DNA of 64,000 nucleotides from Streptomyces sp. NBC_00287 (GTDB taxonomy: Bacteria > Actinomycetota > Actinomycetes > Streptomycetales > Streptomycetaceae): positions 5,084,001 to 5,148,000 of the forward strand of contig NZ_CP108053.1 of NCBI RefSeq assembly GCF_036173105.1, read 5' to 3'. The notes beneath the pieces are model-generated. The model was not told the origin of the DNA and did no database searches. It saw only the letters and a list, made by a program, of their open reading frames with translations. Below, one piece after another: positions 1 to 64,000 of the stretch. How positions within the stretch are numbered: position 1 is the first letter of the stretch; each line of letters starts with the position of its first letter. The position numbers and the translations under genes were made by a program.

Positions 1-21
1 CAGCCCGGCAGCGTTCCGGCG

Positions 22-357
22 GTGGCGAGCATCGTCCTGCCGGACGGCCGCGTCGTCACCGGCTACGCCATCAACCCCGCCCAGCCCGAACCGGTCGCGG
101 TCAAGCCGGCCGTCTCGCGGACGGCCGTGAACGTCGCCCTCGGGGGCGTCGGATTCCTCGCGGTCTGCGGCGGGCTGATCCTGCTCACCTCGTTCATCGC
201 CGCGCTCACCGTGTTCATCTCCCAGCTCATCATCCTGGCCGCTGTGATCTTCGGTGGATGGATCACCGTGGAGCTCTTCAGTGCGAGCGGCCACCAGGGC
301 GGGACAACCGTCCACATCCGTAAGGCCACGTTCAAGCGCAACAAGTTCTACGGCTGA
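22..357 (+). CDS. Small two-helix membrane protein of the element (Spd-like)
   Basis: A 111-residue protein with a hydrophobic stretch at about residues 40-80 that can form two membrane helices, and a basic C-terminus. Small membrane proteins of this kind (SpdB-type spread proteins) accompany conjugation genes in Streptomyces plasmids and AICEs, where they are thought to help transfer through the mycelium. The reading frame is open to the window edge, so the GTG at 22 may not be the true start and the gene may be longer. Its 3' end overlaps the convergent HNH gene by 10 bases. The assignment to the Spd group rests on size, topology and context only. Confidence 0.5.
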   Translation: MASIVLPDGRVVTGYAINPAQPEPVAVKPAVSRTAVNVALGGVGFLAVCGGLILLTSFIAALTVFISQLIILAAVIFGGWITVELFSASGHQGGTTVHIRKATFKRNKFYG

Positions 358-1286
358 TGCGGCTGGGCCTGGCCGCGGTGCATGGTCCAGTGCTGCTCGA
401 TCCAGCGGCGCTGCTTGGTGCTGAGCGGTGATGCCAGCAGCGGCAGGCCATGCAACTCCTTGTAGGTCGGGTAGGCAGCCAACTCGTCACTGACGTCGAT
501 CTCGTGGTTTGACGGGTTGATAGTGATCAGCCCGAGGTCGAACAGGCGGTGCAGGTCGCGGCGCAGCAGCAACCCGCCGCATTCGTGGCTTCCGGTGGCT
601 CCGAAGCTTTCCAGGTGGGCAGCTTCCAAGACGGCCGCGGGTGCGGGCCCGGTCAGGGCGCAGTTGGCTCCGTAGGTGTCGAGCAGGCTCCTGCGGAAGG
701 CTGCTTGTCCGATCCTGGCCCGTGTCCGCTGCTCGCGGTGCCCGCCGGTGATGGCACGCTGCGTGCCCTCGATGATGCTGGCCGGCGCTCGCGTACCGAT
801 GCTTTCGAGCGCTTCGCAGAACGCCTCCCAGCGCAGCGGGCGCATACTCAGTTGCGATTTGGGCTTCTCGCACAGAGCCCGCAACTGATCACCAGAAAGC
901 TGACCGGCAAGGTCAACCCAACCCTGCGCGTGCGACGTGCGGTACTTGACGACCGACGCCAGCACCTTGCTGGGCTCATCGAACTCTGCCTGGCACTCCC
1001 AACACAGGTAGCGCGGGCGCTTCTTCTTGCGCAGTCCCAGACTGGCCTTTCCACACGTCGGGCAGCTGTAGCGGTACTTCTCGCCGGCTTCCGTATCAAT
1101 GCGCTCGATCACCGAGACGCCCATCAGGGCGTCGGTGTCCCACAGCGCGATGACGTCGCCGGGCTGCAAGGCGGCGTGGTTAGGGACCGTGTCATCCCAG
1201 CTGTAGTGACGCGACGGTACGTCGTCATATCCGTCGCCCCCGCGTGAGCGGTCTTCCCCCGTAGCCAGCAGCAGCCATGCGCGCAT
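348..1286 (-). CDS. HNH endonuclease with zinc-ribbon and PUA/EVE-like N-terminal region
   Basis: A 312-residue protein if translation starts at the ATG at 1286 (MRAWLLLATG...), which is preceded by purine-rich sequence; an upstream in-frame extension to 1397 would cross the promoter of the divergent gene. The N-terminal 80 residues carry a PGDVIALW...GVSVIERI pattern like small-ligand or modified-base reader folds (PUA/EVE/ASCH), followed by a CPTC...CWEC zinc ribbon. The C-terminal half matches HNH_2 nucleases: CALTGP, AAHLESFG and LHRLFDLGLI supply the Cys, first His and final His region. Similar nucleases act in modification-dependent restriction. It is divergent from a TGT-like gene, which suggests a link to modified DNA. 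The N-terminal fold is inferred. Confidence 0.65.
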   Translation of the reverse strand: MRAWLLLATGEDRSRGGDGYDDVPSRHYSWDDTVPNHAALQPGDVIALWDTDALMGVSVIERIDTEAGEKYRYSCPTCGKASLGLRKKKRPRYLCWECQAEFDEPSKVLASVVKYRTSHAQGWVDLAGQLSGDQLRALCEKPKSQLSMRPLRWEAFCEALESIGTRAPASIIEGTQRAITGGHREQRTRARIGQAAFRRSLLDTYGANCALTGPAPAAVLEAAHLESFGATGSHECGGLLLRRDLHRLFDLGLITINPSNHEIDVSDELAAYPTYKELHGLPLLASPLSTKQRRWIEQHWTMHRGQAQPHQP

Positions 1287-1388
1287 GCGCTCTTTCGTCC
1301 CTTCTCCGTGAACGAACCGGGCGGCCTCGATCTTTGGCCAGAGGAGGCCGCCCGTCTCCAGCACGCAACGAACCGGAGGTCTTCCACA

Positions 1389-2273
1389 ATGACCCACCCC
1401 ACTGACAATCGGCGAGCCTTATTCACAACCCCGGCTCGCCCACCGGCGGGAGCTCCCGCCGCGGGCAGGATGCGGTTCTACCTGACCACCCATAAACGGC
1501 ACTGGCTCCGCTGGACCGACGTGCCGCTGTTCTTGAAATCCGAGCACTGGGACCGTGCCGTCAAGTGGGACGTAGCCCAGGGCCCCTACGCGGTCGACTC
1601 CGGCGGGTTCATGGAGCTGAAGGACAAAGGCACCTGGATGCGCACGCCCCGCCAGTACATCGACTCCTTGCGCCGGATCTGGGAGCACGTGGGCCCGTAC
1701 GATTGGGCCGCCCCGCAGGACTGGATGTGCGAGAAGGCCATCATCGAGGGCGGCTGGTTCGGCGGACAGCACTTCGTCGGCACCCACCTCAGCGTCGCCG
1801 AGCACCAGCGCCGCACCGTTGAGAACTTCCTCGAACTGCGCTCCCTTGCCCCCGACCTGCGCATCGCACCGGTCGTCCAGGGCGACACCGTGCCGGCCTA
1901 CGAGCACTGCGTAGAGCTGTACGAGAAGGCGGGCGTAGACCTGCGGGCCGAACCGATCGTTGGGCTCGGCTCGGTGTGCCGGTTGCAGTCCACCCGCCAG
2001 GGCGCCGCGATCGTCACCGCGATGGCCACACACGGCTTCAAGCTGCACGGCTTCGGCTTCAAGATCCTCGGCCTGGAACGCGTCGGGCATCTGCTCGCGT
2101 CCGCGGACTCCGCGGCGTGGAGCTCCCACGCCCGCCGCCGCCCTCCGCTGCCCGGCCACCCGCACAAGAACTGCGCGAACTGCATCGACTACGCCCTGAA
2201 GTGGCGCGAGCGCGTCATCAGTGCCATCCCCACCCACCGCCAGACGCTGCTCACCGATCGGAGCGCGGCATGA
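1389..2273 (+). CDS. Queuine tRNA-ribosyltransferase-like protein (DpdA/TGT family)
   Basis: A 294-residue protein starting at ATG 1389; a start at 1470 (MRFYLTTHK) is possible. It has the hallmarks of the TGT TIM barrel: AVDSGGF around residues 68-74 (the DSGGF base-binding Asp), PVVQGD at 161-166 (like VVQGG of TGT), GLGSV at 192-196, and SADSAAWS at 238-245, the segment expected to carry the nucleophilic Asp. HPHKNCANC at 257-265 looks like a reduced zinc site. TGT enzymes exchange guanine for a 7-deazaguanine; the DpdA branch does this in DNA of phages and mobile elements. Stand-alone small members occur in phages and actinomycete elements. The stop overlaps the Prim-Pol start (ATGA), so it is co-expressed with replication genes. 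DNA as the substrate is inferred. Confidence 0.7.
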   Translation: MTHPTDNRRALFTTPARPPAGAPAAGRMRFYLTTHKRHWLRWTDVPLFLKSEHWDRAVKWDVAQGPYAVDSGGFMELKDKGTWMRTPRQYIDSLRRIWEHVGPYDWAAPQDWMCEKAIIEGGWFGGQHFVGTHLSVAEHQRRTVENFLELRSLAPDLRIAPVVQGDTVPAYEHCVELYEKAGVDLRAEPIVGLGSVCRLQSTRQGAAIVTAMATHGFKLHGFGFKILGLERVGHLLASADSAAWSSHARRRPPLPGHPHKNCANCIDYALKWRERVISAIPTHRQTLLTDRSAA

Positions 2274-3115
2274 GCGAAACGCCCTACCCCCTGCACACCG
2301 CGCTGAGCCTCGCAGCGTCTGGCGTCCCGGTGCTGCCCGTGCGCCGGGGCAAGGTGCCGTTCGGTAACTGCCCCGCGTGCGTGGACAACGCGTGCGGCGG
2401 CCGGCCGAACATGAAGACCCCGGGCCCGTGCCGCTGCCCCGGCGTCTGCCACGCCTGGGCCGCCGCGACCACCGAGCCGGCCGTCATCGTCTCGCCCGCG
2501 TGGGCGGCGGCGTGGCGACGGGCGGTGTGCGTCGGCTACCACCCCGGCGGCGCCGGTCTGACCGTGGTCGACCTGGACAACGCGGACGCCGTCGCGTGGG
2601 CCCGCACTGCCCTGCCGGCCACACGGATCGTTCCGACGACACGCGGTGAGCACTGGATCTACCGGGGCGCCATGACCTCCCGCAACAAGGTGCGTCCCGG
2701 TGTCGACATCAAGTCGACCATGGCCTACGCCCGCTACCTCGGACCCGGCACCGGCACCACGGCCGACCTGCCGGACACCGTGCGCGCCCTGGCCGCCAAG
2801 ACGCGCTCCCCGGCCCGGCCGGTACTGCACGCCGGCGTGCCCGCCGGGTCCGGCGGCGGGCAGTGCCCGCACCGCACGCCCGTCTTCCTGGAACGCGGCA
2901 TCGCCATGGCCGAGCAGCGCATCACCGCCGCCCGCAGCGCGATCCACGCCACCGTATACGGGACGTTCCTCGCGGTGCTGTCCAGGCACGGCCGGTGCGG
3001 CTGCCTCACCGACACCCACGTTGCCCGCCTGTTTACGGCCGCGCAGAGCAAGGGCGAGACGGCAAGGCACTGCACGGACGCGTGGACCAACGCCCGCACC
3101 ACGTTGGGACTGTGA
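2270..3115 (+). CDS. Bifunctional DNA primase/polymerase (Prim-Pol) replication protein
   Basis: A 281-residue protein starting at ATG 2270, overlapping the preceding stop by 4 bases. It shows the AEP-type primase/polymerase pattern: an N-terminal AL.LA..GVPVLPV, an insert with clustered Cys (about residues 34-60, a likely zinc-binding loop), the metal-binding acidic motif VVDLDN near 99-104, and TTRGEHWIY near 123-131. Prim-Pol proteins initiate replication of one class of AICE and of some plasmids. The downstream ATPase gene begins only 2 bases after the stop, consistent with a functional primase-helicase pair. It is short for a Prim-Pol; the helicase part is the separate next gene. Confidence 0.8.
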   Translation: MSETPYPLHTALSLAASGVPVLPVRRGKVPFGNCPACVDNACGGRPNMKTPGPCRCPGVCHAWAAATTEPAVIVSPAWAAAWRRAVCVGYHPGGAGLTVVDLDNADAVAWARTALPATRIVPTTRGEHWIYRGAMTSRNKVRPGVDIKSTMAYARYLGPGTGTTADLPDTVRALAAKTRSPARPVLHAGVPAGSGGGQCPHRTPVFLERGIAMAEQRITAARSAIHATVYGTFLAVLSRHGRCGCLTDTHVARLFTAAQSKGETARHCTDAWTNARTTLGL

Positions 3116-3117
3116 CC

Positions 3118-4596
3118 ATGTCCGACGACGAAAAGACCCCCGCACGCGAGATCATCACCGACTACGCGCAAGCGCACTTCCGGTACTTCCGCACCGCAGA
3201 CGGCACCGTATACGCGCAGCGCAACGGCCACCCCGTGGCCCGCCCTATCCGCTCACAGGGCACCACGGGAAGCCACCGGCAGGAACTCATGGTCGGACTC
3301 TTCCGAGACGGGCACGGCGTGTTCAACGGCACCGCCATGAAGGAAGCACTCGACTTGATCGAGGCACTCGCGCTGACCGAGGACGTACAGCCCGTGCACA
3401 TCCGCGTCGCCCCCGGATTCGACGGGGCGACGTGGCTGGACCTCGGGCGCAGCGACGGGCAGTCCGTACGGATCCACCCCACCGGATGGGACATCGCCAC
3501 CCCGGACCCGCGCGAGGTGTGCTGGCGCCGCACCCAGCTCACCGGGGAACTGCCCCTGCCGGTCAAGGACACCGACGGCAAGGGCATCGACCTGCTGATG
3601 CGGCTGTGCAACTTCGCCACAGCGGAGACCGAGTGCCTGGCCATCGCCTGGCTCATCGGCTGCCTCGGGCCGACGGTGCCCGTCCCTGCCCCGTTCCTCA
3701 CCGGACCGCAGGGCGCCGGCAAGTCCACCGGCGGGCGGATGCTCGTGCGGATCATCGAGGGCATGACCGGCGACCTGCGCCGGGCCCCGAAGGATGAAGA
3801 GAACCTGATCACGGCGGTGGCGGCTGGATGGGTCACCGCCCTGGACAACCTCTCCCACATGACCCCGGAACTGTCCGACGCGATGTGCTGCATCGTGACC
3901 GGGGCCGAGAACGTCAAGCGTGCCCTCTTCACCGACGGGGACGTCTTCCGCATCGGCTACCGCCGCCCCTTGCTCCTGACCGGCATCGACGTCGGTGTGA
4001 TCCGACCCGACCTCGCCGAACGGCTCCTGCCGCTCCGCTTGGAACGCCCCCGCGTCCGGCGCACCGAGGCCGAACTGTGGTCCGACTTCGCCGAGGTGCT
4101 GCCCGTCATCCTCGGCTCGCTCCTGGACCTCACCGTGCAGGTGCGGGCGGCGGAGGCGGACATCCCAACCGACCTGCGCATGGCCGACTTCGCGCACCTG
4201 TGCGCACAGCTCGACGCGGCCACGGGCCTCGGAGCTCTCGCCGCCTACCGGGCCAGCCTGGACGACCTCAACGACGACGTCATCGAGGGCGACCTGTTGG
4301 CGCAGACCGTGCTCAAGCACGCGGCCGGCATCGAGCCGGGCACCGAGCAGCGGATGACGTCCGCCGAATGGCTGCACTGCCTCACCGGTCTCTACACGGG
4401 CGAGGACTTCCGTCCCCTGCCTAAAGGGTGGCCGACCACCGGCAAGGTGCTCTCAGACCGCCTCAAGCGTCTACAGCCCACCCTCGCGGCCCGGGGCGTC
4501 CTCATCGACTGGGGACGCACCAACGCATCCCGCTACATCGAGATCGCGCGGCCGTCCGCCGCGCCGCCCCCGTCCGAGCAGGAAGCGGCCTTCTGA
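3118..4596 (+). CDS. Replication-associated P-loop ATPase (helicase-like)
   Basis: A 492-residue protein starting at ATG 3118, two bases after the Prim-Pol stop. It has a Walker A motif LTGPQGAGKST at about residues 193-203 and a Walker B-like WVTALDNLS near 238, followed by a sensor-like region. The N-terminal 190 residues have no motif I recognise. ATPases of this layout follow Prim-Pol genes in AICEs and phage satellites and are annotated as DNA-binding or helicase-like ATP-binding proteins. A strong hairpin terminator lies 25 bases after its stop. The helicase role is inferred from context and not from a complete helicase motif set. Confidence 0.7.
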   Translation: MSDDEKTPAREIITDYAQAHFRYFRTADGTVYAQRNGHPVARPIRSQGTTGSHRQELMVGLFRDGHGVFNGTAMKEALDLIEALALTEDVQPVHIRVAPGFDGATWLDLGRSDGQSVRIHPTGWDIATPDPREVCWRRTQLTGELPLPVKDTDGKGIDLLMRLCNFATAETECLAIAWLIGCLGPTVPVPAPFLTGPQGAGKSTGGRMLVRIIEGMTGDLRRAPKDEENLITAVAAGWVTALDNLSHMTPELSDAMCCIVTGAENVKRALFTDGDVFRIGYRRPLLLTGIDVGVIRPDLAERLLPLRLERPRVRRTEAELWSDFAEVLPVILGSLLDLTVQVRAAEADIPTDLRMADFAHLCAQLDAATGLGALAAYRASLDDLNDDVIEGDLLAQTVLKHAAGIEPGTEQRMTSAEWLHCLTGLYTGEDFRPLPKGWPTTGKVLSDRLKRLQPTLAARGVLIDWGRTNASRYIEIARPSAAPPPSEQEAAF

Positions 4597-4620
4597 CCAC
4601 GCGGCACCACGACCGCCCGC

Positions 4621-4664
4621 AACAGCAAGAGGAGCACCCGGGCACGCGTGCTCCTCTTGCTGTT
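4621..4664 (+). terminator. Strong hairpin terminator after the replication operon
   Basis: Perfect 17-base inverted repeat: the left arm is 4621-4637 and the right arm is 4648-4664, with a 10-base loop. It lies 25 bases downstream of the ATPase stop and separates the HNH/TGT/Prim-Pol/ATPase block from the repeat region and xis-int. Confidence 0.85.
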
Positions 4665-4776
4665 CGGCGGCACCGCCGCCCTGCGCGGGTCGCGCCGCGA
4701 AGCGGCTCCTTCTTCACTCTCTGAGCCGCACACCACAACAGACACCACCCCCTCTTTGTCCGAAGTAGAGAGACGC

Positions 4777-4984
4777 TGCGTCACCTGCGTCACCCACGCC
4801 CCGAAAAAGGCCGGTGACCTGCCGAAACAGCGGTGACGCAGACGGCCGATTCCTGCGTCACCCCGCGTCACCTGCGTCACCCCATGACGCAGGTCCGTGT
4901 CACCGGTGACGCACCCCCCCGTGCTGCGTCACCGCAAAGTCGCAGGTCAGGGCGGTGAATGACGCAGATGACGCAGGTGACGCA
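4777..4984. repeat. Iteron-like cluster of TGCGTCAC repeats (candidate oriV)
   Basis: An 8-base motif TGCGTCAC or its complement GTGACGCA occurs at 4777, 4786, 4833, 4854, 4873, 4906, 4925 and 4977, with one-base variants at 4864 (CGCGTCAC), 4884, 4959 and 4968 (ATGACGCA). Several copies are spaced exactly 9 bases apart (4777/4786, 4959/4968/4977), and a GTCACCGGTGAC palindrome sits at 4899-4910. No convincing gene lies across it. It is between the replication genes and xis-int, where element origins are expected. Iterons that bind replication or regulatory proteins are typical of plasmid origins; a role as binding sites of an element repressor is an alternative. Confidence 0.75.
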
Positions 4985-5088
4985 GAAATCCGCACCTCGG
5001 ACAGACGCAGGCTCCCGACGCCTGCACGCAAACCACGGCACCGAACCCACCGCAGGACACCTCACCCAACCCGAGGAGTCACCACACC

Positions 5089-5328
5089 ATGGCCACCGAA
5101 GAGCCGACCGACCCGCGCGCCCTCCTACGCGGCGGACTCCCGGATCGCTACCTCACCCCCGAAGACCTGGTCACCATGTTCAGCCTCCCCAGCGTCGAGA
5201 CCGTCTACCAGTGGCGACGCAAGCGCATCGGCCCGGCCGGTTTCCGCGTCGGCCGCTACCTCCGCTTCAACCCCGCCGCCGTACAGGCGTGGGAGGCCGA
5301 ACGCACCGCCCTCGACGACGCCGCCTGA
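5089..5328 (+). CDS. Excisionase-like helix-turn-helix protein
   Basis: A 79-residue basic protein with the MerR/AlpA-like winged-helix pattern: RYLTPEDLVTMF (first helices), VETVYQWRRKR (recognition helix) and GRYLRFNPAAVQAWE (wing and last helix). Proteins of this type control excision directionality of AICE integrases and are usually encoded immediately upstream of int, as here (87 bases). The start at ATG 5089 follows CCGAGGAG. It probably shares a transcript with the integrase, downstream of the iteron-like repeats. Confidence 0.85.
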   Translation: MATEEPTDPRALLRGGLPDRYLTPEDLVTMFSLPSVETVYQWRRKRIGPAGFRVGRYLRFNPAAVQAWEAERTALDDAA

Positions 5329-5415
5329 GCTGCCGAACCCGCACCACTCAACTCCCCGGGGAGGGCCACACCGTGGTCCTCCCCGTCCCATGCCCAGAAG
5401 GGACCACCGCCCCAT

Positions 5416-6678
5416 ATGGCAGGTCACATCCAAGACCGCTGGTTCAAGACCGAGACCAACTCCGCCGGCAAGACCGTCCGCGTCAAGAGCGATCGGCACG
5501 GCAAGGGCATGCGCTACCGGGCCCGCTACATCGGCCCCGACGGAACCGAGAAGTCCAAGAGCTTCCCCGACGGCAAGAAGCGCCTCGCCGAGAAGTGGCT
5601 CAGCGCTATCGAAACGGACATGACGCGCGGTCAGTACACCGACCCCAAGTCAATGCAGATCACGTTCCGGCAGTATGCCGAGAAGTGGTTGGACACCAAG
5701 ACACCCAGCCCGATGACCCGGAAGGAACTCGGCCGGCGCCTGAGGTTGCACGTCTACCCGGTTCTCGGCTCCCGTCCGATCGGGACCTTCCGACCGGAGC
5801 ACATCCGAGAGTTCGTTGCGGCCCTGGAAGCGAAACCCGGCATCGGTCCGTCCTACGCCCGGAACATCTTCGCGGACGTTCAGTCGGTCCTGTCTGCCGC
5901 TGTCGACGACACGCTGTTGTCGCGCAACCCGTGCGGTGCGCGGACCGTTCGGCGTCCCAAGCCTGACCCACATCCCGTGGTCCCGTGGGTGCCCGACCAG
6001 GTGTTCGCCGTTCGCGCGGCTCTTCTGGATCGGTACCGAGCGATGGTCAACGTCGGGGCCGGATGTGGCCTGCGCCAGGGCGAGGTGTTCGGGCTCGCCG
6101 AGGACGCCATCGACACCGACGGACGCACGCTCCACGTGGTCCGGCAGATCAAGCACGTGGAAGGGCACCCGGTGTTCGCTCTCCCCAAGGGCGGCAAGAA
6201 ACGGGACGTTCCGCTGCCCGGCTCCGTGGCGGAAGCCCTCCGGGTGCATATGGACGCCTTCAAGCCCGTGGAGATCACGTTGCCGTGGGACGTGCCGGAG
6301 GGGCCCAAGGTGTCCGCCCGGCTGATATTCACGGCTGAGCAAGGGGGCATGGTGTGGCGCAGCAACTTCAACGGCAAGGAGTGGAAACCTGCTCTGGCGG
6401 TCGCTGGCCTCATCCCGGAGGCGGACGACGACGGCAAGTACGAGTCGGCGCGCGAGCACGGCATGCACGCCCTCCGGCACTTCTACGCCTCCGCGCTCTT
6501 GGACGCGGGCGAGAACATCAAGGCCGTCAGCGAGTACATGGGACATGCTGACCCGGGGCTGACGCTGCGGGTGTACGCCCACCTGATGCCCGACAGTCGC
6601 CAGAGGGCCCGCCACGCCATCGACACGGTGTTTCAGGGCGTCTCCCAGGAAGATCACGGCCCACAGACGGCCCAGTGA
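5416..6678 (+). CDS. int: Site-specific tyrosine integrase
   Basis: A 420-residue tyrosine recombinase of normal length. The N-terminal arm-binding region is rich in basic residues, the SAM-like core-binding domain spans about 80-170, and the catalytic domain 185-400 carries Arg220 (CGLRQGEV), a Lys in the PKGGKKR beta-hairpin (258-263), His351-x-x-Arg354 (HALRH), His377 (GHADPG) and the nucleophile Tyr387 (RVYAHL). All catalytic residues are present, so the enzyme is probably active. It inserts and, with the excisionase, removes the element. Its 3' end points to the chromosomal boundary. A hairpin terminator follows 6 bases after the stop. Confidence 0.95.
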   Translation: MAGHIQDRWFKTETNSAGKTVRVKSDRHGKGMRYRARYIGPDGTEKSKSFPDGKKRLAEKWLSAIETDMTRGQYTDPKSMQITFRQYAEKWLDTKTPSPMTRKELGRRLRLHVYPVLGSRPIGTFRPEHIREFVAALEAKPGIGPSYARNIFADVQSVLSAAVDDTLLSRNPCGARTVRRPKPDPHPVVPWVPDQVFAVRAALLDRYRAMVNVGAGCGLRQGEVFGLAEDAIDTDGRTLHVVRQIKHVEGHPVFALPKGGKKRDVPLPGSVAEALRVHMDAFKPVEITLPWDVPEGPKVSARLIFTAEQGGMVWRSNFNGKEWKPALAVAGLIPEADDDGKYESAREHGMHALRHFYASALLDAGENIKAVSEYMGHADPGLTLRVYAHLMPDSRQRARHAIDTVFQGVSQEDHGPQTAQ

Positions 6679-6684
6679 CTCACG

Positions 6685-6726
6685 GACGGCCCCTGAACTG
6701 CCCTTCTGTGCAGGTCAGGGGCCGTC
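6685..6726 (+). terminator. Hairpin terminator after int
   Basis: A perfect 12-base inverted repeat (GACGGCCCCTGA at 6685-6696 and its complement at 6715-6726) with an 18-base loop directly follows the integrase stop. Confidence 0.75.
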
Positions 6727-6868
6727 GCCTCGCGAGAACCCTCTGAAGTTCCTCAACTCTGCTTTGGGTCGTGAGTGGGGAGGGCATTTCTCGTTCACGC
6801 AGCTGGCGAGGCGCCCACGGGGGGCCGCTTCGGGGGAGCTGCCGGAGCAAGGGAAGGAGGGTGAGGTC

Positions 6869-7129
6869 ATGCCCATGGCATTCGGCATCATCCTGCTGGT
6901 TCTGTTCGCGGGACTGATCACGCTGGCGATCGTGGGGGTCGGTCGCCGACAGGAGACACAGATGCGTCGGCGTTCGTACGGCCGCCGCGACAGCAACGAC
7001 AGCAGCAGCTGGTGGGCCGGTGGAGGGGACAGTGGCGGCTCGTCCTGCGGGGGCGGTTCGTCCTGCGGCGGCGGATCGTCGTCGTCCTGCGGCGGCGGGG
7101 GTGGTGGATGCGGGGGCGGAGGCAGCTGA
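6869..7129 (+). CDS. Small single-pass membrane protein with Gly/Ser/Cys-rich tail
   Basis: An 86-residue protein starting at ATG 6869, with AAGGAGG about 10 bases upstream; an ATG at 6875 is an alternative. Residues 4-25 form one membrane helix (FGIILLVLFAGLITLAIVG), followed by a basic stop-transfer segment and then a low-complexity tail of Gly, Ser and about five Cys in CGGGSSCGGG-type spacing. The function is unknown to me. Similar short tails occur in TPM/YgcG-like or DUF1517-like membrane proteins. It is followed by a strong terminator and is the first gene outside the integrated element. Confidence 0.6.
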   Translation: MPMAFGIILLVLFAGLITLAIVGVGRRQETQMRRRSYGRRDSNDSSSWWAGGGDSGGSSCGGGSSCGGGSSSSCGGGGGGCGGGGS

Positions 7130-7173
7130 CACGGGGCAGCTGAGCTTCGCAATGGGGGAACCGCATCCGGACA

Positions 7174-7204
7174 GCGGGGCCCGCCCACGGAGGGCGGGCC
7201 CCGC
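7174..7204 (+). terminator. GC-rich hairpin terminator
   Basis: A perfect 13-base inverted repeat (7174-7186 with 7192-7204) with a 5-base loop, 45 bases after the stop of the Gly/Cys-rich protein. Confidence 0.8.
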
Positions 7205-7552
7205 TTGCATGTCCGTGGTCCCGCTTCCGTATGCATCGCACGACCGCTCCCTTGTGCATGGCACGGCCGTACGCTCCGGCGTGCGCCCCAGCCGACACGG
7301 CGCACGCCCTGGTTGAACAGTTGAGCTGTGGAGCCCTCTGAGGGATGGAAACCCTACGAAGTTGGGTAAAAACGCTGTGGCGGCCCCACCGTTCATGATT
7401 CCCTCTAATCCACCAACGCGGCCCCTTCGGACACCCGGCGGCCACCCCCCTGACTCGCCGACCGGGCTGACCGGGCCGATCTCCCGGTGTCGACCGGGTG
7501 CGCCGTACCCCCACCTCCCTCCCTTTCTTTTGCGTGCTAGCGGAGCCGATCC
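7205..7552. other. Intergenic region with a second inverted repeat
   Basis: No supportable gene. It holds a perfect 10-base inverted repeat GGCGTGCGCC/GGCGCACGCC at 7278-7287 and 7299-7308 and an AT-richer patch around 7355-7405 that could hold the promoter of the DUF2617 gene. Nothing else is recognised. Confidence 0.5.
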
Positions 7553-8089
7553 ATGCTCACGACCCTGAACACCTCCTACACCGACACGCGCGCGGCCGAC
7601 CTCGCCTGGGCCCTGGGGCGTGAGCCGCTCCCCGCACTGGCCACCCTCGACCTCGAACTGTCCGGGGCGAAGCTTCAGTTGAGACTGCTCGGCGCGTCCC
7701 ACCAGGTGCTCCTGGAGGAGGAGCGGGGCAGTTGTTCGGAGACGGTGGCATGCATCCCGGGCAGCAGCACCCCCCTCCCGCTGGGCGTCGCCAAGCGGGT
7801 CGGCGACTGGGAGTACGAGTTCGCCGCCCGCGTCGAGGTCCTGGCGCCGGGTCAGTTCGCGGGCCGCGCCCAGGAGTTGCTGGCCCTGGTCGCCGACCAT
7901 CCCAACGGCCTGGCCGGGGTCTTCCCCGGCAGCCCGCACGCCTTCACCGCGATGCTGGCGCAGCGCCAGGAGGGACAGATGCACTGGCGGACCTGGCATG
8001 CCTACCCGCAGGACGGCCAGTTGGTGGCGACCCGGACCCGGGTCGGGGTGCGGATCCCGGTGAGCGCGCTCAGCCCGTCCGGCGTTTAG
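7553..8089 (+). CDS. DUF2617 family protein
   Basis: A 178-residue soluble protein typical of the actinobacterial DUF2617 family: an N-terminal TSYTDTRAADLAWALGR, a central LELSGAKLQLRLLGASHQV, and a conserved HPNGLAGVFPGSPHAFTA and WHAYPQ in the C-terminal half. The biochemical role is unknown. The gene lies 62 bases upstream of the spermidine-synthase-like gene, in the same direction, an arrangement common in streptomycetes. The start at ATG 7553 is preceded by GCGGAG. Confidence 0.8.
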   Translation: MLTTLNTSYTDTRAADLAWALGREPLPALATLDLELSGAKLQLRLLGASHQVLLEEERGSCSETVACIPGSSTPLPLGVAKRVGDWEYEFAARVEVLAPGQFAGRAQELLALVADHPNGLAGVFPGSPHAFTAMLAQRQEGQMHWRTWHAYPQDGQLVATRTRVGVRIPVSALSPSGV

Positions 8090-8111
8090 GGCGCCAGTTC
8101 CACACGTGTGG

Positions 8112-8138
8112 GTGACGAAGCGTGACGCGCCTGTGACG
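8112..8138 (+). promoter_or_regulatory. Three GTGACG direct repeats before the spermidine-synthase-like gene
   Basis: GTGACG occurs at 8112, 8122 and 8133, about one helical turn apart and 12 to 38 bases upstream of the GTG start at 8151. The spacing suggests a regulator-binding site, but this is inference. Confidence 0.3.
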
Positions 8139-8150
8139 TAACGTCGCAAC

Positions 8151-9788
8151 GTGATCGAACCGCACGCGCCCGCCCCGCCCGCCACCCCGGCACCCTGGGG
8201 CGGCCCGGCGCGGCTGCCCGTCCGGCCGGGGACAGGACGCTTCCTGGTCCTCGCGTGCGTCTTCGTCTGCGCCGCCTGCGGACTCGTGTACGAACTCGAA
8301 CTGGTTGCCCTCGCCTCCTACTTGATCGGCGACTCGGTCACCCAGGCCTCCGTCGTGCTGTCCGTCATGGTCTTCGCGATGGGCCTCGGCTCGCTCGTCG
8401 CCAAACGCCTGCGCTGGCACGCCGCCGCGGGCTTCGGCGCGATCGAGACGGTCCTCGCCCTCGTCGGCGGCTGCAGCGCGCTCGCCCTGTACGCCGTGTT
8501 CGCCTGGACCGGCGACTGGGGCGGCCTGTGGGGACACGGACCCCGAGTCCTGCTCGTCACCTTCTCCCTCGCCATCGGCCTGCTGATCGGCGCCGAAGTC
8601 CCGCTGCTGATGGAGCTGATCCAGCGCATCCGGCGCCAGGACGCGGGCGGCGCGGTGGCCGACCTGTTCGCCGCTGACTACGTCGGCGCACTCGTCGGAG
8701 GCCTGGCCTTCCCCTTCCTTCTGCTGCCCCTGCTCGGCCAGTTGACCGGCGCCCTGATCACCGGCGCGGTCAACGCCCTGGCCGGCGGCGCCCTCGTCCT
8801 CGGCCTGTTCGGCCGCGACCTGACCAGGCGCGCCCGCTGGCTGCTGCTCGCCGCCAACCTCACGGTCCTCGGCATCCTCGCCGCGGCCGCCGTCCACGTC
8901 GACGACTTCGAACGGGCCGCCCGGCACGCGGTGTACGGCGCCGACGTACGCGTGGCGATCCAGACCGACGTCCAGGAGGTCGTCCTCACCGGCGGCACCG
9001 ACGGCCACCCCGTCGACCTCTACCTCGACGGCCGCCTGCGCGTCAGCGGGCGCGACGAACACCGCTACCACGAGGCGCTGGTCCACCCGGCGATGAACGG
9101 CCCGCACGAGCGGGTGCTGATCCTCGGCGGCGGCGACGGGCTCGCGGCGCGTGAGGTGCTGCGGCATCCGGGGGTGCGGCGGGTGGACGTCGTGGAACTG
9201 GACGCGGAGGTGGTCCGCCTGGCCCGCGAGGACCCGGCACTGTCGGGTCTCAACGGCGGGGTCTACGACGACCCGCGCGTCCGCGTCACGACGGCGGACG
9301 CCTTCGGCCACCTGCGCACAGCACCGACCGTCCGCTACGACGTCGTCGTCTCCGACCTCCCGGACCCGGGCATCACGGCGAGCACGAAGCTCTATGCGCA
9401 GGAGTTCTACGGCCTGGTCCAGCGGATGCTGACGGACGACGGACGCCTGGTGGTGCACGCGGGCCCGATGGCCTCCCGCCCCCGTGTCTTCTGGACGGTC
9501 GAGGCGACCCTGCGGGCGTCGGGCCTGCGCACGGCGCCGTACTGCGTGGCGGGGCGGGCTCCGGGTTTCGCGGCGGGCCCGGACCGCTCCACGGGCCGGG
9601 CGGACGCCCCGCACGACTGGGGCTTCATCCTGGCGGGCCCCGGCTTCGAACCGCCGCTGGGCCTGTCCGCACAGGGCCCGCGGCTGCGGACGCTGACGGC
9701 CGCGCGGCTGTCGGAGGACGCGAGGGCGGCGGAGGAGTTGCGGGTGCGGGGGCTGGGTGTGTCGACACTGGTGCACCCGAGGTACTGA
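8151..9788 (+). CDS. Membrane-embedded spermidine synthase-like aminopropyltransferase
   Basis: A 545-residue protein with two parts. Residues about 20-250 form a set of hydrophobic helices (roughly seven), and the C-terminal part from about 270 is a spermidine synthase fold with the SAM-site motif [15 protein letters not shown] near 323-336, [10 protein letters not shown], and VVSDLPDPG, which matches the DLPDP-type loop after the catalytic Asp. Fused membrane-spermidine synthase proteins are common in actinobacteria; their product has not been settled in most cases. The start is GTG 8151, and repeated GTGACG elements lie just upstream. It follows DUF2617. Confidence 0.8.
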
Positions 9789-9822
9789 CGGGCCCACGAG
9801 GCGGGCCTGGCATGCTCCGAGC

Positions 9823-10548
9823 ATGCAGAAGTCCGCGTGGCCCGGGACCCCGGCCGACATACCCGTCCCACTGCTCACCCAGCATTGGCTGGACCTGACC
9901 TTCATCCACTGGGCGGTGGAACCGGAGGCGGTGGCGGGCCTGTTGCCGACGGGGACGGTCCCCGACACCCACGAGGGAGTCACGTACGTCGGTCTGGTCG
10001 CCTTCCGGATGCACAAGGTGGGCTGGTTCAAGCTGCCCGGGGTGCCGTATCTGGGTTCGTTCCCGGAGACGAACGTCCGCCTGTACTCGGTGGACGCGCA
10101 GGGCCGTCGCGGGGTCGTCTTCCGCTCGATGGACGCGTCGCGCCTGATCCCGGTGGTGATGGGCCGCATGGGCTTCCGGCTCCCGTATCTCTGGTCCCGT
10201 ATGGAGGTGAAGGCGGCGGAGGAGAAGGTCACGTACACGAGCACGCGCCGCTGGCCGGGAGAGCGGGGCGCGTACAGCCGTATCGAGGTACGGCCGGGTG
10301 AACGCATCCATGAACCAACGGAGTTGGAGCACTTCCTGACCGCCCGCTGGGGTATGCACAACCCCTTCGCGGGCGGACCGGCGTATCTGCCGAACCACCA
10401 CCCGCACTGGCCCCTGCACCGCGCCGAGCTGATCACCTGCGAGGAGAACCTGGTCACCGCGGCCGGCCTGCCCGCGCCGAGCACGGCCCCGGCCAGCGTC
10501 CTGTACTCACCGGGCGTCCCGGTGCGCCTCGGGCGGCCGGTCCGGTAG
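9823..10548 (+). CDS. DUF2071 (YqjF-like) family protein
   Basis: A 241-residue protein starting at ATG 9823. It has the DUF2071 pattern: LTQHWLDLTFIHWAVEPEAV near the N-terminus, the central GVTYVGLVAFRM and FPETNVRLYSVD, then GVVFRSMDASRL and a C-terminal LTARWGM. The family resembles acetoacetate decarboxylase-like beta barrels, but no activity is established for this group. It lies 34 bases after the spermidine-synthase-like gene and before the SRPBCC gene, all on the same strand. Confidence 0.8.
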   Translation: MQKSAWPGTPADIPVPLLTQHWLDLTFIHWAVEPEAVAGLLPTGTVPDTHEGVTYVGLVAFRMHKVGWFKLPGVPYLGSFPETNVRLYSVDAQGRRGVVFRSMDASRLIPVVMGRMGFRLPYLWSRMEVKAAEEKVTYTSTRRWPGERGAYSRIEVRPGERIHEPTELEHFLTARWGMHNPFAGGPAYLPNHHPHWPLHRAELITCEENLVTAAGLPAPSTAPASVLYSPGVPVRLGRPVR

Positions 10549-10626
10549 AGGCGGATACCCGGACGTGCCGCGAGATTACGCCGACGGGGGGTGCGACAGC
10601 GGTTCTCCTGGGTAGGCTCCGCTGAC

Positions 10627-11427
10627 ATGGAGCTTGACGTGTTCGTTCCGGTTGCCACGGCTCGCTTGAGGGAGGCGCTGTCCGACCCCGCGCGGGTAGC
10701 CCGGGCACTCCCCGGGCTCCAACAGGACGCGGGCGCGGAAGCGCCGATGAGCGGGCGCCTGAAGGTACGGGTGGGCGGCCACACGATCACATACCGGGGC
10801 GCCCTGCGTATCGCGCCCCGCGAGGACGGCACGTACGCGGTGGAGGGCGACGCGACGGAGGCCAGGGGGACGGGCTCGGTGAAGCTGTCCCTGACCCTGC
10901 GCGTGACCGAGTCGGCCGAGGGCTCGACCCTGACCTTCGACGCCACGGCCACGGCGGACGGCCGCATCGCCCAACTCCCACCGGAACAGGTCAACGCGGC
11001 GATGACAAGGCTGCTGAACCGTTTCGCGGAGAACTTGGGGGCGACGGAGGGGGAGCCGGAGGCCGCACTGCCCGAGCCGGAGGAGGCCGAGGCCCAGGCG
11101 CCGGATGCTCCCGCAGCCGCGGATGGCGAGGAAGCCCCACAGGGGCCAGCCGCACCTGACGACGAGAGCAGCACGGGTGGTGCGGGTGGGAAACAACAGG
11201 CCGAAGGCGAAGCCGAGGCCCCTCCGGAGGCCGCCCACGCCCGCCGCACCATGATCGGCCGCAGCGCGGAGGAGGTCGACCACGCCCCACCCCGCGGCCG
11301 CTACGCCCCCGTCCCCGCCCCCCAGTCCAACCAGCCCGTCTCCACCCTCCGCTGGGCAGCCCCCGCCGCCGCCCTGGCCGTAGCCTCCGCGATCGTCGTC
11401 AGCCGAGTCCTCAGAAGACGCCGCTAA
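10627..11427 (+). CDS. SRPBCC (CoxG-like) protein with C-terminal membrane anchor
   Basis: A 266-residue protein starting at ATG 10627. Residues 1-140 form a CoxG/START-like domain (SRPBCC superfamily: RLREALSDPARVARALPG, followed by GRLKVRVGGHTITYRG). Residues about 145-225 are a low-complexity acidic and Ala/Pro/Glu-rich linker. The final 30 residues form a single membrane helix (LRWAAPAAALAVASAIVVS) and a basic RVLRRRR tail, so the protein is tail-anchored with the ligand-binding domain in the cytoplasm. CoxG proteins help assemble or anchor CO-dehydrogenase-like enzymes, but no such genes lie nearby. The ligand is unknown. Confidence 0.75.
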   Translation: MELDVFVPVATARLREALSDPARVARALPGLQQDAGAEAPMSGRLKVRVGGHTITYRGALRIAPREDGTYAVEGDATEARGTGSVKLSLTLRVTESAEGSTLTFDATATADGRIAQLPPEQVNAAMTRLLNRFAENLGATEGEPEAALPEPEEAEAQAPDAPAAADGEEAPQGPAAPDDESSTGGAGGKQQAEGEAEAPPEAAHARRTMIGRSAEEVDHAPPRGRYAPVPAPQSNQPVSTLRWAAPAAALAVASAIVVSRVLRRRR

Positions 11428-11476
11428 GACAGCCGTAAAGGAAAGGCCCCCTTGATCACCCCAGTAGGGTCATCCC

Positions 11477-12265
11477 GTGAGTAACGAAGACATCACGCTG
11501 ACCGCGGGCGACGCGGAGGTGACCGTACAACCGGGCAACGGCGGCCGTATCGGAGGACTCCGCGTCGGCGGAACCGAACTCCTGCGCCAGGGCGACCGCT
11601 TCGGCTGTTTCCCGATGGTCCCGTGGTGCGGCCGCATCAGGGACGGCCGTTTCCGGGACGGCGCCACCGTCGTCCAGATGCCCCTGAACTCCCCGCCCCA
11701 CGCCATCCACGGCACCGCACGCGACGGCGCCTGGCGCACCGCCCGCGTCACGGCGGACGAGGCGGTGATCACGTACGACCTCGTGCACCCCTGGCCGCAC
11801 ACCGGCCGCATCACCCAGGTCGTCGGCCTCACCGAGAGCGCGTTGACGCTGACGATGTCCGTGGAGACGTACGAGGACTCCTTCCCGGCCCAGATCGGCT
11901 GGCACCCGTGGTTCAACCGCACCCTCGGCGGCGCGGACGTCCACCTCGACTTCGCCCCCACCTGGCAGGAGGAGCGCGGCGAGGACCACCTGCCCACCGG
12001 CAACCGCATCGATCCCAAGCCCGGCCCCTGGGACGACTGCTTCGGCATGACCGACGGAGTCGATGTCACCCTCACCTGGCCGGGGCAGCTCGCCCTCAAG
12101 GTCACCAGCCCCGAGGAATGGGTCGTCGTCTACGACGAGCAGGAGGCCGCCGTATGCGTGGAACCGCAGACCGGGCCGCCCAACGGGCTCAACACCCACC
12201 CGCGCCTGGTCACCCCGCTGGAGCCGCTGGAGGCCACGACGACCTGGAGCTGGACCCGCCTCTAA
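11477..12265 (+). CDS. Aldose 1-epimerase family protein
   Basis: A 262-residue protein starting at GTG 11477. It has the galactose-mutarotase-like fold pattern: GGRIGGLRVGGTELL near the N-terminus, FPMVPWCGRIRDGRF, then HAIHGTARDGAW with the His of the epimerase active site, and IGWHPWFNR with the second conserved His. The enzyme should interconvert sugar anomers, but the substrate is not evident. It ends 10 bases before pyrE and may be co-transcribed with it. Confidence 0.8.
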   Translation: MSNEDITLTAGDAEVTVQPGNGGRIGGLRVGGTELLRQGDRFGCFPMVPWCGRIRDGRFRDGATVVQMPLNSPPHAIHGTARDGAWRTARVTADEAVITYDLVHPWPHTGRITQVVGLTESALTLTMSVETYEDSFPAQIGWHPWFNRTLGGADVHLDFAPTWQEERGEDHLPTGNRIDPKPGPWDDCFGMTDGVDVTLTWPGQLALKVTSPEEWVVVYDEQEAAVCVEPQTGPPNGLNTHPRLVTPLEPLEATTTWSWTRL

Positions 12266-12275
12266 GCTGTTCGGC

Positions 12276-12824
12276 ATGACGGACGTACGCGGCGCGCTGC
12301 TGCAGCAGATCAAGGACAAGGCCGTGGTGCACGGCAAGGTGACCCTCTCCTCGGGTCTGGAGGCCGATTACTACGTCGACCTGCGGCGCATCACCCTCGA
12401 CGGGGAAGCCGCCCCGCTGGTCGGCCAGGTGCTCCTCGACCTCACCGCCGACCTGGACTTCGACGCGGTCGGCGGGCTGACCATGGGCGCCGACCCGGTC
12501 GCCGCGGCGATGCTGCACGCGGCCGCGGCCCGGGGGCAGCGCCTCGACGCCTTCGTCGTCCGCAAGGCCGCCAAGGCGCACGGGCTCCAGCGCCGGGTCG
12601 AGGGTCCGGACATCGCGGGCCGCCGGGTGCTCGTCGTCGAGGACACCTCCACCACCGGCGGCTCCCCGCTGGCCGCCGTGGAGGCCGTGCGCGAGGCCGG
12701 CGCCGAGGTCGTGGCCGTCGCGACGATCGTCGACCGGGCGACCGGGGCCGCCGAGAAGATCCAGGAAGGCGCGGGCGTGCCGTACCGCTACGCGTACGCC
12801 AAGGACGAGCTGGGACTGGACTGA
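12276..12824 (+). CDS. pyrE: Orotate phosphoribosyltransferase
   Basis: A 182-residue enzyme starting at ATG 12276. It converts orotate and PRPP to OMP in pyrimidine synthesis. The PRPP-binding loop VLVVEDTSTTGGSP is at about residues 112-125, and FVVRKAAKAHG carries the catalytic basic loop. The N-terminal KVTLSSGLEADYYVD is typical of bacterial PyrE. The length is normal. It stands apart from other pyr genes, between an epimerase-like gene and fba, as usual in streptomycetes. Confidence 0.95.
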   Translation: MTDVRGALLQQIKDKAVVHGKVTLSSGLEADYYVDLRRITLDGEAAPLVGQVLLDLTADLDFDAVGGLTMGADPVAAAMLHAAAARGQRLDAFVVRKAAKAHGLQRRVEGPDIAGRRVLVVEDTSTTGGSPLAAVEAVREAGAEVVAVATIVDRATGAAEKIQEGAGVPYRYAYAKDELGLD

Positions 12825-12962
12825 GGTCCGGGCTGAGACAGCTCTCGGAGCATCCCGGTTCGTCTGGAAAGATGGGCCCGACGACGATGATGTCGCCTCC
12901 CAGGTCTAGGTCAGGGCCGTAAGTACGCAGAACGCAACCCGCACATCACAAGGAGCGGACAG

Positions 12963-13985
12963 ATGCCCATCGCAACCCCCGAGGTCTACAACGAGATGCT
13001 CGACCGGGCGAAGGCAGGCAAGTTCGCCTACCCGGCCATCAATGTGACCTCCTCCCAGACCCTGCACGCTGCACTGCGCGGCTTCGCGGAGGCCGAGAGC
13101 GACGGCATCGTCCAGATCTCCACCGGTGGTGCGGAGTTCCTCGGCGGCCAGCACAGCAAGGACATGGTCACCGGCGCCGTCGCCCTGGCCGAGTTCGCGC
13201 ACATCGTCGCCGCCAAGTACGACGTCAACATCGCGCTGCACACCGACCACTGCCCCAAGGACAAGCTGGACGCCTACGTCCGCCCGCTGATCGCGGTCTC
13301 CGAGGAGCGCGTCAAGGCCGGCCGCAACCCGCTGTTCCAGTCGCACATGTGGGACGGCTCCGCCGAGACCCTGGCCGACAACCTGGCCATCGCCCAGGAG
13401 CTGCTGCCCCGCGCCGCCGCCGCGAAGATCATCCTCGAGGTCGAGATCACCCCGACCGGCGGCGAGGAGGACGGCGTCACCCACGAGATCAACGACGAGC
13501 TGTACACCACCGTCGACGACGCCCTGCGCACCGCCGAGGCCCTGGGCCTGGGCGAGAAGGGCCGCTACCTGCTGGCCGCCTCCTTCGGCAACGTCCACGG
13601 CGTCTACAAGCCGGGCAATGTCGTCCTCCGTCCCGAGCTGCTGAAGGACCTCCAGCAGGGCGTCGGCGAGAAGTACGGCAAGTCCAGCCCGTTCGACTTC
13701 GTCTTCCACGGCGGCTCCGGCTCCACCGCCGAGGAGATCGCCACCGCGCTGGAGAACGGCGTCGTGAAGATGAACCTCGACACCGACACCCAGTACGCCT
13801 TCACGCGTCCGGTCGCCGCCCACATGTTCCAGAACTACGACGGCGTCCTGAAGGTCGACGGCGAGGTCGGCAACAAGAAGACCTACGACCCGCGCACCTG
13901 GGGCAAGCTGGCCGAGGCGAGCATGGCCGCGCGTGTCCTCGAGGCCTGCGGCAACCTGCGTTCGACGGGTACGAAGATCAAGTAG
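12963..13985 (+). CDS. fba: Class II fructose-bisphosphate aldolase
   Basis: A 340-residue zinc-dependent aldolase that cleaves fructose 1,6-bisphosphate in glycolysis and forms it in gluconeogenesis. Visible motifs are INVTSSQT near the N-terminus, NIALHTDHCPKDKLD with the zinc His, ILEVEITPTGGEEDG with catalytic acidic residues, SFGNVHGVYKPGN and FHGGSGS. AAGGAG precedes ATG 12963. The 138-base upstream region holds its own promoter, and a stem-loop terminator follows at 14003-14033. Codon use is strongly biased, as expected for a highly expressed gene. Confidence 0.97.
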   Translation: MPIATPEVYNEMLDRAKAGKFAYPAINVTSSQTLHAALRGFAEAESDGIVQISTGGAEFLGGQHSKDMVTGAVALAEFAHIVAAKYDVNIALHTDHCPKDKLDAYVRPLIAVSEERVKAGRNPLFQSHMWDGSAETLADNLAIAQELLPRAAAAKIILEVEITPTGGEEDGVTHEINDELYTTVDDALRTAEALGLGEKGRYLLAASFGNVHGVYKPGNVVLRPELLKDLQQGVGEKYGKSSPFDFVFHGGSGSTAEEIATALENGVVKMNLDTDTQYAFTRPVAAHMFQNYDGVLKVDGEVGNKKTYDPRTWGKLAEASMAARVLEACGNLRSTGTKIK

Positions 13986-14002
13986 TCCCTGAGTGCACTG
14001 CT

Positions 14003-14033
14003 GAGCCCGGCGCCTGCCCACGGCGCCGGGCTC
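14003..14033 (+). terminator. fba terminator
   Basis: A perfect 12-base inverted repeat GAGCCCGGCGCC/GGCGCCGGGCTC (14003-14014 and 14022-14033) follows fba and is followed by TTGTAT. Confidence 0.85.
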
Positions 14034-14050
14034 GTTGTATACCTGGGGGC

Positions 14051-15499
14051 ATGCCTGACGTCCGGATCACTTCCGCGCAGGGCAAGTGGATCCTGCTCAC
14101 CACCGTCCTCGGCTCCAGCATGGCCCTGCTGGACTCGACCGTCGTCAACGTCGCCCTCCCCCGGATCGGCGAGGATCTGGACGCGAACCTCTCCGCCCTC
14201 CAGTGGACGATCAACGCGTACATGCTCACCCTCGCCGGTCTGATCCTCCTCGGCGGTTCGCTCGGTGACCGCTACGGCCGCCGCAGGATCTTCGTCATCG
14301 GCGTCATCTGGTTCGCCGTGGCCTCCCTGCTGTGCGGGCTCGCCCCGAACGCCGAAATCCTCATCGCCGCCCGCGCTCTCCAGGGTGTCGGCGGAGCGCT
14401 GCTCACGCCCGGCTCCCTCGCGCTCATCCAGGCCTCCTTCCACCCCGACGACCGGGGCCGGGCGGTGGGCCTGTGGTCCGGTTTCGGCGGCATCGGGGCG
14501 GCCGTAGGACCCTTCCTGGGCGGCTGGCTGGTGGACGGGCCCGGCTGGCGGTGGGTGTTCCTGCTGAACGTCCCGCTGGCGCTGCTGTGCGTGCCGGTCG
14601 CGCTGCGGCATGTGCCGGAGTCGGGGGACGGCACCAAGCACGGCCGCTTCGACGTGCTGGGCGCCTTTCTGGGTGCGGCGGCCCTCGGCCTGGTGACGTA
14701 CGCGCTGATCGAGTCGGACTGGATCACGGCGGCCCTGGGCGTGGCTCTTGGGATCGCCTTTGTGTACGTCGAGAAGCGGCGGCCCGATCCGATGATGCCG
14801 CTCGACATCTTCGCGTCCCGCCAGTTCACCGCCGTCAATCTGGTCACCCTGTGCGTGTACGCGGCCCTCGGCGGGTTCTTCTTCCTCGCCGTGATCCAGC
14901 TGCAGGTCGTCGCCGGCTACTCGGCCCTGGGCGCCGGTACGGCACTGCTGCCGACGACCGTCCTGATGCTGCTGCTCTCCGCCCGGTCCGGCGATCTGGC
15001 CGTCCGGATCGGGCCGCGTATCCCGCTCACCGTCGGGCCGCTGGTGAGCGCGGCAGGACTGCTGCTGATGCTGCGGGTCGGCCCGGACGCCTCGTACTGG
15101 GCCGACGTACTGCCCGCGGTCCTCGTCTTCGGCCTCGGCCTGGTCACCCTGGTCGCCCCGCTGACGGCCACCGTCCTCGCCTCCGTGGATGTCGCGCGGG
15201 CGGGCCTGGCGAGCGGCATCAACAACGCGGCGGCCCGAGCCGCGGGTCTGATCGCGGTGGCCGCGCTGCCGCTGCTGACCGGGATGGGCGAGGAGGCCTA
15301 CCGCTCGCCGGACGCCTTCGACGACGCCTTCCGCGAGGCCATGCTCTGGTGCGCGGGCGTGCTGGTGGCGGGCGCCGCCCTGGCCTTCGCGACCGTACGA
15401 CGGCTGCCGCCGGACTGCACACGCCCCGAGTGCCTCACCCATGGCTCGATCACCGCGCCGCCGCTGGAGAGGGAGCGGGCCAAGCGGCGCATCGGTTAG
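14051..15499 (+). CDS. MFS drug/H+ antiporter (DHA2, EmrB/QacA type)
   Basis: A 482-residue integral membrane protein starting at ATG 14051, with about 14 predicted helices, the size of DHA2 exporters. Motifs are LDSTVVNVALP in helix 1 (DHA2 motif D1), GGSLGDRYGRRRIF (motif A), LIAARALQGVGGALLTPGSL (motifs B and C region) and VGPFLGGWLVDGPGWRWVFLLN, where the WRWIFLINVP-type signature is conserved. Such exporters pump cationic drugs or own-product antibiotics. No regulator lies next to it; it is preceded by the fba terminator, so it must have its own promoter in only 17 bases or be expressed by read-through. Confidence 0.9.
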   Translation: MPDVRITSAQGKWILLTTVLGSSMALLDSTVVNVALPRIGEDLDANLSALQWTINAYMLTLAGLILLGGSLGDRYGRRRIFVIGVIWFAVASLLCGLAPNAEILIAARALQGVGGALLTPGSLALIQASFHPDDRGRAVGLWSGFGGIGAAVGPFLGGWLVDGPGWRWVFLLNVPLALLCVPVALRHVPESGDGTKHGRFDVLGAFLGAAALGLVTYALIESDWITAALGVALGIAFVYVEKRRPDPMMPLDIFASRQFTAVNLVTLCVYAALGGFFFLAVIQLQVVAGYSALGAGTALLPTTVLMLLLSARSGDLAVRIGPRIPLTVGPLVSAAGLLLMLRVGPDASYWADVLPAVLVFGLGLVTLVAPLTATVLASVDVARAGLASGINNAAARAAGLIAVAALPLLTGMGEEAYRSPDAFDDAFREAMLWCAGVLVAGAALAFATVRRLPPDCTRPECLTHGSITAPPLERERAKRRIG

Positions 15500-15521
15500 C
15501 GGATGCATCAGACTGGAACCC

Positions 15522-15935
15522 ATGACGATTCACGAGAACCTCCTCGGGGGCCCGCCCCCGACCCACCTCCCCGACGACCCGGAGCCCCGTGAGCTCCTCG
15601 CGTCCGGCACGGCGCCCGCCGATGTCGCCGCGAAGTACCCGACGTCCTCCCTGGCCTGGGCACAGCTGGCCGACGAGGCGTTCGAGCGGGGCAGCGTCGT
15701 GGAGTCGTACGCCTATGCCCGTACGGGCTACCACCGCGGCCTGGACGCCCTGCGCCGCAACGGCTGGAAGGGCCACGGCCCGGTCCCGTGGGAGCACGAG
15801 CCGAACCGCGGCTTCCTGCGCGCCCTGCACGGCCTCGCCCGCGCCGCCGGTTCCATCGGCGAGCAGGAGGAGTACGAGCGCTGCTCGCAGTTCCTGAAGG
15901 ACTCCTCGCCCACGGCGGCCCAGACGCTGGGTTAG
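15522..15935 (+). CDS. DUF3151 family protein
   Basis: A 137-residue soluble helical protein starting at ATG 15522. The pattern AKYPTSSLAWAQLADEAF, AYARTGYHRGLDALRRNGWKG and GPVPWEHEPNRGFLRAL is characteristic of the actinobacterial DUF3151 family, which resembles a TPR-like repeat. The function is unknown. It lies 22 bases after the MFS gene and is followed by an inverted repeat at 15945-15984. Confidence 0.85.
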   Translation: MTIHENLLGGPPPTHLPDDPEPRELLASGTAPADVAAKYPTSSLAWAQLADEAFERGSVVESYAYARTGYHRGLDALRRNGWKGHGPVPWEHEPNRGFLRALHGLARAAGSIGEQEEYERCSQFLKDSSPTAAQTLG

Positions 15936-15944
15936 GCGAGCCTC

Positions 15945-15984
15945 GAGTGCGGGTCCGGCTGTGATGCAGTCGGACCTTGCACTC
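15945..15984 (+). terminator. Imperfect stem-loop after DUF3151
   Basis: GAGTGCGGGTCCG at 15945-15957 pairs with CGGACCTTGCACTC at 15971-15984 with one bulge and one mismatch; the loop is 13 bases. It separates DUF3151 from the kyn genes. Confidence 0.6.
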
Positions 15985-16082
15985 TCCGGGGGTGACCCCT
16001 GAGGATTCGGGTGGGGACCGGGGCCCCCGTGTCGGTAACGGCAGGGGCGGACCGCTACCCGGAGTAACAACAGGAGACAGCG

Positions 16083-16922
16083 ATGTCCCAAGAGGCTCAC
16101 GAAACGAACGAGCCCGAGACCCCGCATCTCGACTTCGCCGGCACGACGCCGTACGAGGACTACGTCAAGGCGGATGTGCTCACCCACCTCCAGCACACCC
16201 TGTCCGACGATCCCGGAGAGATGGTCTTCCTGGTCACCACCCAGGTGATGGAGCTGTGGTTCACGGTCGTCGTCCATGAGTGGGAGACCGCCGCGCACGC
16301 GCTGCGCGAGGACCGGGTGCCGGTCGCGATCGACGCGCTGAAGCGTTCGGTACGGGAGCTGGAGGCGCTGAACGCGTCCTGGAAGCCCCTCGGACAGCTC
16401 ACGCCGGCCCAGTTCAACTCGTACCGGAGTGCTCTCGGCGAGGGCTCCGGCTTCCAGTCGGCGATGTACCGCCGCATGGAGTTCCTGCTCGGCGAGAAGT
16501 CCGCGTCCATGCTCGTCCCGCACCGCGGCGCGCCCCGCGTCCACGCGGAACTGGAGAAGGCGCTGCACGAGCCGAGCCTGTACGACGAGGTGCTGCGGCT
16601 GCTGGCGCGGCGCGGGCACGCGATCCCCTCGGCCGTGTTGCAGCGGGACGTCTCCCAGCGCTACGAGCCCTCCGACGCGGTCGAGGCCGCCTGGACGGCC
16701 GTCTACTCCGGTGACCCCGGCGACGAAGTCGCCCGGCTGGGCGAGGCGTTGACGGATGTCGGGGAGCTGGTGTGGCGCTGGCGGAACGACCACCTGGTCG
16801 CCACCCGCCGCGCGATGGGCTCCAAGGCCGGGACGGGCGGTTCGGCCGGGGTTGCCTGGCTGGAGAAGCGCGCCCGCAAGAACGTCTTCCCCGAGCTGTG
16901 GACGGCGAGGTCCCATGTCTGA
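16083..16922 (+). CDS. kynA: Tryptophan 2,3-dioxygenase
   Basis: A 279-residue heme enzyme that opens the indole ring of tryptophan to N-formylkynurenine, the first step of the kynurenine pathway. Motifs are TPYEDYVKADVLTHLQH, FLVTTQVMELWFTVVVHEW (tryptophan-binding Phe/Arg region), SGFQSAMYRRMEFLLGEK (the conserved SxQ..YR.iEF..G), and WRWRNDHLVATRRAMGSKAGTGGS near the C-terminus, which holds the heme-ligand His and the GTGGS loop. AGGAGA lies upstream of ATG 16083. It overlaps kynU by 8 bases, so the two are translated together. Confidence 0.95.
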   Translation: MSQEAHETNEPETPHLDFAGTTPYEDYVKADVLTHLQHTLSDDPGEMVFLVTTQVMELWFTVVVHEWETAAHALREDRVPVAIDALKRSVRELEALNASWKPLGQLTPAQFNSYRSALGEGSGFQSAMYRRMEFLLGEKSASMLVPHRGAPRVHAELEKALHEPSLYDEVLRLLARRGHAIPSAVLQRDVSQRYEPSDAVEAAWTAVYSGDPGDEVARLGEALTDVGELVWRWRNDHLVATRRAMGSKAGTGGSAGVAWLEKRARKNVFPELWTARSHV

Positions 16923-18105
16923 GCTCGCCGCCAAGGCGGAGAAACTGGATGCGGCGGACGAACTCGCTCTGAAGCGGGCCGAGTTCGTGCTCGACGAGAT
17001 CGTCTACCTGGACGGGAACTCGCTGGGCGCGCTGCCGGCGAACGTGCCGGACCGGGTCTCGGACGCCGTCCAGCGCCAGTGGGGCTCCCTGCGTATCCGG
17101 TCCTGGGAGGAGAGCGGCTGGTGGACCGCGCCCGAGCGGATCGGCGACCGGATCGCTCCGCTGGTCGGGGCGGCGGCGGGCCAGATCGTGGTCGGCGACT
17201 CGACAAGTGTCAATGTTTTCAAGGCACTTGTGGCGGCGGTGCGGATGGCCGGTGAGGGCCGGGACGAGATCGTCGTGGACGCGACGACGTTCCCCACGGA
17301 CGGCTATATCGCGGAGTCGGCGGCCCGTATGACGGGCTGCACGCTGCGTCCGGTGCGGCCGTCGGAGGTCCCGGACGTCCTGGGCCCCCGAACCGCAGCC
17401 GTCCTCCTGAACCACGTCGACTACCGCACGGGCCGCCTCCACGACCTGCCGTCCCTGACGTCGGCCGTGCATGCGGCGGGCGCTCTGGTGGTCTGGGACC
17501 TGTGCCACAGCGCGGGCGCGCTGCCGGTGGGCCTGGACGAACACGGCGTGGACCTGGCGGTCGGCTGCACGTACAAGTACCTGAACGGCGGCCCGGGTTC
17601 ACCGGCATACCTGTACGTCCGCTCGGACCTGCAGCCCCGCTTCGACTCCCCCCTGCCGGGCTGGAACTCCCACGCGGAGCCCTTCGGCATGCGCAGCGAC
17701 TACGAACCGGCCTCCGGCGCCCTGCGCGGCAGGGTCGGCACCCCGGACATCCTCTCCATGCTCGCGCTGGAGGCGGCGCTGGATGTCTGGAACGACGTCT
17801 CGATCGAGTCGGTACGGGCCAAGTCCCTTGCCCTGACGGACTTCTTCTTGGAGTGCGTGCGGGAGTACGTCCCCGAGGGCCGGGTCGAGTCCCTGACCCC
17901 GGCCGCACACGCGGAACGCGGCAGCCAGGTCGCCCTGCGGTGCGCGGACGCGGGGACCGTGATGACACGGCTCATCGAGCGGGGCGTGGTGGGCGACTTC
18001 CGGGCGCCGGATGTGCTGCGCTTCGGGTTCACGCCGCTGTATGTGGGGTTCGCGGATGTGGAGCGGGCGGCGCGGGTGTTGGGGGAGGTAGTGGGCGGTT
18101 CGTAG
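16915..18105 (+). CDS. kynU: Kynureninase
   Basis: A 396-residue PLP enzyme that cleaves kynurenine to anthranilate and alanine. The start ATG 16915 overlaps the kynA stop by 8 bases. Visible features are YLDGNSLGALP, a cofactor-phosphate loop GDSTSVNVFKALVAA, VDATTFPTDGYIAE, VVWDLCHSAGALPV with the Asp that pairs with the PLP ring nitrogen, and GCTYKYLNGGPGSPA with the Schiff-base Lys near residue 221. The C-terminal LRFGFTPLYVGFADV is typical. The intermediate enzyme, a formamidase, is not in this operon; a candidate lies at 25352-26206. Confidence 0.95.
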   Translation: MSELAAKAEKLDAADELALKRAEFVLDEIVYLDGNSLGALPANVPDRVSDAVQRQWGSLRIRSWEESGWWTAPERIGDRIAPLVGAAAGQIVVGDSTSVNVFKALVAAVRMAGEGRDEIVVDATTFPTDGYIAESAARMTGCTLRPVRPSEVPDVLGPRTAAVLLNHVDYRTGRLHDLPSLTSAVHAAGALVVWDLCHSAGALPVGLDEHGVDLAVGCTYKYLNGGPGSPAYLYVRSDLQPRFDSPLPGWNSHAEPFGMRSDYEPASGALRGRVGTPDILSMLALEAALDVWNDVSIESVRAKSLALTDFFLECVREYVPEGRVESLTPAAHAERGSQVALRCADAGTVMTRLIERGVVGDFRAPDVLRFGFTPLYVGFADVERAARVLGEVVGGS

Positions 18106-18120
18106 TCGGCAGGCTCGATG

Positions 18121-19416
18121 TCAGTTGCGCGCACTGGTCGCCGCGACCAGTTCACGGACGCCGCTGACTCTCGGGTGACGGGCTGAGAGATCGCTGACGA
18201 CCTGCCGGATCGCCGGGCGGTCACGGACCTCTCCAGGAGAGACCCGCAGGGCGGACAGCAATTCGGTGGCCGTCTGCTCCGGCTTTCCCCACTGCCACCA
18301 CGCACGCGCGAGGTCGGTATGCATACGGCCCTTGCGCTCGGCGGTGGGGAACTGGTCGGGGTGCAGCGCCCGGCCGGCCTGAATCGCGGCTCCGGCGTCG
18401 CCCAGCGCCCAGTGGACGCCGACCGAGTAGAGGTCAACAGCGGCTGGGGTGATGGGAAACAACCGCCCAGCCGGGGCCTGCTGCGGAAGGCCGCGCGCGG
18501 CCTGGGACGCCTCCCCGATCAGGCTCATCGCCTGGTCCCGGTCGCCGGCACGGGCCGCCGTGTAGGCGGTCGTGCACAGCATCTGTGCGTAAGCCGCCGA
18601 CTGGGCCGGGGTCGTCAGCCCTGTGGCCTCGACCTTCGCGGCTGCCCCGAGGATCAGCCGTTGGGCTGCGCCCTGTTGGTCCTGGTGGCGCAGGACAATG
18701 CTCAGTTCCCGGGCGGCAGCGGCGGCGGCCAGCGGGGATCCGGAGAGCTCCGCGTAGACGGTGGCGCGGTCCGCGGTGATGCGGGCCCGGTCGTAGCGGC
18801 CGATCTTGACGAAGAGCTGGGCGGCCAGGCTGTAGCAGGAGGACAGCCGGGCGTGTGCGAGGTCGGTCCGGGACGCGGCGGCATCGTGGGCATCGGCGAG
18901 AAGCCCCGGGAGCGTTTCGAGGAGGCCGGCGTGTCTGCCCGAGTCGAAGAGAGAGCGGGCCCGCGCGAGGCGAGTGTCGAGGGGCACGGTTGAACCGGTC
19001 GGCTCGGGCGTGACCGCCAAGGCGTCGTCCACACCGGCGAGGAGCTGGGCGGGGGCGGCGAGCCCGGCGGCCGCGAGCAGGGTCCGGCGGCGCATGGGGT
19101 CCTCCTTGGCGCAATGTGGACCGTCGGCCGCAACTGTAGTGGTTTGCAACACGTTCAATCCGAGTGCCGCACCAAGAACATGGGGTGGCACACCAACCTC
19201 TTGAGCGGCCCGGCGCAGGAGACGCAGGTCAGCGGTCCGGTCGCCGCGCTGTTCCATGCGAGAGACGGTAGAAGCGGAGCAGCCCAGACGTGCCCCGAGG
19301 TCGGCCTGTCGCCAACCCCGCCCGACTCGGCCCATGCGGACGAGTCCTCCTGGGTCCTGGCCATCGACGAGCGCACGGGCCTTCGCGGAACTCCACAGCG
19401 GGTCCAGAGTGCGCAT
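18121..19416 (-). CDS. XRE-type regulator with TPR-like C-terminal domain
   Basis: A 431-residue protein if started at ATG 19416. The helix-turn-helix lies at about residues 30-60 (GWRQADLGARLGCSASTVSRME). A segment PMRRRTLLAAAGLAAPAQLLAG near 105-125 is hydrophobic, and the rest is a helical repeat domain resembling TPRs (AHARLSSCYSLAAQLFVKIGRYDRA, AYAQMLCTTAYTAARAGDRDQA). This is the layout of the large Streptomyces family of transcriptional regulators that sense small signals through a TPR domain and often sit next to peptide or small-molecule loci. It is divergent from the Cys-tailed protein gene at 19609 and probably controls it. Confidence 0.75.
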   Translation of the reverse strand: MRTLDPLWSSAKARALVDGQDPGGLVRMGRVGRGWRQADLGARLGCSASTVSRMEQRGDRTADLRLLRRAAQEVGVPPHVLGAALGLNVLQTTTVAADGPHCAKEDPMRRRTLLAAAGLAAPAQLLAGVDDALAVTPEPTGSTVPLDTRLARARSLFDSGRHAGLLETLPGLLADAHDAAASRTDLAHARLSSCYSLAAQLFVKIGRYDRARITADRATVYAELSGSPLAAAAAARELSIVLRHQDQQGAAQRLILGAAAKVEATGLTTPAQSAAYAQMLCTTAYTAARAGDRDQAMSLIGEASQAARGLPQQAPAGRLFPITPAAVDLYSVGVHWALGDAGAAIQAGRALHPDQFPTAERKGRMHTDLARAWWQWGKPEQTATELLSALRVSPGEVRDRPAIRQVVSDLSARHPRVSGVRELVAATSARN

Positions 19417-19608
19417 CGCGCCTCCCACGGGCCGGGGCCGGGCCGATTCCACCGTAGCCAGCTCCCGCCCGGCAGTCGACGACGCGTGCCGAATCTGCAA
19501 ACGGCATGCAAGGCACGGCAGTTGAACACTGACAGCCGTCTGCGAGTGGTGTCGTACGAGCACGGGTCCGCTCTGGGCGCAGGGCCCGAAGACGCCATGG
19601 AGGACAGA

Positions 19609-20049
19609 ATGACGACAGCGACGGAGACCAAGCTCCGAGACCCCCGGGACTACGTCGAGCGCGACGTGTGGAACCGGCAGGTCCAGCTTCTGATGCGGGA
19701 CCACCCTGTGGACGAGGTGATGGCCAATCGACTGTTCGGCGCTGCGGTCTCGTACCTGATCACGGCCATGGAGAAGTGGGGCCAGGGCCTGGAGATGTGC
19801 TGTGGACGACTCGTCGACCTCGCGGTCCACGTCTTCATCCTGGACACGAAGAACTACCGCGAGTTCTGCGCCGAGCACTTCGACGGCCGGTTCCTGGAGC
19901 ACATTCCGGAGATCGAGTTCAAGTACGACGGCTCGGTGGAGCGCACCGCGCAGATCATCGCGGACGCCGGCTTCGACGTGGACTGGAAGCTCTGGGAGCG
20001 GGACTACGGCAAGTGCGGGCCGTGCAGTCCGGGGGCGAACTGCCACTGA
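19609..20049 (+). CDS. Small protein with Cys-rich C-terminal tail (unrecognised family)
   Basis: A 146-residue protein starting at ATG 19609, with GGAGGA directly upstream. The body (residues 1-130) is charged and helical (DYVERDVWNRQVQLLMRD, MEKWGQGLEMCCGRLVDLAV), and the last 14 residues, YGKCGPCSPGANCH, hold three Cys, with Pro and Gly. I do not recognise a named family. The sharp change from leader-like body to Cys/Gly/Pro tail, a methyltransferase gene 61 bases downstream and a divergent TPR regulator make a ribosomal-peptide precursor one possibility; a metal-binding protein is another. No known cyclase, dehydratase or radical-SAM gene lies nearby. Confidence 0.5.
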   Translation: MTTATETKLRDPRDYVERDVWNRQVQLLMRDHPVDEVMANRLFGAAVSYLITAMEKWGQGLEMCCGRLVDLAVHVFILDTKNYREFCAEHFDGRFLEHIPEIEFKYDGSVERTAQIIADAGFDVDWKLWERDYGKCGPCSPGANCH

Positions 20050-20110
20050 TCCTTGTCTGATCGGGCCCGGGAGCGTTTCTGATGCTTCCGGGCCCAGTAC
20101 CGTGTGGCGG

Positions 20111-20782
20111 ATGCCCCACGCGCCCATGACCCCTGCCGAGTACTGGGACCGGTACAAGCCCTACAAGGGCGACGGCACTCAACCAGCACCACCGGCCGAA
20201 CGATTCGACTGGACTCAGTACCCCGGCCACGGCCCCGGTGCCGAATTCCTCGGCCGCCCCCGTCGTGCACTGGAGCTCGGGCCGGCGGAGGGCAAGGAGG
20301 CCGCGTATCTGGCCCGGCGGGGTGTCGAGGTGACCGGCGTCGACTTCTCGCCGGTCCAGGTCGCCCGGGCCCGCGCCTGGTGGAAGGACACGCCGGGGCT
20401 GTCCTTCGTGCAGGCGGAGGCCTGCGCCTACCTGTCGTCGTGCTCCGTGGTGTACGACGCGGTCTACTCGGTCTGGGGCGCCGTTTGGTTCACCGACCCC
20501 GAGGAACTGCTGCCCCGCGTCCTGGAGCGGCTCTCCACCGGCGGCGCTTTCGCGTTCTCGCACGCCGAGCCGGTCGCCGGTTCGTACGGACCTCAGCGGA
20601 TGCGGGGCAAGTGGCTCGAAGGCCGGGAGGGTGAACTGACCGTACGGCGTTGGCAGTACGCCCCCGACATGTGGGCGGATCTCCTCAAGAGGTACGGCTT
20701 CACCGACGTCGACGCGTATGCCTTGACGGCACCGGAGCCGGGGAAACTCGGCACGCTCATGGTGCGGGGGTATGCGCCTTGA
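20111..20782 (+). CDS. Class I SAM-dependent methyltransferase
   Basis: A 223-residue enzyme starting at ATG 20111. The Rossmann-type SAM fold is shown by ALELGPAEGKEAAYLARRG (motif I), VTGVDFSPVQVARARAW (motif II) and VYDAVYSVWGAVWFTDPEELLPRVLERLSTGG (motif III to the post-II region). The N-terminal EYWDRYKPYKGD is typical of a Streptomyces subgroup. The substrate is unknown. It follows the Cys-tailed protein in the same direction; its last 26 bases overlap the convergent DUF397 gene. Confidence 0.8.
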   Translation: MPHAPMTPAEYWDRYKPYKGDGTQPAPPAERFDWTQYPGHGPGAEFLGRPRRALELGPAEGKEAAYLARRGVEVTGVDFSPVQVARARAWWKDTPGLSFVQAEACAYLSSCSVVYDAVYSVWGAVWFTDPEELLPRVLERLSTGGAFAFSHAEPVAGSYGPQRMRGKWLEGREGELTVRRWQYAPDMWADLLKRYGFTDVDAYALTAPEPGKLGTLMVRGYAP

Positions 20783-20942
20783 GGTGTTCGATGAGGGCGG
20801 TGAAGGCGGGGGTGGGGAAGGAGAGGGTGGCGCGGGTGGGGGCCTTGGAGTCGCGGATGGCTATGCGGGTGGGGAGGGTGGCTATCTCGACGCACATGTC
20901 GCCGTCGCCGCCATCGGAGTAGGTGGACTTCCGCCAGTTCAT
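20757..20942 (-). CDS. DUF397 domain protein
   Basis: A 61-residue protein with the DUF397 signature: N-terminal WRKSTYSDGGDGDMCVEIA, then IAIRDSKAP and LSFPTPAFTALIEHLK. DUF397 proteins are encoded next to DUF5753-type XRE regulators throughout Streptomyces and act as their small partner, in analogy with WhiJ-type developmental loci. Here its start abuts the stop of that regulator at 20942. The pair is likely co-transcribed. The 3' end overlaps the methyltransferase gene. Confidence 0.9.
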   Translation of the reverse strand: MNWRKSTYSDGGDGDMCVEIATLPTRIAIRDSKAPTRATLSFPTPAFTALIEHLKAHTPAP

Positions 20943-21793
20943 CAGAGTTCCTTCGCCAAGCGGTGGATGAAGTCGCGCGACGCCCCGGAGTCCAGCGACG
21001 CACTCTCCACCCTACGAATCAACGCCCGCAGTCGAGCCAGCTGGGATTCGCCGTCGATGAACGCGGCCCCGGTGGGCGAGTCCCGTACCCCGGTGTCCAG
21101 TCTGGGCAGAGGGCCTCCTACGTACACCATCGAGGCTCCGGAACCGGCAAAGCCGTCCTGGTCGATGGGGATCACGCGCACGGAGGCATGCCCCTGCTCA
21201 ACCATGTCCAGGATCTGCCGCAGTTGAGCACGCGACGACTCGCGGTCGGAGACACGGAGCCGCAGAGCAACCTCGTGAATGATCGCCTCGTACGGAGTGG
21301 GGTTGTCGCCCTCGATGACAGCACGACGCCGCATCCGGTGCTCCACCCTGAGGGCCACCTCGTTCTCCGGCAGCTCCGGGTTCATGTAAGCGAAGACCGC
21401 ACGCGAGTAATCCGGGGTCTGGAGGAGCCCCGGGATGCGGGTGATCGCGATCTCACGGAGGAACTTCGCGTGGTGCTCGGCTTCGGCGGAGTCCATGAAC
21501 ACCGGTGGCAGTAGTCTCCGGTAGTCCTCCCACCAGCCGCGTGTGCGATCGCCGGCCATGGCCGCCAGGGCATCGATGAACACCTCGTCCGCACAGGCGC
21601 AATGAGCTGCGAGACGGCGGATCCGCTCTGCGCTGACGGCCGCGATCCCCGCTTCCACCTGGCTCATCTGGGCCGGGGTCGTGTTCAGGAAGGCCGCCAC
21701 CTCACGCGATTTCAGTCCCGCGGCCTCGCGCAGCTTGCGCAGCTCCGACCCCAGCCGAACCTGTCGCGCGGTGGGATGACTCCTCGCCGCCAT
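20942..21793 (-). CDS. XRE regulator with DUF5753 domain (WhiJ-type)
   Basis: A 283-residue protein. The N-terminal 70 residues are a Cro/C1-type helix-turn-helix (LRKLREAAGLKSREVAAFL, QMSQVEAG). The rest is a DUF5753 ligand-type domain with the typical EITRIPGLLQTPDYSRAVF and VEHRMRRRAVI patterns. Together with the downstream DUF397 gene and the divergent ATPase gene at 22014 it forms the XRE/DUF397/ATPase set found in many copies in Streptomyces, one of which is the WhiJ locus controlling development. It probably represses its own cluster. The promoter lies in the 220-base region shared with the ATPase. Confidence 0.9.
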   Translation of the reverse strand: MAARSHPTARQVRLGSELRKLREAAGLKSREVAAFLNTTPAQMSQVEAGIAAVSAERIRRLAAHCACADEVFIDALAAMAGDRTRGWWEDYRRLLPPVFMDSAEAEHHAKFLREIAITRIPGLLQTPDYSRAVFAYMNPELPENEVALRVEHRMRRRAVIEGDNPTPYEAIIHEVALRLRVSDRESSRAQLRQILDMVEQGHASVRVIPIDQDGFAGSGASMVYVGGPLPRLDTGVRDSPTGAAFIDGESQLARLRALIRRVESASLDSGASRDFIHRLAKEL

Positions 21794-22013
21794 GCGCTCT
21801 CCCGTCCCAACGACCTTGCTGACGCGCCCCGTTCGGGTGCCAGATTACGGCAACGGCTTGCAGAGGCCGAATATTTCGCCTTACCGTTGGTGACGCGACG
21901 CACACGCTGCGAAACCCCGGGCACCGGAAGCGCACCGCCCCGTCCTGCCATGACGGCTGCGGCACTGCCACCGACGCCCCGCTCAACTCCCTTCTCCCCC
22001 ACAGGAGTCAGCC

Positions 22014-22427
22014 GTGCCCGAAAACGAATCCGAACCCTGGGAGTACTCCCTCTACATCCCCAACGACCCCCGCGCCGTCACCGTCTGTCGCCGCACCCTC
22101 CGCCTCATCCTCACCCTGCACGGCCTGATCACCCTCGTTGACACCGCAGAGCTGCTCGGGGCTGAGTTGGTCTCCAATGCCGTACGGCATACGAAAGGCC
22201 CCGCCGCGCTGCGGGTGCGCTGGTCGCCCGGTGCGTTGCGGATCGGGGCGTGGGACGCGGATCCCGAACCGCCCGACTGCCCACGCAGGTTGACGGACGT
22301 CGAGGATGAGGAGGAGGGGCGAGGCTTGGGGCTCGTCGTGTCCTGCGCTGACGTCTGGGGCTGGCAGCCGTCGTCCAGGTTCGGCAGTCGAGGCAAGTAC
22401 GTGTGGTGTGAACTGGCCTTGACTTGA
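22014..22427 (+). CDS. HATPase_c anti-sigma-type ATP-binding protein
   Basis: A 137-residue protein starting at GTG 22014 after AGGAG. It has a GHKL ATPase fold: ELLGAELVSNAVRHT (N box), LRIGAWDADP (G1 box) and GRGLGLVVSCADVWGW (G2 box). Such proteins are RsbW/SpoIIAB-like serine kinases or solitary ATPases that accompany DUF5753 regulators. It is divergent from that regulator gene. The target, if it acts as a kinase, is unknown. Confidence 0.85.
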   Translation: MPENESEPWEYSLYIPNDPRAVTVCRRTLRLILTLHGLITLVDTAELLGAELVSNAVRHTKGPAALRVRWSPGALRIGAWDADPEPPDCPRRLTDVEDEEEGRGLGLVVSCADVWGWQPSSRFGSRGKYVWCELALT

Positions 22428-22465
22428 TCTCCCGTAAACCCCCACCAGACATTTACGATCACGCC

Positions 22466-23284
22466 ATGTCGATCACGCCACCGTCCGTCCCGGTTCTGCG
22501 GGGCCGTAAGAACACCCTCCTCCAGTTCGACGGATCGGCGTTGATCCTGCGGCGTGGGGACAAGGAGCACCACATACCGCTGGCCGCCGTCGCTCTGGTG
22601 CGCAGTGACGGGCGGGCGGTTGAGGTCGTGCTGACCGCGTCGGGCGGGAGCGCGCCGCCCGTCGTTCACCGTGTCGAGGATGTCGGTGAGTCCGCAGCCG
22701 GGGCCTTTGCCTCCGCCGTCATCGGCGCGCTCCCAAGCCCCAGCCCCGGATCCGGACCCGTAGACGGTTCCTCCCTCGTCACCGTCCGGACCATCGCCTC
22801 CGAAGTCGCGCGGAAGCGAAAGCGGCTGTGGAGCTGGCTCGGCGCGCTCGCCTTCGTTCTCGTGCATGTCGTCGAGACCGTGCTCGTCACCGTCGCCGGG
22901 GACCCGGCGCTCTCCGTACTGGTGTGGATGTGCGCCTTCTGCAGCGGGGTCCTCGGCCTCGCCGCGCTGCGCGTGATGCCGTTCGGCAAGCCTCGGTGGC
23001 GGCTGGCCACGGACGGGGTCACGGTGATCGCGCGGTACAAGGAGTACGTCGACGGCATGTACGTGTACGACTTCACCGACCTGGGCGGACGGCCGTACGC
23101 CTATGCCCCGCACGACTACCGCGGCGACCAGGTCGAGCTCGTCTACGACCCCAGCGACCCCTTCAACGGCGTAGAGCGGCAGTTCGTCCTCGGGCGAAGG
23201 GCCCTGCTGTTCCCGATGTACCTCTTCGGGATCCCGGCCGTTTTCTTCTTCCTCCTCAGCTTCTCGCTCTTGTTCGCTGCCTGA
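22466..23284 (+). CDS. DUF3592-like membrane protein
   Basis: A 272-residue protein starting at ATG 22466. After an N-terminal soluble domain (about 1-120) come two helices at about 122-175 (LWSWLGALAFVLVHVVETVL, ALSVLVWMCAFCSGVLGLAAL), a soluble domain with the DUF3592-like pattern GDQVELVYDPSDPFNGV near 225, and a last helix LFPMYLFGIPAVFFFLLSFSL at the C-terminus. The function is unknown. It lies 38 bases after the ATPase gene and may be co-transcribed with it; it meets the response regulator tail to tail. Confidence 0.65.
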   Translation: MSITPPSVPVLRGRKNTLLQFDGSALILRRGDKEHHIPLAAVALVRSDGRAVEVVLTASGGSAPPVVHRVEDVGESAAGAFASAVIGALPSPSPGSGPVDGSSLVTVRTIASEVARKRKRLWSWLGALAFVLVHVVETVLVTVAGDPALSVLVWMCAFCSGVLGLAALRVMPFGKPRWRLATDGVTVIARYKEYVDGMYVYDFTDLGGRPYAYAPHDYRGDQVELVYDPSDPFNGVERQFVLGRRALLFPMYLFGIPAVFFFLLSFSLLFAA

Positions 23285-23950
23285 TCACCCGGGCGTCACC
23301 AGCCGCGCCTCGTACGCGAACACCGCCGCCTGGGTGCGGTCCCTGAGGCCCAGTTTCACCAGGATCCGGCTCACATGGGTCTTGATCGTCGACTCGGCCA
23401 CGACCAGGCGCTCGGCGATCTCCGCGTTGGACAGGCCCTGGGCGATCAGGACCAGGACCTCCGTCTCGCGTTCGGTGAGGTCGCCGTATGCCGACTGCGT
23501 GCCCACCATCACGCGCGGGGTCTCCGAGAGTTTGGAGAACTCCGTGATCAGGCGCCGGGTAACCGAGGGCGCCAACAACGCCTCTCCGGAGGCCACCACC
23601 CGTACCCCGTCCGCCAGTTGGCGTGCCGACGCGTCCTTCAGCAGGAAGCCCGAGGCTCCCGCCCGCAGCGCCTGGTACACGTACTCGTCCAGGTCGAACG
23701 TCGTCAGCACCAGCACCTTCGCCGTACCGTCCGCCGCCACGATCTCCCTGGTCGCCTCGATGCCGTTCAGTTCGGGCATGCGGATGTCCATCAGGACGAC
23801 GTCCGGGGCGAGTTCGCGGACCTTCGCCACGGCCTCCCGGCCGTTCACCGCCTCGCCGACGACCTCGATGTCCGGCATCGCGTTGAGCAGGACCGAGAAG
23901 CCCTCGCGGACCATCATCTGGTCGTCCGCGATCAGTACGCGGATCGTCAT
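23285..23950 (-). CDS. NarL/FixJ-family response regulator
   Basis: A 221-residue regulator. The receiver domain shows IADDQMMVREGF, the phospho-acceptor Asp in DVVLMDIRMPELNG near residue 54, and LTTFDLDEY with the conserved Thr. The C-terminal LuxR-type helix-turn-helix is LTERETEVLVLIAQGLSNAEIAERL and ESTIKTHVSRILVKL. The start overlaps the histidine kinase stop by 4 bases, so the pair is coupled. Targets are unknown. Confidence 0.95.
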   Translation of the reverse strand: MTIRVLIADDQMMVREGFSVLLNAMPDIEVVGEAVNGREAVAKVRELAPDVVLMDIRMPELNGIEATREIVAADGTAKVLVLTTFDLDEYVYQALRAGASGFLLKDASARQLADGVRVVASGEALLAPSVTRRLITEFSKLSETPRVMVGTQSAYGDLTERETEVLVLIAQGLSNAEIAERLVVAESTIKTHVSRILVKLGLRDRTQAAVFAYEARLVTPG

Positions 23951-25266
23951 GCCTCGTCACCCGCGAGCTGCACCGGGAGGAACACCGTCACCTCGTAGCC
24001 GCCTTCGTCCGTCGGGGCCGCCGTCATCTCGCCGTTCAGCATCGTGACGCGCTCCCGCATGCCCGTGACGCCGTGTCCGGCGCCGGGTGAGGGCTTGACC
24101 AGGGCGGGGGCCGGTGGCGGGGTGTTGACGATACGCAGGCCCAGGCCGCCCAGGACATAGCCGATCTCCACCTTCGCGCTCGCGCCGGGCGCGTGCCGCA
24201 GGGTGTTGCTCAGGGCCTCCTGGACTATTCGGTACGCCGACAGCTCGACGCCCTGCGGTAGTTCCCGCACCGCGCCGGTCACCGTCTTCTCCACGCTCAG
24301 ACCCGCGTCCCGCACATTGGCCAGCAGCGCGTCGAGGTCGCCGAGGGTGGGCTGCGGGGCGTCCGGGGCCTCGTAGTCCTCGGCCCGTACGACGCCCAGG
24401 ACGCGGCGGAGTTCGGTGAGGGCCGCGACCGCGTTCTCGCGGATCGTCGCGAAGGCGCGCTCCAGCTCCTCCGGCGGGTTCTCCACCCGGTAGGGCGCGG
24501 CCTCCGCCTGGATGGCGACGACCGACATGTGGTGGGCGACCACGTCGTGCAGCTCACGGGCGATCGTCGTGCGCTCCTCCAGCAGCGTCCGCTTCGAGCG
24601 CTCCTGCGCGGTCTCCGTCTGCTGCGCGGTCACCTCCTGCGCGGCCTCCCGGCGGATGTGCCAGACCGACACGACGAGCAGCGCGAACGCCGAGACGACC
24701 ATCATGGGGCCGGTGTTGCTGCCGTTGTAGTAGTAGGTCGGCCCGAAAGCGGCCTCCGCCACCAGGCCGTACGCCCCCGTCAGCAGCCACATCCAGGCCG
24801 CCGTACGCGGCCGGGTGCGCACCGCCACGACCGTCAGCACCGTCAGATGACAGACGACGGACCCGGCCATCCACGGCCACTCCGCCCAGCCGTCGCTCAG
24901 CACCGCAACGACCGGCGTGATGGCCATCGACACCCAGAACGCCCCGACCGGCCGCACCATGGTCAGCAGCACGGGAGCCGTGCAGATCAGGCCGATCGGC
25001 AGGGCGCCGGCGTCGGTGTCGGCACCGGCGGCTACCAGCGTGAACAGGGCCGCCACGGCGATCAGGGCGTGCGGTGTCCACGCCGCGTACTCCCGTAGCC
25101 GGCCGGGGAGCCGACGCGTGAGCGGGCCGTCGACGCGCATCCGGGGCAGCGGCCGGTAGTCGAAGGCGTTGTGGAACAGGTCCTGCCGCAGCCCGCGCAG
25201 GGCGTCCGCGGCCAGCCGGAACTCCGGGCTGTGGGCTTTGCTGGTCGTCTCGGTCACGTACAGCAC
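23947..25266 (-). CDS. Sensor histidine kinase (NarX/DesK class)
   Basis: A 439-residue protein. Residues about 60-215 hold around five hydrophobic helices, followed by a coiled segment, then the HisKA_3 dimerisation domain with phospho-acceptor His in TIARELHDVVAHHMSVVAIQ and a short HATPase domain (EALSNTLRHAPGA, GHGVTGMRERV). This is the usual class that pairs with LuxR-type regulators and is encoded with one here. The first residues up to about 45 are polar; a start slightly further downstream is possible. The signal is unknown. Confidence 0.92.
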   Translation of the reverse strand: MLYVTETTSKAHSPEFRLAADALRGLRQDLFHNAFDYRPLPRMRVDGPLTRRLPGRLREYAAWTPHALIAVAALFTLVAAGADTDAGALPIGLICTAPVLLTMVRPVGAFWVSMAITPVVAVLSDGWAEWPWMAGSVVCHLTVLTVVAVRTRPRTAAWMWLLTGAYGLVAEAAFGPTYYYNGSNTGPMMVVSAFALLVVSVWHIRREAAQEVTAQQTETAQERSKRTLLEERTTIARELHDVVAHHMSVVAIQAEAAPYRVENPPEELERAFATIRENAVAALTELRRVLGVVRAEDYEAPDAPQPTLGDLDALLANVRDAGLSVEKTVTGAVRELPQGVELSAYRIVQEALSNTLRHAPGASAKVEIGYVLGGLGLRIVNTPPPAPALVKPSPGAGHGVTGMRERVTMLNGEMTAAPTDEGGYEVTVFLPVQLAGDEA

Positions 25267-25351
25267 GGTAGGCGGAGGCCCGCCTCGCCGTCGTCACCTG
25301 CGAGAAGGGTCCTTCGGCGTCCGTCTCAAGTACTACGGCGCCCCCGCTTCG

Positions 25352-26206
25352 TCACCAGGCGAGCTGTGCGATCTCCTCCGCCACCACCGCGCACGCGTCC
25401 GCCGCCGGATCGATCAGCGGGAAGTGGCCCACATCCTCCAGCAGCGTCAGCCCCACCACCTCGCCCGCCTTCGCCGCCGCGTCCGCGTACGCCTCGGCGA
25501 CCGTCTGCGGGACGTCCACGTCCGTGCGGCCCTGGACGAGGGTGGTGGCGATGCCGGTGGGGAGCAGCAGCGCGGGATCGGCGTACGGCCGCCGCTCCGC
25601 GAACTCCTCTTCCCCGCCCAGGAGTTGGCGGGCCGCGCCGCCGCAGACGTCCAGCTTGTCGGCGACCGTGAAGTCGGCGATGGGGGCGAGGGCCACGACT
25701 CCGCGCAGGAACGGCGGGCCGTCGGTGCGCCAGGGGGCGTCGGTGGGGAGGAGGTGCCGTGCCGCAGCCCACAGGGCGAGGTGGCCGCCGGCGGAGTGTC
25801 CGGTGACGACCGTACGGCGGAGGTCGGCCTGCGGGAGGGCCTCTCGGGCCAGGGCCGGGAGGGCGTCCATCGCGGCGGCCACGTCGTCGAAGGTGTCGGG
25901 CCAGCGGCCGGCCGTGGTGCCCTGCCCTCCCCGCCGGTACTCCACATTGGCCACGGCGAAGCCCCGGCGGGCCAGGAAGTCGGCGAACGGGGTGATGTGC
26001 CGGCGGTCGTAGGGGGCGCGCCAGGCGCCGCCGTGCAGGACGACCACGAGGGGGGCGAGGGCGGTCTCCGTGCGCGGGGCGTAGAAGTCGATCACCTGGT
26101 CGGGGTGGTCGCCGTACGCGGCGGTGGCGTCGGGATCGACGGGCGGGTGCGAGAAGGCCGACTGCTCTTCGGCGGCGGACCGGGCTGCGGCGGCGTCGTC
26201 CGGCAT
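25352..26206 (-). CDS. Alpha/beta hydrolase; candidate kynurenine formamidase
   Basis: A 284-residue hydrolase starting at ATG 26206. It has the oxyanion-hole motif VVLHGGAWR near residue 55, the nucleophile elbow VTGHSAGGHLALW (Ser in GHSAG), an Asp in VQGRTDVDVP and the final His in EDVGHFPLID, which complete the triad. HGGxW is typical of arylformamidase and BD-FAE esterases. Arylformamidase would link kynA and kynU, encoded 7 kb away, and streptomycetes usually carry a formamidase gene near that pair. Assignment to this step is inference; a general esterase is the alternative. Confidence 0.7.
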   Translation of the reverse strand: MPDDAAAARSAAEEQSAFSHPPVDPDATAAYGDHPDQVIDFYAPRTETALAPLVVVLHGGAWRAPYDRRHITPFADFLARRGFAVANVEYRRGGQGTTAGRWPDTFDDVAAAMDALPALAREALPQADLRRTVVTGHSAGGHLALWAAARHLLPTDAPWRTDGPPFLRGVVALAPIADFTVADKLDVCGGAARQLLGGEEEFAERRPYADPALLLPTGIATTLVQGRTDVDVPQTVAEAYADAAAKAGEVVGLTLLEDVGHFPLIDPAADACAVVAEEIAQLAW

Positions 26207-26418
26207 GCTCCAACCTCTCAGCGACGAAACAGAATTGGCGGACCAGGTGAATGACTCGGCCGTTGGCGGGGACGGTATCAGGCCCGTGACGTGCGCGGAC
26301 ACGGGGATGTCACGCTGGGTGAGGGGTAACGGTTCTGTCGCGGGCCGAGGTGTATGTCGTCGCCCGCCCACCGAGTCACCCCTGGTCAGACCGGGGTAGG
26401 TCGGGCTAGCGTCCGTTC

Positions 26419-27624
26419 ATGGGAGCCTTCGATCCGTGGGACTCGGCGTTTCTCGCCGATCCGTACCCCGCTTACGCCGAGCTGCGTGCCCAGGGGCGTG
26501 TGCAGTACTTCGAGCCGACCGAGCAGTGGCTGGTGTCGCATCATGCCGATGTGTCGGCGCTGCTGCGTGACCGGCGGCTCGGGCGGACGTATCAGCATCG
26601 GTTCACGCATGAGGACTTCGGGCGGACTCCTCCGCCCGCTGAGCACGAGCCGTTCCACACGCTCAACGACCACGGGATGCTCGATCTGGAGCCGCCGGAC
26701 CACACCCGGATCCGGCGTCTGGTGTCGAAGGCGTTCACGCCGAGGACGGTGGAGCAGCTCAAGCCGTACGTCGCTCAGCTCGCCGGGGAGCTGGTGGATC
26801 GGCTGGTCGAGGCCGGGGGCGGGGATCTGCTCGCCGATGTCGCCGAGCCGCTGCCGGTCGCGGTGATCGCCGAGATGCTGGGGATTCCGGAGGCGGACCG
26901 GGCTCCGCTGCGGCCCTGGTCGGCCGATATCTGCGGGATGTACGAGCTGAGCCCGTCCGAGGAGACGGCCGCCAAGGCGGTGCGGGCTTCCGTCGAGTTC
27001 TCCGAGTATCTGCGGGAGCTGATCGCCGCGCGGCGCAAGGAGCCCGGCGACGATCTGATCTCCGGGCTCATCGCCGCCCACGACGAGGGCGACCGGCTCA
27101 CCGAGCAGGAGATGATCTCGACGGCCGTCCTGCTGCTGAACGCCGGGCACGAGGCGACGGTCAACTCCACCGTCAACGGCTGGTACGCCCTCTTCCGCAA
27201 CCCCGACCAGCTTGAAGCCCTGCGCGCCGACCACTCCCTGGTCCCGGGCGCCGTGGAAGAGCTGATGCGCTACGACACCCCGCTCCAGCTCTTCGAGCGC
27301 TGGGTCCTCGACGACATCGAGATCGACGGCACGGTGATTCCGCGCGGCGCCGAGATCGCGATGCTCTTCGGCTCCGCCAACCATGACCCCGAGGTGTTCC
27401 AGAACCCCGAGCGGCTCGACCTCACCCGCACCGAGAACCCGCACATCTCCTTCAGCGCCGGCATCCACTACTGCATCGGGGCTCCGCTGGCCCGTATCGA
27501 GCTGGCGGCGTCGATGACGGCTCTGCTGGAGCGGGCGCCGACGCTGAGTCTGGCGGCGGAGCCGGAGCGGAAGCCGAACTTTGTGATCCGGGGGTTGGAG
27601 GGGTTGAGCGTCGAGGTGGGGTGA
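26419..27624 (+). CDS. Cytochrome P450 (CYP107 type)
   Basis: A 401-residue soluble P450 starting at ATG 26419. The I-helix AGHEATVN holds the oxygen-activation acid/Thr, the K-helix EELMRYDTPLQLFERW supplies the ExxR equivalent, and the heme loop FSAGIHYCIGAPLAR places the Cys thiolate near residue 352; the usual first Gly of FGxGxHxC is Ser here. Between the alpha/beta hydrolase and purA, this position matches the CYP107U-type P450 conserved in streptomycetes. No ferredoxin gene lies nearby. The substrate is unknown. Confidence 0.9.
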   Translation: MGAFDPWDSAFLADPYPAYAELRAQGRVQYFEPTEQWLVSHHADVSALLRDRRLGRTYQHRFTHEDFGRTPPPAEHEPFHTLNDHGMLDLEPPDHTRIRRLVSKAFTPRTVEQLKPYVAQLAGELVDRLVEAGGGDLLADVAEPLPVAVIAEMLGIPEADRAPLRPWSADICGMYELSPSEETAAKAVRASVEFSEYLRELIAARRKEPGDDLISGLIAAHDEGDRLTEQEMISTAVLLLNAGHEATVNSTVNGWYALFRNPDQLEALRADHSLVPGAVEELMRYDTPLQLFERWVLDDIEIDGTVIPRGAEIAMLFGSANHDPEVFQNPERLDLTRTENPHISFSAGIHYCIGAPLARIELAASMTALLERAPTLSLAAEPERKPNFVIRGLEGLSVEVG

Positions 27625-27690
27625 TCACCCGTTCGGCTGATTGCCGAGCGAATCCCGGTCGATGGTCGTCGGCGGCTCGTCAAGCTGGTG

Positions 27691-27714
27691 CCTGCCTGCC
27701 TGCCTGCCTGCCTG
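27691..27714 (+). repeat. (CCTG)6 tetranucleotide microsatellite
   Basis: Six perfect CCTG copies run from 27691 to 27714, directly before the GAAGGGAGG ribosome site of the Uma2 gene. A tract of this length can slip during replication and may alter leader spacing or, if translation starts upstream, the reading frame. Confidence 0.9.
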
Positions 27715-27728
27715 CGAAGGGAGGCACC

Positions 27729-28322
27729 ATGACGGTTATGGCAGAACGCACGTCGTCTCAGTTGTCGGTGGACACGTTCGAGCGGATCGCCGAGTTCGCC
27801 GAGCGGGAGGACGAGACCGTCAAGTTCGAGTTCATCGACGGACGGATCGGGCTCTGCAAAGTAACGAACGGTAACCATGGCGCGATCATCATGTGGCTGA
27901 TCCGACAGTGCATGCGTGCTCGGCCCGAGCTCGATCTCAACCCGTTGCAGGGGCTGAAGGTCGAGGCCTATCGCAAAGGCAGGGCACGGCCCGACGGAGT
28001 GCTCGCTCCAGTCGATCACTTCGTCGGACAGGGCGACTGGGCCGATCCCGACGGAGTGCTCATGGCGGTCGAGGTCACATCGTACGACTCTGACACGCAT
28101 CAGCGTGATCGAGTGCAGAAGCCGCAGGCGTACGCCGAAGCGGGGATCCCGGTCTACCTGTTGATCGACCGGGACCACCTCTCCGTGCTCGTGCACAGCG
28201 ACCCGGATCCTGAGGACGGATACCAGGACATCCACATGGTCAAGCTGGGCGGGAAGGTCACCCTCCCCGATCCTGTCGGCATCGAACTCGACACCGAGGA
28301 CCTCAAGTCGTACATCGACTGA
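27729..28322 (+). CDS. Uma2-family (DUF820) putative endonuclease
   Basis: A 197-residue protein starting at ATG 27729 after GAAGGGAGG; ATG 27738 is an alternative. The PD-(D/E)XK-like fold of Uma2 is indicated by VKFEFIDGRI, RARPDGVLAP (the conserved PD), ADPDGVLMAVEVTSYDS (the ExK-like EVTS; Lys is replaced by Thr-Ser as in many members) and QKPQAYAEAGIPVYLLID. Uma2 proteins are abundant in Streptomyces and their function is unproven. The same frame is open upstream through the CCTG repeat to 27621, so longer products are possible. Confidence 0.85.
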   Translation: MTVMAERTSSQLSVDTFERIAEFAEREDETVKFEFIDGRIGLCKVTNGNHGAIIMWLIRQCMRARPELDLNPLQGLKVEAYRKGRARPDGVLAPVDHFVGQGDWADPDGVLMAVEVTSYDSDTHQRDRVQKPQAYAEAGIPVYLLIDRDHLSVLVHSDPDPEDGYQDIHMVKLGGKVTLPDPVGIELDTEDLKSYID

Positions 28323-28332
28323 CCGACGCCGC

Positions 28333-28557
28333 TCACCACCGCCCCCGCACCCGTTCCACCCCCGCCCACACACCCAGCCCCACGACGGCTCCGCCCAACA
28401 CCGCCAGCGGTAGTTCGGCGTAGAGCACGCTCCAGTCGGGGGCCTGTTCGAAGCGCCAGAAGCGTCCCCGGACGTCGACCGACCACACCGCGAGTCCGGC
28501 GCCCGCCCCCAGTGCCGTGGTCAGACAGCCGCCGGCGGCCTGTGTGCGTTGTCCCAT
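28333..28557 (-). CDS. Small membrane protein downstream of the ABC exporter
   Basis: A 74-residue protein starting at ATG 28557, with two hydrophobic segments (ALGAGAGLAVWS, and LPLAVLGGAVVGLGVWAGVE) and a basic tail. It is located 38 bases after the ABC permease stop, on the same strand, so it may be the last gene of that operon. No family is recognised. A longer frame upstream of the ATG is very Gly/Pro-rich and overlaps the permease, so the internal ATG is preferred. Confidence 0.45.
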   Translation of the reverse strand: MGQRTQAAGGCLTTALGAGAGLAVWSVDVRGRFWRFEQAPDWSVLYAELPLAVLGGAVVGLGVWAGVERVRGRW

Positions 28558-28595
28558 GCTCGGGACAGACGTGTGGAGGCCGCCCACGGGTTCCG

Positions 28596-30176
28596 TCAGG
28601 TCGTCATGTCCCGGCGTCGCAGGCCCGCCAGGCCCACCGCCACCAGTGCCGCCGCCAGCGCCAGCAGGACCAGCACCGGGCCCCACTCCATCCCGCCGCC
28701 CGGCAGCTTCGGGAGGTGGCCGAAGGGGGAGAGGTCCAGGACCGTCTGCGGGGCGTCCAGTGCGGGGCCCACCCAGCCGATCAGCAGGACGGCTCCGGCC
28801 ACCGCCCAGGCCGCCATCGCCGCGCGCGGCAGGACGCCGTACAGAAGGACCGCGAGGCCGCCGATGACCCAGATCGCCGGGAGTTGGACCAGGCAGGCGC
28901 CCAGGATGGGGGCGACCTCCTTGCCGTAGCCCACCGCGAAGCCCGCCCCCGCCAGCAGCATGATCAGGGCCGAGCCCGCGAAGGCGATCAGCAGGTGGCC
29001 GGCCGCCCAGCGCAGGCGGCCCACGGCGTTCGCCAGGACCGGTTCCGCTCGCATCGAGGTCTCCTCGCCGTGCAGGCGCAGGGTCGAGGAGACGATGTAC
29101 AGGGCCGCGATCAGGCCGAGCATGCTGACCATCGAGGCGAGGAACGCGTCCGTGATGCCGGACTGGCCGCCCATGCGCTGGAAGATCTCGCGGGCGTTCT
29201 CGTTGTCGCCGACCAGGTCCGCGACCCCGTCCGTGAGGCCGCCGTAAATGACTCCGGCCAGGAAGAAGCCGATCGACCAGCCGAGGACGGATCCGCGCTG
29301 CAGCCGCCAGGCCAGCGCGCCCGCCGTGCCGAGGCGGCCGAGTGCGGGGCCTGGTCGAGCGGGCAGGAAGCTCATGCCGACGTCCCGGCGCCCGGCCAGC
29401 TCATAGGCCACCGCGCCCTGGATCACCGCCGCCGCGAGGAACAGCAGCAGCACCCACCACCGTTCGTCCGCGAACGACCGCAGGTTCGACAGCCAGCCCA
29501 GCGGTGAGATCCAGGTCAGGGCGGAAGAGCCGTCGTCCGAGGCGGAGTCGCCCGCCGCGCGCAGGACGAAGGCCGCGCCCAGCAGGCCCGCCGTCAGGCC
29601 CCGCGCCAGCCGTGCGCTCTCCGTGAACTGCGCGACGATCGCCGCCAGCGTCGCGAACACCATGCCCACCCCGGCCAGGCCGAGACCGAAGGCAAGGGCT
29701 CCGGCGGCTCCTTGGCCCGCCAGGCCCACCGTCACCAGCAATGCGAGTACGGCGTTCGCGACCCCCGCCGTCAGCAGCGCCGCCGTCAGGGACGCCCTGC
29801 GCCCCACCATCCCGGACGCCACCAGCTCCTGCCGCCCGCTCTCCTCCTCGTCCCGTGTATGCCGTACGACGACCAGCAGGCTGACCACGGCCGCGAGCGC
29901 ACCCGCGTACACGCCGACCCGCCAGGCCGTCAGCGCGCCGAGGGAGTCGTCGAAGACCGGGCCGATCAGGGCGCGGAAGGAGGCGTTGGTGGCCGTGTCC
30001 TCCACCAGCCGGGCGCGGTCCGCGTCGGTCGCGTAGACGTTCTCCAGGGTGCTCGGCATCGACAGGATCATCAGCGCGTTCACCGCGACCCACACCGGGA
30101 TCATCAGCCGGTCGCGGCGCAGGGCGAACCGCAACAGCGTTGTGGTGCCCGCGAGTTCGGCGGTGGCCGTGGTCAT
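28596..30176 (-). CDS. ABC-2 type exporter permease (fused, 12 helices)
   Basis: A 526-residue membrane protein starting at ATG 30176, overlapping the ATP-binding gene stop by 4 bases. About 12 helices are visible, in two similar halves ([17 protein letters not shown] and [19 protein letters not shown] start each half). This matches the large ABC-2 permeases of Streptomyces drug exporters (DrrB/TetB-type annotations). Together with the ATPase it should form an exporter. The divergent GbsR/MarR-type regulator and inverted repeat at 31075-31113 suggest it is controlled by that protein. Confidence 0.85.
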
Positions 30177-31063
30177 CGGGCCGCCTCCTGGTAGTGGCGC
30201 AGGAAGAGCTCCTCCAGCGTCGGCGGGGTCGAGGTCAGCGACCGTACGCCGGACTCGGCGAGCGACTTCAGTACGGCGTCCAGCTTGTCCGTGTCCACCT
30301 GGAGCCGGACCCGGTGGCCCTGGACGTCCAGGTCGTGCACGCCGGGCAGGTGCGTCAATCCGTTGGGCGCGGCGACCAGTTCGGCGGTGACGCTCGTCCG
30401 GGTGAGGTGCCGCAGGTCCGCGAGGGACCCGGTCTCGACCGTGCGCCCCTTGCGGATGATGCTCACCCGGTCGCAGAGCTCCTCGACCTCGCTGAGGATG
30501 TGCGAGGAGAGCAGGATCGTACGGCCGCGCTCCCGCTCCTCCTCCACGCAGCGCTGGAAGACCTCCTCCATCAGCGGGTCGAGGCCCGAGGTCGGCTCGT
30601 CCAGGATCAGCAGGTCCACGTCCGAGGCGAAGGCGGCGACCAGGGCGACCTTCTGACGGTTGCCCTTGGAGTAGGTGCGGCCCTTCTTGGTGGGGTCCAG
30701 CTCGAAGCGGTCGATGAGCTCGGTGCGTCGGCGTTGGTCGAGTCCGCCGCGGAGGCGGCCGTAGAGGTCGATCACCTCGCCGCCGGACAGGTTTCGCCAC
30801 AGGGTCACGTCGCCGGGGACGTAGGCGATGCGGCGGTGCACCTCGACGGCGTCCGCCCACGGGTCGCGGCCGAGGATCTGGGCGGCGCCGGAGTCGGGGC
30901 GCAGGAGGCCGAGCAGGACGCGGATGGTGGTGGATTTTCCGGCGCCGTTGGGGCCGAGGAAGCCGTGCACCTCGCCGGTGGTCACCTCCAGGTCGAGGCC
31001 GTCCAGGGCGTGGGTCTTGCCGAAGGCCTTGTGGAGTCCGGAGACGGTGATTGCCTTGGTCAT
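30173..31063 (-). CDS. ABC exporter ATP-binding protein
   Basis: A 296-residue ATPase: Walker [10 protein letters not shown] near residue 40, the Q-loop region [10 protein letters not shown], a degenerate signature [15 protein letters not shown] (typical of DrrA-like antibiotic exporters), Walker [14 protein letters not shown], and the switch His in [15 protein letters not shown]. The C-terminal 80 residues form the DUF4162-like domain of DrrA relatives. It is translationally coupled to the permease. The start ATG 31063 lies next to the shared promoter region. Confidence 0.93.
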
Positions 31064-31074
31064 GGTTCAGAACG

Positions 31075-31130
31075 TACGCTTCTTTCAGAAATTTGTGAAG
31101 TTAAGGAAGCGTATGAATCCCCGATAGGAT
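31075..31130. promoter_or_regulatory. Divergent promoter with inverted repeat, exporter/GbsR
   Basis: TACGCTTC at 31075-31082 is repeated inverted (GAAGCGTA) at 31106-31113, in the 73-base divergent region between the exporter and the regulator. On the + strand TTAAGG (31101) and TAGGAT (31125-31130) are spaced by 18 bases as -35 and -10. The predicted transcript start coincides with the ATG at 31137, so the regulator may be leaderless. The repeat overlaps the promoter, as expected for autoregulation. Confidence 0.55.
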
Positions 31131-31136
31131 GTGCGC

Positions 31137-31634
31137 ATGACGGAAGCAGCCGAGGTGGGGCGGGACACGGATGCCGTGTCGAGGTTTGTCGAATCCTTCG
31201 CGGCGCAGCTGGTCGAGGCGGGGATGCAGCGCATGGCCGCCCGCGTGTTCGCTGCGCTGCTCGCGTCCGACGAGGGTGTTCTGACCTCCGCGGAACTGGG
31301 CGAGCAGCTCCAGATCAGCCCCGCGGCGGTCTCCGGCGCGGTCCGTTACCTCGCCCAGACCCACATGGTCTCCCGCGAACGCGAACCCGGCTCCCGCCGC
31401 GAGCGCTACCGCGTCCACGGCGACCAGTGGTACGAGGCCCTGACCAACCGCGAGGCCGTCATCAAGCGGTGGGAGGGGGCACTGCGGGAGGGCGTGGTGA
31501 GCCTCGGTCCGGACACCCCTGCGGGCCGCCGTATGGCCGAGACGCTGGCCTTCTTCGAGTTCATCGAGGGGGAGATCGCGGCGATGATGGAGCGGTGGAG
31601 GGTGCATCGGGAGCGGGATTTCGGGGGCGGGTGA
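31137..31634 (+). CDS. GbsR/MarR-type transcriptional regulator
   Basis: A 165-residue winged-helix protein starting at ATG 31137. Features are FVESFAAQLVEAGMQRMAARVFAALL (dimer helix), LTSAELGEQLQISPAAVSGAVRYL (helix-turn-helix) and SREREPGSRRERYRVHGDQWY (wing). This pattern is common in Streptomyces regulators encoded divergently from ABC exporters. It likely represses the exporter and itself by binding the inverted repeat upstream. The start overlaps a predicted leaderless transcript start. Confidence 0.85.
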   Translation: MTEAAEVGRDTDAVSRFVESFAAQLVEAGMQRMAARVFAALLASDEGVLTSAELGEQLQISPAAVSGAVRYLAQTHMVSREREPGSRRERYRVHGDQWYEALTNREAVIKRWEGALREGVVSLGPDTPAGRRMAETLAFFEFIEGEIAAMMERWRVHRERDFGGG

Positions 31635-31689
31635 TTTTGGGCGGGGGCGGGGTCCCTGGGTGCGGGCGGCCCCCCGGCAACTACGGCGA

Positions 31690-31965
31690 ACCGTGGGCCG
31701 TCTGGTGGGCCGCTTGATCAGCCGTCCGGTGGGCCGCCGCGGCGCTCCGCGCCCTACCGCGGCCGCCCGCTGTGCCGCCGAGTGGCCCGCCGCCCCGCGC
31801 CCTGCCGCGGCCGTCCGGTGGGCCGCCGTCCTGCGCCGCCCGTCCTGCCCCGGCCGCCCGGTGCCCCGCCGTCCCGCCCCCACGCGGCCCGGTGTGCCGC
31901 CGAGTGCCCCGCCGTCCCGCGCCTCGCCGGGGGCCGTCGGTGGGCCGCCGTCCCGCGCCCCACGC
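31690..31965. repeat. Degenerate GC-rich tandem repeat
   Basis: Between the GbsR gene and the convergent DAG-kinase-like gene lies about 275 bases of imperfect repeats, with variants of GGCCGTCCGGTGGGCCGCCG at about 31690, 31725, 31816 and 31940 and GTGCCGCCGAGTG at about 31773 and 31892. No gene in it has a normal codon pattern. It may be a decayed coding region or a recombination-derived array. Confidence 0.6.
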
Positions 31966-32811
31966 CTACGACGACGGCAACGTAAGCCCCAGTCCCCCCT
32001 CCCACACCGTCCACGTCCGGCGTCGTACCGGGCCCGCCTCCATCGCGTCCGCTCGGTATCTGAAGTCCGCTCCGGAGACCGTCACCCGGCGGCCGCGGGC
32101 CAGGAGGGGGGCCGCTTCTGCGCCTACCGAGGAGGGGCGGACCTCGATCGATGCTGTGCCTGAGCCGTGGGGGATGACCGAGATGCCCTCTACCGGCTGG
32201 TCCAGGTCGATCAGGGTGACTCCGTCGACCTCCACGCGGAGGCGGGCGGGGCCCGGGCCCGAGAGGGCCGGGGCCGGGCGGGGCGGGACCAGGGTTCGTA
32301 CGAGGGACTGGTACGTACGTAGCCAGGGGCGGCCGTCCATGGGCTCGGGGCTTCTTCCCGTCGGCGGTATCGGGGGGATGCGCAGCGTCCCCAGCACCAC
32401 CCCGTCGCTGTCGTCGACCAGCAGGTCCAGGCGCCGCTCCACCCCGTCCAGCACCGCCCGCGCCGCTGCCACCGCGCCCGTGGGGATGCCCAGGGCGCCG
32501 GCCAGGGACAGCGCGGCGCCCACCGGGACCACCGACAGCGCACATCCGGCCAGCTCCCGCCGCCGGTGCAGCAGGGACACCGCGCGCAGCAGGGCCCGGT
32601 CGTCGCCCACCACGACCGGCCGCCGGGACCCGCGCCGCGCCAGCGCCCGGGCGAATTCCTCGGGCCCCTCCGGCAGGCACACCTTCGTCGCGGCACCCGC
32701 GCTGAGCACGTCTTTCGCGATCCTGACGGACTCCCCGTCCGTATGCCGGGCTGCCGGATCGATGACCACCAGCAGCTGATCGGACGTCGCGAAAGTCGCC
32801 ACCTCGGCCAT
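31966..32811 (-). CDS. Diacylglycerol kinase-like family protein
   Basis: A 281-residue protein starting at ATG 32811. The first 120 residues resemble the DAGK/LCB5 catalytic fold: LLVVIDPAARHTDGESVRIAKDVL, RRPVVVGDDRALLRAV, SVVPVGAALSLAGALGIPTG in place of the usual GGDGT and GTGNDFAR loops. The middle is low-complexity with DGRPWLRTYQS. Because the GGDGT motif is not intact, catalytic activity is doubtful. It is divergent from purA, a conserved arrangement in streptomycetes. Confidence 0.6.
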   Translation of the reverse strand: MAEVATFATSDQLLVVIDPAARHTDGESVRIAKDVLSAGAATKVCLPEGPEEFARALARRGSRRPVVVGDDRALLRAVSLLHRRRELAGCALSVVPVGAALSLAGALGIPTGAVAAARAVLDGVERRLDLLVDDSDGVVLGTLRIPPIPPTGRSPEPMDGRPWLRTYQSLVRTLVPPRPAPALSGPGPARLRVEVDGVTLIDLDQPVEGISVIPHGSGTASIEVRPSSVGAEAAPLLARGRRVTVSGADFRYRADAMEAGPVRRRTWTVWEGGLGLTLPSS

Positions 32812-32827
32812 GCCTCGCTTCCTCGGG

Positions 32828-32872
32828 TAGCATCTTTGTGCAAGAGCCCCTTGCGCTATTGCGCCAGGGGCT
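32828..32872 (+). promoter_or_regulatory. purA promoter element and leader hairpin
   Basis: TAGCAT at 32828-32833 fits a -10 element. About 12 bases further is a 12-base stem AGCCCCTTGCGC (32845-32856), loop TATT, GCGCCAGGGGCT (32861-32872), with one mismatch. The stem would be at the extreme 5' end of the purA transcript, 114 bases before its start codon, either as a transcript-stabilising hairpin or an attenuator. No strong -35 is visible. Confidence 0.4.
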
Positions 32873-32986
32873 TCGTCTATTCCGGGGCATCCGGTCCGAC
32901 AGGTTGCGGCCGACGAAGGTCGCCGGTGTACGTACGTCGTACGCCCCTGACCTTGGACATGCCCCGCCCGGAAGGGGTGTACGCGC

Positions 32987-34270
32987 GTGCCCGCACTTGT
33001 GCTGCTCGGTGCTCAGTGGGGTGACGAAGGCAAGGGAAAGGCCACCGACCTGCTCGGTGGCTCGGTCGATTATGTGGTGCGCTACCAGGGCGGCAACAAC
33101 GCCGGCCATACGGTGGTCGTGGGCGATCAGAAGTACGCCCTGCACCTTCTCCCTTCCGGAATCCTGTCCCCGGGGTGCACCCCGGTCATCGGCAACGGCG
33201 TCGTCGTCGACCCGTCGGTCCTGCTCTCCGAGCTGAGCGGGCTGAACGACCGAGGCGTCGACACGTCCAAGCTCCTCATCAGCGGAAACGCGCACATCAT
33301 CACGCCTTACAACGTGACGGTGGACAAGGTGACGGAACGCTTCCTCGGGAAGCGGAAGATCGGGACCACCGGTCGAGGGATCGGCCCCACCTATGCCGAC
33401 AAGATCAACCGCGTCGGTATCCGGGTCCAGGACCTGTACGACGAGTCGATCCTCCAGCAGAAGGTCGAGGCGGCGCTCGACGTCAAGAACCAACTGCTGA
33501 CCAAGCTCTACAACCGGCGCGCGATCGCCGTGGACCAGGTCGTCGAGGAGCTGCTGGGCTACGCCGAGCAGATCAAGCCGTACGTCGCCGACACGGTGCT
33601 TGTCCTGAACCAGGCCCTGGAGGAGGACAAGGTCGTCCTGTTCGAGGGCGGCCAGGGCACGCTGCTGGACATCGACCACGGCACGTACCCCTTCGTGACG
33701 TCGAGCAACCCGACCGCCGGTGGTGCCTGCACCGGTGCCGGTGTCGGCCCGACGAAGATCAGCCGGGTCATCGGCATCCTGAAGGCGTACACCACCCGTG
33801 TCGGTGCCGGTCCGTTCCCGACGGAACTCTTCGACGAGGACGGCGACGCACTGCGCCGCATCGGCGGTGAGCGGGGTGTGACGACCGGTCGTGACCGGCG
33901 TTGCGGCTGGTTCGACGCGGTCATCGCCCGGTACGCCACGCGCGTCAACGGCCTGACCGACTTCTTCCTCACCAAGCTCGACGTCCTCACCGGCTGGGAG
34001 CAGATCCCGGTCTGTGTGGCGTACGAGATCGATGGCAAGCGGGTCGAGGAGCTGCCGTACTCGCAGAGCGACTTCCACCACGCGAAGCCGGTCTACGAGA
34101 TGCTGCCCGGCTGGAGCGAGGACATCAGCAAGGCGAAGTCCTTCTCCGACCTGCCGAAGAACGCCCAGTCCTACGTCAAGGCGCTGGAGGAGATGTCCGG
34201 CGCCCCGATCTCCGCGATCGGCGTGGGTCCGGGCCGGGACGAGACGATCGAGATCAACTCGTTCATCTGA
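32987..34270 (+). CDS. purA: Adenylosuccinate synthetase
   Basis: A 427-residue enzyme that joins IMP and aspartate with GTP in the first step from IMP to AMP. The GTPase-type P-loop [17 protein letters not shown] is at the N-terminus with catalytic Asp and the following [50 protein letters not shown] and the C-terminal [13 protein letters not shown] are all canonical. The length is normal. The start is GTG 32987; AAGGGGTG precedes it by 10 bases. A hairpin terminator follows. Confidence 0.98.
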
Positions 34271-34286
34271 GCGGCACTGGCTGTGT

Positions 34287-34318
34287 GAAAGGGGCGTCCC
34301 GGGTGGGGCGCCCCTTTC
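34287..34318 (+). terminator. purA terminator
   Basis: A 10-base perfect stem GAAAGGGGCG/CGCCCCTTTC (34287-34296 with 34309-34318), 17 bases after the purA stop. It also reads as a terminator for the convergent ABC permease gene. Confidence 0.85.
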
Positions 34319-34324
34319 GCGCGT

Positions 34325-37300
34325 TCACTCCGTCCGCAGTGCCTTCGCCGTGTCCGTCCTGGCCGCCCAGCCCGCCGGGAGCAGCGCGCCGCCCACCGCG
34401 ATCGACACTCCGCCGAGGGCGAGCAAGGTCAACGGGAGCGGGGCGTAGACGGTGAGGAAGGCGTCGGGCAGGTTCATGCCGACGGCGTCGCCCATGAGCG
34501 GGGTGACGTAGTGGTGCAGGGCGATGCCCAGCGGGACCCCGGCGGCCGCGGCGAGCAGGCCGATGCCGGTGACCGAGGTGAGGACCATGCCGACGGTCTG
34601 CCGGGGCGTCATACCGAGGGCCTTGAGGGTGCCGAGGTCGTGGATGCGGTCCCGGGTGTCGAGGACGACCGTGTTGAGCACGCCCAGGCCCGCGACCGCG
34701 ACCAGCATCAGGGTGAGCATGGCGATCAGCGCGTCCATGGCCGCGATCACGCTGGACGCGTTGTCGGTGTTGGTGTGGGCGAAGGCGCCGGTGTCGGCCA
34801 GGGTGTCGTTCAGCGCGGTCAGATAGGCCGAGGTGGCGGTGCCGGGGTCCGGTTGGGCGTAGAAGCGGTGCGGGTCGGCGTCGAGGCCGAGGGCGGTGAG
34901 AGTGGTGGCCTGGGTCAGCAGCAGCATCCCGTCGTCCTCGGTGAAGAACGCCTCGCCGACGATGCGCACGGTCGTGCTGCGGCCCTTCTCGGTCAGCGTC
35001 AGGGAGTCTCCGACCCGGACTCCGGCGGCGTCGAGGAACCGCTCCGTGACCACCGCCTGTCCCGGGCCGCTGAGCCAGGAGCCCGAGACCAGCTCCGGGG
35101 CGGCCCAGGACGCGTCGCCGTCGTAGCCGACCACGGCGGTCCGGCCCGTGATCCCGGACGCCCGTACCTCGCCCTGGGCGGTGCTGTAGTAGCGGCGGGT
35201 CCTCTGCTCGGCCTTCAGCGCGGCGGTCACGTCCGCCGGGTCGGCCTGCGGCCGGGGCTGCTGTCCCGGGGCGGGCACCACGGCGGCACCGGCCGGACCG
35301 CCCTGCCCCCGGCCGGTCTCCACGACGACCGGCGCGGCGGCGTCGAGCATCCGCTGCGCCTGCACGGCACCGAGCGTCAGGGCCAGCCCGACGGCGAAGG
35401 TGACGGTGACGGTGGCGAGGGCGACGGCGGCGGCGGTTGTTGCCGAGCGGGCGGGCCGGGAGAGGGGGTGGGCCAGGCCGAGGGTGACGGGTTGGGGGAG
35501 GGGGAGCCGTCCCGCGAGCCGCCGGGGCGGGTGCGGTGTGCGTCCGGCTGGTCGGCCGGTTGCGGGTGTCGGGGTACGTCCGAGCAGTCGGGGCAGCGGC
35601 AGTCGGCCCGTCAGCCGGCCCGGGGTACGCCCCTTCGCCGGCCCCGTCGGCCCCCGCCCCCGTCCCGTCTCCGCCGTACGCCCCACCGTGAGCGCCTCGA
35701 CCGTGCGCAGGCGGCCCGCTCGGAGTGCGGGGACGAAGGCCGCGGCGGCGACCAGGGCCAGGGCCACGGCGGGAGCGGTTACGTCGATCCACCAGGGGAT
35801 CGTTGCCCGGGCGCCGCGGTAGACGTCCTCGACGCTGCCGAGGACCGGGCCGGCGAGCAGGTTGCCGAGGGCCACTCCGAGGGCGCAGCCGATCGCGGCC
35901 GGGAGCAGGGCTTGGGCGACGTAGGCCCGTACGACCTGGGCCGGGGTGAAGCCGAGGGACTTCAGGATGCCGATGCGCCGGGTGGCGGCGCCCACCGCGC
36001 CGCTCACGACGATGCCGATGATCAGCACCGACATGGCCAGCGCGAGCACCCCGAACGCGGCCACGAAGGGCACGAAGGCGAGCGCGTTGGCGAGCTGTTC
36101 CTGCCGGACGGCGAGGTGGGAGCGGGTGCCGGTCAGGGCGCCCTCCGGCGCGGCGGCGTCGATCGCGGCACGGCCGGCGGCGACCTGGGCGTCGGTGTCG
36201 GCACTGCTGAGGCGGTAGAGCATCGCGTACCCGGACGTGCCGTTCGGCGTGGTGAGCGCCTTGGCCTGGGCGGGCGTCACCCAGGCGTCGGCGGTGCCGG
36301 TGACCGAGCGGGCGATGCCGACGACGGTCAGCGTCGGGGTGCCCTTCAGGCCGGGGAAGTCCAGCCGTGTTCCGGTCCTGAGCGCGGAGTCGCCCTCGGC
36401 CAGCACGATCTCGCCGGGGCGCGTGGCCCACCTGCCGGAGACCAGGTCCAGCCGGTCGACCGGCCCACCGGCGTCGGCCCGTCCGGCGACGGTCAGTTCG
36501 GGCAGGTCCGTACCGGACGGCATCTCACCGGAGGCGGAGGCCGTACGCGGACTCAGCGACACGGTCCGGAAGGGACCGGCCGCGTCGGCGACCCCGGAAG
36601 CCCGCGCGGTGGCCGCCAGTTGCGCCTCCGTGGCCTTGCTTGGGTCGAACCACGCGGTCAGATGGGCTCCGCGCTGCTCGGCCATGGCCTGATCGAAGGG
36701 CGCCCGGGACGCGACGAGCACCCCGGCAGCCACCACGGACGCGGTGACCGCAATGAGCGTGGTCAGGACCATCACCGTGCTCTGCACCCGCCGCCGCCCA
36801 ACCCCGGCACGCACGACCGCGCCCAGGGCACCCGTGGCATGCGGCCCGCGCCGCATCCCTCCGCCTGAGGTGCCCGGGGTTGGCGGCCGACGCCGTCCGA
36901 ATCCCAGAAGCCCCCCTCCGCCCGGCGCGCCCGTGCTCTGCGGCTGCTCCTCGCCCCCCGAGCCCGCGGCTCGCACCTCTTCGCCTGGGGCGCCTGTGCT
37001 CTGGGGCTGGCGCTGCTCCTCGCGCCCCGAGCCCGCGGCTCGCACCTCTTCGCCTGGGGCGCCTGTGCTCTGGGGCTGGCGCTGCTCCTCGCGCCCCGAG
37101 CCCGTGGCTCGCACCTCTTCGCCTGGGGCGCCTGTGCTCTGGGGCTGGCGCTGCTCCTCGCGCCCCGAGCCCGTGGCTCGCACCTCTTCGCCTGGGGCGC
37201 CTGTGCTCTGGGGCTGGCGCTGCTCCTCGCGCCCCGAGCCCGTGGCCGGCACCTCTTCGCCTGGGGCGCCTGTGCTCTGGGGCTGGCGCTGCCCCTCGCC

Positions 37301-37576
37301 CCCCGAGCCCGCGGCTCGCACCTCTTCTCCCGGGGCGCCCGTGCTCTGGGGCTGGCGCTGCCCCTCGCCCCCCGAGCCCGCGGCTCGCACCTCTTCGCCC
37401 GGGGCGCCCGTGCTCTGGGGCTGGCGCTGCCCCTCGCCCTCCGCGTCCGCGGCTCGCATCCAGCGTCGCCCGAATCCGCCCTCCGCACCCCCGGCCCGTA
37501 TCCAGCGTCGCCCGAATCCTCCCCCCGCACCCCCGGCCCGCCCACCGCGTCGCCCGACCCCACCCCCCGCGCTCAC
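34325..37576 (-). CDS. MacB/FtsX-type ABC permease with N-terminal 23-residue tandem repeats
   Basis: Up to 1083 residues if it starts at GTG 37576, which overlaps the ATPase stop (GTGA) and so is favoured; an internal ATG (MRRGPHATGALG) would give a conventional permease. The core has a first helix (STVMVLTTLIAVTASVVAAGVLV), an extracellular MacB_PCD-like domain, a three-helix FtsX domain (residues near 490-600), a second MacB-like domain and a C-terminal FtsX domain, the usual 10-helix layout. The N-terminal 220 residues are cytoplasmic and made of seven copies of a 23-residue repeat (pieces QRQPQSTGAPGEEVRA and GSGREE). Such permeases usually export or mediate antibiotic-peptide defence. 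Confidence 0.85.
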   Translation of the reverse strand: MSAGGGVGRRGGRAGGAGGGFGRRWIRAGGAEGGFGRRWMRAADAEGEGQRQPQSTGAPGEEVRAAGSGGEGQRQPQSTGAPGEEVRAAGSGGEGQRQPQSTGAPGEEVPATGSGREEQRQPQSTGAPGEEVRATGSGREEQRQPQSTGAPGEEVRATGSGREEQRQPQSTGAPGEEVRAAGSGREEQRQPQSTGAPGEEVRAAGSGGEEQPQSTGAPGGGGLLGFGRRRPPTPGTSGGGMRRGPHATGALGAVVRAGVGRRRVQSTVMVLTTLIAVTASVVAAGVLVASRAPFDQAMAEQRGAHLTAWFDPSKATEAQLAATARASGVADAAGPFRTVSLSPRTASASGEMPSGTDLPELTVAGRADAGGPVDRLDLVSGRWATRPGEIVLAEGDSALRTGTRLDFPGLKGTPTLTVVGIARSVTGTADAWVTPAQAKALTTPNGTSGYAMLYRLSSADTDAQVAAGRAAIDAAAPEGALTGTRSHLAVRQEQLANALAFVPFVAAFGVLALAMSVLIIGIVVSGAVGAATRRIGILKSLGFTPAQVVRAYVAQALLPAAIGCALGVALGNLLAGPVLGSVEDVYRGARATIPWWIDVTAPAVALALVAAAAFVPALRAGRLRTVEALTVGRTAETGRGRGPTGPAKGRTPGRLTGRLPLPRLLGRTPTPATGRPAGRTPHPPRRLAGRLPLPQPVTLGLAHPLSRPARSATTAAAVALATVTVTFAVGLALTLGAVQAQRMLDAAAPVVVETGRGQGGPAGAAVVPAPGQQPRPQADPADVTAALKAEQRTRRYYSTAQGEVRASGITGRTAVVGYDGDASWAAPELVSGSWLSGPGQAVVTERFLDAAGVRVGDSLTLTEKGRSTTVRIVGEAFFTEDDGMLLLTQATTLTALGLDADPHRFYAQPDPGTATSAYLTALNDTLADTGAFAHTNTDNASSVIAAMDALIAMLTLMLVAVAGLGVLNTVVLDTRDRIHDLGTLKALGMTPRQTVGMVLTSVTGIGLLAAAAGVPLGIALHHYVTPLMGDAVGMNLPDAFLTVYAPLPLTLLALGGVSIAVGGALLPAGWAARTDTAKALRTE
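36917..37454 (-). repeat. 69-bp in-frame tandem repeat in the ABC permease gene
   Basis: Seven complete 69-base units begin at 36972, 37041, 37110, 37179, 37248, 37317 and 37386 and run to 37454, with a shortened unit at 36917-36971. Unit-to-unit identity is very high, with a few single-base differences; because 69 is a multiple of three, the frame is kept. The encoded unit is 23 residues, rich in Gln, Pro, Gly, Glu and Arg. Confidence 0.95.
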
Positions 37577-38262
37577 CGCAGCACCCCCGCCGTGTCGCGG
37601 GCGATTCGGCCGTCGATCAGTTCGATCGTGCGGGTCGTGCAGGAGTTGGCGAGGATCGGGTCGTGGGTGACCAGGACGATCGTCTGGCCGTCTGCGTTGA
37701 GTGCGGCCAGCAGGTCCCGTACGTCCTCGCCGGACGCGGAGTCCAGGGCGCCGGTCGGCTCGTCGGCCAGGAGTAGGGCCGGGCGGTTCATCAAGGCTCG
37801 GGCGACCGCCACCCGTTGACGTTCCCCGCCGGACAGGGTGCCGGGGCGGGCGTCGGCGTGCCGGGCCATGCCGAGGTGGGTCAGCAGGTCCGCGGCGCGG
37901 CGGCGGGCCTCGGCCCGGGGTGTCCCGGCGAGCCGGGCGGGCAGCAGCACGTTCTCGGCGACCGTCAGATCGTCCAGCAGGTGGAAGAACTGGAAGACCA
38001 TGCCGATCCGCGCCCGCCGGTACTTCGCCGAGGCGGTCTCGCCCAGCCGGTCCACCCGCAGCCCGTCGACGGTGACGCTGCCGGCGGAGGGCCGGTCGAG
38101 ACCCGCGATCAGATTGAGCAGCGTGGACTTGCCGCTGCCGGAAGGGCCGAGCACGGCCACCGCCTCCCCGGCCCGCACGGTGAGGCTGACTCCCGCGAGC
38201 GCCGGCGGCCCCTCCCCGTACGTCCGGCTCACGTCGCTGATGTCGATGACGGGTGTGTCCAT
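37573..38262 (-). CDS. ABC transporter ATP-binding protein (MacB/LolD type)
   Basis: A 229-residue ATPase starting at ATG 38262: Walker A LGPSGSGKST near residue 40, FFHLLDDLTVAENVLLP (typical of LolD/MacB ATPases), signature LSGGERQRVAVARAL, Walker B LLLADEPTGALDS and the H-loop in VLVTHDPILANSC. The stop overlaps the permease GTG by 3 bases. The divergent two-component system at 38467-40403 may control the pair, as in Bce-like peptide-resistance modules. Confidence 0.95.
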   Translation of the reverse strand: MDTPVIDISDVSRTYGEGPPALAGVSLTVRAGEAVAVLGPSGSGKSTLLNLIAGLDRPSAGSVTVDGLRVDRLGETASAKYRRARIGMVFQFFHLLDDLTVAENVLLPARLAGTPRAEARRRAADLLTHLGMARHADARPGTLSGGERQRVAVARALMNRPALLLADEPTGALDSASGEDVRDLLAALNADGQTIVLVTHDPILANSCTTRTIELIDGRIARDTAGVLR

Positions 38263-38466
38263 CGCTGCCTCCCCGGTTGCTGACGGACGGTTCGGCGTGA
38301 CGCTAGGCGCGGGGCCGGTCCCGGGGCGTCGCCCGCGGCGGCGAGTGCGGCTGCCGTACCGGGAGGACCCGGCGGGCACGTCATCCCTGAGATGTACGCG
38401 GCAGATGTACGGCCCCTCCCCGGCGGGAGGGATGTGACCGCCCCGGACGCTTGCCAGACTGGGCCC

Positions 38467-39729
38467 ATGAGCTGGGCGGGCGCGGAGCGGTGGAAGTCGG
38501 GCGTGGCGGCACTGCTGCACTCCGGACCGCTGCCGCGCCCCTCGCGGTGGAGCAGAACGGCCGACACCGTCCTGGCGCTGGTGCTGGCCGCCTGCACGGT
38601 GGGTGCCGTGGTGCGGCCGGAGCAGGATCGGATGGCGCCGGTTCCGCGTTTCGGTGAGCCGCCGCCGCCCCTGCCCGTGCACCCGGACCCCGCGCTGGAC
38701 TCGGGGGAGCTGATCCTGGCCGCGCTGACCGCGCTGCCGCTGATCGTGCGACGGCGGTATCCGCTGGCCGCGTTCTGGGCGGTGCTCGTCATGACGCTGC
38801 TGTTCGGTCAGCGCGTCGGCGAGAGCGGGACCACCGTCTACCCGTTCCTGTCCTGCGTGGTCGCCGCGTACAGCGCCGCCGTGCACAGTCCGCACCGGCT
38901 GTACGCGCTCGGCAGCGTGCTGGTCGGCGCGGTACTGATGACGGCGCTGCACGAGGAGTACTTCCCGTACTTCACCACCGGGTTCGTGCCGTTCCTGGCC
39001 CTGGTCGGCGTGGGGCTCGGGGCGAACGCGATCCACGTCTGGCAGCAGCGCGTCCGCGACCTCCAGGAACGGCAGGAGGTAGCCACCCGTCTCGCCGTCG
39101 AGCACGAACGGGCCCGGATCGCCCGGGAGTTGCACGACATCGTCACCCACAATGTGAGCGTGATGGTGATCCAGGCCGGCGCGGCCCGCAAAGTGATGGA
39201 CGCCGCGCCCGACCGGGCCCGCGAGGCGCTGCTGGCGGTGGAGGCGGGCGGACGCACGGCGATGGCCGAACTGCGCCATGTCATGGGCCTGTTGACGATG
39301 GACGGCCGGTCGGATGCCGACGCGGACCTGTCCCCACAGCCCGGCCTCGCCCAACTGGCCCCCCTCATCGACCGCGTCCGCGCAACCGGCGTCCACGTCG
39401 ACCTGGCCGTTACGGGAACTCCGGCCCCCCTCCCACCCGGCGCCGACCTGGCCGCGTACCGCGTGGTCCAGGAGGCGCTGACGAACGTCGTCCGGCATGC
39501 GGCGGGGGCGCGGGTACGGGTGACGGTCGAACACACCGGGGAGGAGGTGCGCGTGGAGGTGTCCGACAGTGGCGGTACTGCCCTGCCCGGCCCCGACACC
39601 ACCGGCGGCCGAGGCCTGATCGGCCTCCGTGAACGACTTGCCGTCTACGGCGGCACTCTGGAAGCAAACACCCGCCCCACCGGGGGATTCCGCGTCCGTG
39701 CGGTGATTCCGGCGGAGGCGTCCCGATGA
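38467..39729 (+). CDS. Sensor histidine kinase (HisKA_3 class)
   Basis: A 420-residue protein starting at ATG 38467. About four to five helices occupy residues 30-185. The dimerisation domain has RARIARELHDIVTHNVSVMVIQAG with the phospho-acceptor His, and the ATPase domain has EALTNVVRHAAGA and GRGLIGLRERLAVYGG. The last codon overlaps the response-regulator ATG (ATGA). It is divergent from the MacB-type ABC genes, 204 bases away, whose substrate it may monitor. Confidence 0.92.
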   Translation: MSWAGAERWKSGVAALLHSGPLPRPSRWSRTADTVLALVLAACTVGAVVRPEQDRMAPVPRFGEPPPPLPVHPDPALDSGELILAALTALPLIVRRRYPLAAFWAVLVMTLLFGQRVGESGTTVYPFLSCVVAAYSAAVHSPHRLYALGSVLVGAVLMTALHEEYFPYFTTGFVPFLALVGVGLGANAIHVWQQRVRDLQERQEVATRLAVEHERARIARELHDIVTHNVSVMVIQAGAARKVMDAAPDRAREALLAVEAGGRTAMAELRHVMGLLTMDGRSDADADLSPQPGLAQLAPLIDRVRATGVHVDLAVTGTPAPLPPGADLAAYRVVQEALTNVVRHAAGARVRVTVEHTGEEVRVEVSDSGGTALPGPDTTGGRGLIGLRERLAVYGGTLEANTRPTGGFRVRAVIPAEASR

Positions 39730-40403
39730 CCGCGCCGCGGGTGGTGATCGCCGACGACCAGGCCCTGGTCCGCACCGGCTTCTCCATGATCCTGACCGCC
39801 GACGGCATCGACGTGGTGGCGGAGGCGGCCGACGGCGAGCAGGCGCTGGAGGCGGTCCGGCGCACCCGCCCCGACCTCGTGCTGATGGACGTACGGATGC
39901 CGGGCCTCGACGGCCTGGAGGCCACCCGCCGCATCCTCTCCGGAACCGTCGTCCCCGACCCGCCCCGAGTCCTGATCCTCACCACGTACGACCTGGACCG
40001 CTATGTCTACGCGGCCCTCACCGCCGGCGCCAGCGGCTTCCTGCTCAAGGACGTCACCCCCGAACACCTGGTCGCCGCCGTCCACATGGCCCGCTCCGGT
40101 GACGCGCTGCTCGCCCCCGCGATCACCCGGCGCCTGGTCGAGCGCTTCGTCTCGCAGGACACCCGGACCGCCGCCCTGCACCGGGACCTGTCCGTCCTCA
40201 CCCCGCGCGAGGTGGAGGTCCTCCAGGCCCTCGGCACCGGGCTGAGCAACGCCGAACTCGCCGAGCGCTTCGTCCTGAGCGAGGCCACCGTGAAGACCCA
40301 CGTGGCCCGGATCCTCGCCAAACTCCGCCTGCGGGACCGCGCCCAGGCCGTGGTGGTGGCCTACGAGACGGGCCTGATCACTCCGGGAGCGGCCGGCCGC
40401 TGA
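39726..40403 (+). CDS. NarL/FixJ-family response regulator
   Basis: A 225-residue regulator starting at ATG 39726. The receiver has IADDQALVRTGFSMIL, phospho-acceptor Asp in DLVLMDVRMPGLDG near residue 54, LTTYDLDRYVY and LLKDVTPEHLVAAV. The LuxR-type DNA-binding domain is LTPREVEVLQALGTGLSNAELAERF and EATVKTHVARILAKL. It is coupled to the kinase gene. The 3' end overlaps the convergent NmrA-like gene by 26 bases. Confidence 0.95.
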   Translation: MTAPRVVIADDQALVRTGFSMILTADGIDVVAEAADGEQALEAVRRTRPDLVLMDVRMPGLDGLEATRRILSGTVVPDPPRVLILTTYDLDRYVYAALTAGASGFLLKDVTPEHLVAAVHMARSGDALLAPAITRRLVERFVSQDTRTAALHRDLSVLTPREVEVLQALGTGLSNAELAERFVLSEATVKTHVARILAKLRLRDRAQAVVVAYETGLITPGAAGR

Positions 40404-41151
40404 GAAAGTCCTCCCAGGTCCGCTTTCCCGTATCGGCTCCTACGAGGGCCAGGTTGGCCCCCGCCCGGTAGGCGCGGCCCGCCTTGCCGGGGATGCGGAC
40501 GGGGAGGGTGGGCCGACGCCTGCCCCGCGCCGCCAGATGGCCGCGCAGGAGGTCGCCGATGCCGTAGACCTTCGGGCCCGCGAGATCGGGGACGCGGCCG
40601 GCCGGTGCCCCGAGGGCCAGTTCGACGAGCCGGGCCGCCACCTCGCCCGCGTCGACCGGCTGCATCCGCAGGCCGCCGGGGACGGGGACGACGGGCAGCT
40701 TGGTCATCTTCTCGACCATCGTCAGGACCAGGTCGTTGAACTGGGCCGCCCGGAGCGTGGTCCAGCCGATGCCCGACCCGGCGATGATCCGCTCCGACTC
40801 CAGCTTGGTGCGCAGCCAGGCCAGCGGGACGGTGTCGGCGCCGATCACCGAGATGTACACCAGATGCCGTACGCCCGCCGCCTGTGCGGCCCGGACCAGG
40901 TTGCCGGTGGCGATGTCGTCGCCCTTCTGTCCGCCGGCCAGGTGCAGCACGGTGTGCACGCCGGTCAGGGCCGCCTCGGGGGTCTCCTTCAGCAGGTCGC
41001 AGGCGACGTACTCGACGCCGTCCGCGCTCTCCTGCGGGTGCCGGCTGAGGACCCGCACCTCGTGTCCCGCGGCCCGCAGCAGCGGGACGACGAGACGGCC
41101 GAGGGTGCCGGTGCCGCCGGTGACGAGGACGGGGGTGTGCTGCGTGTTCAT
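40378..41151 (-). CDS. NmrA-like NAD(P)-binding protein (ECF41 partner)
   Basis: A 257-residue Rossmann-fold protein with an N-terminal LVTGGTGTLGRLVVPLL NAD(P) loop, followed by HTVLHLAGG and a tail with AGEVAARLVELALG, as in NmrA/YwnB reductases. It is divergent from the sigma factor at 41221. The position next to an ECF41 sigma factor and the ECF41-type promoter at 41192-41218 identify it as the COE partner (carboxymuconolactone decarboxylase, oxidoreductase or epimerase) of that group. Substrate unknown. Confidence 0.85.
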   Translation of the reverse strand: MNTQHTPVLVTGGTGTLGRLVVPLLRAAGHEVRVLSRHPQESADGVEYVACDLLKETPEAALTGVHTVLHLAGGQKGDDIATGNLVRAAQAAGVRHLVYISVIGADTVPLAWLRTKLESERIIAGSGIGWTTLRAAQFNDLVLTMVEKMTKLPVVPVPGGLRMQPVDAGEVAARLVELALGAPAGRVPDLAGPKVYGIGDLLRGHLAARGRRRPTLPVRIPGKAGRAYRAGANLALVGADTGKRTWEDFLSGRPLPE

Positions 41152-41191
41152 GGTCCGCTCCGTGGGGTCGTATCGGGTGATCTACTGAGGT

Positions 41192-41218
41192 GACCCGCCG
41201 ACCGGAAGGAATGTGACA
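41192..41218 (-). promoter_or_regulatory. ECF41-type promoter of the NmrA-like gene
   Basis: On the minus strand TGTCACA (41218-41212) is followed after exactly 16 bases by GGTC (41195-41192). ECF41 sigma factors are known to use TGTCACA-N16-CGTC, so one base of the -10 differs. The element reads toward the NmrA-like gene and lies directly before the sigma gene, as in other ECF41 loci. Confidence 0.7.
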
Positions 41219-41220
41219 CG

Positions 41221-42084
41221 GTGCCCGAACCCGATTTCATGGCGCGCCAGTTCGAGGAGCATCGGCCCAGGCTGCGGGCGGTGGCGTACCGGATGCTCGG
41301 CTCGGTGAGCGAGGCCGACGACGCGGTGCAGGACGCCTGGCTGCGGGTGGACCGCGCGGACACCTCGGCGGTGGAGAACCCCGGGGGCTGGCTCACGACG
41401 GTCGTGGCCCGCGTCTGCCTCAACCTGCTCCGGGCCCGGGAGACCCGCCGCGAGGAGGCGCTGGACGCCGTCGGACAGGCCCCCGTTTCCGAGGTGGACC
41501 CCGAGGAGGAGGCACTCCTCGCCGATTCCGTCGGCCTCGCTCTGCTGATCGTCCTCGACACGCTCGCGCCCGCCGAGCGGCTGGCCTTCGTGCTGCACGA
41601 CATGTTCCAGGTGCCGTTCGACGAGATCGGACTGCTGCTGGAGAAGTCCCCGGCGGCCACCCGCCAGCTCGCCAGCCGGGCCCGCCGCCGCATCAAGGGC
41701 GCCCCGGCCCCCGACGCCGACCTTCCGCGCCGCCGGGAGGCGGTCGGCGCCTATCTGGCCGCCACCCGCACCGGCGACTTCGACGCGCTGCTCGCCCTGC
41801 TGCACCCCGAGGTCGTCCTGCACGCGGACCCGGCGGTCGTCCCCACTCCGGAACCGGTCTTCCTCGGCGGTGCCCGTACGGTCGCCCGGGCCGCGCTGGC
41901 CTCGGCGGACCGTGCCACGACCTCGGCGCTCGTCCTGGTCGACGGCCGCTTCGGCGTCGCGTTCACGCAGGCGGGCCGGGTGCGGGTGGTGCTCCGCTTC
42001 ACCTTCGACGGTGACCTGATCACCGGCATCGACATCGTCGGGGAGCGGAAGCGGCTCGCGGAGCTGGAGTTGGCCGTTCCGTAG
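41221..42084 (+). CDS. ECF41 (SigJ-like) RNA polymerase sigma factor with SnoaL-type tail
   Basis: A 287-residue sigma factor starting at GTG 41221. Region 2 includes RLRAVAYRMLGSVSEADDAVQDAWLR, and region 4 includes LAPAERLAFVLHDMFQVPFDEIGLLL and SPAATRQLASRARRRI. The C-terminal 110 residues form a SnoaL-like domain (AVGAYLAATRTGDFDALLALLHPEVVLHADP), which in ECF41 replaces a separate anti-sigma factor and controls activity. The paired NmrA-like gene is its usual target. The cofactor or signal sensed by the tail is unknown. Confidence 0.93.
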   Translation: MPEPDFMARQFEEHRPRLRAVAYRMLGSVSEADDAVQDAWLRVDRADTSAVENPGGWLTTVVARVCLNLLRARETRREEALDAVGQAPVSEVDPEEEALLADSVGLALLIVLDTLAPAERLAFVLHDMFQVPFDEIGLLLEKSPAATRQLASRARRRIKGAPAPDADLPRRREAVGAYLAATRTGDFDALLALLHPEVVLHADPAVVPTPEPVFLGGARTVARAALASADRATTSALVLVDGRFGVAFTQAGRVRVVLRFTFDGDLITGIDIVGERKRLAELELAVP

Positions 42085-42157
42085 TGGTGGAAGTCTGCCC
42101 GAACCGGGCCCTGTTGCCCTACCCTCGACCCACGACGCACTGGGGGGAGTGGTGTTC

Positions 42158-42541
42158 GTGGAGATCGCACCCGAACTGTTGATGGCTCTGGCCTCGGGGA
42201 CCGCGGGGGCCGCGGGGCAGCAGATCTGGGAGAAGTTGCGGAGTCTGGTCAGGCGTCGGCCGGACCCGGAAGCGCCCAGTGGCGAAGGGGAGTTGGTCGC
42301 GCTCGGTGAGGCGGCCGATGACTCGGAGCGGGCCCATGAGCTGGCCAATGTGCTCGCGCTCAGGGCCGCGCAGGATCCAGCCTTCGCCCAGGCCCTGGAG
42401 AGCTGGCGGCAGGAGGCCGAGGCCTGGGACCGGGCGCCGACCGGCTCCGGGGACGTCCACAACGAGATCACGGGCGGCGACTTCAAGGGCCCGGTCTTCC
42501 AGGGGCGGGACTTCAACGGTCCCATGAACTTCGGCCGTTAG
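42158..42541 (+). CDS. Bell-like small effector with C-terminal RHIM-like motif
   Basis: A 127-residue protein. The start is taken as GTG 42158, 8 bases after GGGGGGAG; GTG at 42149 and 42152 are too close to it. Residues about 1-40 contain a hydrophobic, Gly/Ala-rich helix (APELLMALASGTAGAAG) followed by WEKLRSLVRRR; the middle is helical and charged (DSERAHELANVLALRAAQ). The last 27 residues hold the pattern E-I-x-G-G-x-F-x-x-P-V ... R-D-F-x-G-P. This is the layout of Bell-domain effectors linked by amyloid-type motifs to NLR-like NTPases. The next gene begins 17 bases later and starts with the same motif. Confidence 0.7.
   Translation: MEIAPELLMALASGTAGAAGQQIWEKLRSLVRRRPDPEAPSGEGELVALGEAADDSERAHELANVLALRAAQDPAFAQALESWRQEAEAWDRAPTGSGDVHNEITGGDFKGPVFQGRDFNGPMNFGR
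42461..42532 (+). other. RHIM/BASS-like amyloid motif, effector copy
   Basis: Codons for 24 residues at the C-terminus of the Bell-like protein. The gap-free alignment with the N-terminal copy in the NACHT protein (42594-42665) gives 13 of 24 identical residues, with conserved E-I, G-G, F, P-V, R-D-F, G-P and F. The pattern resembles bacterial amyloid signalling sequences of the RHIM-like class. Confidence 0.65.
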
Positions 42542-42557
42542 GGCTCGGGCAGCGGCC

Positions 42558-45500
42558 ATGCACGGGGAGCGCGACGACGGCTTCCGGACGAAGCACGAGA
42601 TCGGTGGCGGCGAGTTCAGGGCGCCGGTCATCCTGGCGCGGGACTTCACCGGGCCAGTGCACTTCGACAGTCCCCGTCCCGAGGAGCAGCCGGCCGACGC
42701 CCGGTCGGCGCCACGGCGTACGGCCGGGACGGTCGTGCTGCTGGGCCTGCTCATCTTCGCCATGGCCTCGCAGGCGGGCGAGGAGATGCTGTCGCCGGAT
42801 GCCCGGCGCATCCTCGCGCTGGCCGGAGTCGCGCTGGTCCTCGCCGGGGCGCTGTGGTGGACGACCGTACTGCTGGGCCTTCCGGAGTGGTTACGGGAGC
42901 GCCGGGCACCGCGCCGGAAACTGACGCCCGCCCAACTCGACGCCGCAGCCAATGCCTTGACCTCGGTCCTCGCCGACGAGTACGCCCGCGACGAGAAACA
43001 GCTGCATGTGAACGACCCGGCGCCGATCCCGGTGCGATGGTCGGCGGCGAGCCCGCAGCTCAGCGACCACGAGGCGAACATCCGCCGCGAGCCGATCACC
43101 GCACCGAGCTCCGAACCCCTCGATCTGGACGGCGACTTCGACGCGATCGGCACCTTCTTCGGCTCGGTCCCCAGCCGCCGCCTGGTGGTGCTCGGCGCCC
43201 CCGGCGCGGGCAAGTCGGCGCTGGTCCTGCGCCTGGCGCGGGCGTTGCTGAAGGACCGCACCCCCGGCGCACCCGTCCCCGTCCTCCTCCCCATCGCCTC
43301 CTGGAACTCCGCCGAGGAGGACCCCTGGCACTGGGCCGCCCGCCGTCTGTCCGCCCTGCACCCCGCGGTCCTGCGCACCCCCCAGCTCGCCCACGACCTG
43401 ATCACCACCGGCCGTATCCTCCCGATCCTGGACGGCCTCGACGAACTCCCCGAACCGTCCCGCCCCAAGGCCCTGGCCCGCCTGCGCCGCAGCCTGAACG
43501 AACCCGCCCGCCTGGTCCTGACCTGCCGAATCGAGGAGTACGAGGCCGCAGTCGAGGACGCCGACACTGTGCTGCCCGCCGCCGCGGTCGTCCAGCTCGC
43601 CCCCCTCACCGTGGCCGACCTGGAGCGCTACCTCCCGCGCACCGCCCGCCTCAAGGGCCCCGCGGACACCAAGTGGGCTCCCGTACTGGCGCGTCTGGCC
43701 GACGCCGAGGACCGGGCACCGGAAGTCGTCACCCTCCGCACGGTCCTGAGCACCCCCCTCATGGTCAGCCTCGCCCGCTTCGTCTACAGCAGTAGCCGGG
43801 CGGACCCGAGCGAGCTGATCGAGGACGAGCGGTTCCGTGAACAGACGGTGGTGGAACGGCACTTGTACGACGCCTTCCTCTCCGCCGCCTACGAGGACAC
43901 CGGGCGGGCCGGGTGGACGGGCGAGCAGGCGAGGGGGTGGGCGGGCTATCTCGCCGCGCATCTGCGCCGTACCGGGGAGCAGGACATCGCGTGGTGGCGG
44001 CTGGGGGAGGTGGTGCCGTGGCCGGTGCGCTGGCTGGGCACCGGCCTGTCCATGGCGGTCGCCGCGCTCGCGATCGGTGTGACGGACTACGACCATCCGT
44101 GGTGGCAGGAGTGGTTCCCGGTGCCGCCGTGGGCGGCGGTGCTGCTGCTGGGGTCGGTGGCGGCGATGGTGGACTGGGCGCTCGCCGCGCCCACGGACGC
44201 ACCGCAACGCCTGTACTGGCCCGGCCTCGCGGATCTGCGGTCGCTGCGCGCGGAGGTGCGCCCGCTGCTGCTCTCCATGGTCTTCGTGGCGCTGGGGATC
44301 GGCGTTCTGGCGGTGCTGAGGTTGTTCGACTGGGTGATCAGCACGGTCGTCTTCATCGGGATCGTGCTGGTGCTCGTCGTCTTCACCCGGCTGATCGACC
44401 TGCTCGGCAGGCTCGCCGACCCGGCCGACGCTCCGGAACCCGCGGAGCTGCTGCGCGCGGACCGCCGTACCCAACTGGTGCTCGGCCTCTTCGCCCCCTT
44501 CCGGCTGCCCCCGCGCCGCAGGTTCACCGAGGGCATGCTGGTCCTCTTCTCCGTCATGGTGGTCATCTGGCAGGGCGTCGCGGACCACGGCACGGTGACC
44601 GCCGTCGACTGGGTGCTCACCGTGGGGTTGATGTTCCTGGCCTGGATGGTGCGCCGGTGGTCGGTGTCCGCTTCGGGACGGCTGTCCGTCGCCCGGCTCT
44701 ATCTGTCCTGCACCGGTGCGCTGCCCTGGCGGGTGATGACCTTTCTGCGCGACGCGCACCGCAGGGGAGTCCTGCGGCAGTCGGGTGGCCTCTACCGCTT
44801 CCGCCATATCGAGCTGCGCAATCGGCTCGCCGAGGCGGCCGGGGTCATGGAGGACGGCATCAGCAGCCCCGACCGCGGTCGGCGGGAGGACGTACAACCC
44901 TCGCTCGCCACCCTGGCGATCACCGGGCCGTCCGTGATCGGCCTGGCGTTCGGCCTGTCGGCGGCCGTGCTCGTCCCCGATGCCCACTATCCCTACCGGG
45001 ATCTTCCCCCGGCCTGTGCGCTGGTCAGCGAGGCCCAGGTCGGGGAGGTGATGGTGGAGCCCGTCGGGAGCGAGGTCGATGACGGGGTGTGCGTCTTCGA
45101 CGAGCGCTCACCGTTCCGCCCCGATCGCCGGCTCCAGGTCATGGCGTTCGTGTGGAGCTCCTACTGGGGGAGCGGCAGTGGCACCGACGAGGCCCGTCGG
45201 GTGATGCGTGATTTCACCGTGCTCGGTGACCAGCCGCTGCCGGGATTCGGTGACGAGGCCACGCTGCTGATCGACCGTTCGGGCCCGCACGGCGAAGTGG
45301 AGGCCACGGTCAGCGTCCGGATCGGAAATCTGACGATGTGGGTCGATTACAGCGAGGAGTACGCGTCCCCCCAGCGGGTGTCCGAGGTGGCCCGCATCGT
45401 CGCCCGGGAGTCCCTGCGCAGGGCCGGTATCCCGGTCGACGCGTCCGCCGGCCGGCGCCTCGCCGACGTACCGCCCGCGAAGGCGCCGGACCGGCTGCGC

Positions 45501-45998
45501 ATCGCCGAGTACCGGAGGGTGCCGGAGCGGTCGGTGCTCGGTCCGGTCTGGCGGGGGGACGAACACTCGGACATCCAGACCTTCGAGAAGCTGCGCGTGC
45601 CGGTACGGGTGAGGTACGACTTCACCTGTGCCGAGTCGGGGAAGCCGCTGAAACACGGAGAGTGGACCGCCCGTTGCGCAAGCGACGCCGATGAACCGCC
45701 CTGGCTGGACATGGCGGACCTGCCGTGCGGGGCGGACGGCTGCCCGGCGTCGGTGACGGACGCGTTCCGTGAACGGTGGTTCGGCGCCCCGCCGCGGGAC
45801 TGGAAGCGGACGCGGGAGGGGAACGGGCGGTACCTGGAGCGGCACACGAAGAACGGCGAGTACGAACTGATCCTCTTCGTGACGGACCACCGAGACGCCG
45901 GGCACGAGTTGTGGTTCCGCGCGCTGGTCGACGACAAGGATGCCGAGCTGGCCCAGAAGATGGTCAACGCGGCGTATACGCAGGTGGTGGCGCCGTAA
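42558..45998 (+). CDS. Membrane NACHT NTPase (NLR-like STAND protein)
   Basis: A 1146-residue protein. Residues 13-36 carry the motif shared with the preceding small protein; two helices follow at about 57-100. The NACHT NTPase has Walker A LGAPGAGKSALVLRL (near 211-225), Walker B ILPILDGLDELPE (287-299) and LVLTCRIEEYE (sensor 1 Arg). A winged-helix region precedes a block of six to seven helices between about 485 and 700, with one more at 787-806. The last 340 residues lie outside the membrane and resemble DUF3558-like lipoprotein domains (ACALVSEAQVGEVM). No LRR or TPR sensor is present. The protein is predicted to sense at the outside and signal through its N-terminus to the Bell-like effector. 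Confidence 0.85.
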   Translation: MHGERDDGFRTKHEIGGGEFRAPVILARDFTGPVHFDSPRPEEQPADARSAPRRTAGTVVLLGLLIFAMASQAGEEMLSPDARRILALAGVALVLAGALWWTTVLLGLPEWLRERRAPRRKLTPAQLDAAANALTSVLADEYARDEKQLHVNDPAPIPVRWSAASPQLSDHEANIRREPITAPSSEPLDLDGDFDAIGTFFGSVPSRRLVVLGAPGAGKSALVLRLARALLKDRTPGAPVPVLLPIASWNSAEEDPWHWAARRLSALHPAVLRTPQLAHDLITTGRILPILDGLDELPEPSRPKALARLRRSLNEPARLVLTCRIEEYEAAVEDADTVLPAAAVVQLAPLTVADLERYLPRTARLKGPADTKWAPVLARLADAEDRAPEVVTLRTVLSTPLMVSLARFVYSSSRADPSELIEDERFREQTVVERHLYDAFLSAAYEDTGRAGWTGEQARGWAGYLAAHLRRTGEQDIAWWRLGEVVPWPVRWLGTGLSMAVAALAIGVTDYDHPWWQEWFPVPPWAAVLLLGSVAAMVDWALAAPTDAPQRLYWPGLADLRSLRAEVRPLLLSMVFVALGIGVLAVLRLFDWVISTVVFIGIVLVLVVFTRLIDLLGRLADPADAPEPAELLRADRRTQLVLGLFAPFRLPPRRRFTEGMLVLFSVMVVIWQGVADHGTVTAVDWVLTVGLMFLAWMVRRWSVSASGRLSVARLYLSCTGALPWRVMTFLRDAHRRGVLRQSGGLYRFRHIELRNRLAEAAGVMEDGISSPDRGRREDVQPSLATLAITGPSVIGLAFGLSAAVLVPDAHYPYRDLPPACALVSEAQVGEVMVEPVGSEVDDGVCVFDERSPFRPDRRLQVMAFVWSSYWGSGSGTDEARRVMRDFTVLGDQPLPGFGDEATLLIDRSGPHGEVEATVSVRIGNLTMWVDYSEEYASPQRVSEVARIVARESLRRAGIPVDASAGRRLADVPPAKAPDRLRIAEYRRVPERSVLGPVWRGDEHSDIQTFEKLRVPVRVRYDFTCAESGKPLKHGEWTARCASDADEPPWLDMADLPCGADGCPASVTDAFRERWFGAPPRDWKRTREGNGRYLERHTKNGEYELILFVTDHRDAGHELWFRALVDDKDAELAQKMVNAAYTQVVAP
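42594..42665 (+). other. RHIM/BASS-like amyloid motif, NACHT copy
   Basis: Codons for residues 13-36 of the NACHT protein, matching the C-terminal tail of the Bell-like protein. It lies before the first membrane helix, where an adaptor motif of an NLR-like receptor is expected. Confidence 0.65.
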
Positions 45999-46087
45999 GC
46001 GGTGCCCTCCTGCCTCACCGCACCCCTTCTGCGAACCCCGACATAACGGGCATATCCTGAAGTAGGGCGAAGGCTAAGGAGACCGCG

Positions 46088-46387
46088 ATGCGAGTGATGC
46101 TCAAGGCGACCCTGGACACGGAGAAGGGGAACGAGGCCATCCGCAGCGGCAGGATGCCCGAGGTGATGAAGACGGCGCTGGAGAAGCTCCGCCCGGAGGC
46201 CGCGTACTTCGGTCCGGAAGGCGGCCGCCGCACCTGCTGGCTGGTCCTGGACCTCCAGGACAGCTCCCAACTGCCGCCGACGGCCGAGCCGTTCTTCACC
46301 GAGCTCAACGCCGAGGTGACATTCACCCCGATCATGAACGCCGAGGACCTCCAGAAGGGACTCTCCCAACTGGGCGGCGGCGGCTGA
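46088..46387 (+). CDS. Small soluble protein, possibly dimeric alpha-beta barrel (unrecognised)
   Basis: A 99-residue protein starting at ATG 46088 after TAAGGAG. The pattern MLKATLDTEKGNEAI, KLRPEAAYFGPEGGRRTCWLVLDL and FTELNAEVTFTPIMNAEDLQKGL suggests a small ferredoxin-like fold, such as a YCII- or DUF3303-like stress protein. No catalytic residues are clear. It stands alone between the NACHT gene and a convergent gene. Confidence 0.65.
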   Translation: MRVMLKATLDTEKGNEAIRSGRMPEVMKTALEKLRPEAAYFGPEGGRRTCWLVLDLQDSSQLPPTAEPFFTELNAEVTFTPIMNAEDLQKGLSQLGGGG

Positions 46388-46420
46388 CCCCGCGTCGCCC
46401 TCAGCTGAAGACAATCATCC

Positions 46421-47071
46421 TCAGCTGAAGATGATCATCGAGCCCTGCGCCAGGCTCCGTGTCGCCGCCGCGTGCAGGCCCAGCCAGACGTGGCGTTCAC
46501 GGGCGAAGGGGCTGGGATCGTACGGCGCCGGGATGGCCGGTTCCTCCAACTCCGTCGGTCCCAGGGGCGGTTGGGGCGCCGCCGGAGGGTTCGCCGGGTC
46601 GATGCCGATCGACGGGGCCACGAACTCCAGCTCCCGCAGGAGGGTCTGGGACGAGCCCAAGGGGCCGCCCCCGGCGAGGAGTTCATCGCTCGACAGGGGA
46701 TGCGGGAAGTCCACCGGGACATACGCCCCGGCGTGGTCGTAGTGCCAGACCAGGTGCGACTGCTGGGCCGTGGCCTCGAACATCTCCAGGAGCTGCTCGT
46801 AATCGCCGCCGAGTTCGTCGACCGGCGTCACCGGCAGCCCGCACACCTGGAGCAGATACGCCCGGCGCAGGAAGTGCAGGGCGTCGTAGTCGAATCCGGC
46901 CACCGGAGCGACCTCGCCGGACAGGCCCGGCATGTACTGGTACACCGGCACCGGCGGCAACCCGGCCTCGGCGAGCACCTTGTTGTATTGCGCGAGTTCC
47001 TCGGCGAACGGGTTGTCGGGGGTGTGGCACAACACATCGACGAGCGGTACCAGCCACAGGTCACAGGCCAA
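46421..47071 (-). CDS. Hypothetical protein (TTG start), unknown function
   Basis: A 216-residue protein; the preferred start is TTG 47071 (ACDLWLVPLVDV after the start residue), with AGGAG 8 bases upstream. A longer frame from 47191 has an unlikely composition. The body has no recognised domain: CHTPDNPFAEELAQYNKVL, VYQYMPGLSGEVAPVAGFDYDALHFLRRAYL and LVWHYDHAGAYVPVDFPHPL look like a compact soluble fold with conserved His and Asp. Its neighbours give no hint. Confidence 0.6.
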   Translation of the reverse strand: MACDLWLVPLVDVLCHTPDNPFAEELAQYNKVLAEAGLPPVPVYQYMPGLSGEVAPVAGFDYDALHFLRRAYLLQVCGLPVTPVDELGGDYEQLLEMFEATAQQSHLVWHYDHAGAYVPVDFPHPLSSDELLAGGGPLGSSQTLLRELEFVAPSIGIDPANPPAAPQPPLGPTELEEPAIPAPYDPSPFARERHVWLGLHAAATRSLAQGSMIIFS

Positions 47072-47194
47072 AAGAGGACTCCTCGCGTAGCGCGGCGTAG
47101 TGCGGTGGTCAGGGAAGAGTAATCGGTACGGCCGGGGGTGAAACCCCCTAGTACCGCTCGGGGGCGTGGGCCGTGCAGGACCCATACCCATCCC

Positions 47195-47893
47195 TCAGGT
47201 CGCGAGTCGTTCGATCACCGAGAGGGAGTGGGTGTTGTACGCCGCGATGATCGAGCGGGCCGCCGAGGTGTCGCGCCGCGACAGGGCGTCCACGAGCTCT
47301 GTGTGGCCCGACCACAGCTCGCCCCGCAGATCGGTCAACAGGCGTAGATGCTGGACCGCGCACACCCAGGACTGGACGCGCAGCCGGTGCAGGAAGTCGG
47401 CGAGGTAGGGGTTGCCGAAGAGGGCGGCGAGCTCGCGCCAGAAGCGCAGGTCATAGCCTATGAGAACGGTGAGGTCACCGGCGCCGGCGGCCCGCTGGGC
47501 CTCTTCGCCACGGCGGCGCACACCGGCGAGGGCGGCGGCGATGCGGGGGTCACCGGGCTCCCGGTATCCCTTGCGGCCGTCGTCGAGGGCCTGGAACATC
47601 CCGTCGATGACGAGGGCACGGGCCTCGATGATCCCCCGGTAGTCCGCGAAGGAGTACTCGTGGACGCGGAAGCCGCGGTGCTGGTCGGCTTCGAGGAGCC
47701 CCTGCGCGGACAGATCGACCAGCGCCTCGCGCACGGGGGTGGCGGAGACGCCGTACTGGTCGGCTATCTCCTTGACCGTGAACTCCTGCCCCGGCTGCAG
47801 CCGCCCGGCCAGCACCTCGTCCCGCAACGCATCCGCGATCTGCTGCCGCAGGGTGCTACGAGTCACGGCAGCGTTGCCGCTGGGGCCGGGCAT
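47195..47893 (-). CDS. GntR-family (FCD-type) transcriptional regulator
   Basis: A 232-residue protein starting at ATG 47893; further upstream in-frame starts are less likely. The N-terminal winged helix has RSTLRQQIADALRDEVLAGRL, FTVKEIADQYGVSATPVREAL and GFRVHEYSFADYRGIIEARALVI at the FadR-type linker. The C-terminal FCD-like all-helical domain ends with AYNTHSLSVIERLAT. The upstream gene on the same strand is a class-III aminotransferase, whose expression it may control in response to an amino-acid-like ligand. Confidence 0.88.
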   Translation of the reverse strand: MPGPSGNAAVTRSTLRQQIADALRDEVLAGRLQPGQEFTVKEIADQYGVSATPVREALVDLSAQGLLEADQHRGFRVHEYSFADYRGIIEARALVIDGMFQALDDGRKGYREPGDPRIAAALAGVRRRGEEAQRAAGAGDLTVLIGYDLRFWRELAALFGNPYLADFLHRLRVQSWVCAVQHLRLLTDLRGELWSGHTELVDALSRRDTSAARSIIAAYNTHSLSVIERLAT

Positions 47894-48019
47894 GGTCGGG
47901 GCGTCTCCTCGTTCGCGCGGGGTGGCATGCACGCATATGTCTACGAGCACGCCACCTTACGCGTTCGAGCTACGGGGTCGCTCGCGAGTGTCCCCGGCCA
48001 CTACAGCGGCTCTTGACGG

Positions 48020-49375
48020 CTACTCCGTGTACTCGTCCGCCACCGACAGGGCCGCGTCCAGCGCCGCGAGACCCGCCTTCAGCTCCGCCTCGGAGACATT
48101 GCACGGCGGTACGACATGGGTCCGGTTCATGTTCACGAAGGGCCAGATGCCGTGCTTCTTCGCGGCCGCCCCGAAGGCCGCCATCGGCGCGTTCGCCTCA
48201 CCCGCGGCGTTGTACGGCACCAACGGCTCCCGCGTCTCCCGGTTCTTCACCAGGTCCAGCGCCCAGAACATACCGACACCGCGCACCTCGCCCACCGAGG
48301 GATGCCGCTCGGCCAGCTCCCGAAGCGCCGGCTCCACGACGGAGGCGCCCAGCTTCGCCGCGTTCTCGACGACCCCCTCCTCCGCCATGACGTTGATCGT
48401 CGCGACGGCGGCGGCACAGGCCAGCGGGTGCCCGGAGTAGGTCAGACCGCCGGGGTACGGCCGCTTCCCGAAGGTCTCGGCGATCGCCCCCGAGATCGCG
48501 ACCCCGCCCAGCGGCACATACCCGGAGTTCACGCCCTTGGCGAAGGTCATCAGGTCCGGTACGACCTCGAACAGATCCGCCGCGAACCACTCACCGGTCC
48601 GCCCGAACCCGGCCATGACCTCGTCCAGGACGAAGACGATGCCGTACTTGTCGCATATCTCACGCACCCCGGCGAGATAGCCCGGCGGCGGCACCATGAT
48701 CCCCGCCGTGCCCGGAATCGTCTCCAGGATGATCGCGGCGATCGTCGACGGCCCCTCGAAGGCGATCGTCGTCTCCAGGTGCTCCAGCGCCCGCGCGCAC
48801 TCCTGCTCCTCGGTCTCGGCGTAGAAGCGCGACCGGTAGAGGTAGGGCGCCCAGAAGTGCACGACTCCGGCGGTCGCGCTGTCGGACGCCCAGCGGCGCG
48901 GGTCACCGGTGATGTTCACGGCCTGCTGAGTGCCACCGTGGTACGAGCGGTACGCCGCCAGCACCTTCGCCCGCCCCGTGTGCAGCCGTGCCATCCGCAC
49001 CGCGTGCTCGACGGCGTCGGCGCCACCGTTGGTGAAGAAGATCTTGTCGAGGTCACCGGGCGTCCGCTCGGCGATCAGCCGGGCCGCCTCGGAGCGGGCC
49101 TCGATGGCGAAGGCGGGCGCGAAGGTGGACAGGGTTGCGGCCTGTTCCTGGATCGCGGCGACGACCTTCGGGTGCTGGTAGCCGATGTTCGTGTAGACGA
49201 GCCCGCTGGTGAAGTCGAGGTAGCGGTTGCCGTCGTAGTCCCAGAAGTACGACCCCTCCGCGCCGGCGACGGCGAGCGGGTCGATGAGCTCCTGCGCGGA
49301 CCAGGAGTGGAAGACATGCGCACGGTCCGCGGCCTTCACGGCGGCGCCGACCTCGGGGTTTGGCTGAGGGGTCAT
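48020..49375 (-). CDS. Class III (omega) aminotransferase
   Basis: A 451-residue PLP enzyme starting at ATG 49375. The N-terminus has HVFHSWSAQELIDPLAVAGAEGSYFWDYDGNRYLDF; the PLP site is TNGGADAVEHAVRMARLHTGRAKVLAAYRSYHGGT, then FVLDEVMAGFGRTG (Asp pairing with the ring nitrogen) and LMTFAKGVNSGYVPLGGV with the Schiff-base Lys. This matches the aspartate aminotransferase family with activity on beta-alanine, GABA or polyamines. It precedes the GntR gene; the divergent side has a DJ-1-like gene. The substrate is uncertain. Confidence 0.9.
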   Translation of the reverse strand: MTPQPNPEVGAAVKAADRAHVFHSWSAQELIDPLAVAGAEGSYFWDYDGNRYLDFTSGLVYTNIGYQHPKVVAAIQEQAATLSTFAPAFAIEARSEAARLIAERTPGDLDKIFFTNGGADAVEHAVRMARLHTGRAKVLAAYRSYHGGTQQAVNITGDPRRWASDSATAGVVHFWAPYLYRSRFYAETEEQECARALEHLETTIAFEGPSTIAAIILETIPGTAGIMVPPPGYLAGVREICDKYGIVFVLDEVMAGFGRTGEWFAADLFEVVPDLMTFAKGVNSGYVPLGGVAISGAIAETFGKRPYPGGLTYSGHPLACAAAVATINVMAEEGVVENAAKLGASVVEPALRELAERHPSVGEVRGVGMFWALDLVKNRETREPLVPYNAAGEANAPMAAFGAAAKKHGIWPFVNMNRTHVVPPCNVSEAELKAGLAALDAALSVADEYTE

Positions 49376-49468
49376 GCGGCCGAGGGTAAATGTCCGCGAT
49401 GCGGAAGCGGTATCGGCGTCCTGTCTGTGGGACGGGGGTTTCCGCGACAGGTTGTCCAGGGTCATCGC

Positions 49469-49503
49469 TTGACAGCATTCTGTCTAAGTGACAGCATTCT
49501 GTC
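49469..49503 (+). promoter_or_regulatory. Two identical GACAG-N4-CTGTC operators over a promoter
   Basis: The 14-base palindrome GACAGCATTCTGTC occurs at 49471-49484 and again at 49490-49503, 19 bases centre to centre. TTGACA at 49469-49474 is a good -35 element within the first copy. The sites lie 26 bases upstream of the DJ-1 gene, which is coupled to a MarR gene, so the MarR protein is the likely ligand. Confidence 0.75.
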
Positions 49504-49528
49504 ATAAGGAGCCCCCGAGGAGGCAGTC

Positions 49529-50128
49529 ATGACCCGCAAGCCCGTACACCTCGCCGTCTACGACACCTACGCCGACTGGGAGACGGGGCACGCCACCGCC
49601 TACCTGGCCCGCGCCGGGTACGACATCCGCACTCTCGGCCCCACCACCGCCCCCGTCCGCAGCATCGGCGGACTGCGCGTCCAGCCCGACCTCGCCCTGG
49701 ACGCCGTACGCCCCGAGGACAGCGCGCTGCTGATCCTCCCGGGCGCGGACCTCTGGGACACCAGCGACGACCTCGCACCCTTCGCCCGCAAGGCGCGCGA
49801 GTTCCTGGCCGCGGGCGTGCCCGTCGCCGCGATCTGCGGAGCCACGGCCGGGCTCGCCCGCGAGGGTCTGCTCGATGACCGGGCGCACACCAGCGCGATC
49901 TCCTTCTATCTCGCGGCGACGGGATACGGCGGCGGCGAGCGCTATGTCGACACCGATGCCGTTACCGACGACGGGCTGATCACTGCCGGTCCCACCGAGC
50001 CCGTCGCCTTCGCCCGCGAGATCTTCGGGCTCCTCGGGGTCTACGAGGGCGAGGTGCTGGACGCCTGGTACCGGCTGTTCCATGACTCCGACGCCTCGGC
50101 GTACGAGGTCCTGGAGAAGGCCCAGTGA
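49529..50128 (+). CDS. DJ-1/PfpI family protein
   Basis: A 199-residue protein starting at ATG 49529 with AGGAG upstream. The type-1 amidotransferase-like fold shows DTYADWETGHATAYLARAGYDIRT, LLILPGADLWD, and the nucleophile elbow VAAICGATAGLAREGLLDDRAHTS with the reactive Cys near residue 113. DJ-1/PfpI proteins are redox sensors, deglycases, isonitrile hydratases or proteases. The gene overlaps the MarR gene by 4 bases; the pair is probably induced by electrophiles or related stress, but the substrate is unknown. Confidence 0.85.
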   Translation: MTRKPVHLAVYDTYADWETGHATAYLARAGYDIRTLGPTTAPVRSIGGLRVQPDLALDAVRPEDSALLILPGADLWDTSDDLAPFARKAREFLAAGVPVAAICGATAGLAREGLLDDRAHTSAISFYLAATGYGGGERYVDTDAVTDDGLITAGPTEPVAFAREIFGLLGVYEGEVLDAWYRLFHDSDASAYEVLEKAQ

Positions 50129-50571
50129 GCCGCGAGCGGCAGGATCTGCTCAGCCGAAGCGCGCTGGGGGCCTTCCGGCTGAACGGTCAATTCCTCGCTG
50201 TGGCAGAGGAGTTGGCGAAGCCCGCCGGGCTGACGGCCGCCTGGTGGCAGGTCCTCGGCGCGGTGCTGCGGGAGCCGTTGCCCGTCGCCGGGATCGCCCG
50301 CGCGATGGGCATCACCCGGCAGAGCGTGCAGCGGATCGCCGATCTGCTGGTGGAGCGGGGGCTCGCGGAGTACCGGCCCAACCCCGCCCACCGGCGCGCC
50401 AAACTGCTCGCGCCGACCGAGGAGGGCCTCGCGGCGGTCCGCCGGATCGACCCCGGGCACGCGGCCTTCGCCGACCGGCTCGCGGAGGCCTTCGGCGAGG
50501 CCGAACTCGCGGACGCGGTACGGCTGCTGGAACGGCTGTCGAGGGTCCTGGAGGATGTTACGGAACCGTAG
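50125..50571 (+). CDS. MarR-family regulator
   Basis: A 148-residue winged-helix protein starting at GTG 50125 (GTGA overlap with the DJ-1 stop). It shows LNGQFLAVAEELAKPAGLTAAWWQVLGAVL (dimer and helix 2), VAGIARAMGITRQSVQRIADLLVERGLAEYRPNPAHRRAKL (helix-turn-helix and wing) and a C-terminal helix. It likely binds the two identical palindromes upstream of the operon and represses it until a ligand or oxidation lifts repression. Confidence 0.9.
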   Translation: MSRERQDLLSRSALGAFRLNGQFLAVAEELAKPAGLTAAWWQVLGAVLREPLPVAGIARAMGITRQSVQRIADLLVERGLAEYRPNPAHRRAKLLAPTEEGLAAVRRIDPGHAAFADRLAEAFGEAELADAVRLLERLSRVLEDVTEP

Positions 50572-50651
50572 ACGCCGGGCCGCTCACCTCCCCGTATGCC
50601 CGCACTATCGTGGGTCCGTCGGTACGGGGGCGTTTCGGGGGAGGGGCCTGG

Positions 50652-52472
50652 ATGGACCAGCTGGGGCCGGGGGATCCGCAGAGGATCGGCGCGTATCGGC
50701 TGATCGCGCGGCTCGGGGCCGGGGGGATGGGGCGGGTGTATCTCGCCCGGTCGGAGCGCGGGCGGACGGTCGCGGTCAAGCTGGTGCGCGAGGAGCTCGC
50801 CGCGCAGGAGGAGTTTCGGGCGCGGTTCCGGCAGGAGGTGCAGGCCGCGCGGCGGGTCGGCGGGTCCTGGACGGCGCCCGTCCTCGACGCCGACACCGAG
50901 GCCGCGGTGCCGTGGGTGGCCACCGGGTATGTCGCCGGGCCCAGCCTCCAGCAGGTCGTCGGGCATGACCACGGCGCGCTGCCCGAGCGTTCGGTACGGA
51001 TCCTGGGGGCGGGTCTCGCGCATGCGCTGACCGACATCCACGCGGCGGGCATCGTCCACCGGGACCTCAAGCCCTCCAACGTCCTCGTCACCATCGACGG
51101 ACCCCGCGTCATCGACTTCGGTATCGCGCGGGCCCTGGAGACGGTCGCCGAGTCCGGCCTCACCCGCACCGGCGCGCTCGTCGGCTCGCCGGGCTTCATG
51201 GCCCCCGAGCAGGTGCGCGGCGACCGCATCACGCCCGCGTGCGACGTCTTCTGCCTGGGGTCGGTCCTGGCCTACGCCGCCACCGGCCGCCTTCCCTTCG
51301 GCGCGGGCGGAAGCGGCGTCCACGCGCTGATGTTCCGCATCGCGCAGGAGGAGCCCGATCTGGAGGGGGTGCCGGAGGGCATCGCCGACCTGGTCCGGGA
51401 ATGCCTGCGCAAGGATCCGGGGGCGCGGCCCTCGCTGGCGCGGATTCTGGAGCGTACGGGGGTGGAGGACACCGTCTCCGACGGCCGCTCCCGGGACCCC
51501 TGGCTGCCGAGTGCGCTGGTGGCTCAACTCGGGCGGCATGCCGTGGGGTTGCTGGAGGCGGAGGAACCCGCGTCCCCGGAACACGCGCCGGCTGCCGACG
51601 AGTCGGGGAGCGCGGCTCCGGGTCCGGCCGCCGACCAGAGTCCCCCCGCGCCGGGGCAGCCGGGGGCGGGTGGGCCGATGGGCCATCTTCCTACGCTGAT
51701 CGCGGCGCCCATGCCTCCCGGCGCCCCGCCCACGCCTCCGGGCGCTCCGCCGTCCCCGGGTGCCTTCGGGGCGGCCCCGATCCACCCGGCGGGCCCCCAG
51801 CCCGCCCAGGGTCACCCCGCGTACGGCTATCCCCAGCCCGGCTACCAGCCCCCGCCCCCCGGCTACTCCACCCCGCCGTACGGCCCGGTCGTACCCCCGC
51901 CCGCACCGCCCCGCCGCAGCGGCCGTTCCACCGCCCTCCTCCTCGCGGTCGCGCTGGTGGTGGCGGTGGCCGCGGGCGGCTCGGTGTACGCCCTGATGAA
52001 CGGCGCCGAGGACGACGGAACGGAAGGCGCCGACGGCAAGCCGACGACTCAGGCGAGCGCGCCCGTGACACCCGGCCCGACGACCGAAGACACGTCCCCG
52101 ACGCCCTCGGAGACCTCGGAGACCTCGGACGGACCGATCCCGGCCGACTACCTCGGCACCTGGTCCGCCGCCCTCGACAACGACGCCGGGCACCACACCC
52201 GCCGACTCACCCTCCAGCAGGGCGAGGTGGGCGACACAGTGCTCTCGCTCGTTGCGGACGGCGCGGACTACCACTGCGTGTTCCTGGCAGATCTGGCCGA
52301 AGAGCCCACAGGGGACGGCCCGTTGGCGATCGGCCCGTCCGCCGTCTCCGTCGGTGAACCGGCCTCCTCCTGCACCCCGGGGGCCGCCTCGGAGCTCACC
52401 CTCCTCGGGGACGGCACTCTGGAGCGCGTGAACACGACCACCGGCGAGAAGCTGACGTACACGAGGGAGTAG
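50652..52472 (+). CDS. Membrane Ser/Thr protein kinase (PknB type)
   Basis: A 606-residue kinase starting at ATG 50652. The catalytic domain (1-275) has LGAGGMGRVYLARSERGRTVAVKLV, HRDLKPSN with the catalytic Asp near 137, VIDFGIARAL, and GSPGFMAPEQV. A Pro/Ala/Gly-rich, PGYQPPPPGY-type juxtamembrane segment precedes one helix (TALLLAVALVVAVAAGGSV, about 427-448) and an outside domain of 150 residues, with two Cys (YHCVFL, SSCTPG) likely in a disulfide. It has no PASTA repeats, so the signal differs from PknB. The next gene is a membrane-tethered binding protein. Confidence 0.9.
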   Translation: MDQLGPGDPQRIGAYRLIARLGAGGMGRVYLARSERGRTVAVKLVREELAAQEEFRARFRQEVQAARRVGGSWTAPVLDADTEAAVPWVATGYVAGPSLQQVVGHDHGALPERSVRILGAGLAHALTDIHAAGIVHRDLKPSNVLVTIDGPRVIDFGIARALETVAESGLTRTGALVGSPGFMAPEQVRGDRITPACDVFCLGSVLAYAATGRLPFGAGGSGVHALMFRIAQEEPDLEGVPEGIADLVRECLRKDPGARPSLARILERTGVEDTVSDGRSRDPWLPSALVAQLGRHAVGLLEAEEPASPEHAPAADESGSAAPGPAADQSPPAPGQPGAGGPMGHLPTLIAAPMPPGAPPTPPGAPPSPGAFGAAPIHPAGPQPAQGHPAYGYPQPGYQPPPPGYSTPPYGPVVPPPAPPRRSGRSTALLLAVALVVAVAAGGSVYALMNGAEDDGTEGADGKPTTQASAPVTPGPTTEDTSPTPSETSETSDGPIPADYLGTWSAALDNDAGHHTRRLTLQQGEVGDTVLSLVADGADYHCVFLADLAEEPTGDGPLAIGPSAVSVGEPASSCTPGAASELTLLGDGTLERVNTTTGEKLTYTRE

Positions 52473-52612
52473 GCAACTCGTAGGCAACTCGTGCTGTCTC
52501 GGCGCTAGTTGAATGCTGAGCGAACATCCGCCGACGAGCCCGGAATACCCCACCTGCCGAACATAAAGTGTCCGCACACTTGTCCGGCTCCAGGGAGTTG
52601 CGGGGGCACCCG

Positions 52613-54163
52613 ATGGAGTTGCTGAGCGCAGAGAACGTCGTAGCCGTGGCGACGGCCGTGGCCGGCATCGTGGCCTCGGCCGTCATGGTGTGGTACGAGC
52701 GCCGGGTACCGCGCCGTAAGCGGATCGGTTACCGCGTCCAGATGGACAACCCCATCGGCGACGACGTGGCTTCCGGCCGTGCCAACGTCCGCGTGGGCCT
52801 CTTCGACGAGGCGCCGGGCATGCACCAGGCGACCCTGGTGCTGCTGCGCATCGAGAACGACGGCTCGCAGGGCATCGGCCACGACGACTACACGAGCCGT
52901 GAACTCCACGGTCTGACCGCGGTGTTCACCGACCGCAGCATCCGCGGTGTCTCGGTCACCCAGCCGCCCGGCACCGACCACCTGATGAGCCACTTCACCC
53001 CGCACGCGGGCTTCGGCTACGACAACGGCGGCAACACCCTGCGCATCCCGCGCGTCCCGCTCAACCGGGGCGAGCACTTCAAGGTGCTCGTGCTGCTGTC
53101 GGGCGGCGACGTGGGCTGCGACATCCGCCTCATCGGCGGCATCCGGGACGGCGAGGTCCACCCCAACCGCAGTGCCACCCCGGACGACAAGCCGCCGCTG
53201 TTCAGCAGGGCCGCCCGGCTGATCACCATCATGCTCACGGTCTCGGTCCTCACCCTCTCGACCATCGTCGTGTTCCGCGACGACAGCCCACCCCCGCTCG
53301 GCTGTGAACAGGGCACCTTGACGGTCACGGGCTCCACGGCCTTCGCGCCCGTCGTACGGGACCTGGCGAAGGAGTACGAGAAGGACTGCGAGGGGTCGGA
53401 CATCACGGTCGAGGCGCGGGGCAGTTCGGCGGGCGTGGGCGAACTGGCGGCACTGGAAGGCGAGTCGAGGAGCAAGCAGGCGTCGATGATCGCGTTCCAC
53501 GACGGGGCGAGCAAACGGGCAGGCACGTCGTTGACCCCCCACTCCATAGCGCTGTCGGTCTTCGCGCTGGTGGTGAACGACAGCCTGAAGCTCCCGCAGG
53601 GCCTGTCCCTGGCGGATGTGCGACGCATCTACGCCGGTGACGTGAAGTACTGGGACGAACTGAACCCGGACCTGCCGCACTGGCGGGTGGTCCTGGTCAG
53701 CCGCGACGCCGACTCCGGCACCCGCCAGGTCTTCCAGGACCAGGTACTCGACGGTGCCTGGGAGGGCGTCCCCAGCACCTCCCTGGACTGCGACATCCAG
53801 ACGGACCGCTCGGCGCCGGTGCGCTGCGAGCTGGACTCGACGGAGGAGGTGTTGGAGAAGGTGGCGGAGATCAGGGGCGCGATCGGCTACAGCGAACTGA
53901 ACCTCGCGACAGCCCAGAAGAACCTCACGAGGGTCCCCCTGGACGGTGCCACGGCCTCAGTGGCGGCGATAGAGAAGGAGCCGGACCCGTACCCCTACTT
54001 CGGTGTGGAGTACGCCTACACCTACGGCGACCCACGCGGCGGCTCCCTGGCAGGCAGCTTCCTCGACTACATCGGGGACAGCGGCGAAACAGTGATCCGC
54101 AGCCACGACCACGTCCCCTGCACAGCTCCCGAGGGCGACCGCCTCTGCAGGGACACAACCTGA
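52613..54163 (+). CDS. Membrane-tethered PstS-like solute-binding protein
   Basis: A 516-residue protein starting at ATG 52613. Residues 10-35 form a helix (VVAVATAVAGIVASAVMVWY), then comes a soluble domain of about 165 residues, a second helix near 203-222 (ITIMLTVSVLTLSTIVVF) and a PBP-like domain with LTVTGSTAFAPVVRDLAKEYEKDC, EARGSSAGVGELA, SRDADSGTRQVFQDQ and VAEIRGAIGYSELN, as in phosphate-binding PstS proteins. No lipobox is present and no transporter genes adjoin, so it is likely a sensor or scavenging receptor. The N-terminal domain is unfamiliar. Confidence 0.75.
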   Translation: MELLSAENVVAVATAVAGIVASAVMVWYERRVPRRKRIGYRVQMDNPIGDDVASGRANVRVGLFDEAPGMHQATLVLLRIENDGSQGIGHDDYTSRELHGLTAVFTDRSIRGVSVTQPPGTDHLMSHFTPHAGFGYDNGGNTLRIPRVPLNRGEHFKVLVLLSGGDVGCDIRLIGGIRDGEVHPNRSATPDDKPPLFSRAARLITIMLTVSVLTLSTIVVFRDDSPPPLGCEQGTLTVTGSTAFAPVVRDLAKEYEKDCEGSDITVEARGSSAGVGELAALEGESRSKQASMIAFHDGASKRAGTSLTPHSIALSVFALVVNDSLKLPQGLSLADVRRIYAGDVKYWDELNPDLPHWRVVLVSRDADSGTRQVFQDQVLDGAWEGVPSTSLDCDIQTDRSAPVRCELDSTEEVLEKVAEIRGAIGYSELNLATAQKNLTRVPLDGATASVAAIEKEPDPYPYFGVEYAYTYGDPRGGSLAGSFLDYIGDSGETVIRSHDHVPCTAPEGDRLCRDTT

Positions 54164-54164
54164 G

Positions 54165-54923
54165 TCACCGCGGCTCCGGCGGCCGCTGCCGAGGCATGTT
54201 GGGCCGCGCAGAACCCCCCGGCGGTGAAGGAAACCGCCCCTGGAGCACCGTCCCCTCCTGCCGCCCACCCCCCGCCCCGGAACCCTGAATCCCCATCGGC
54301 GCAGACCCGGTCCGGAACTCCACCATCCAGTCCGCTGTCTCGGTCCGCACCAGCTCCGTCACATCCTCCGAGAACCGCCGAAGCACCCCAAGACACCGCT
54401 CGGCCGCCTCACTGGCCGTCCCCTCCGCAGGCCCCAATACCTCCCGCACACTCTCCGACGCCCAGTCGAACTGCAGCACCTGAAGCCGCCGCTGCACCGC
54501 CTGCGCCGTAGCCACGTCCCTTATCCACCCGGACGTCACCCCGAAGAACCGGTCCACGCCCACACACGCGACGGCGAGCAGCAGCGCCAGATACCCCCAC
54601 GGCGCCACCCCGCTCATCACCCCCGTCAGATCCAGCAACGGCAGCGCGGCCCCCGACACCGCCCCCACCGCAGCACCCCCACGCAGCACCCGCGCCCCCC
54701 GCCGCTTCCACACCCGGTCCGCGAGATACCAGGCCGCCGTGTCCAGCGCCCCGCGCTCCACCCACTGGTACAGCTCGTCCAGCCGCACCGCGGGCTCGCC
54801 CCAGTCGCCGACCGGAAACACCCGCCCCGTCAGATCGCCCGGCCGCAGCCCGGCGGCGCCCTCGCGGCCCTCGCCCCGCCCGTCGTGCGGCGGACCCTCG
54901 GGCTGCATCTCCGGCTGACCCAC
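54165..54923 (-). CDS. SLATT-domain membrane protein
   Basis: A 252-residue protein. The central part shows LDELYQWVERGALDTAAWYLADRVWKRRGARVLRGGAAVG, two helices (AALPLLDLTGVM and YLALLLAVACVGVDRFFG) and SGWIRDVATAQAVQRRLQVLQFDWAS, the SLATT (SMODS and SLOG-associating 2TM) pattern. SLATT proteins are thought to form pores in nucleotide-signal-dependent conflict systems. The tail is low-complexity Gly/Arg/Pro-rich. It is convergent with the binding-protein gene by 1 base; no nucleotidyltransferase or SLOG gene is next to it in the window. Confidence 0.75.
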   Translation of the reverse strand: MGQPEMQPEGPPHDGRGEGREGAAGLRPGDLTGRVFPVGDWGEPAVRLDELYQWVERGALDTAAWYLADRVWKRRGARVLRGGAAVGAVSGAALPLLDLTGVMSGVAPWGYLALLLAVACVGVDRFFGVTSGWIRDVATAQAVQRRLQVLQFDWASESVREVLGPAEGTASEAAERCLGVLRRFSEDVTELVRTETADWMVEFRTGSAPMGIQGSGAGGGRQEGTVLQGRFPSPPGGSARPNMPRQRPPEPR

Positions 54924-55167
54924 CCGGCACTCCCTACTGATCGCGGCTGCTCACGATGCGTGACACCTGATGCTGATGTGTCCCACTCTTCCTACCTCCC
55001 AATGGGTGGCGAAGAGGAGTCTTTCGCCTCTTTTCCGCCCGGAAGTGGGCCTTGATCAGGTATAGGACTCCCCTTCGACTCACTCGAAAGAGTGCTGGGG
55101 CGAGGCCCCCGTGGACCACGTAGGCTCGGCATGAACGGGAAAACCTGTGCAGACCAAGGAGCTGATC

Positions 55168-55506
55168 GTGATCCCCGGTGGTGGCCAGCCCAATATGCAG
55201 CAGCTGCTCCAGCAGGCCCAGAAGATGCAACAGGACCTGGCGAACGCCCAGGAGGAACTGGCGAGGACCGAGGTCGACGGCCAGGCGGGCGGTGGCCTGG
55301 TCAAGGCCACTGTCACCGGCGCCGGCGAACTCCGCGCGCTGAAGATCGACCCGAAGGCGGTGGACCCGGAGGACACCGAGACCCTCGCCGACCTGATCGT
55401 GGCGGCCGTACACGCGGCCAACGAGAACGCCCAGACGCTTCAGCAGCAGAAGCTCGGCCCGCTGGCACAGGGCCTGGGCGGCGGCATCCCCGGCCTGCCT
55501 TTCTAA
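55168..55506 (+). CDS. YbaB/EbfC nucleoid-associated protein
   Basis: A 112-residue protein; the start is GTG 55168, 7 bases after AAGGAG. It has the YbaB fold: [54 protein letters not shown] and a C-terminal [11 protein letters not shown]. YbaB proteins bind DNA as dimers. The gene precedes recR, the conserved ybaB-recR pair of bacteria, by 60 bases. It belongs to a likely operon with recR and DUF5063. Confidence 0.93.
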
Positions 55507-55566
55507 GACGGCCGTAGGCCCTCTACCGTACGTAGTGAAGGAACCCCCAGGAAGGGCGGCAGTCCG

Positions 55567-56166
55567 TTGTACGAAGGCGTGGTCCAGGACCTGATCGACG
55601 AGCTGGGTCGGCTGCCCGGCGTCGGTCCCAAGAGCGCGCAACGGATCGCCTTCCACATCCTGCAGGCGGAACCGACGGACGTACGGCGCCTCGCGCAGGC
55701 CCTCATGGAGGTCAAGGCGAAGGTCCGCTTCTGCGCGGCCTGCGGAAACATCGCGCAGGAAGAGCTCTGCAACATCTGCCGCGACGCCCGCCGCGACCCC
55801 GCGGTCATCTGCGTGGTGGAGGAGCCCAAGGACGTGGTCGCCATCGAGCGCACCCGCGAGTTCCGCGGCCGCTACCACGTCCTGGGCGGAGCGATCAGCC
55901 CCATCGAAGGTGTGGGCCCCGACGACCTGCGTATACGAGAACTTCTCGCGCGGTTGGCCGACGGTACGGTCACGGAGCTGATCCTGGCCACGGACCCGAA
56001 TCTGGAAGGCGAGGCCACGGCCACGTACCTCGCCCGCATGATCAAGCCCATGGGCCTCAAGGTCACCCGCCTGGCCAGCGGCCTCCCGGTGGGTGGCGAC
56101 CTGGAATACGCGGACGAGGTGACCCTCGGCCGCGCCTTCGAGGGGAGACGACTCCTAGATGTCTGA
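55567..56166 (+). CDS. recR: Recombination protein RecR
   Basis: A 199-residue RecF-pathway protein starting at TTG 55567. Domains in order are helix-hairpin-helix [20 protein letters not shown], zinc finger [19 protein letters not shown] (four Cys) and a TOPRIM region with [14 protein letters not shown] and [15 protein letters not shown]. With RecO it loads RecA at gaps. The length is normal. The stop overlaps the DUF5063 gene start by 8 bases. Confidence 0.97.
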
Positions 56167-56818
56167 CGCCACGCTGCACGCGACGAACCAGGACCCGGAC
56201 GACTTCGTGGTCCAGATCGCGGACCAGGTAGAGAGCTTCCTCGTTGCGGTCTCCGAGGTGGCGAAGGGCGACGAGCCGGAGTCGGCGATCCCCTTCCTGC
56301 TGCTGGAGGTCTCCCAGCTCCTCCTGGCCGGCGGCCGCCTGGGCGCCCACGAGGACATCGTCCCCGACGAGCGCTACGAGCCCGACCTGGGCCCGGAGCC
56401 GGACGTGGATTCACTGCGCGAGAACCTGGCCCGTCTGCTCGACCCGGTGGACGTCTACTCGGAGGTCTTCGACCCGTACGAGCCTCGCAAGGCGCCCGTC
56501 CCCGCCCGGATCTCCGACGACCTGGCGGACGTCATCACCGACCTCCGCCATGGCATGGCCCACTACCGCGCGGGCCGCACCACGGAGGCCCTGTGGTGGT
56601 GGCAGTTCTCCTACTTCTCCAACTGGGGCTCGACGGCGTCCGCGACGCTCCGCGCCCTGCAGTCGGTCCTGGCCCACGTCCGCCTGAACCAGCCCCTGGA
56701 GGAACTGGACGGCCTGGACACCGACCAGTCCGTGGGCGACGACACCCTGGAGTTCGAGGCGGGCCGGGTGATGGCGGAGGAGATCGCGGCGCCGCTGGGC
56801 CTGCGGAAGGTGAAGTAG
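56159..56818 (+). CDS. DUF5063 family protein
   Basis: A 219-residue acidic, helical protein starting at ATG 56159, inside the recR 3' end. Characteristic parts are [50 protein letters not shown] and [40 protein letters not shown]. The family is conserved after recR in actinobacteria, which suggests a link to recombination or repair, but no activity is known. Confidence 0.9.
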
Positions 56819-56877
56819 CCGTAAGGCGTCGGCGCACTGCTCTCCACCGGCTGACCGGCATGCCCCATCATGGCCGT

Positions 56878-57282
56878 ATGACTGGGCGGCAGAAGGCGTT
56901 GCTGTGGGCGGGGATCGTGCTGTGCGTCGCAGGGGCGGCGGGGCTGATCGTGGGGGCTGTGCTCGATGTCGAGCAGGCTGATCCGTGGGCGAGCGTGGCC
57001 GGGGGAGTGGCGGCACTGGTCGGGCTGGCGCTGATGCTCTACGCGTCCCTCCGCCCGGCACCCACGGAACCCTCCTCGACGGTGACCGCGAGCGGTACGC
57101 GCTCGGTGGCGGCGGGCGGCAGCATCGGGTCGGTCGCGACGGGCGACCGCGCAACGCCTGCGGCACCACCCACAATGCCCACCTCGACCCCCCGCCCGAC
57201 CAACGGCCCCGTCACCGCCTCCGGGGAGCGCTCGGTCGCGGCCGGGGGTGACATCGGTTCGGCGTCGACGGGCGACGCGTGA
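56878..57282 (+). CDS. Small membrane protein with duplicated ASGxRSVAAGGxIGS motif
   Basis: A 134-residue protein starting at ATG 56878. Two helices (LLWAGIVLCVAGAAGLIVGAV and ASVAGGVAALVGLALMLYAS) are followed by a cytoplasmic tail containing the 20-residue pattern ASGxRSVAAGGxIGSxxTGD twice, separated by a Pro/Thr-rich linker. Similar Gly/Ala motifs are common near STAND ATPases and conflict proteins in Streptomyces and resemble bacterial amyloid-type signalling motifs. Its stop overlaps (GTGA) a very short downstream gene. Confidence 0.7.
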   Translation: MTGRQKALLWAGIVLCVAGAAGLIVGAVLDVEQADPWASVAGGVAALVGLALMLYASLRPAPTEPSSTVTASGTRSVAAGGSIGSVATGDRATPAAPPTMPTSTPRPTNGPVTASGERSVAAGGDIGSASTGDA

Positions 57283-57380
57283 GCGGCGGGTCGGCGGAGG
57301 CGCCGGGCGAGCGGTCGGTCTTCGAACTGCCGGAGGCGCCCGGGCAGTTGGTCAGCCTGCCTGAGCGAGCGACGGACTGA
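57279..57380 (+). CDS. Very short coupled reading frame (33 residues)
   Basis: A GTG at 57279 overlaps the previous stop and opens a 33-residue frame ending at 57380, one base before the convergent TSUP gene stop. The product is hydrophilic (EAPGERSVFELPEAPGQ). It could be a genuine mini-protein, or the stump of a larger gene truncated by the TSUP gene region. The coupling to a motif-bearing protein supports the latter. Confidence 0.4.
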   Translation: MSGGSAEAPGERSVFELPEAPGQLVSLPERATD

Positions 57381-58115
57381 TCACAGGCCCCAGAGCCCCT
57401 TTCCCACGGCTGTGACCCCGCCCGTCAGGGCCAGTGACAGCACGAGCAGCCGGGCCCGCTTCTCAGGTATCCGGGAGGCGAGCCCCCTGCCGATCAGCCC
57501 GCCCGCTCCCATCGCCCCGACCACCAGAACCCACTGCACCCCGCCCAGCTCCGGCATCCCGTTCGACAGCACAGAGAATGCGTTGACGACGACGCCGTAG
57601 AACATCGCGTTCGGCACGAACTCCCGTACCGTCCACCCCGCGTTGAGGGCGTACAGGGACACCGGCGGTCCGCCCACCCCCGCCGCCGAGTTCATGAACC
57701 CGCCCGCCGCGCCGGCGACCACAGCGCCGCGCCGTCCGCGCAACGCCGGTACCCGGGTGCCGCGCATGACGAGCAGTACGGCCGCCGTGACGAGTCCGCC
57801 CATCACCAACAGGAGCCAGGACTCGGGGAGTTGGCGGGTCAGCCAGGTCCCCGCCGGTACCGTGCAGACCGCTGCGGCGCAGAGAGGGAGCATCGCGGAC
57901 GGACGTACCCGTCGCCAGCCGCCCGCCAAGCCGACGACGCAGATCACCCCGGCCGCGCAGTTGGCCAGGACCACCCCCTGGGCCGGGCCCAGCAACAGAA
58001 CCAGAGCCGGTACCGCGACCAGCGCGAAGCCCATCCCGGTGAGCCACTGGACGGACGAGCCGAGCAGCACGATTCCCGCCAACAGCGCGTCGCCCGCCCA
58101 TTCGCCCGCCGTCAT
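57381..58115 (-). CDS. TSUP/TauE-SafE family membrane transporter
   Basis: A 244-residue protein with about eight helices, starting at ATG 58115. The pattern LLAGIVLLGSSVQWLTGMGFALVAVPALVLLLGP, GVVLANCAAGVICVV and GAAGGFMNSAAGVGGPPVSLYAL (conserved NxxxGxGGPP-type loop) is typical of the family, which exports sulfite, sulfonates or other anions. The substrate is unknown. It is convergent with the mini-gene and upstream of a possible gene remnant. Confidence 0.9.
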   Translation of the reverse strand: MTAGEWAGDALLAGIVLLGSSVQWLTGMGFALVAVPALVLLLGPAQGVVLANCAAGVICVVGLAGGWRRVRPSAMLPLCAAAVCTVPAGTWLTRQLPESWLLLVMGGLVTAAVLLVMRGTRVPALRGRRGAVVAGAAGGFMNSAAGVGGPPVSLYALNAGWTVREFVPNAMFYGVVVNAFSVLSNGMPELGGVQWVLVVGAMGAGGLIGRGLASRIPEKRARLLVLSLALTGGVTAVGKGLWGL

Positions 58116-58179
58116 GCTTCGGCATCCTCCCCGGAATCCCCGCCTCCCGGCCACCGGCGGCGCGATGATGACCGTATGA

Positions 58180-58299
58180 CAAGCGGGGCGAAGGCATTCC
58201 GACTGGGAGCGCCTGGTAGGCGCCGAGGCCCCCCAAGTCATCAAGCTCCGCCAGGACTTCGCCCCGTTACTGGAGCCGCAGCCCGAGAACGAAGGGTGA
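58180..58299 (+). pseudogene. Possible C-terminal remnant of a gene
   Basis: The frame at 58180-58299 encodes SDWERLVGAEAPQVIK, then LRQDFAPLLEPQPE, and stops at 58297, with normal codon bias. No start codon fits this frame, which opens only after a TGA at 58177. It looks like the tail of an amphipathic protein whose 5' part is gone. It could also be chance. No homologue is recognised. Confidence 0.2.
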
Positions 58300-58427
58300 T
58301 CGAAGGCGCGCTCTGCGTGAGTTGGCCGTAGCTTGGATCAGCGCTGTATCCCGCTTGCACGCGCCCTAACCGGCACATCGCGACTCTGGAGTCACTTCCA
58401 GTACCCCACACCCACCAGGGAGTTGCG

Positions 58428-58928
58428 ATGTCCCGTCGTTCCATATCGAAGCGCACAGCCGTCGTCACCGCGGTCGCGCTCGTCACCGTCGGCACAGTCA
58501 CCGCCGGTGTCAGCATGGCCGGTGCCGAGGGCGAGAAGAAGGCGAGCAAGAAGCAGATCGCCGCCCTCTTCGACGGCTGGAACGACGCGCTGCAGACCGG
58601 TGACCCCGAGAAGGTCGCCGACCTGTACGCCAAGGACGCCGTCCTGCTCCCCACCGTCTCCAACAAGGTCCGTACCGACCGCGCCGGAATCGTCGACTAC
58701 TTCGAGCACTTCCTGGCGAACAAGCCGGTCGGCACGAAGGTTCAGACGATCGTCAATGTGCTGGACGGGAACTCGGCCATCGACACCGGCGTTTACCGGT
58801 TCGCGCTCACCGACCACGACACCGGCGAGAAGCGCACCGTCACGGCCCGCTACACCTACGAGTACGAGAAGCGCGACGGCGAGTGGAAGATCGTCAACCA
58901 CCACTCCTCTGCGATGCCCGAAGGCTGA
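58428..58928 (+). CDS. Secreted SnoaL-like (DUF4440/SgcJ) protein
   Basis: A 166-residue protein starting at ATG 58428. Residues 1-32 form a signal peptide (RRSISKRTAVVTAVALVTVGTVTAGVSMAGAE, with an RR-containing basic part). The mature domain is SnoaL/NTF2-like: QIAALFDGWNDALQTGDPEKVADLYAKDAVLLP and EWKIVNHHSSAMPEG, matching the SgcJ/EcaC group. The family binds small molecules; enzymatic function is unproven. The last 35 bases overlap the convergent kinase gene. Confidence 0.85.
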   Translation: MSRRSISKRTAVVTAVALVTVGTVTAGVSMAGAEGEKKASKKQIAALFDGWNDALQTGDPEKVADLYAKDAVLLPTVSNKVRTDRAGIVDYFEHFLANKPVGTKVQTIVNVLDGNSAIDTGVYRFALTDHDTGEKRTVTARYTYEYEKRDGEWKIVNHHSSAMPEG

Positions 58929-60192
58929 TCACCACCTTCAGACCGCCGCCCGGCGCGTCCGCCAGGGTCACCGTCCCGCCGTCGTCCGTCACCAGTTGTC
59001 TGACGACGGCGAGGCCTAGGCCGGAACCGGAGGGCCCGGTCAGGCCCTGGCCGCGCCAGAAGCGGTCGAAGGCGCGGGACTTCTCCGCGTCGGACATGCC
59101 GGGGCCCTCGTCCAGGACGGCGAGCGTCACGGTGTCGCCGCGGGCCTCGATCCGTACGGTGATCGTGGCGCCGTCGGGGGACACCTCCAGCGCGTTGGAG
59201 AGGACGTTGTCCAGCACCTGGTCCAGATGACCGGGGCTGGCCAGCACCGACGGCCGTTCGTCGGCGTCGAGTCGGAGGCTGATGGTGACTCCGCGTTCCT
59301 CGGCGGCGGGCCGCCATACGGCGAGGCGCTCCGCCACCACCTCCGGCAACGGCATCGGCTCCGCCCCCGCCACCTTCGCCTCCGCACGCGCCAGCACCAG
59401 CAGGTCGTTCACCAGCCGACTCATCCGTACGACCTCGGCGGTCGCCTGCTCCACGTCCTCCCGTACGAACTCGTCGTCCACCCCGTCCGCGATGTTGTCC
59501 AGCGACAGCCGCAACGCCGTGAGAGGCGTGCGGAGTTGGTGCGAGGCGTCCGCCACGAAGATGCGCTGCGAGGCGACCAGCGTGTCCAGACGCTCGCCGG
59601 CCTGGTTCAGGGTGTGGGCCAGGGTCTGCGTCTCCTGCGGGCCGGTGACAGGCGCGCGGGCGGTCAGATCGCCGTCGCTGAGCTTGCTCGCCATGTCGTT
59701 GAGCTGGCGCAGAGGGCGGGTCAGTCTGCGGGCCACCAGGGCGCCGATGCCGACGGCCACCGCGAGCACGGTGACGGCGAGGATCGCCCGGAAGCCCCAG
59801 ATCGTCCACAGACGGTCGGTGAGTTCCTTCGTCGGATAGGTGATGCGCACGGCGCCGACGACATCGCCGTCGCTCTCCTTCGCGGGGACCGTGACCTGGA
59901 GGGTGTCGTCACCCCAGTGCTCCTCCTTGCCCGCCGGTGCCTGTGCGGCGGGGAGCACCTCGATCCGGCCGAGCCCCTGGTCGGCGTACGCCTCGACGTT
60001 ACGGTTCAGCAGATCGCGTGCCGCGGGGTCGCCGTCGGCCAGCAGGACCGCCATGGTCTGCGCCTCGCGCCGTACCGTCTGCTCGGTGTCGCCGCGCAGT
60101 TGCGCGGTGAGTGTGAAGGCGACCGGCACGGTGAACGCGGCCAGCGCGATGCCGACCAGCAGGACGTAGCTGACAATGAGCTGGCGGATCAT
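58894..60192 (-). CDS. OmpR-type sensor histidine kinase
   Basis: A 432-residue kinase. A first helix (YVLLVGIALAAFTVPVAF) and a second (AILAVTVLAVAVGIGALVA) flank an outside sensor of about 120 residues. HAMP (RRLTRPLRQLNDMASKLSDGDL) is followed by HisKA with ADASHQLRTPLTALRLSLDN, the phospho-acceptor His near residue 210, and HATPase (VLSNALEVSPDG, DEGPGMSDAEKSRAFDRFWRG). It meets the response regulator stop to start, sharing one base. The signal is unknown. Confidence 0.93.
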   Translation of the reverse strand: MIRQLIVSYVLLVGIALAAFTVPVAFTLTAQLRGDTEQTVRREAQTMAVLLADGDPAARDLLNRNVEAYADQGLGRIEVLPAAQAPAGKEEHWGDDTLQVTVPAKESDGDVVGAVRITYPTKELTDRLWTIWGFRAILAVTVLAVAVGIGALVARRLTRPLRQLNDMASKLSDGDLTARAPVTGPQETQTLAHTLNQAGERLDTLVASQRIFVADASHQLRTPLTALRLSLDNIADGVDDEFVREDVEQATAEVVRMSRLVNDLLVLARAEAKVAGAEPMPLPEVVAERLAVWRPAAEERGVTISLRLDADERPSVLASPGHLDQVLDNVLSNALEVSPDGATITVRIEARGDTVTLAVLDEGPGMSDAEKSRAFDRFWRGQGLTGPSGSGLGLAVVRQLVTDDGGTVTLADAPGGGLKVVISLRASQRSGG

Positions 60193-60869
60193 CAGGAGTC
60201 GATCTCCAGCCGGAAGCCCACGCCCCGTACCGCCTCAATGGTGATCGCCCCGGCCAGCTTCCGCCGCAGCGCCGCCACATGGACGTCCAGCGTCTTCGTC
60301 GGCCCGAACCAGTTCGCGTCCCACACCGCTTCCATGATCTGCTCGCGCGTCATCAGCGCGCCCGGCTCCTCGGTGAGGAAGGCCAGCAGGTCGTACTCCT
60401 TGGGGGCGAGGGCCACCTCCTCGCCGTCCAGGCGGACCCGGGCCGCCTTGCGGTCGATGGTCAGGCGCGGGCCGTAGCGGTCGGGGCCGGCGGCCGCGGC
60501 CTCGCGGGGCTGCACGCGCCGCATCACCGCTCGTATCCGCGCGATGACCTCACGCACCCCGAACGGCTTGGAGACATAGTCGTCCGCGCCCAGCTCCAGG
60601 CCGACCACCCGGTCCGTCTCGTCGCTGCGGGCGCTGATCACGATGATCGGCACCTCGCCGCGCTCGCGCAGCGCCCTGCAGACGTCGAGGCCGTCGGTGT
60701 CGGGCAGGCCGAGGTCGAGGAGTACGACGTCGTAGGGGCCGTCGTGCCGCAGCGCCGCGCCGCCGGTGGCGACCCACTCGACCTCGAAGCCGTAGCGGAT
60801 CAGGCCGCGTCTGAGGGACTGGGCGACCGGCTCATCGTCTTCCACCAGGAGTACGCGCACAGCCCGCAC
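60192..60869 (-). CDS. OmpR-family response regulator
   Basis: A 225-residue regulator starting at GTG 60869 (GTG 60860 is an alternative, nearer to typical starts). The receiver has VLLVEDDEPVAQSLRRGL, phospho-acceptor Asp in YDVVLLDLGLPDTDG near residue 50, IIVISARSDETDRV and ADDYVSKPFG. The winged helix has LAPKEYDLLAFLTEEPGALMTREQIME and LDVHVAALRRKLAGAITIEAVRGVGFRL. The kinase gene follows directly. Confidence 0.95.
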   Translation of the reverse strand: MRAVRVLLVEDDEPVAQSLRRGLIRYGFEVEWVATGGAALRHDGPYDVVLLDLGLPDTDGLDVCRALRERGEVPIIVISARSDETDRVVGLELGADDYVSKPFGVREVIARIRAVMRRVQPREAAAAGPDRYGPRLTIDRKAARVRLDGEEVALAPKEYDLLAFLTEEPGALMTREQIMEAVWDANWFGPTKTLDVHVAALRRKLAGAITIEAVRGVGFRLEIDS

Positions 60870-61047
60870 CCTAGTGCTTGAAACTTAATTCACACGGGTC
60901 ACTTGTGATGCTTGGCACTTTTCCCGGAGTGGTTCTCGGGGCATGCGCTGACCTGGGCGCCGGAATCTCACCATGCGATACCGCGAAGGCGATATTCGGG
61001 CGCTCGTTAAACTGAGCCGACACACACGGACTGAGCGAGGAGCGCAC

Positions 61048-62325
61048 GTGGGCCTTGTCGTGCAGAAGTACGGAGGCTCCTCCGTAGCCGATGCCGAGGG
61101 CATCAAGCGCGTCGCCAAGCGGATCGTGGAAGCGAAGAAGAACGGCCACCAAGTGGTCGTCGTCGTTTCCGCGATGGGCGACACGACGGACGAGCTGATC
61201 GATCTCGCCGAGCAGGTATCGCCGATGCCTGCCGGGCGTGAGTTCGACATGCTGCTGACCGCCGGAGAGCGGATCTCCATGGCCCTGCTGGCGATGGCGA
61301 TCAAAAACCTGGGCCACGAGGCCCAGTCGTTCACCGGCAGCCAGGCGGGTGTCATCACCGACTCGGTCCACAACAAAGCCCGGATCATCGATGTCACGCC
61401 CGGCCGTATCCGGACCGCGCTGGACGAGGGCAATATCGCCATCGTCGCCGGCTTCCAGGGTGTCTCCCAGGACAAGAAGGACATCACCACGCTCGGGCGC
61501 GGTGGTTCCGACACCACGGCCGTCGCCCTCGCCGCCGCCCTCGACGCCGAGGTCTGTGAGATCTACACCGACGTCGACGGCGTGTTCACCGCCGACCCGC
61601 GTGTGGTGAAGAAGGCGAAGAAGATCGACTGGATCTCCTTCGAGGACATGCTGGAGCTGGCCAGCTCCGGGTCGAAGGTGCTGCTCCACCGCTGTGTGGA
61701 GTACGCCCGCCGCTACAACATCCCGATTCACGTCCGGTCCAGCTTCAGCGGACTGCAGGGCACGTGGGTCAGCAGTGAGCCGATCAAGACAGGGGACAAG
61801 CCGGTGGAGCAGGCGATCATCTCCGGTGTCGCGCACGACACCTCCGAGGCCAAGATCACGGTCGTCGGTGTGCCGGACAAGCCGGGCGAGGCCGCCGCGA
61901 TCTTCCGTACGATCTCGGACTCCGAGATCAACATCGACATGATCGTGCAGAACGTGTCCGCCGCGTCCACCGGTCTGACGGACATCTCCTTCACCCTCCC
62001 CAAGGCCGAGGGCCGCAAGGCCATCGACGCCCTGGAGAAGAACAAGCACGGCATCGGCTTCGACTCGCTGCGCTACGACGACCAGATCGGCAAGATCTCC
62101 CTGGTCGGCGCGGGCATGAAGACCAACCCCGGTGTCACCGCGGACTTCTTCACCGCCCTGTCCGACGCGGGCGTGAACATCGAGCTGATCTCGACCTCCG
62201 AGATCCGTATCTCGGTGGTCACCCGAGCCGACGACGTCAACGAGGCCGTACGCGCCGTACACACCGCCTTCGGGCTCGACTCCGACAGCGACGAGGCCGT
62301 TGTGTACGGAGGCACCGGGCGATGA
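61048..62325 (+). CDS. ask: Aspartate kinase
   Basis: A 425-residue enzyme starting at GTG 61048, with GAGGAG 8 bases upstream. It phosphorylates aspartate in the first step to lysine, threonine, methionine and isoleucine. Motifs are [34 protein letters not shown] and [39 protein letters not shown]. Two ACT regions (from about 265) bind feedback inhibitors. Actinobacterial relatives express a second small subunit from an internal start; that is not verified here. Its stop overlaps asd (ATGA). Confidence 0.97.
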
Positions 62326-63374
62326 CCCGTCGACCGACGCTCGCGGTCGTGGGAGCGACCGGGGCCGTCGGCACGGTCATGCTCCAGATCCTGTCCCAGC
62401 ACGCAGACATCTGGGGCGAGATCCGTCTGATCGCCTCGCCGCGCTCGGCCGGCCGCAAGCTGGCCGTGCGCGGTGAGGAGGTCGAGGTGGTGGCCCTGTC
62501 GGAGGAGGCCTTCGACGGGGTCGACGTCGCCATGTTCGACGTACCGGATGAGGTCGCGGAACGGTGGGCGCCGATCGCCGCCGCTCGTGGCGCGGTGGTC
62601 GTCGACAACTCGGGCGCCTTCCGGATGGACCCGGACGTGCCGCTGGTCGTCCCCGAGGTCAACGCGCACGCGGCCCGGATGCGGCCGCGCGGCATCATCG
62701 CCAACCCCAACTGCACGACTCTCTCGATGATCGTGGCCCTCGGCGCGCTGCACGCCGAGTTCGGGCTGCGCGAGCTGGTGGTGTCGTCGTACCAGGCGGT
62801 GAGCGGGGCGGGCCGGGCGGGCGTGGAGACGCTACGGCAGCAACTGTCCCTGGTTGCCGGTACGGAACTCGGCACCAGCCCCGGTGACGTACGGCGGGCC
62901 GTGGGCGACAACACCGGGCCGTTCCCGGAGCCGGTCGCGCTGAATGTCGTTCCCTGGGCCGGGTCGCTGCGCGAGGACGGCTGGTCGTCGGAGGAGATGA
63001 AGGTACGGGACGAGTCCCGCAAGATCCTTGGACTCCCCCAGCTTCCCGTGGCGGTCACCTGCGTCCGCGTCCCCGTGATCACCACGCACTCCCTGACCGT
63101 GCACGCCCGTTTCGAGGGCGAGGTCACGGTCGCCCGGGCCCGCGAGATCCTCGCCACGGCACCCGGGGTCGTCCTCTTCGACAACCCGGAGGCGGGGGAG
63201 TTCCCCACGCCCGCCGATGTGGTCGGCACCGACCCCACCTGGGTCGGCCGGGTGCGCCGGGCCCTGGACGACCCGACGGCGCTCGAACTCTTTGTGTGCG
63301 GGGACAATCTGCGCAAGGGGGCGGCGCTGAACACCGCGCAGATCGCCGAGCTGGTGGCGGCGGAGTTCTCCTGA
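62322..63374 (+). CDS. asd: Aspartate-semialdehyde dehydrogenase
   Basis: A 350-residue enzyme starting at ATG 62322. It reduces aspartyl phosphate with NADPH. The nucleotide loop is [24 protein letters not shown] follows, the catalytic Cys is in [10 protein letters not shown] near residue 130, and the substrate region has [13 protein letters not shown]. The active-site His is in the [13 protein letters not shown] segment. The length is typical of the Gram-positive subtype. It is coupled to ask. Confidence 0.97.
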
Positions 63375-63788
63375 CGGCGGCGGCCTTGTTGCTTGGGCGG
63401 CGGCGGAGTTGTTGCTGCGGCGGCCGGGCGCCGGAAATCTCCGGGACCTGCCGTGAATCATTTGTAGGATCTGCATGAGAGATGTGAGCCGGATGATGGT
63501 CCGTACCACTTGAACTGGACCTCTTCGGCGTTCGAAGATTTCCTCCCCGCCCTCCGCAACCGCGCGGAGGGCGGGGAGCGTCTTTGCGGTCGCCCTTCGG
63601 CGGGTGTGTGGACGTGTTTTCAGGCGTGGGGACGCCAATGAGCAGGGCGTGGGGACGCCCGTTCATATGGGACATAAGGGAAGAACGGGACGCATGTGTG
63701 CATGTGAGGCACCGTCAGTCGTGCTGCCTGACGCAAAAGTGACGTCCGGCGCGTACAACCCTCTCGGGGGGAAGCGTGTCCAACTGGC
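63375..63788. other. Intergenic region between asd and the sigma factor gene
   Basis: No supportable gene. It holds low-complexity GGC repeats just after asd, a strong terminator (63543-63578), and short inverted pieces GTCAG/CTGAC near 63714-63732 that may be part of the sigma-gene promoter. Nothing else is recognised. Confidence 0.5.
63543..63578. terminator. Terminator after asd
   Basis: A perfect 14-base stem CTCCCCGCCCTCCG (63543-63556) paired with its complement at 63565-63578, loop 8 bases. Confidence 0.85.
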
Positions 63789-64000
63789 GTGGCTGAGGTA
63801 CTCGACTTCCCTGCGGCGACGCGCGGCACGGCCCTACGGCCGCCGCGCCCTTCCCGCCGAACCCGCATGCCCGGTGCGCCCGGCGGCATGCCGGTGATCG
63901 CGCCCATGCCCGCAGCGCGGCCCGCCCGCATCCCCAGCCCGCGCGAAGGTGCGGACGACGTCGTGGCGGGTACCACCGTCGACCACCTCACCGAGACCTA
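63789..64000 (+). CDS. ECF (SigE-type) sigma factor, 5' part
   Basis: The frame from GTG 63789 is open to the window edge (70 codons). It begins AEVLDFPA, then a basic, Ala/Pro-rich stretch and TVDHLTETY at the edge, the start of region 2 of SigE-type ECF sigma factors; AEVLDFPAA-type starts are typical of Streptomyces members. The ribosome site is not clear. The remaining domains lie outside the window. Confidence 0.65.
   Translation, partial: MAEVLDFPAATRGTALRPPRPSRRTRMPGAPGGMPVIAPMPAARPARIPSPREGADDVVAGTTVDHLTET

What the first reader, a model, noticed from the sequence alone, without database searches (positions are those of the whole stretch)
348..2273. TGT/DpdA-like protein and modified-base-reader HNH nuclease as a divergent pair on an AICE
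Sequence: the 294-residue protein has DSGGF, VVQGD, GLGSV and SADSAAWS of the TGT fold and overlaps the Prim-Pol gene; the opposite-strand protein joins a PUA/EVE-like and zinc-ribbon N-terminus to an HNH_2 nuclease. Known: DpdA enzymes insert 7-deazaguanine in DNA of phages and mobile elements to resist restriction. Inference: the element may modify its own DNA during replication, and the nuclease may read the modification or attack unmodified or differently modified DNA.
Basis: partly seen in the sequence, partly recalled or inferred. Interest (0 to 1): 0.75.

Follow-up and report, generated by a model that had tools for sequence, protein, structure and literature searches.

The report
Swappable DNA-marking slot in conjugative element
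A Streptomyces mobile element carries, just in front of its own replication gene, an enzyme predicted to swap guanines in DNA for a chemically altered base, in a slot where sister elements carry DNA methylating enzymes instead, and beside it sits a cutter that looks built to sense altered DNA.

Summary
Observation confirmed, with start sites refined. Window 1389-2273 (+) is a DpdA-family DNA transglycosylase: PF23859 E 4e-69; the best Foldseek match of a 92.7-pLDDT model is 7ui4, 'DNA preQ0 insertase DpdA'. Window 348-1286 (-) joins a PUA/EVE-like domain with a CxxC...CxxC insert to HNH_2; its closest solved relative is the 5mC/5hmC-dependent EVE-HNH enzyme VcaM4I.

New here: dpdA sits in a slot between a conserved operon leader and the Prim-Pol gene of AICE-like elements. 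Among 80 loci found by Prim-Pol similarity, 32 have a recognisable gene in the slot: 29 DNA methyltransferases and 3 DpdA. The host carries a dpd island and the preQ0 pathway 1.6 Mb away.

The dpdA-nuclease pair recurs (three loci) but is optional: both other dpdA elements of this genome lack the nuclease. The nuclease goes with a filled slot rather than with dpdA (12 of 14 nuclease elements; 34 of 81 without nuclease). Modified bases, substrate and cleavage specificity are untested; 18 of 23 genomes with AICE-type dpdA show no QueC.

The parts
1389..2273 (+). dpdA: DNA 7-deazaguanine transglycosylase (DpdA family, TGT fold), 294 aa; conserved domain starts at ATG 1470
   Evidence: PF23859 E 4e-69; phrog_1279 E 3.9e-69; model pLDDT 92.7, Foldseek top hit 7ui4; D43, H193 and D213 (numbered from ATG 1470) invariant in 16 of 16 aligned sequences incl. 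phage 9g DpdA
1389..1416 (+). conserved operon leader (start codon and first nine codons; MTHPTDNRR here), fused in frame to dpdA
   Evidence: the leader word lies upstream of Prim-Pol in 65 of 80 loci with up to 2 mismatches, 0 on the antisense strand; in other elements it begins methyltransferase or Prim-Pol ORFs; the window's own copy is a diverged form
1287..1388 (.). 102-bp intergenic region between the two divergent start codons
   Evidence: in relatives an inverted repeat with arms of 5 bp or more lies in the 36 bp before the leader in 46 of 67 sites, shuffled mean 7.45
348..1286 (-). nuclease: PUA/EVE-like N-terminal domain with CxxC...CxxC insert, then HNH_2 domain, 312 aa
   Evidence: HNH_2 over cut-off; N-domain nearest solved relative VcaM4I 6yex, Z 9.2, 126 aligned, rmsd 3.3; profile hit to 6yex E 2.4e-10 over the HNH part; C75 C78 C95 C98 and H224 H234 H246 invariant in 14 of 14
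2270..3115 (+). Prim-Pol replication gene, overlapping the dpdA stop by 4 bp
   Evidence: PF09250 E 1.3e-9, over cut-off
3112..4596 (+). next ORF of the replication operon (494 aa), perhaps helicase/ATPase partner of Prim-Pol (inferred)
   Evidence: ORF and synteny in relatives; no Pfam family matched
5089..5328 (+). HTH_17 small protein, excisionase-like
   Evidence: PF12728 (as L004 17089-17325)
5416..6678 (+). tyrosine integrase of the element
   Evidence: PF00589 E 1.9e-14, PF22022, PF14659
1..357 (+). 3' part of a small membrane-protein ORF of the element (starts before the window)
   Evidence: ORF (L004 11893-12357); similar ORFs lie upstream of the slot in relatives

Best explanation
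The window's dpdA is a DNA-modifying transglycosylase carried in a 'DNA-marking slot' of an integrative conjugative element of Streptomyces. The slot lies between a conserved leader (start region of the replication operon) and the Prim-Pol gene, so the marking enzyme is made together with the element's replication proteins. In this host, preQ0 made by the chromosomal queC-queE-queD-folE2 genes of the dpd island would be inserted for guanine into element DNA, and perhaps other DNA, hiding it from restriction enzymes of the current or next host. Sister elements fill the same slot with cytosine-5-type DNA methyltransferases, so the shared role is probably anti-restriction marking of newly made element DNA. 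The divergent gene is an EVE-HNH-type nuclease with an added zinc-ribbon-like insert; it is a separate, optional module that tends to be kept with an occupied slot. It most likely cuts DNA carrying other, foreign base modifications (phages or rival elements). Shown: family, fold, conserved catalytic residues, slot exchange, leader, host pathway genes, purifying selection. Inferred: the base inserted, timing, target DNA, nuclease specificity.
For: DpdA family and fold; residue H196 of phage 9g DpdA, which PMC6884629 (passages) says DpdA2 lacks, is present. DNA rather than tRNA: same-slot exchange with DNA methyltransferases and no tRNA-TGT in 38 of 38 genus members searched while 14 of 14 controls ring. 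Substrate: the own genome has QueC, QueE, QueD, FolE2 and DpdA, B (two), C, E, F, G, H, J, K; in relatives a queuosine-precursor transporter (Vut_1) abuts dpdA on two plasmids, in two loci of the genus and lies within 0.5 kb in 18 of 80 IMG/VR loci, with QueC near 4 of 80. Selection: dN/dS 0.12 and 0.17 against the genome's own other two copies. Cassette exchange: against L005 dpdA is 91-97% identical between flanks of 67-89%; against L088 dpdA falls to 71-82% between flanks of 81-95%. Nuclease; slot filled in 12 of 14 nuclease elements.
Against: No base analysis exists. QueC is found in only 5 of 23 genomes carrying AICE-type dpdA, and Vut_1 in 7 of 150 genus members and not in this genome, so in most carriers the precursor source is unknown; the dpdA-only phage Orion showed no 7-deazaguanine in a host without preQ0 genes (PMC6884629, passages). 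dpdA and methyltransferase can also sit in tandem (L070, L208). 15 of 80 survey loci have no recognisable leader, and in 11 of those the slot cannot be delimited. Protection of element DNA was not tested. The nuclease's HNH half was modelled at pLDDT under 50 and the Foldseek match to VcaM4I has TM only 0.25 over the whole chain, so the arrangement of the two halves rests on sequence. A sensor of modified bases next to a methyltransferase gene is a puzzle unless the self mark is not its target.
Confidence: 0.68

Rival explanations
1. The nuclease and the slot gene form a true restriction-modification pair: the nuclease cuts DNA lacking the slot enzyme's mark, and either a 7-deazaguanine or a 5-methylcytosine in the site blocks it, so the modification partner can be swapped.
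For: In 12 of 12 elements with both, the nuclease gene lies head to head with the modification gene. Slots are filled more often in nuclease elements: 12 of 14 against 34 of 81, one-sided Fisher p 0.0025; 11 of 13 without the window, p 0.0045; 8 of 10 with loci only and without the window, p 0.025 (against the survey loci alone, 30 of 77, p 0.0013, 0.0025 and 0.016). Partners switch on the nuclease tree.
Against: The N-terminal domain resembles modified-base readers. L221 and L053 carry the nuclease without a slot partner (L053 has a methylase-like match elsewhere in the locus); none of the 8 places with under 40% identity shows a partner by my queries. The samples in the Fisher test were drawn differently and related elements are not independent.
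Confidence: 0.27
2. dpdA is effectively silent in nearly all carriers because they make no preQ0; it persists as passing cargo.
For: QueC in 5 of 23 carriers; Orion precedent (PMC6884629, passages).
Against: dN/dS of 0.12 to 0.36 over the dpdA pairs tested, recurrence in the slot, and a complete preQ0 gene set in this host.
Confidence: 0.15
3. The nuclease recognises 7-deazaguanine DNA, policing or degrading DNA marked by dpdA.
For: PUA-superfamily reader domain and adjacency to dpdA in three loci.
Against: It would attack its own element; a close relative (81% identical) sits with a methyltransferase and no dpdA; seen near 0 of 80 viral dpdA genes.
Confidence: 0.06
4. The enzyme modifies tRNA, not DNA.
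For: It has the tRNA-guanine transglycosylase fold.
Against: PF23859/7ui4 match rather than PF01702, no tRNA-TGT in 38 of 38 genus members searched, same slot as DNA methyltransferases.
Confidence: 0.04

Closest known systems
Phage DpdA (phage 9g; mycobacteriophages Rosebush and Orion), Hutinet et al. 2019, PMC6884629 (passages read)
   Same: DpdA family with the conserved histidine; tblastn finds it in 391 mycobacteriophage records, at up to about 46% identity among the rows listed; dpdA without own preQ0 genes resembles the paper's third, DpdA-only phage group.
   Different: Carried on an integrative conjugative element, first gene of its replication operon, swapped against DNA methyltransferases, and in a host with its own preQ0 genes. 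Rosebush and Orion proteins were not held, so not compared directly.
Chromosomal dpd island (Thiaville 2016, known here through PMC11888242 and PMC12707154, passages)
   Same: Same chemistry expected; the host carries one.
   Different: Island DpdA (414 aa, NF041059) is a distant relative (22% identity); the element has only the short DpdA and no DpdB beside it. Dpd islands in Streptomyces are already reported (PMC11888242, passages).
EVE-HNH modification-dependent nuclease VcaM4I, PMC7897488 (passages read)
   Same: PUA-superfamily N-terminal domain plus HNH, similar size (312 and 309 residues), profile match E 2.4e-10 over the HNH part, N-domain Z 9.2.
   Different: Invariant four-cysteine insert (a word search of the paper's main text finds 'zinc' 0 times); low identity; divergent partner gene for DNA modification in most element loci.
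AICEs of Streptomyces, PMC3218068 and PMC9513070 (passages read)
   Same: FtsK-like transfer protein, Prim-Pol replication, HTH protein and tyrosine integrase; R-M systems are mentioned among cargo in PMC9513070.
   Different: Word searches for queuine and HNH give 0 in both papers, and 7-deaza 0 in PMC9513070; the passages seen mention no modification slot.

Membership tests
DpdA (DNA 7-deazaguanine transglycosylase) | Match to the curated DpdA profile | tested here: met
   PF23859 233 bits against a cut-off of 27
DpdA (DNA 7-deazaguanine transglycosylase) | TGT barrel fold with two catalytic aspartates and the DpdA histidine (H196 of phage 9g) | tested here: met
   Foldseek 7ui4 E 5.7e-7, Z 18.5; D43, D213, H193 invariant in 16 of 16; H196 mapped in 9g. 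Catalytic role of the aspartates is recalled from TGT literature
DpdA (DNA 7-deazaguanine transglycosylase) | Inserts a 7-deazaguanine into DNA | not testable with these tools
   needs LC-MS or in vitro assay
DpdA (DNA 7-deazaguanine transglycosylase) | Source of preQ0 in the cell | tested here: met
   QueC (TIGR00364), QueE (TIGR04508) and QueD (TIGR03367) over their cut-offs and FolE2 just under its cut-off (208 of 215 bits) in the own genome; but QueC in only 5 of 23 AICE-type carriers
EVE-HNH modification-dependent restriction enzyme | PUA-superfamily (EVE) reader domain | tested here: met
   6yex Z 9.2, THYN1 EVE 7.6, YTH 7.2; model pLDDT 67-89 per ten-residue block over residues 21-170, 41 over 11-20
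EVE-HNH modification-dependent restriction enzyme | HNH nuclease domain with intact histidines | tested here: met
   PF13391 over cut-off; H224, H234, H246 invariant in 14 of 14
EVE-HNH modification-dependent restriction enzyme | Cleavage depends on a modified base | not testable with these tools
   needs assay
EVE-HNH modification-dependent restriction enzyme | Hydrophobic pocket for the flipped base (P24, W82, Y130 in VcaM4I) | not tested
   no residue-level superposition was made
Type II restriction-modification pair | Nuclease and modification gene consistently linked | tested here: inconclusive
   12 of 14 nuclease elements have a slot enzyme but 2 do not, and partner chemistry switches
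Type II restriction-modification pair | Both enzymes recognise the same site | not testable with these tools
   no assay
AICE | FtsK-like transfer protein, Prim-Pol or other AICE replication protein, excisionase-like HTH, tyrosine integrase | tested here: met
   PF01580, PF09250, PF12728, PF00589
AICE | Flanking attachment repeats | tested here: inconclusive
   no shared word of 13 bp or more in the stretches compared

The most novel reading that the evidence does not exclude
A chemistry-independent self-marking system of conjugative elements: a fixed operon leader plus slot in front of the primase gene accepts any DNA-marking enzyme (guanine exchange or cytosine methylation), and one nuclease family works with whichever mark is present, so an element can change its DNA chemistry by swapping one cassette while keeping its nuclease.
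Probability: 0.28. Interest if true: 0.82.

Novelty: new variant of a known kind. Interest (0 to 1): 0.62.

Why it matters
DpdA is known from phages and chromosomal islands. Here it recurs on conjugative elements, locked into the replication operon and exchangeable with DNA methyltransferases, which argues that conjugative elements mark newly replicated DNA by several chemistries to pass restriction. The host combines three dpdA elements with a chromosomal preQ0/dpd island, so modification of element DNA, precursor sharing between host and element, and conflict or help between two 7-deazaguanine systems in one cell become directly testable. The recurrent neighbour, a zinc-ribbon EVE-HNH nuclease, is a candidate reader of modified DNA whose target can be assayed.

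Tried and rejected
Fixed dpdA-nuclease pair as the unit: rejected, because own-genome copies 2 and 3 of dpdA have no nuclease, 2 of 30 dpdA loci have it within 1.5 kb, 0 of 80 IMG/VR dpdA loci (best 80 of 101, flanks up to 4 kb), and the nuclease scan of IMG/VR confirmed no relative. In phage records nuclease hits are Salmonella and Vibrio (4 records) while dpdA hits are Mycobacterium, Streptomyces, Sinorhizobium and Microcystis (397). Among plasmids no nuclease record (10) appears among the 40 of 48 dpdA rows listed.

dpdA carriage tied to host QueC: not supported. Genus sample of 150: QueC matches of 80 bits or more in 19 genomes, DpdA over cut-off in 14, both in 3. The QueC search rang at E 1e-3 in 138 of 150; I dropped the weak ones, mostly short matches in ORFs of about 520-1,090 aa, as other proteins of that fold.

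First count of filled slots: one search gave 32 of 80 with a match, one of them (L130) only a 49-bit fragment, and missed L151. On recount 31 have a full match and L151 makes 32.

Mutual exclusion of dpdA and methyltransferase: 0 of 80 loci have both, but with 3 dpdA loci that is not beyond chance, and tandem cases exist (L070, L208), so not claimed.

Attachment repeats: none of 13 bp or more found. tRNA genes: none in the window or in the 20-kb stretches around the three elements.

Small slot methyltransferases miss the Pfam C5 methylase profile; they are called C5-type from PHROG 363 'DNA methyltransferase' (E 1e-29 to 1e-36 for the five scanned) and from an invariant PC and a nearly invariant ENV motif (motif meaning recalled). 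The larger types match PF00145 (L174; L151).

Two nuclease fragments at contig ends (G193) were left out of the partner count; one has an FtsK-like gene nearby (L233).

No paper on DpdA in AICEs was found in the searches (open-licence library only; for several of these only listings were seen).
Full report
1. What is there. The window is G000:C1:5084001-5148000 of a 9.64-Mb single-contig genome. At the window's left end lies part of an integrative element: FtsK-like and DUF2637 genes just outside the window, then Prim-Pol 2270-3115, HTH_17 at 5089-5328 and tyrosine integrase 5416-6678. dpdA occupies 1389-2273 (+), ending 4 bp inside Prim-Pol. The opposite-strand ORF is open to GTG 1397 but probably starts at ATG 1286, since aligned relatives begin there. 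No attachment repeats were found.

2. dpdA. It matches PF23859 DpdA (E 4e-69) and phrog_1279. A model from 28 sequences has mean pLDDT 92.7. Its best Foldseek match is 7ui4, 'DNA preQ0 insertase DpdA' (E 5.7e-7, TM 0.55 by query). VIA-align gives Z 17.7-19.0 in all 50 rows shown, which are tRNA-guanine transglycosylases and 7ui4. Ten columns are invariant in 16 aligned sequences including phage 9g DpdA and this host's island DpdA; they include D43, H193 and D213. H193 aligns with 9g H196, the residue PMC6884629 says DpdA2 lacks, so this is DpdA, not DpdA2. Selection is purifying: dN/dS 0.12 and 0.17 against the two other copies in this genome, 0.15 to 0.36 against four other elements.

3. Three copies in one genome. 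Copies 2 and 3 (96% and 86% identical over the conserved domain) lie in two other elements of the same kind. Neither has the nuclease, which occurs once in the genome. In copy 2 the place of the nuclease holds a 55-aa cysteine-rich ORF without a Pfam match.

4. A marking slot. A Prim-Pol search of 295 genus members found it in 121. I took 80 of the 88 best places (identity about 72-90%). Left out were six I already held (the window; four with dpdA and no nuclease: G009, G055, G069, G096; one with nuclease and no slot gene: G030) and two near-duplicates; one near-duplicate (L140) stayed in. Leaving out the held ones lowers the dpdA share. Upstream of Prim-Pol, 28 of 80 have a full methyltransferase match and 3 a DpdA; one more, L151, has a 401-aa ORF matching PF00145. 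So 32 slots are recognisably filled, and the 32 genes are DNA-modification enzymes. L130 holds only a 49-bit fragment. In the other loci with a leader the slot is empty; in 11 loci no leader was found and the slot cannot be delimited, one of them (L158) with an unclassified 115-aa ORF ending 51 bp before Prim-Pol. In L133 about 0.7 kb between leader and methyltransferase was not examined.

5. The leader. The word ATGACCCAACCCACC, with up to 2 mismatches, lies upstream of Prim-Pol on the sense strand in 65 of 80 loci and 0 times on the antisense strand of the same stretches. Where no full modification gene was matched it lies 0-42 bp from the Prim-Pol start in 36 of 38 loci (exceptions L130 at 72 and L151 at 1,202); where one was matched it lies 530-1,336 bp away in 27 of 27, usually as the start of the inserted gene. 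In 67 sites, third codon positions of codons 6-9, outside the search word, are as conserved as first and second ones (0.87 against 0.75 and 0.78), and conservation drops after about base 30. An inverted repeat with arms of at least 5 bp precedes it in 46 of 67 sites (shuffled mean 7.45). This points to DNA-level conservation: probably an operator or RNA element plus start site behind which genes are exchanged. By eye, 10 of the 14 dpdA elements printed carry the leader, the window's in diverged form; L006, L069, L070 and L076 do not, L070 because a methyltransferase with the leader precedes dpdA.

6. Cassette exchange. Against Streptomyces violaceoruber NRRL S-981 (L088, same layout), 300-bp blocks are 92-95% identical over the nuclease, 71-82% over dpdA and 82-91% over the replication genes. 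Against copy 2, dpdA is 91-97% identical while the nuclease is absent and flanking blocks are 67-89%. dpdA and nuclease therefore move separately.

7. Substrate. The host has QueC and FolE2, QueE and QueD, beside DpdA, two DpdB, DpdE, F, G, K, DpdC and DpdH, J, at about 3.470-3.494 Mb. The FolE2 match (208 bits) is just under its curated cut-off of 215. DpdD was not seen; the ORF in the DpdI position had no match. tRNA-TGT PF01702 was found in 0 of 38 genus members (27 dpdA carriers and 11 others; 14 of 14 controls ring), so preQ0 is unlikely to serve tRNA there. Vut_1 precursor-transporter genes abut dpdA on Nocardia and Embleya plasmids, overlap it in loci L065 and L073 and lie within 0.5 kb in 18 of 80 IMG/VR loci; QueC lies near 4 of 80. 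Against this: the own genome has no Vut_1 match, and QueC was found in 5 of 23 genomes with AICE-type dpdA. The dpdA-only phage Orion had no 7-deazaguanine in a host lacking preQ0 genes (PMC6884629, passages).

8. The nuclease. HNH_2 at the C-terminus. The N-domain matches VcaM4I (Z 9.2), DrmA (8.4), archaeal and ASCH proteins, THYN1 and YTH domains (6.3-7.8), that is the PUA superfamily. Four cysteines C75, C78, C95, C98 are invariant in 14 of 14 aligned sequences; zinc binding is inferred. The C-terminal part was modelled poorly with six sequences (residues 177-312 under pLDDT 50), so it rests on profiles (E 2.4e-10 to 6yex). VcaM4I senses 5mC/5hmC (PMC7897488, passages).

9. Who sits beside the nuclease. 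In 392 genomes, 23 have the family at E 1e-25. Of 14 full-length places with 48% identity or more, 11 are in Prim-Pol elements; L222, L223 and L054 are not, by my queries. Adding L087, L088 and L089 gives 14 elements. Slot partners: dpdA in 3 (window, L088, L234), methyltransferase in 9 (L087, L089, L055, L224-L228, L235), none in 2 (L221, L053). In nuclease-free elements slots are filled in 34 of 81 (30 of 77 survey loci without the duplicate, plus the 4 held ones). One-sided Fisher p is 0.0025; 0.0045 without the window; 0.025 for loci without the window. Caveats: the samples were drawn differently (in the nuclease elements, Prim-Pols range from 58% identity to the window's upward) and elements are related. 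On the tree the two dpdA-linked rows do not form one clade, and a well-supported branch joins L234 (dpdA) with L089 (methyltransferase) and two non-element rows; L234/L163 and L089 nucleases are 81% identical. A nuclease that destroyed its partner's mark would not be expected with both partners, so its target is probably some other mark, or either mark protects.

10. Verdict. The inference of DNA self-marking is well supported by slot exchange and host pathway genes but has no chemistry behind it. The pair as a unit is only partly supported. Novelty: a new variant of a known kind, DpdA in a leader-anchored, exchangeable DNA-marking slot of a conjugative element.

Noticed in passing
G000:C1 about 3469891-3494381 (L081, L082), outside the window: Near-complete chromosomal dpd island (DpdA, B twice, C, E, F, G, H, J, K) with queC, queE, queD and folE2 beside it, in the same genome as three dpdA elements.
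   Followed up: yes
window 1389-1424 and L005, L061, L075, L088, L106, L116: A rare TTA leucine codon (codon 11) follows the leader of dpdA in 7 of the 10 leader-bearing dpdA elements printed, which could make dpdA translation depend on the bldA tRNA, a developmental switch in Streptomyces (bldA role recalled; codons read by eye).
   Followed up: no
L163 3034-3660, L175 2563-3120: A second, short HNH protein (PF01844 in L163) follows the EVE-HNH nuclease in two elements.
   Followed up: no
L065, L067, L073 and IMG/VR loci such as L254, L258, L271, L306, L308: Phage- or plasmid-like dpdA loci can carry a cytosine DNA methyltransferase gene nearby as well, 9 of 80 IMG/VR loci by my queries.
   Followed up: partly
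L064, L067, L074: ATP-pyrophosphatase-like proteins (SGGKDS-type motif in some, read by eye) flank dpdA in three loci; function not examined.
   Followed up: no
L056, L090: Relatives of the nuclease outside elements lie near MORC/HSP90-like ATPase genes (read by eye), and in L090 a methylase-like gene, suggesting defence islands.
   Followed up: no
upstream of the leader in relatives, for example L120: Inverted repeat such as CTGGAG-AC-CTCCAG overlapping the likely ribosome-binding site of the operon's first gene; possible operator or RNA switch.
   Followed up: partly
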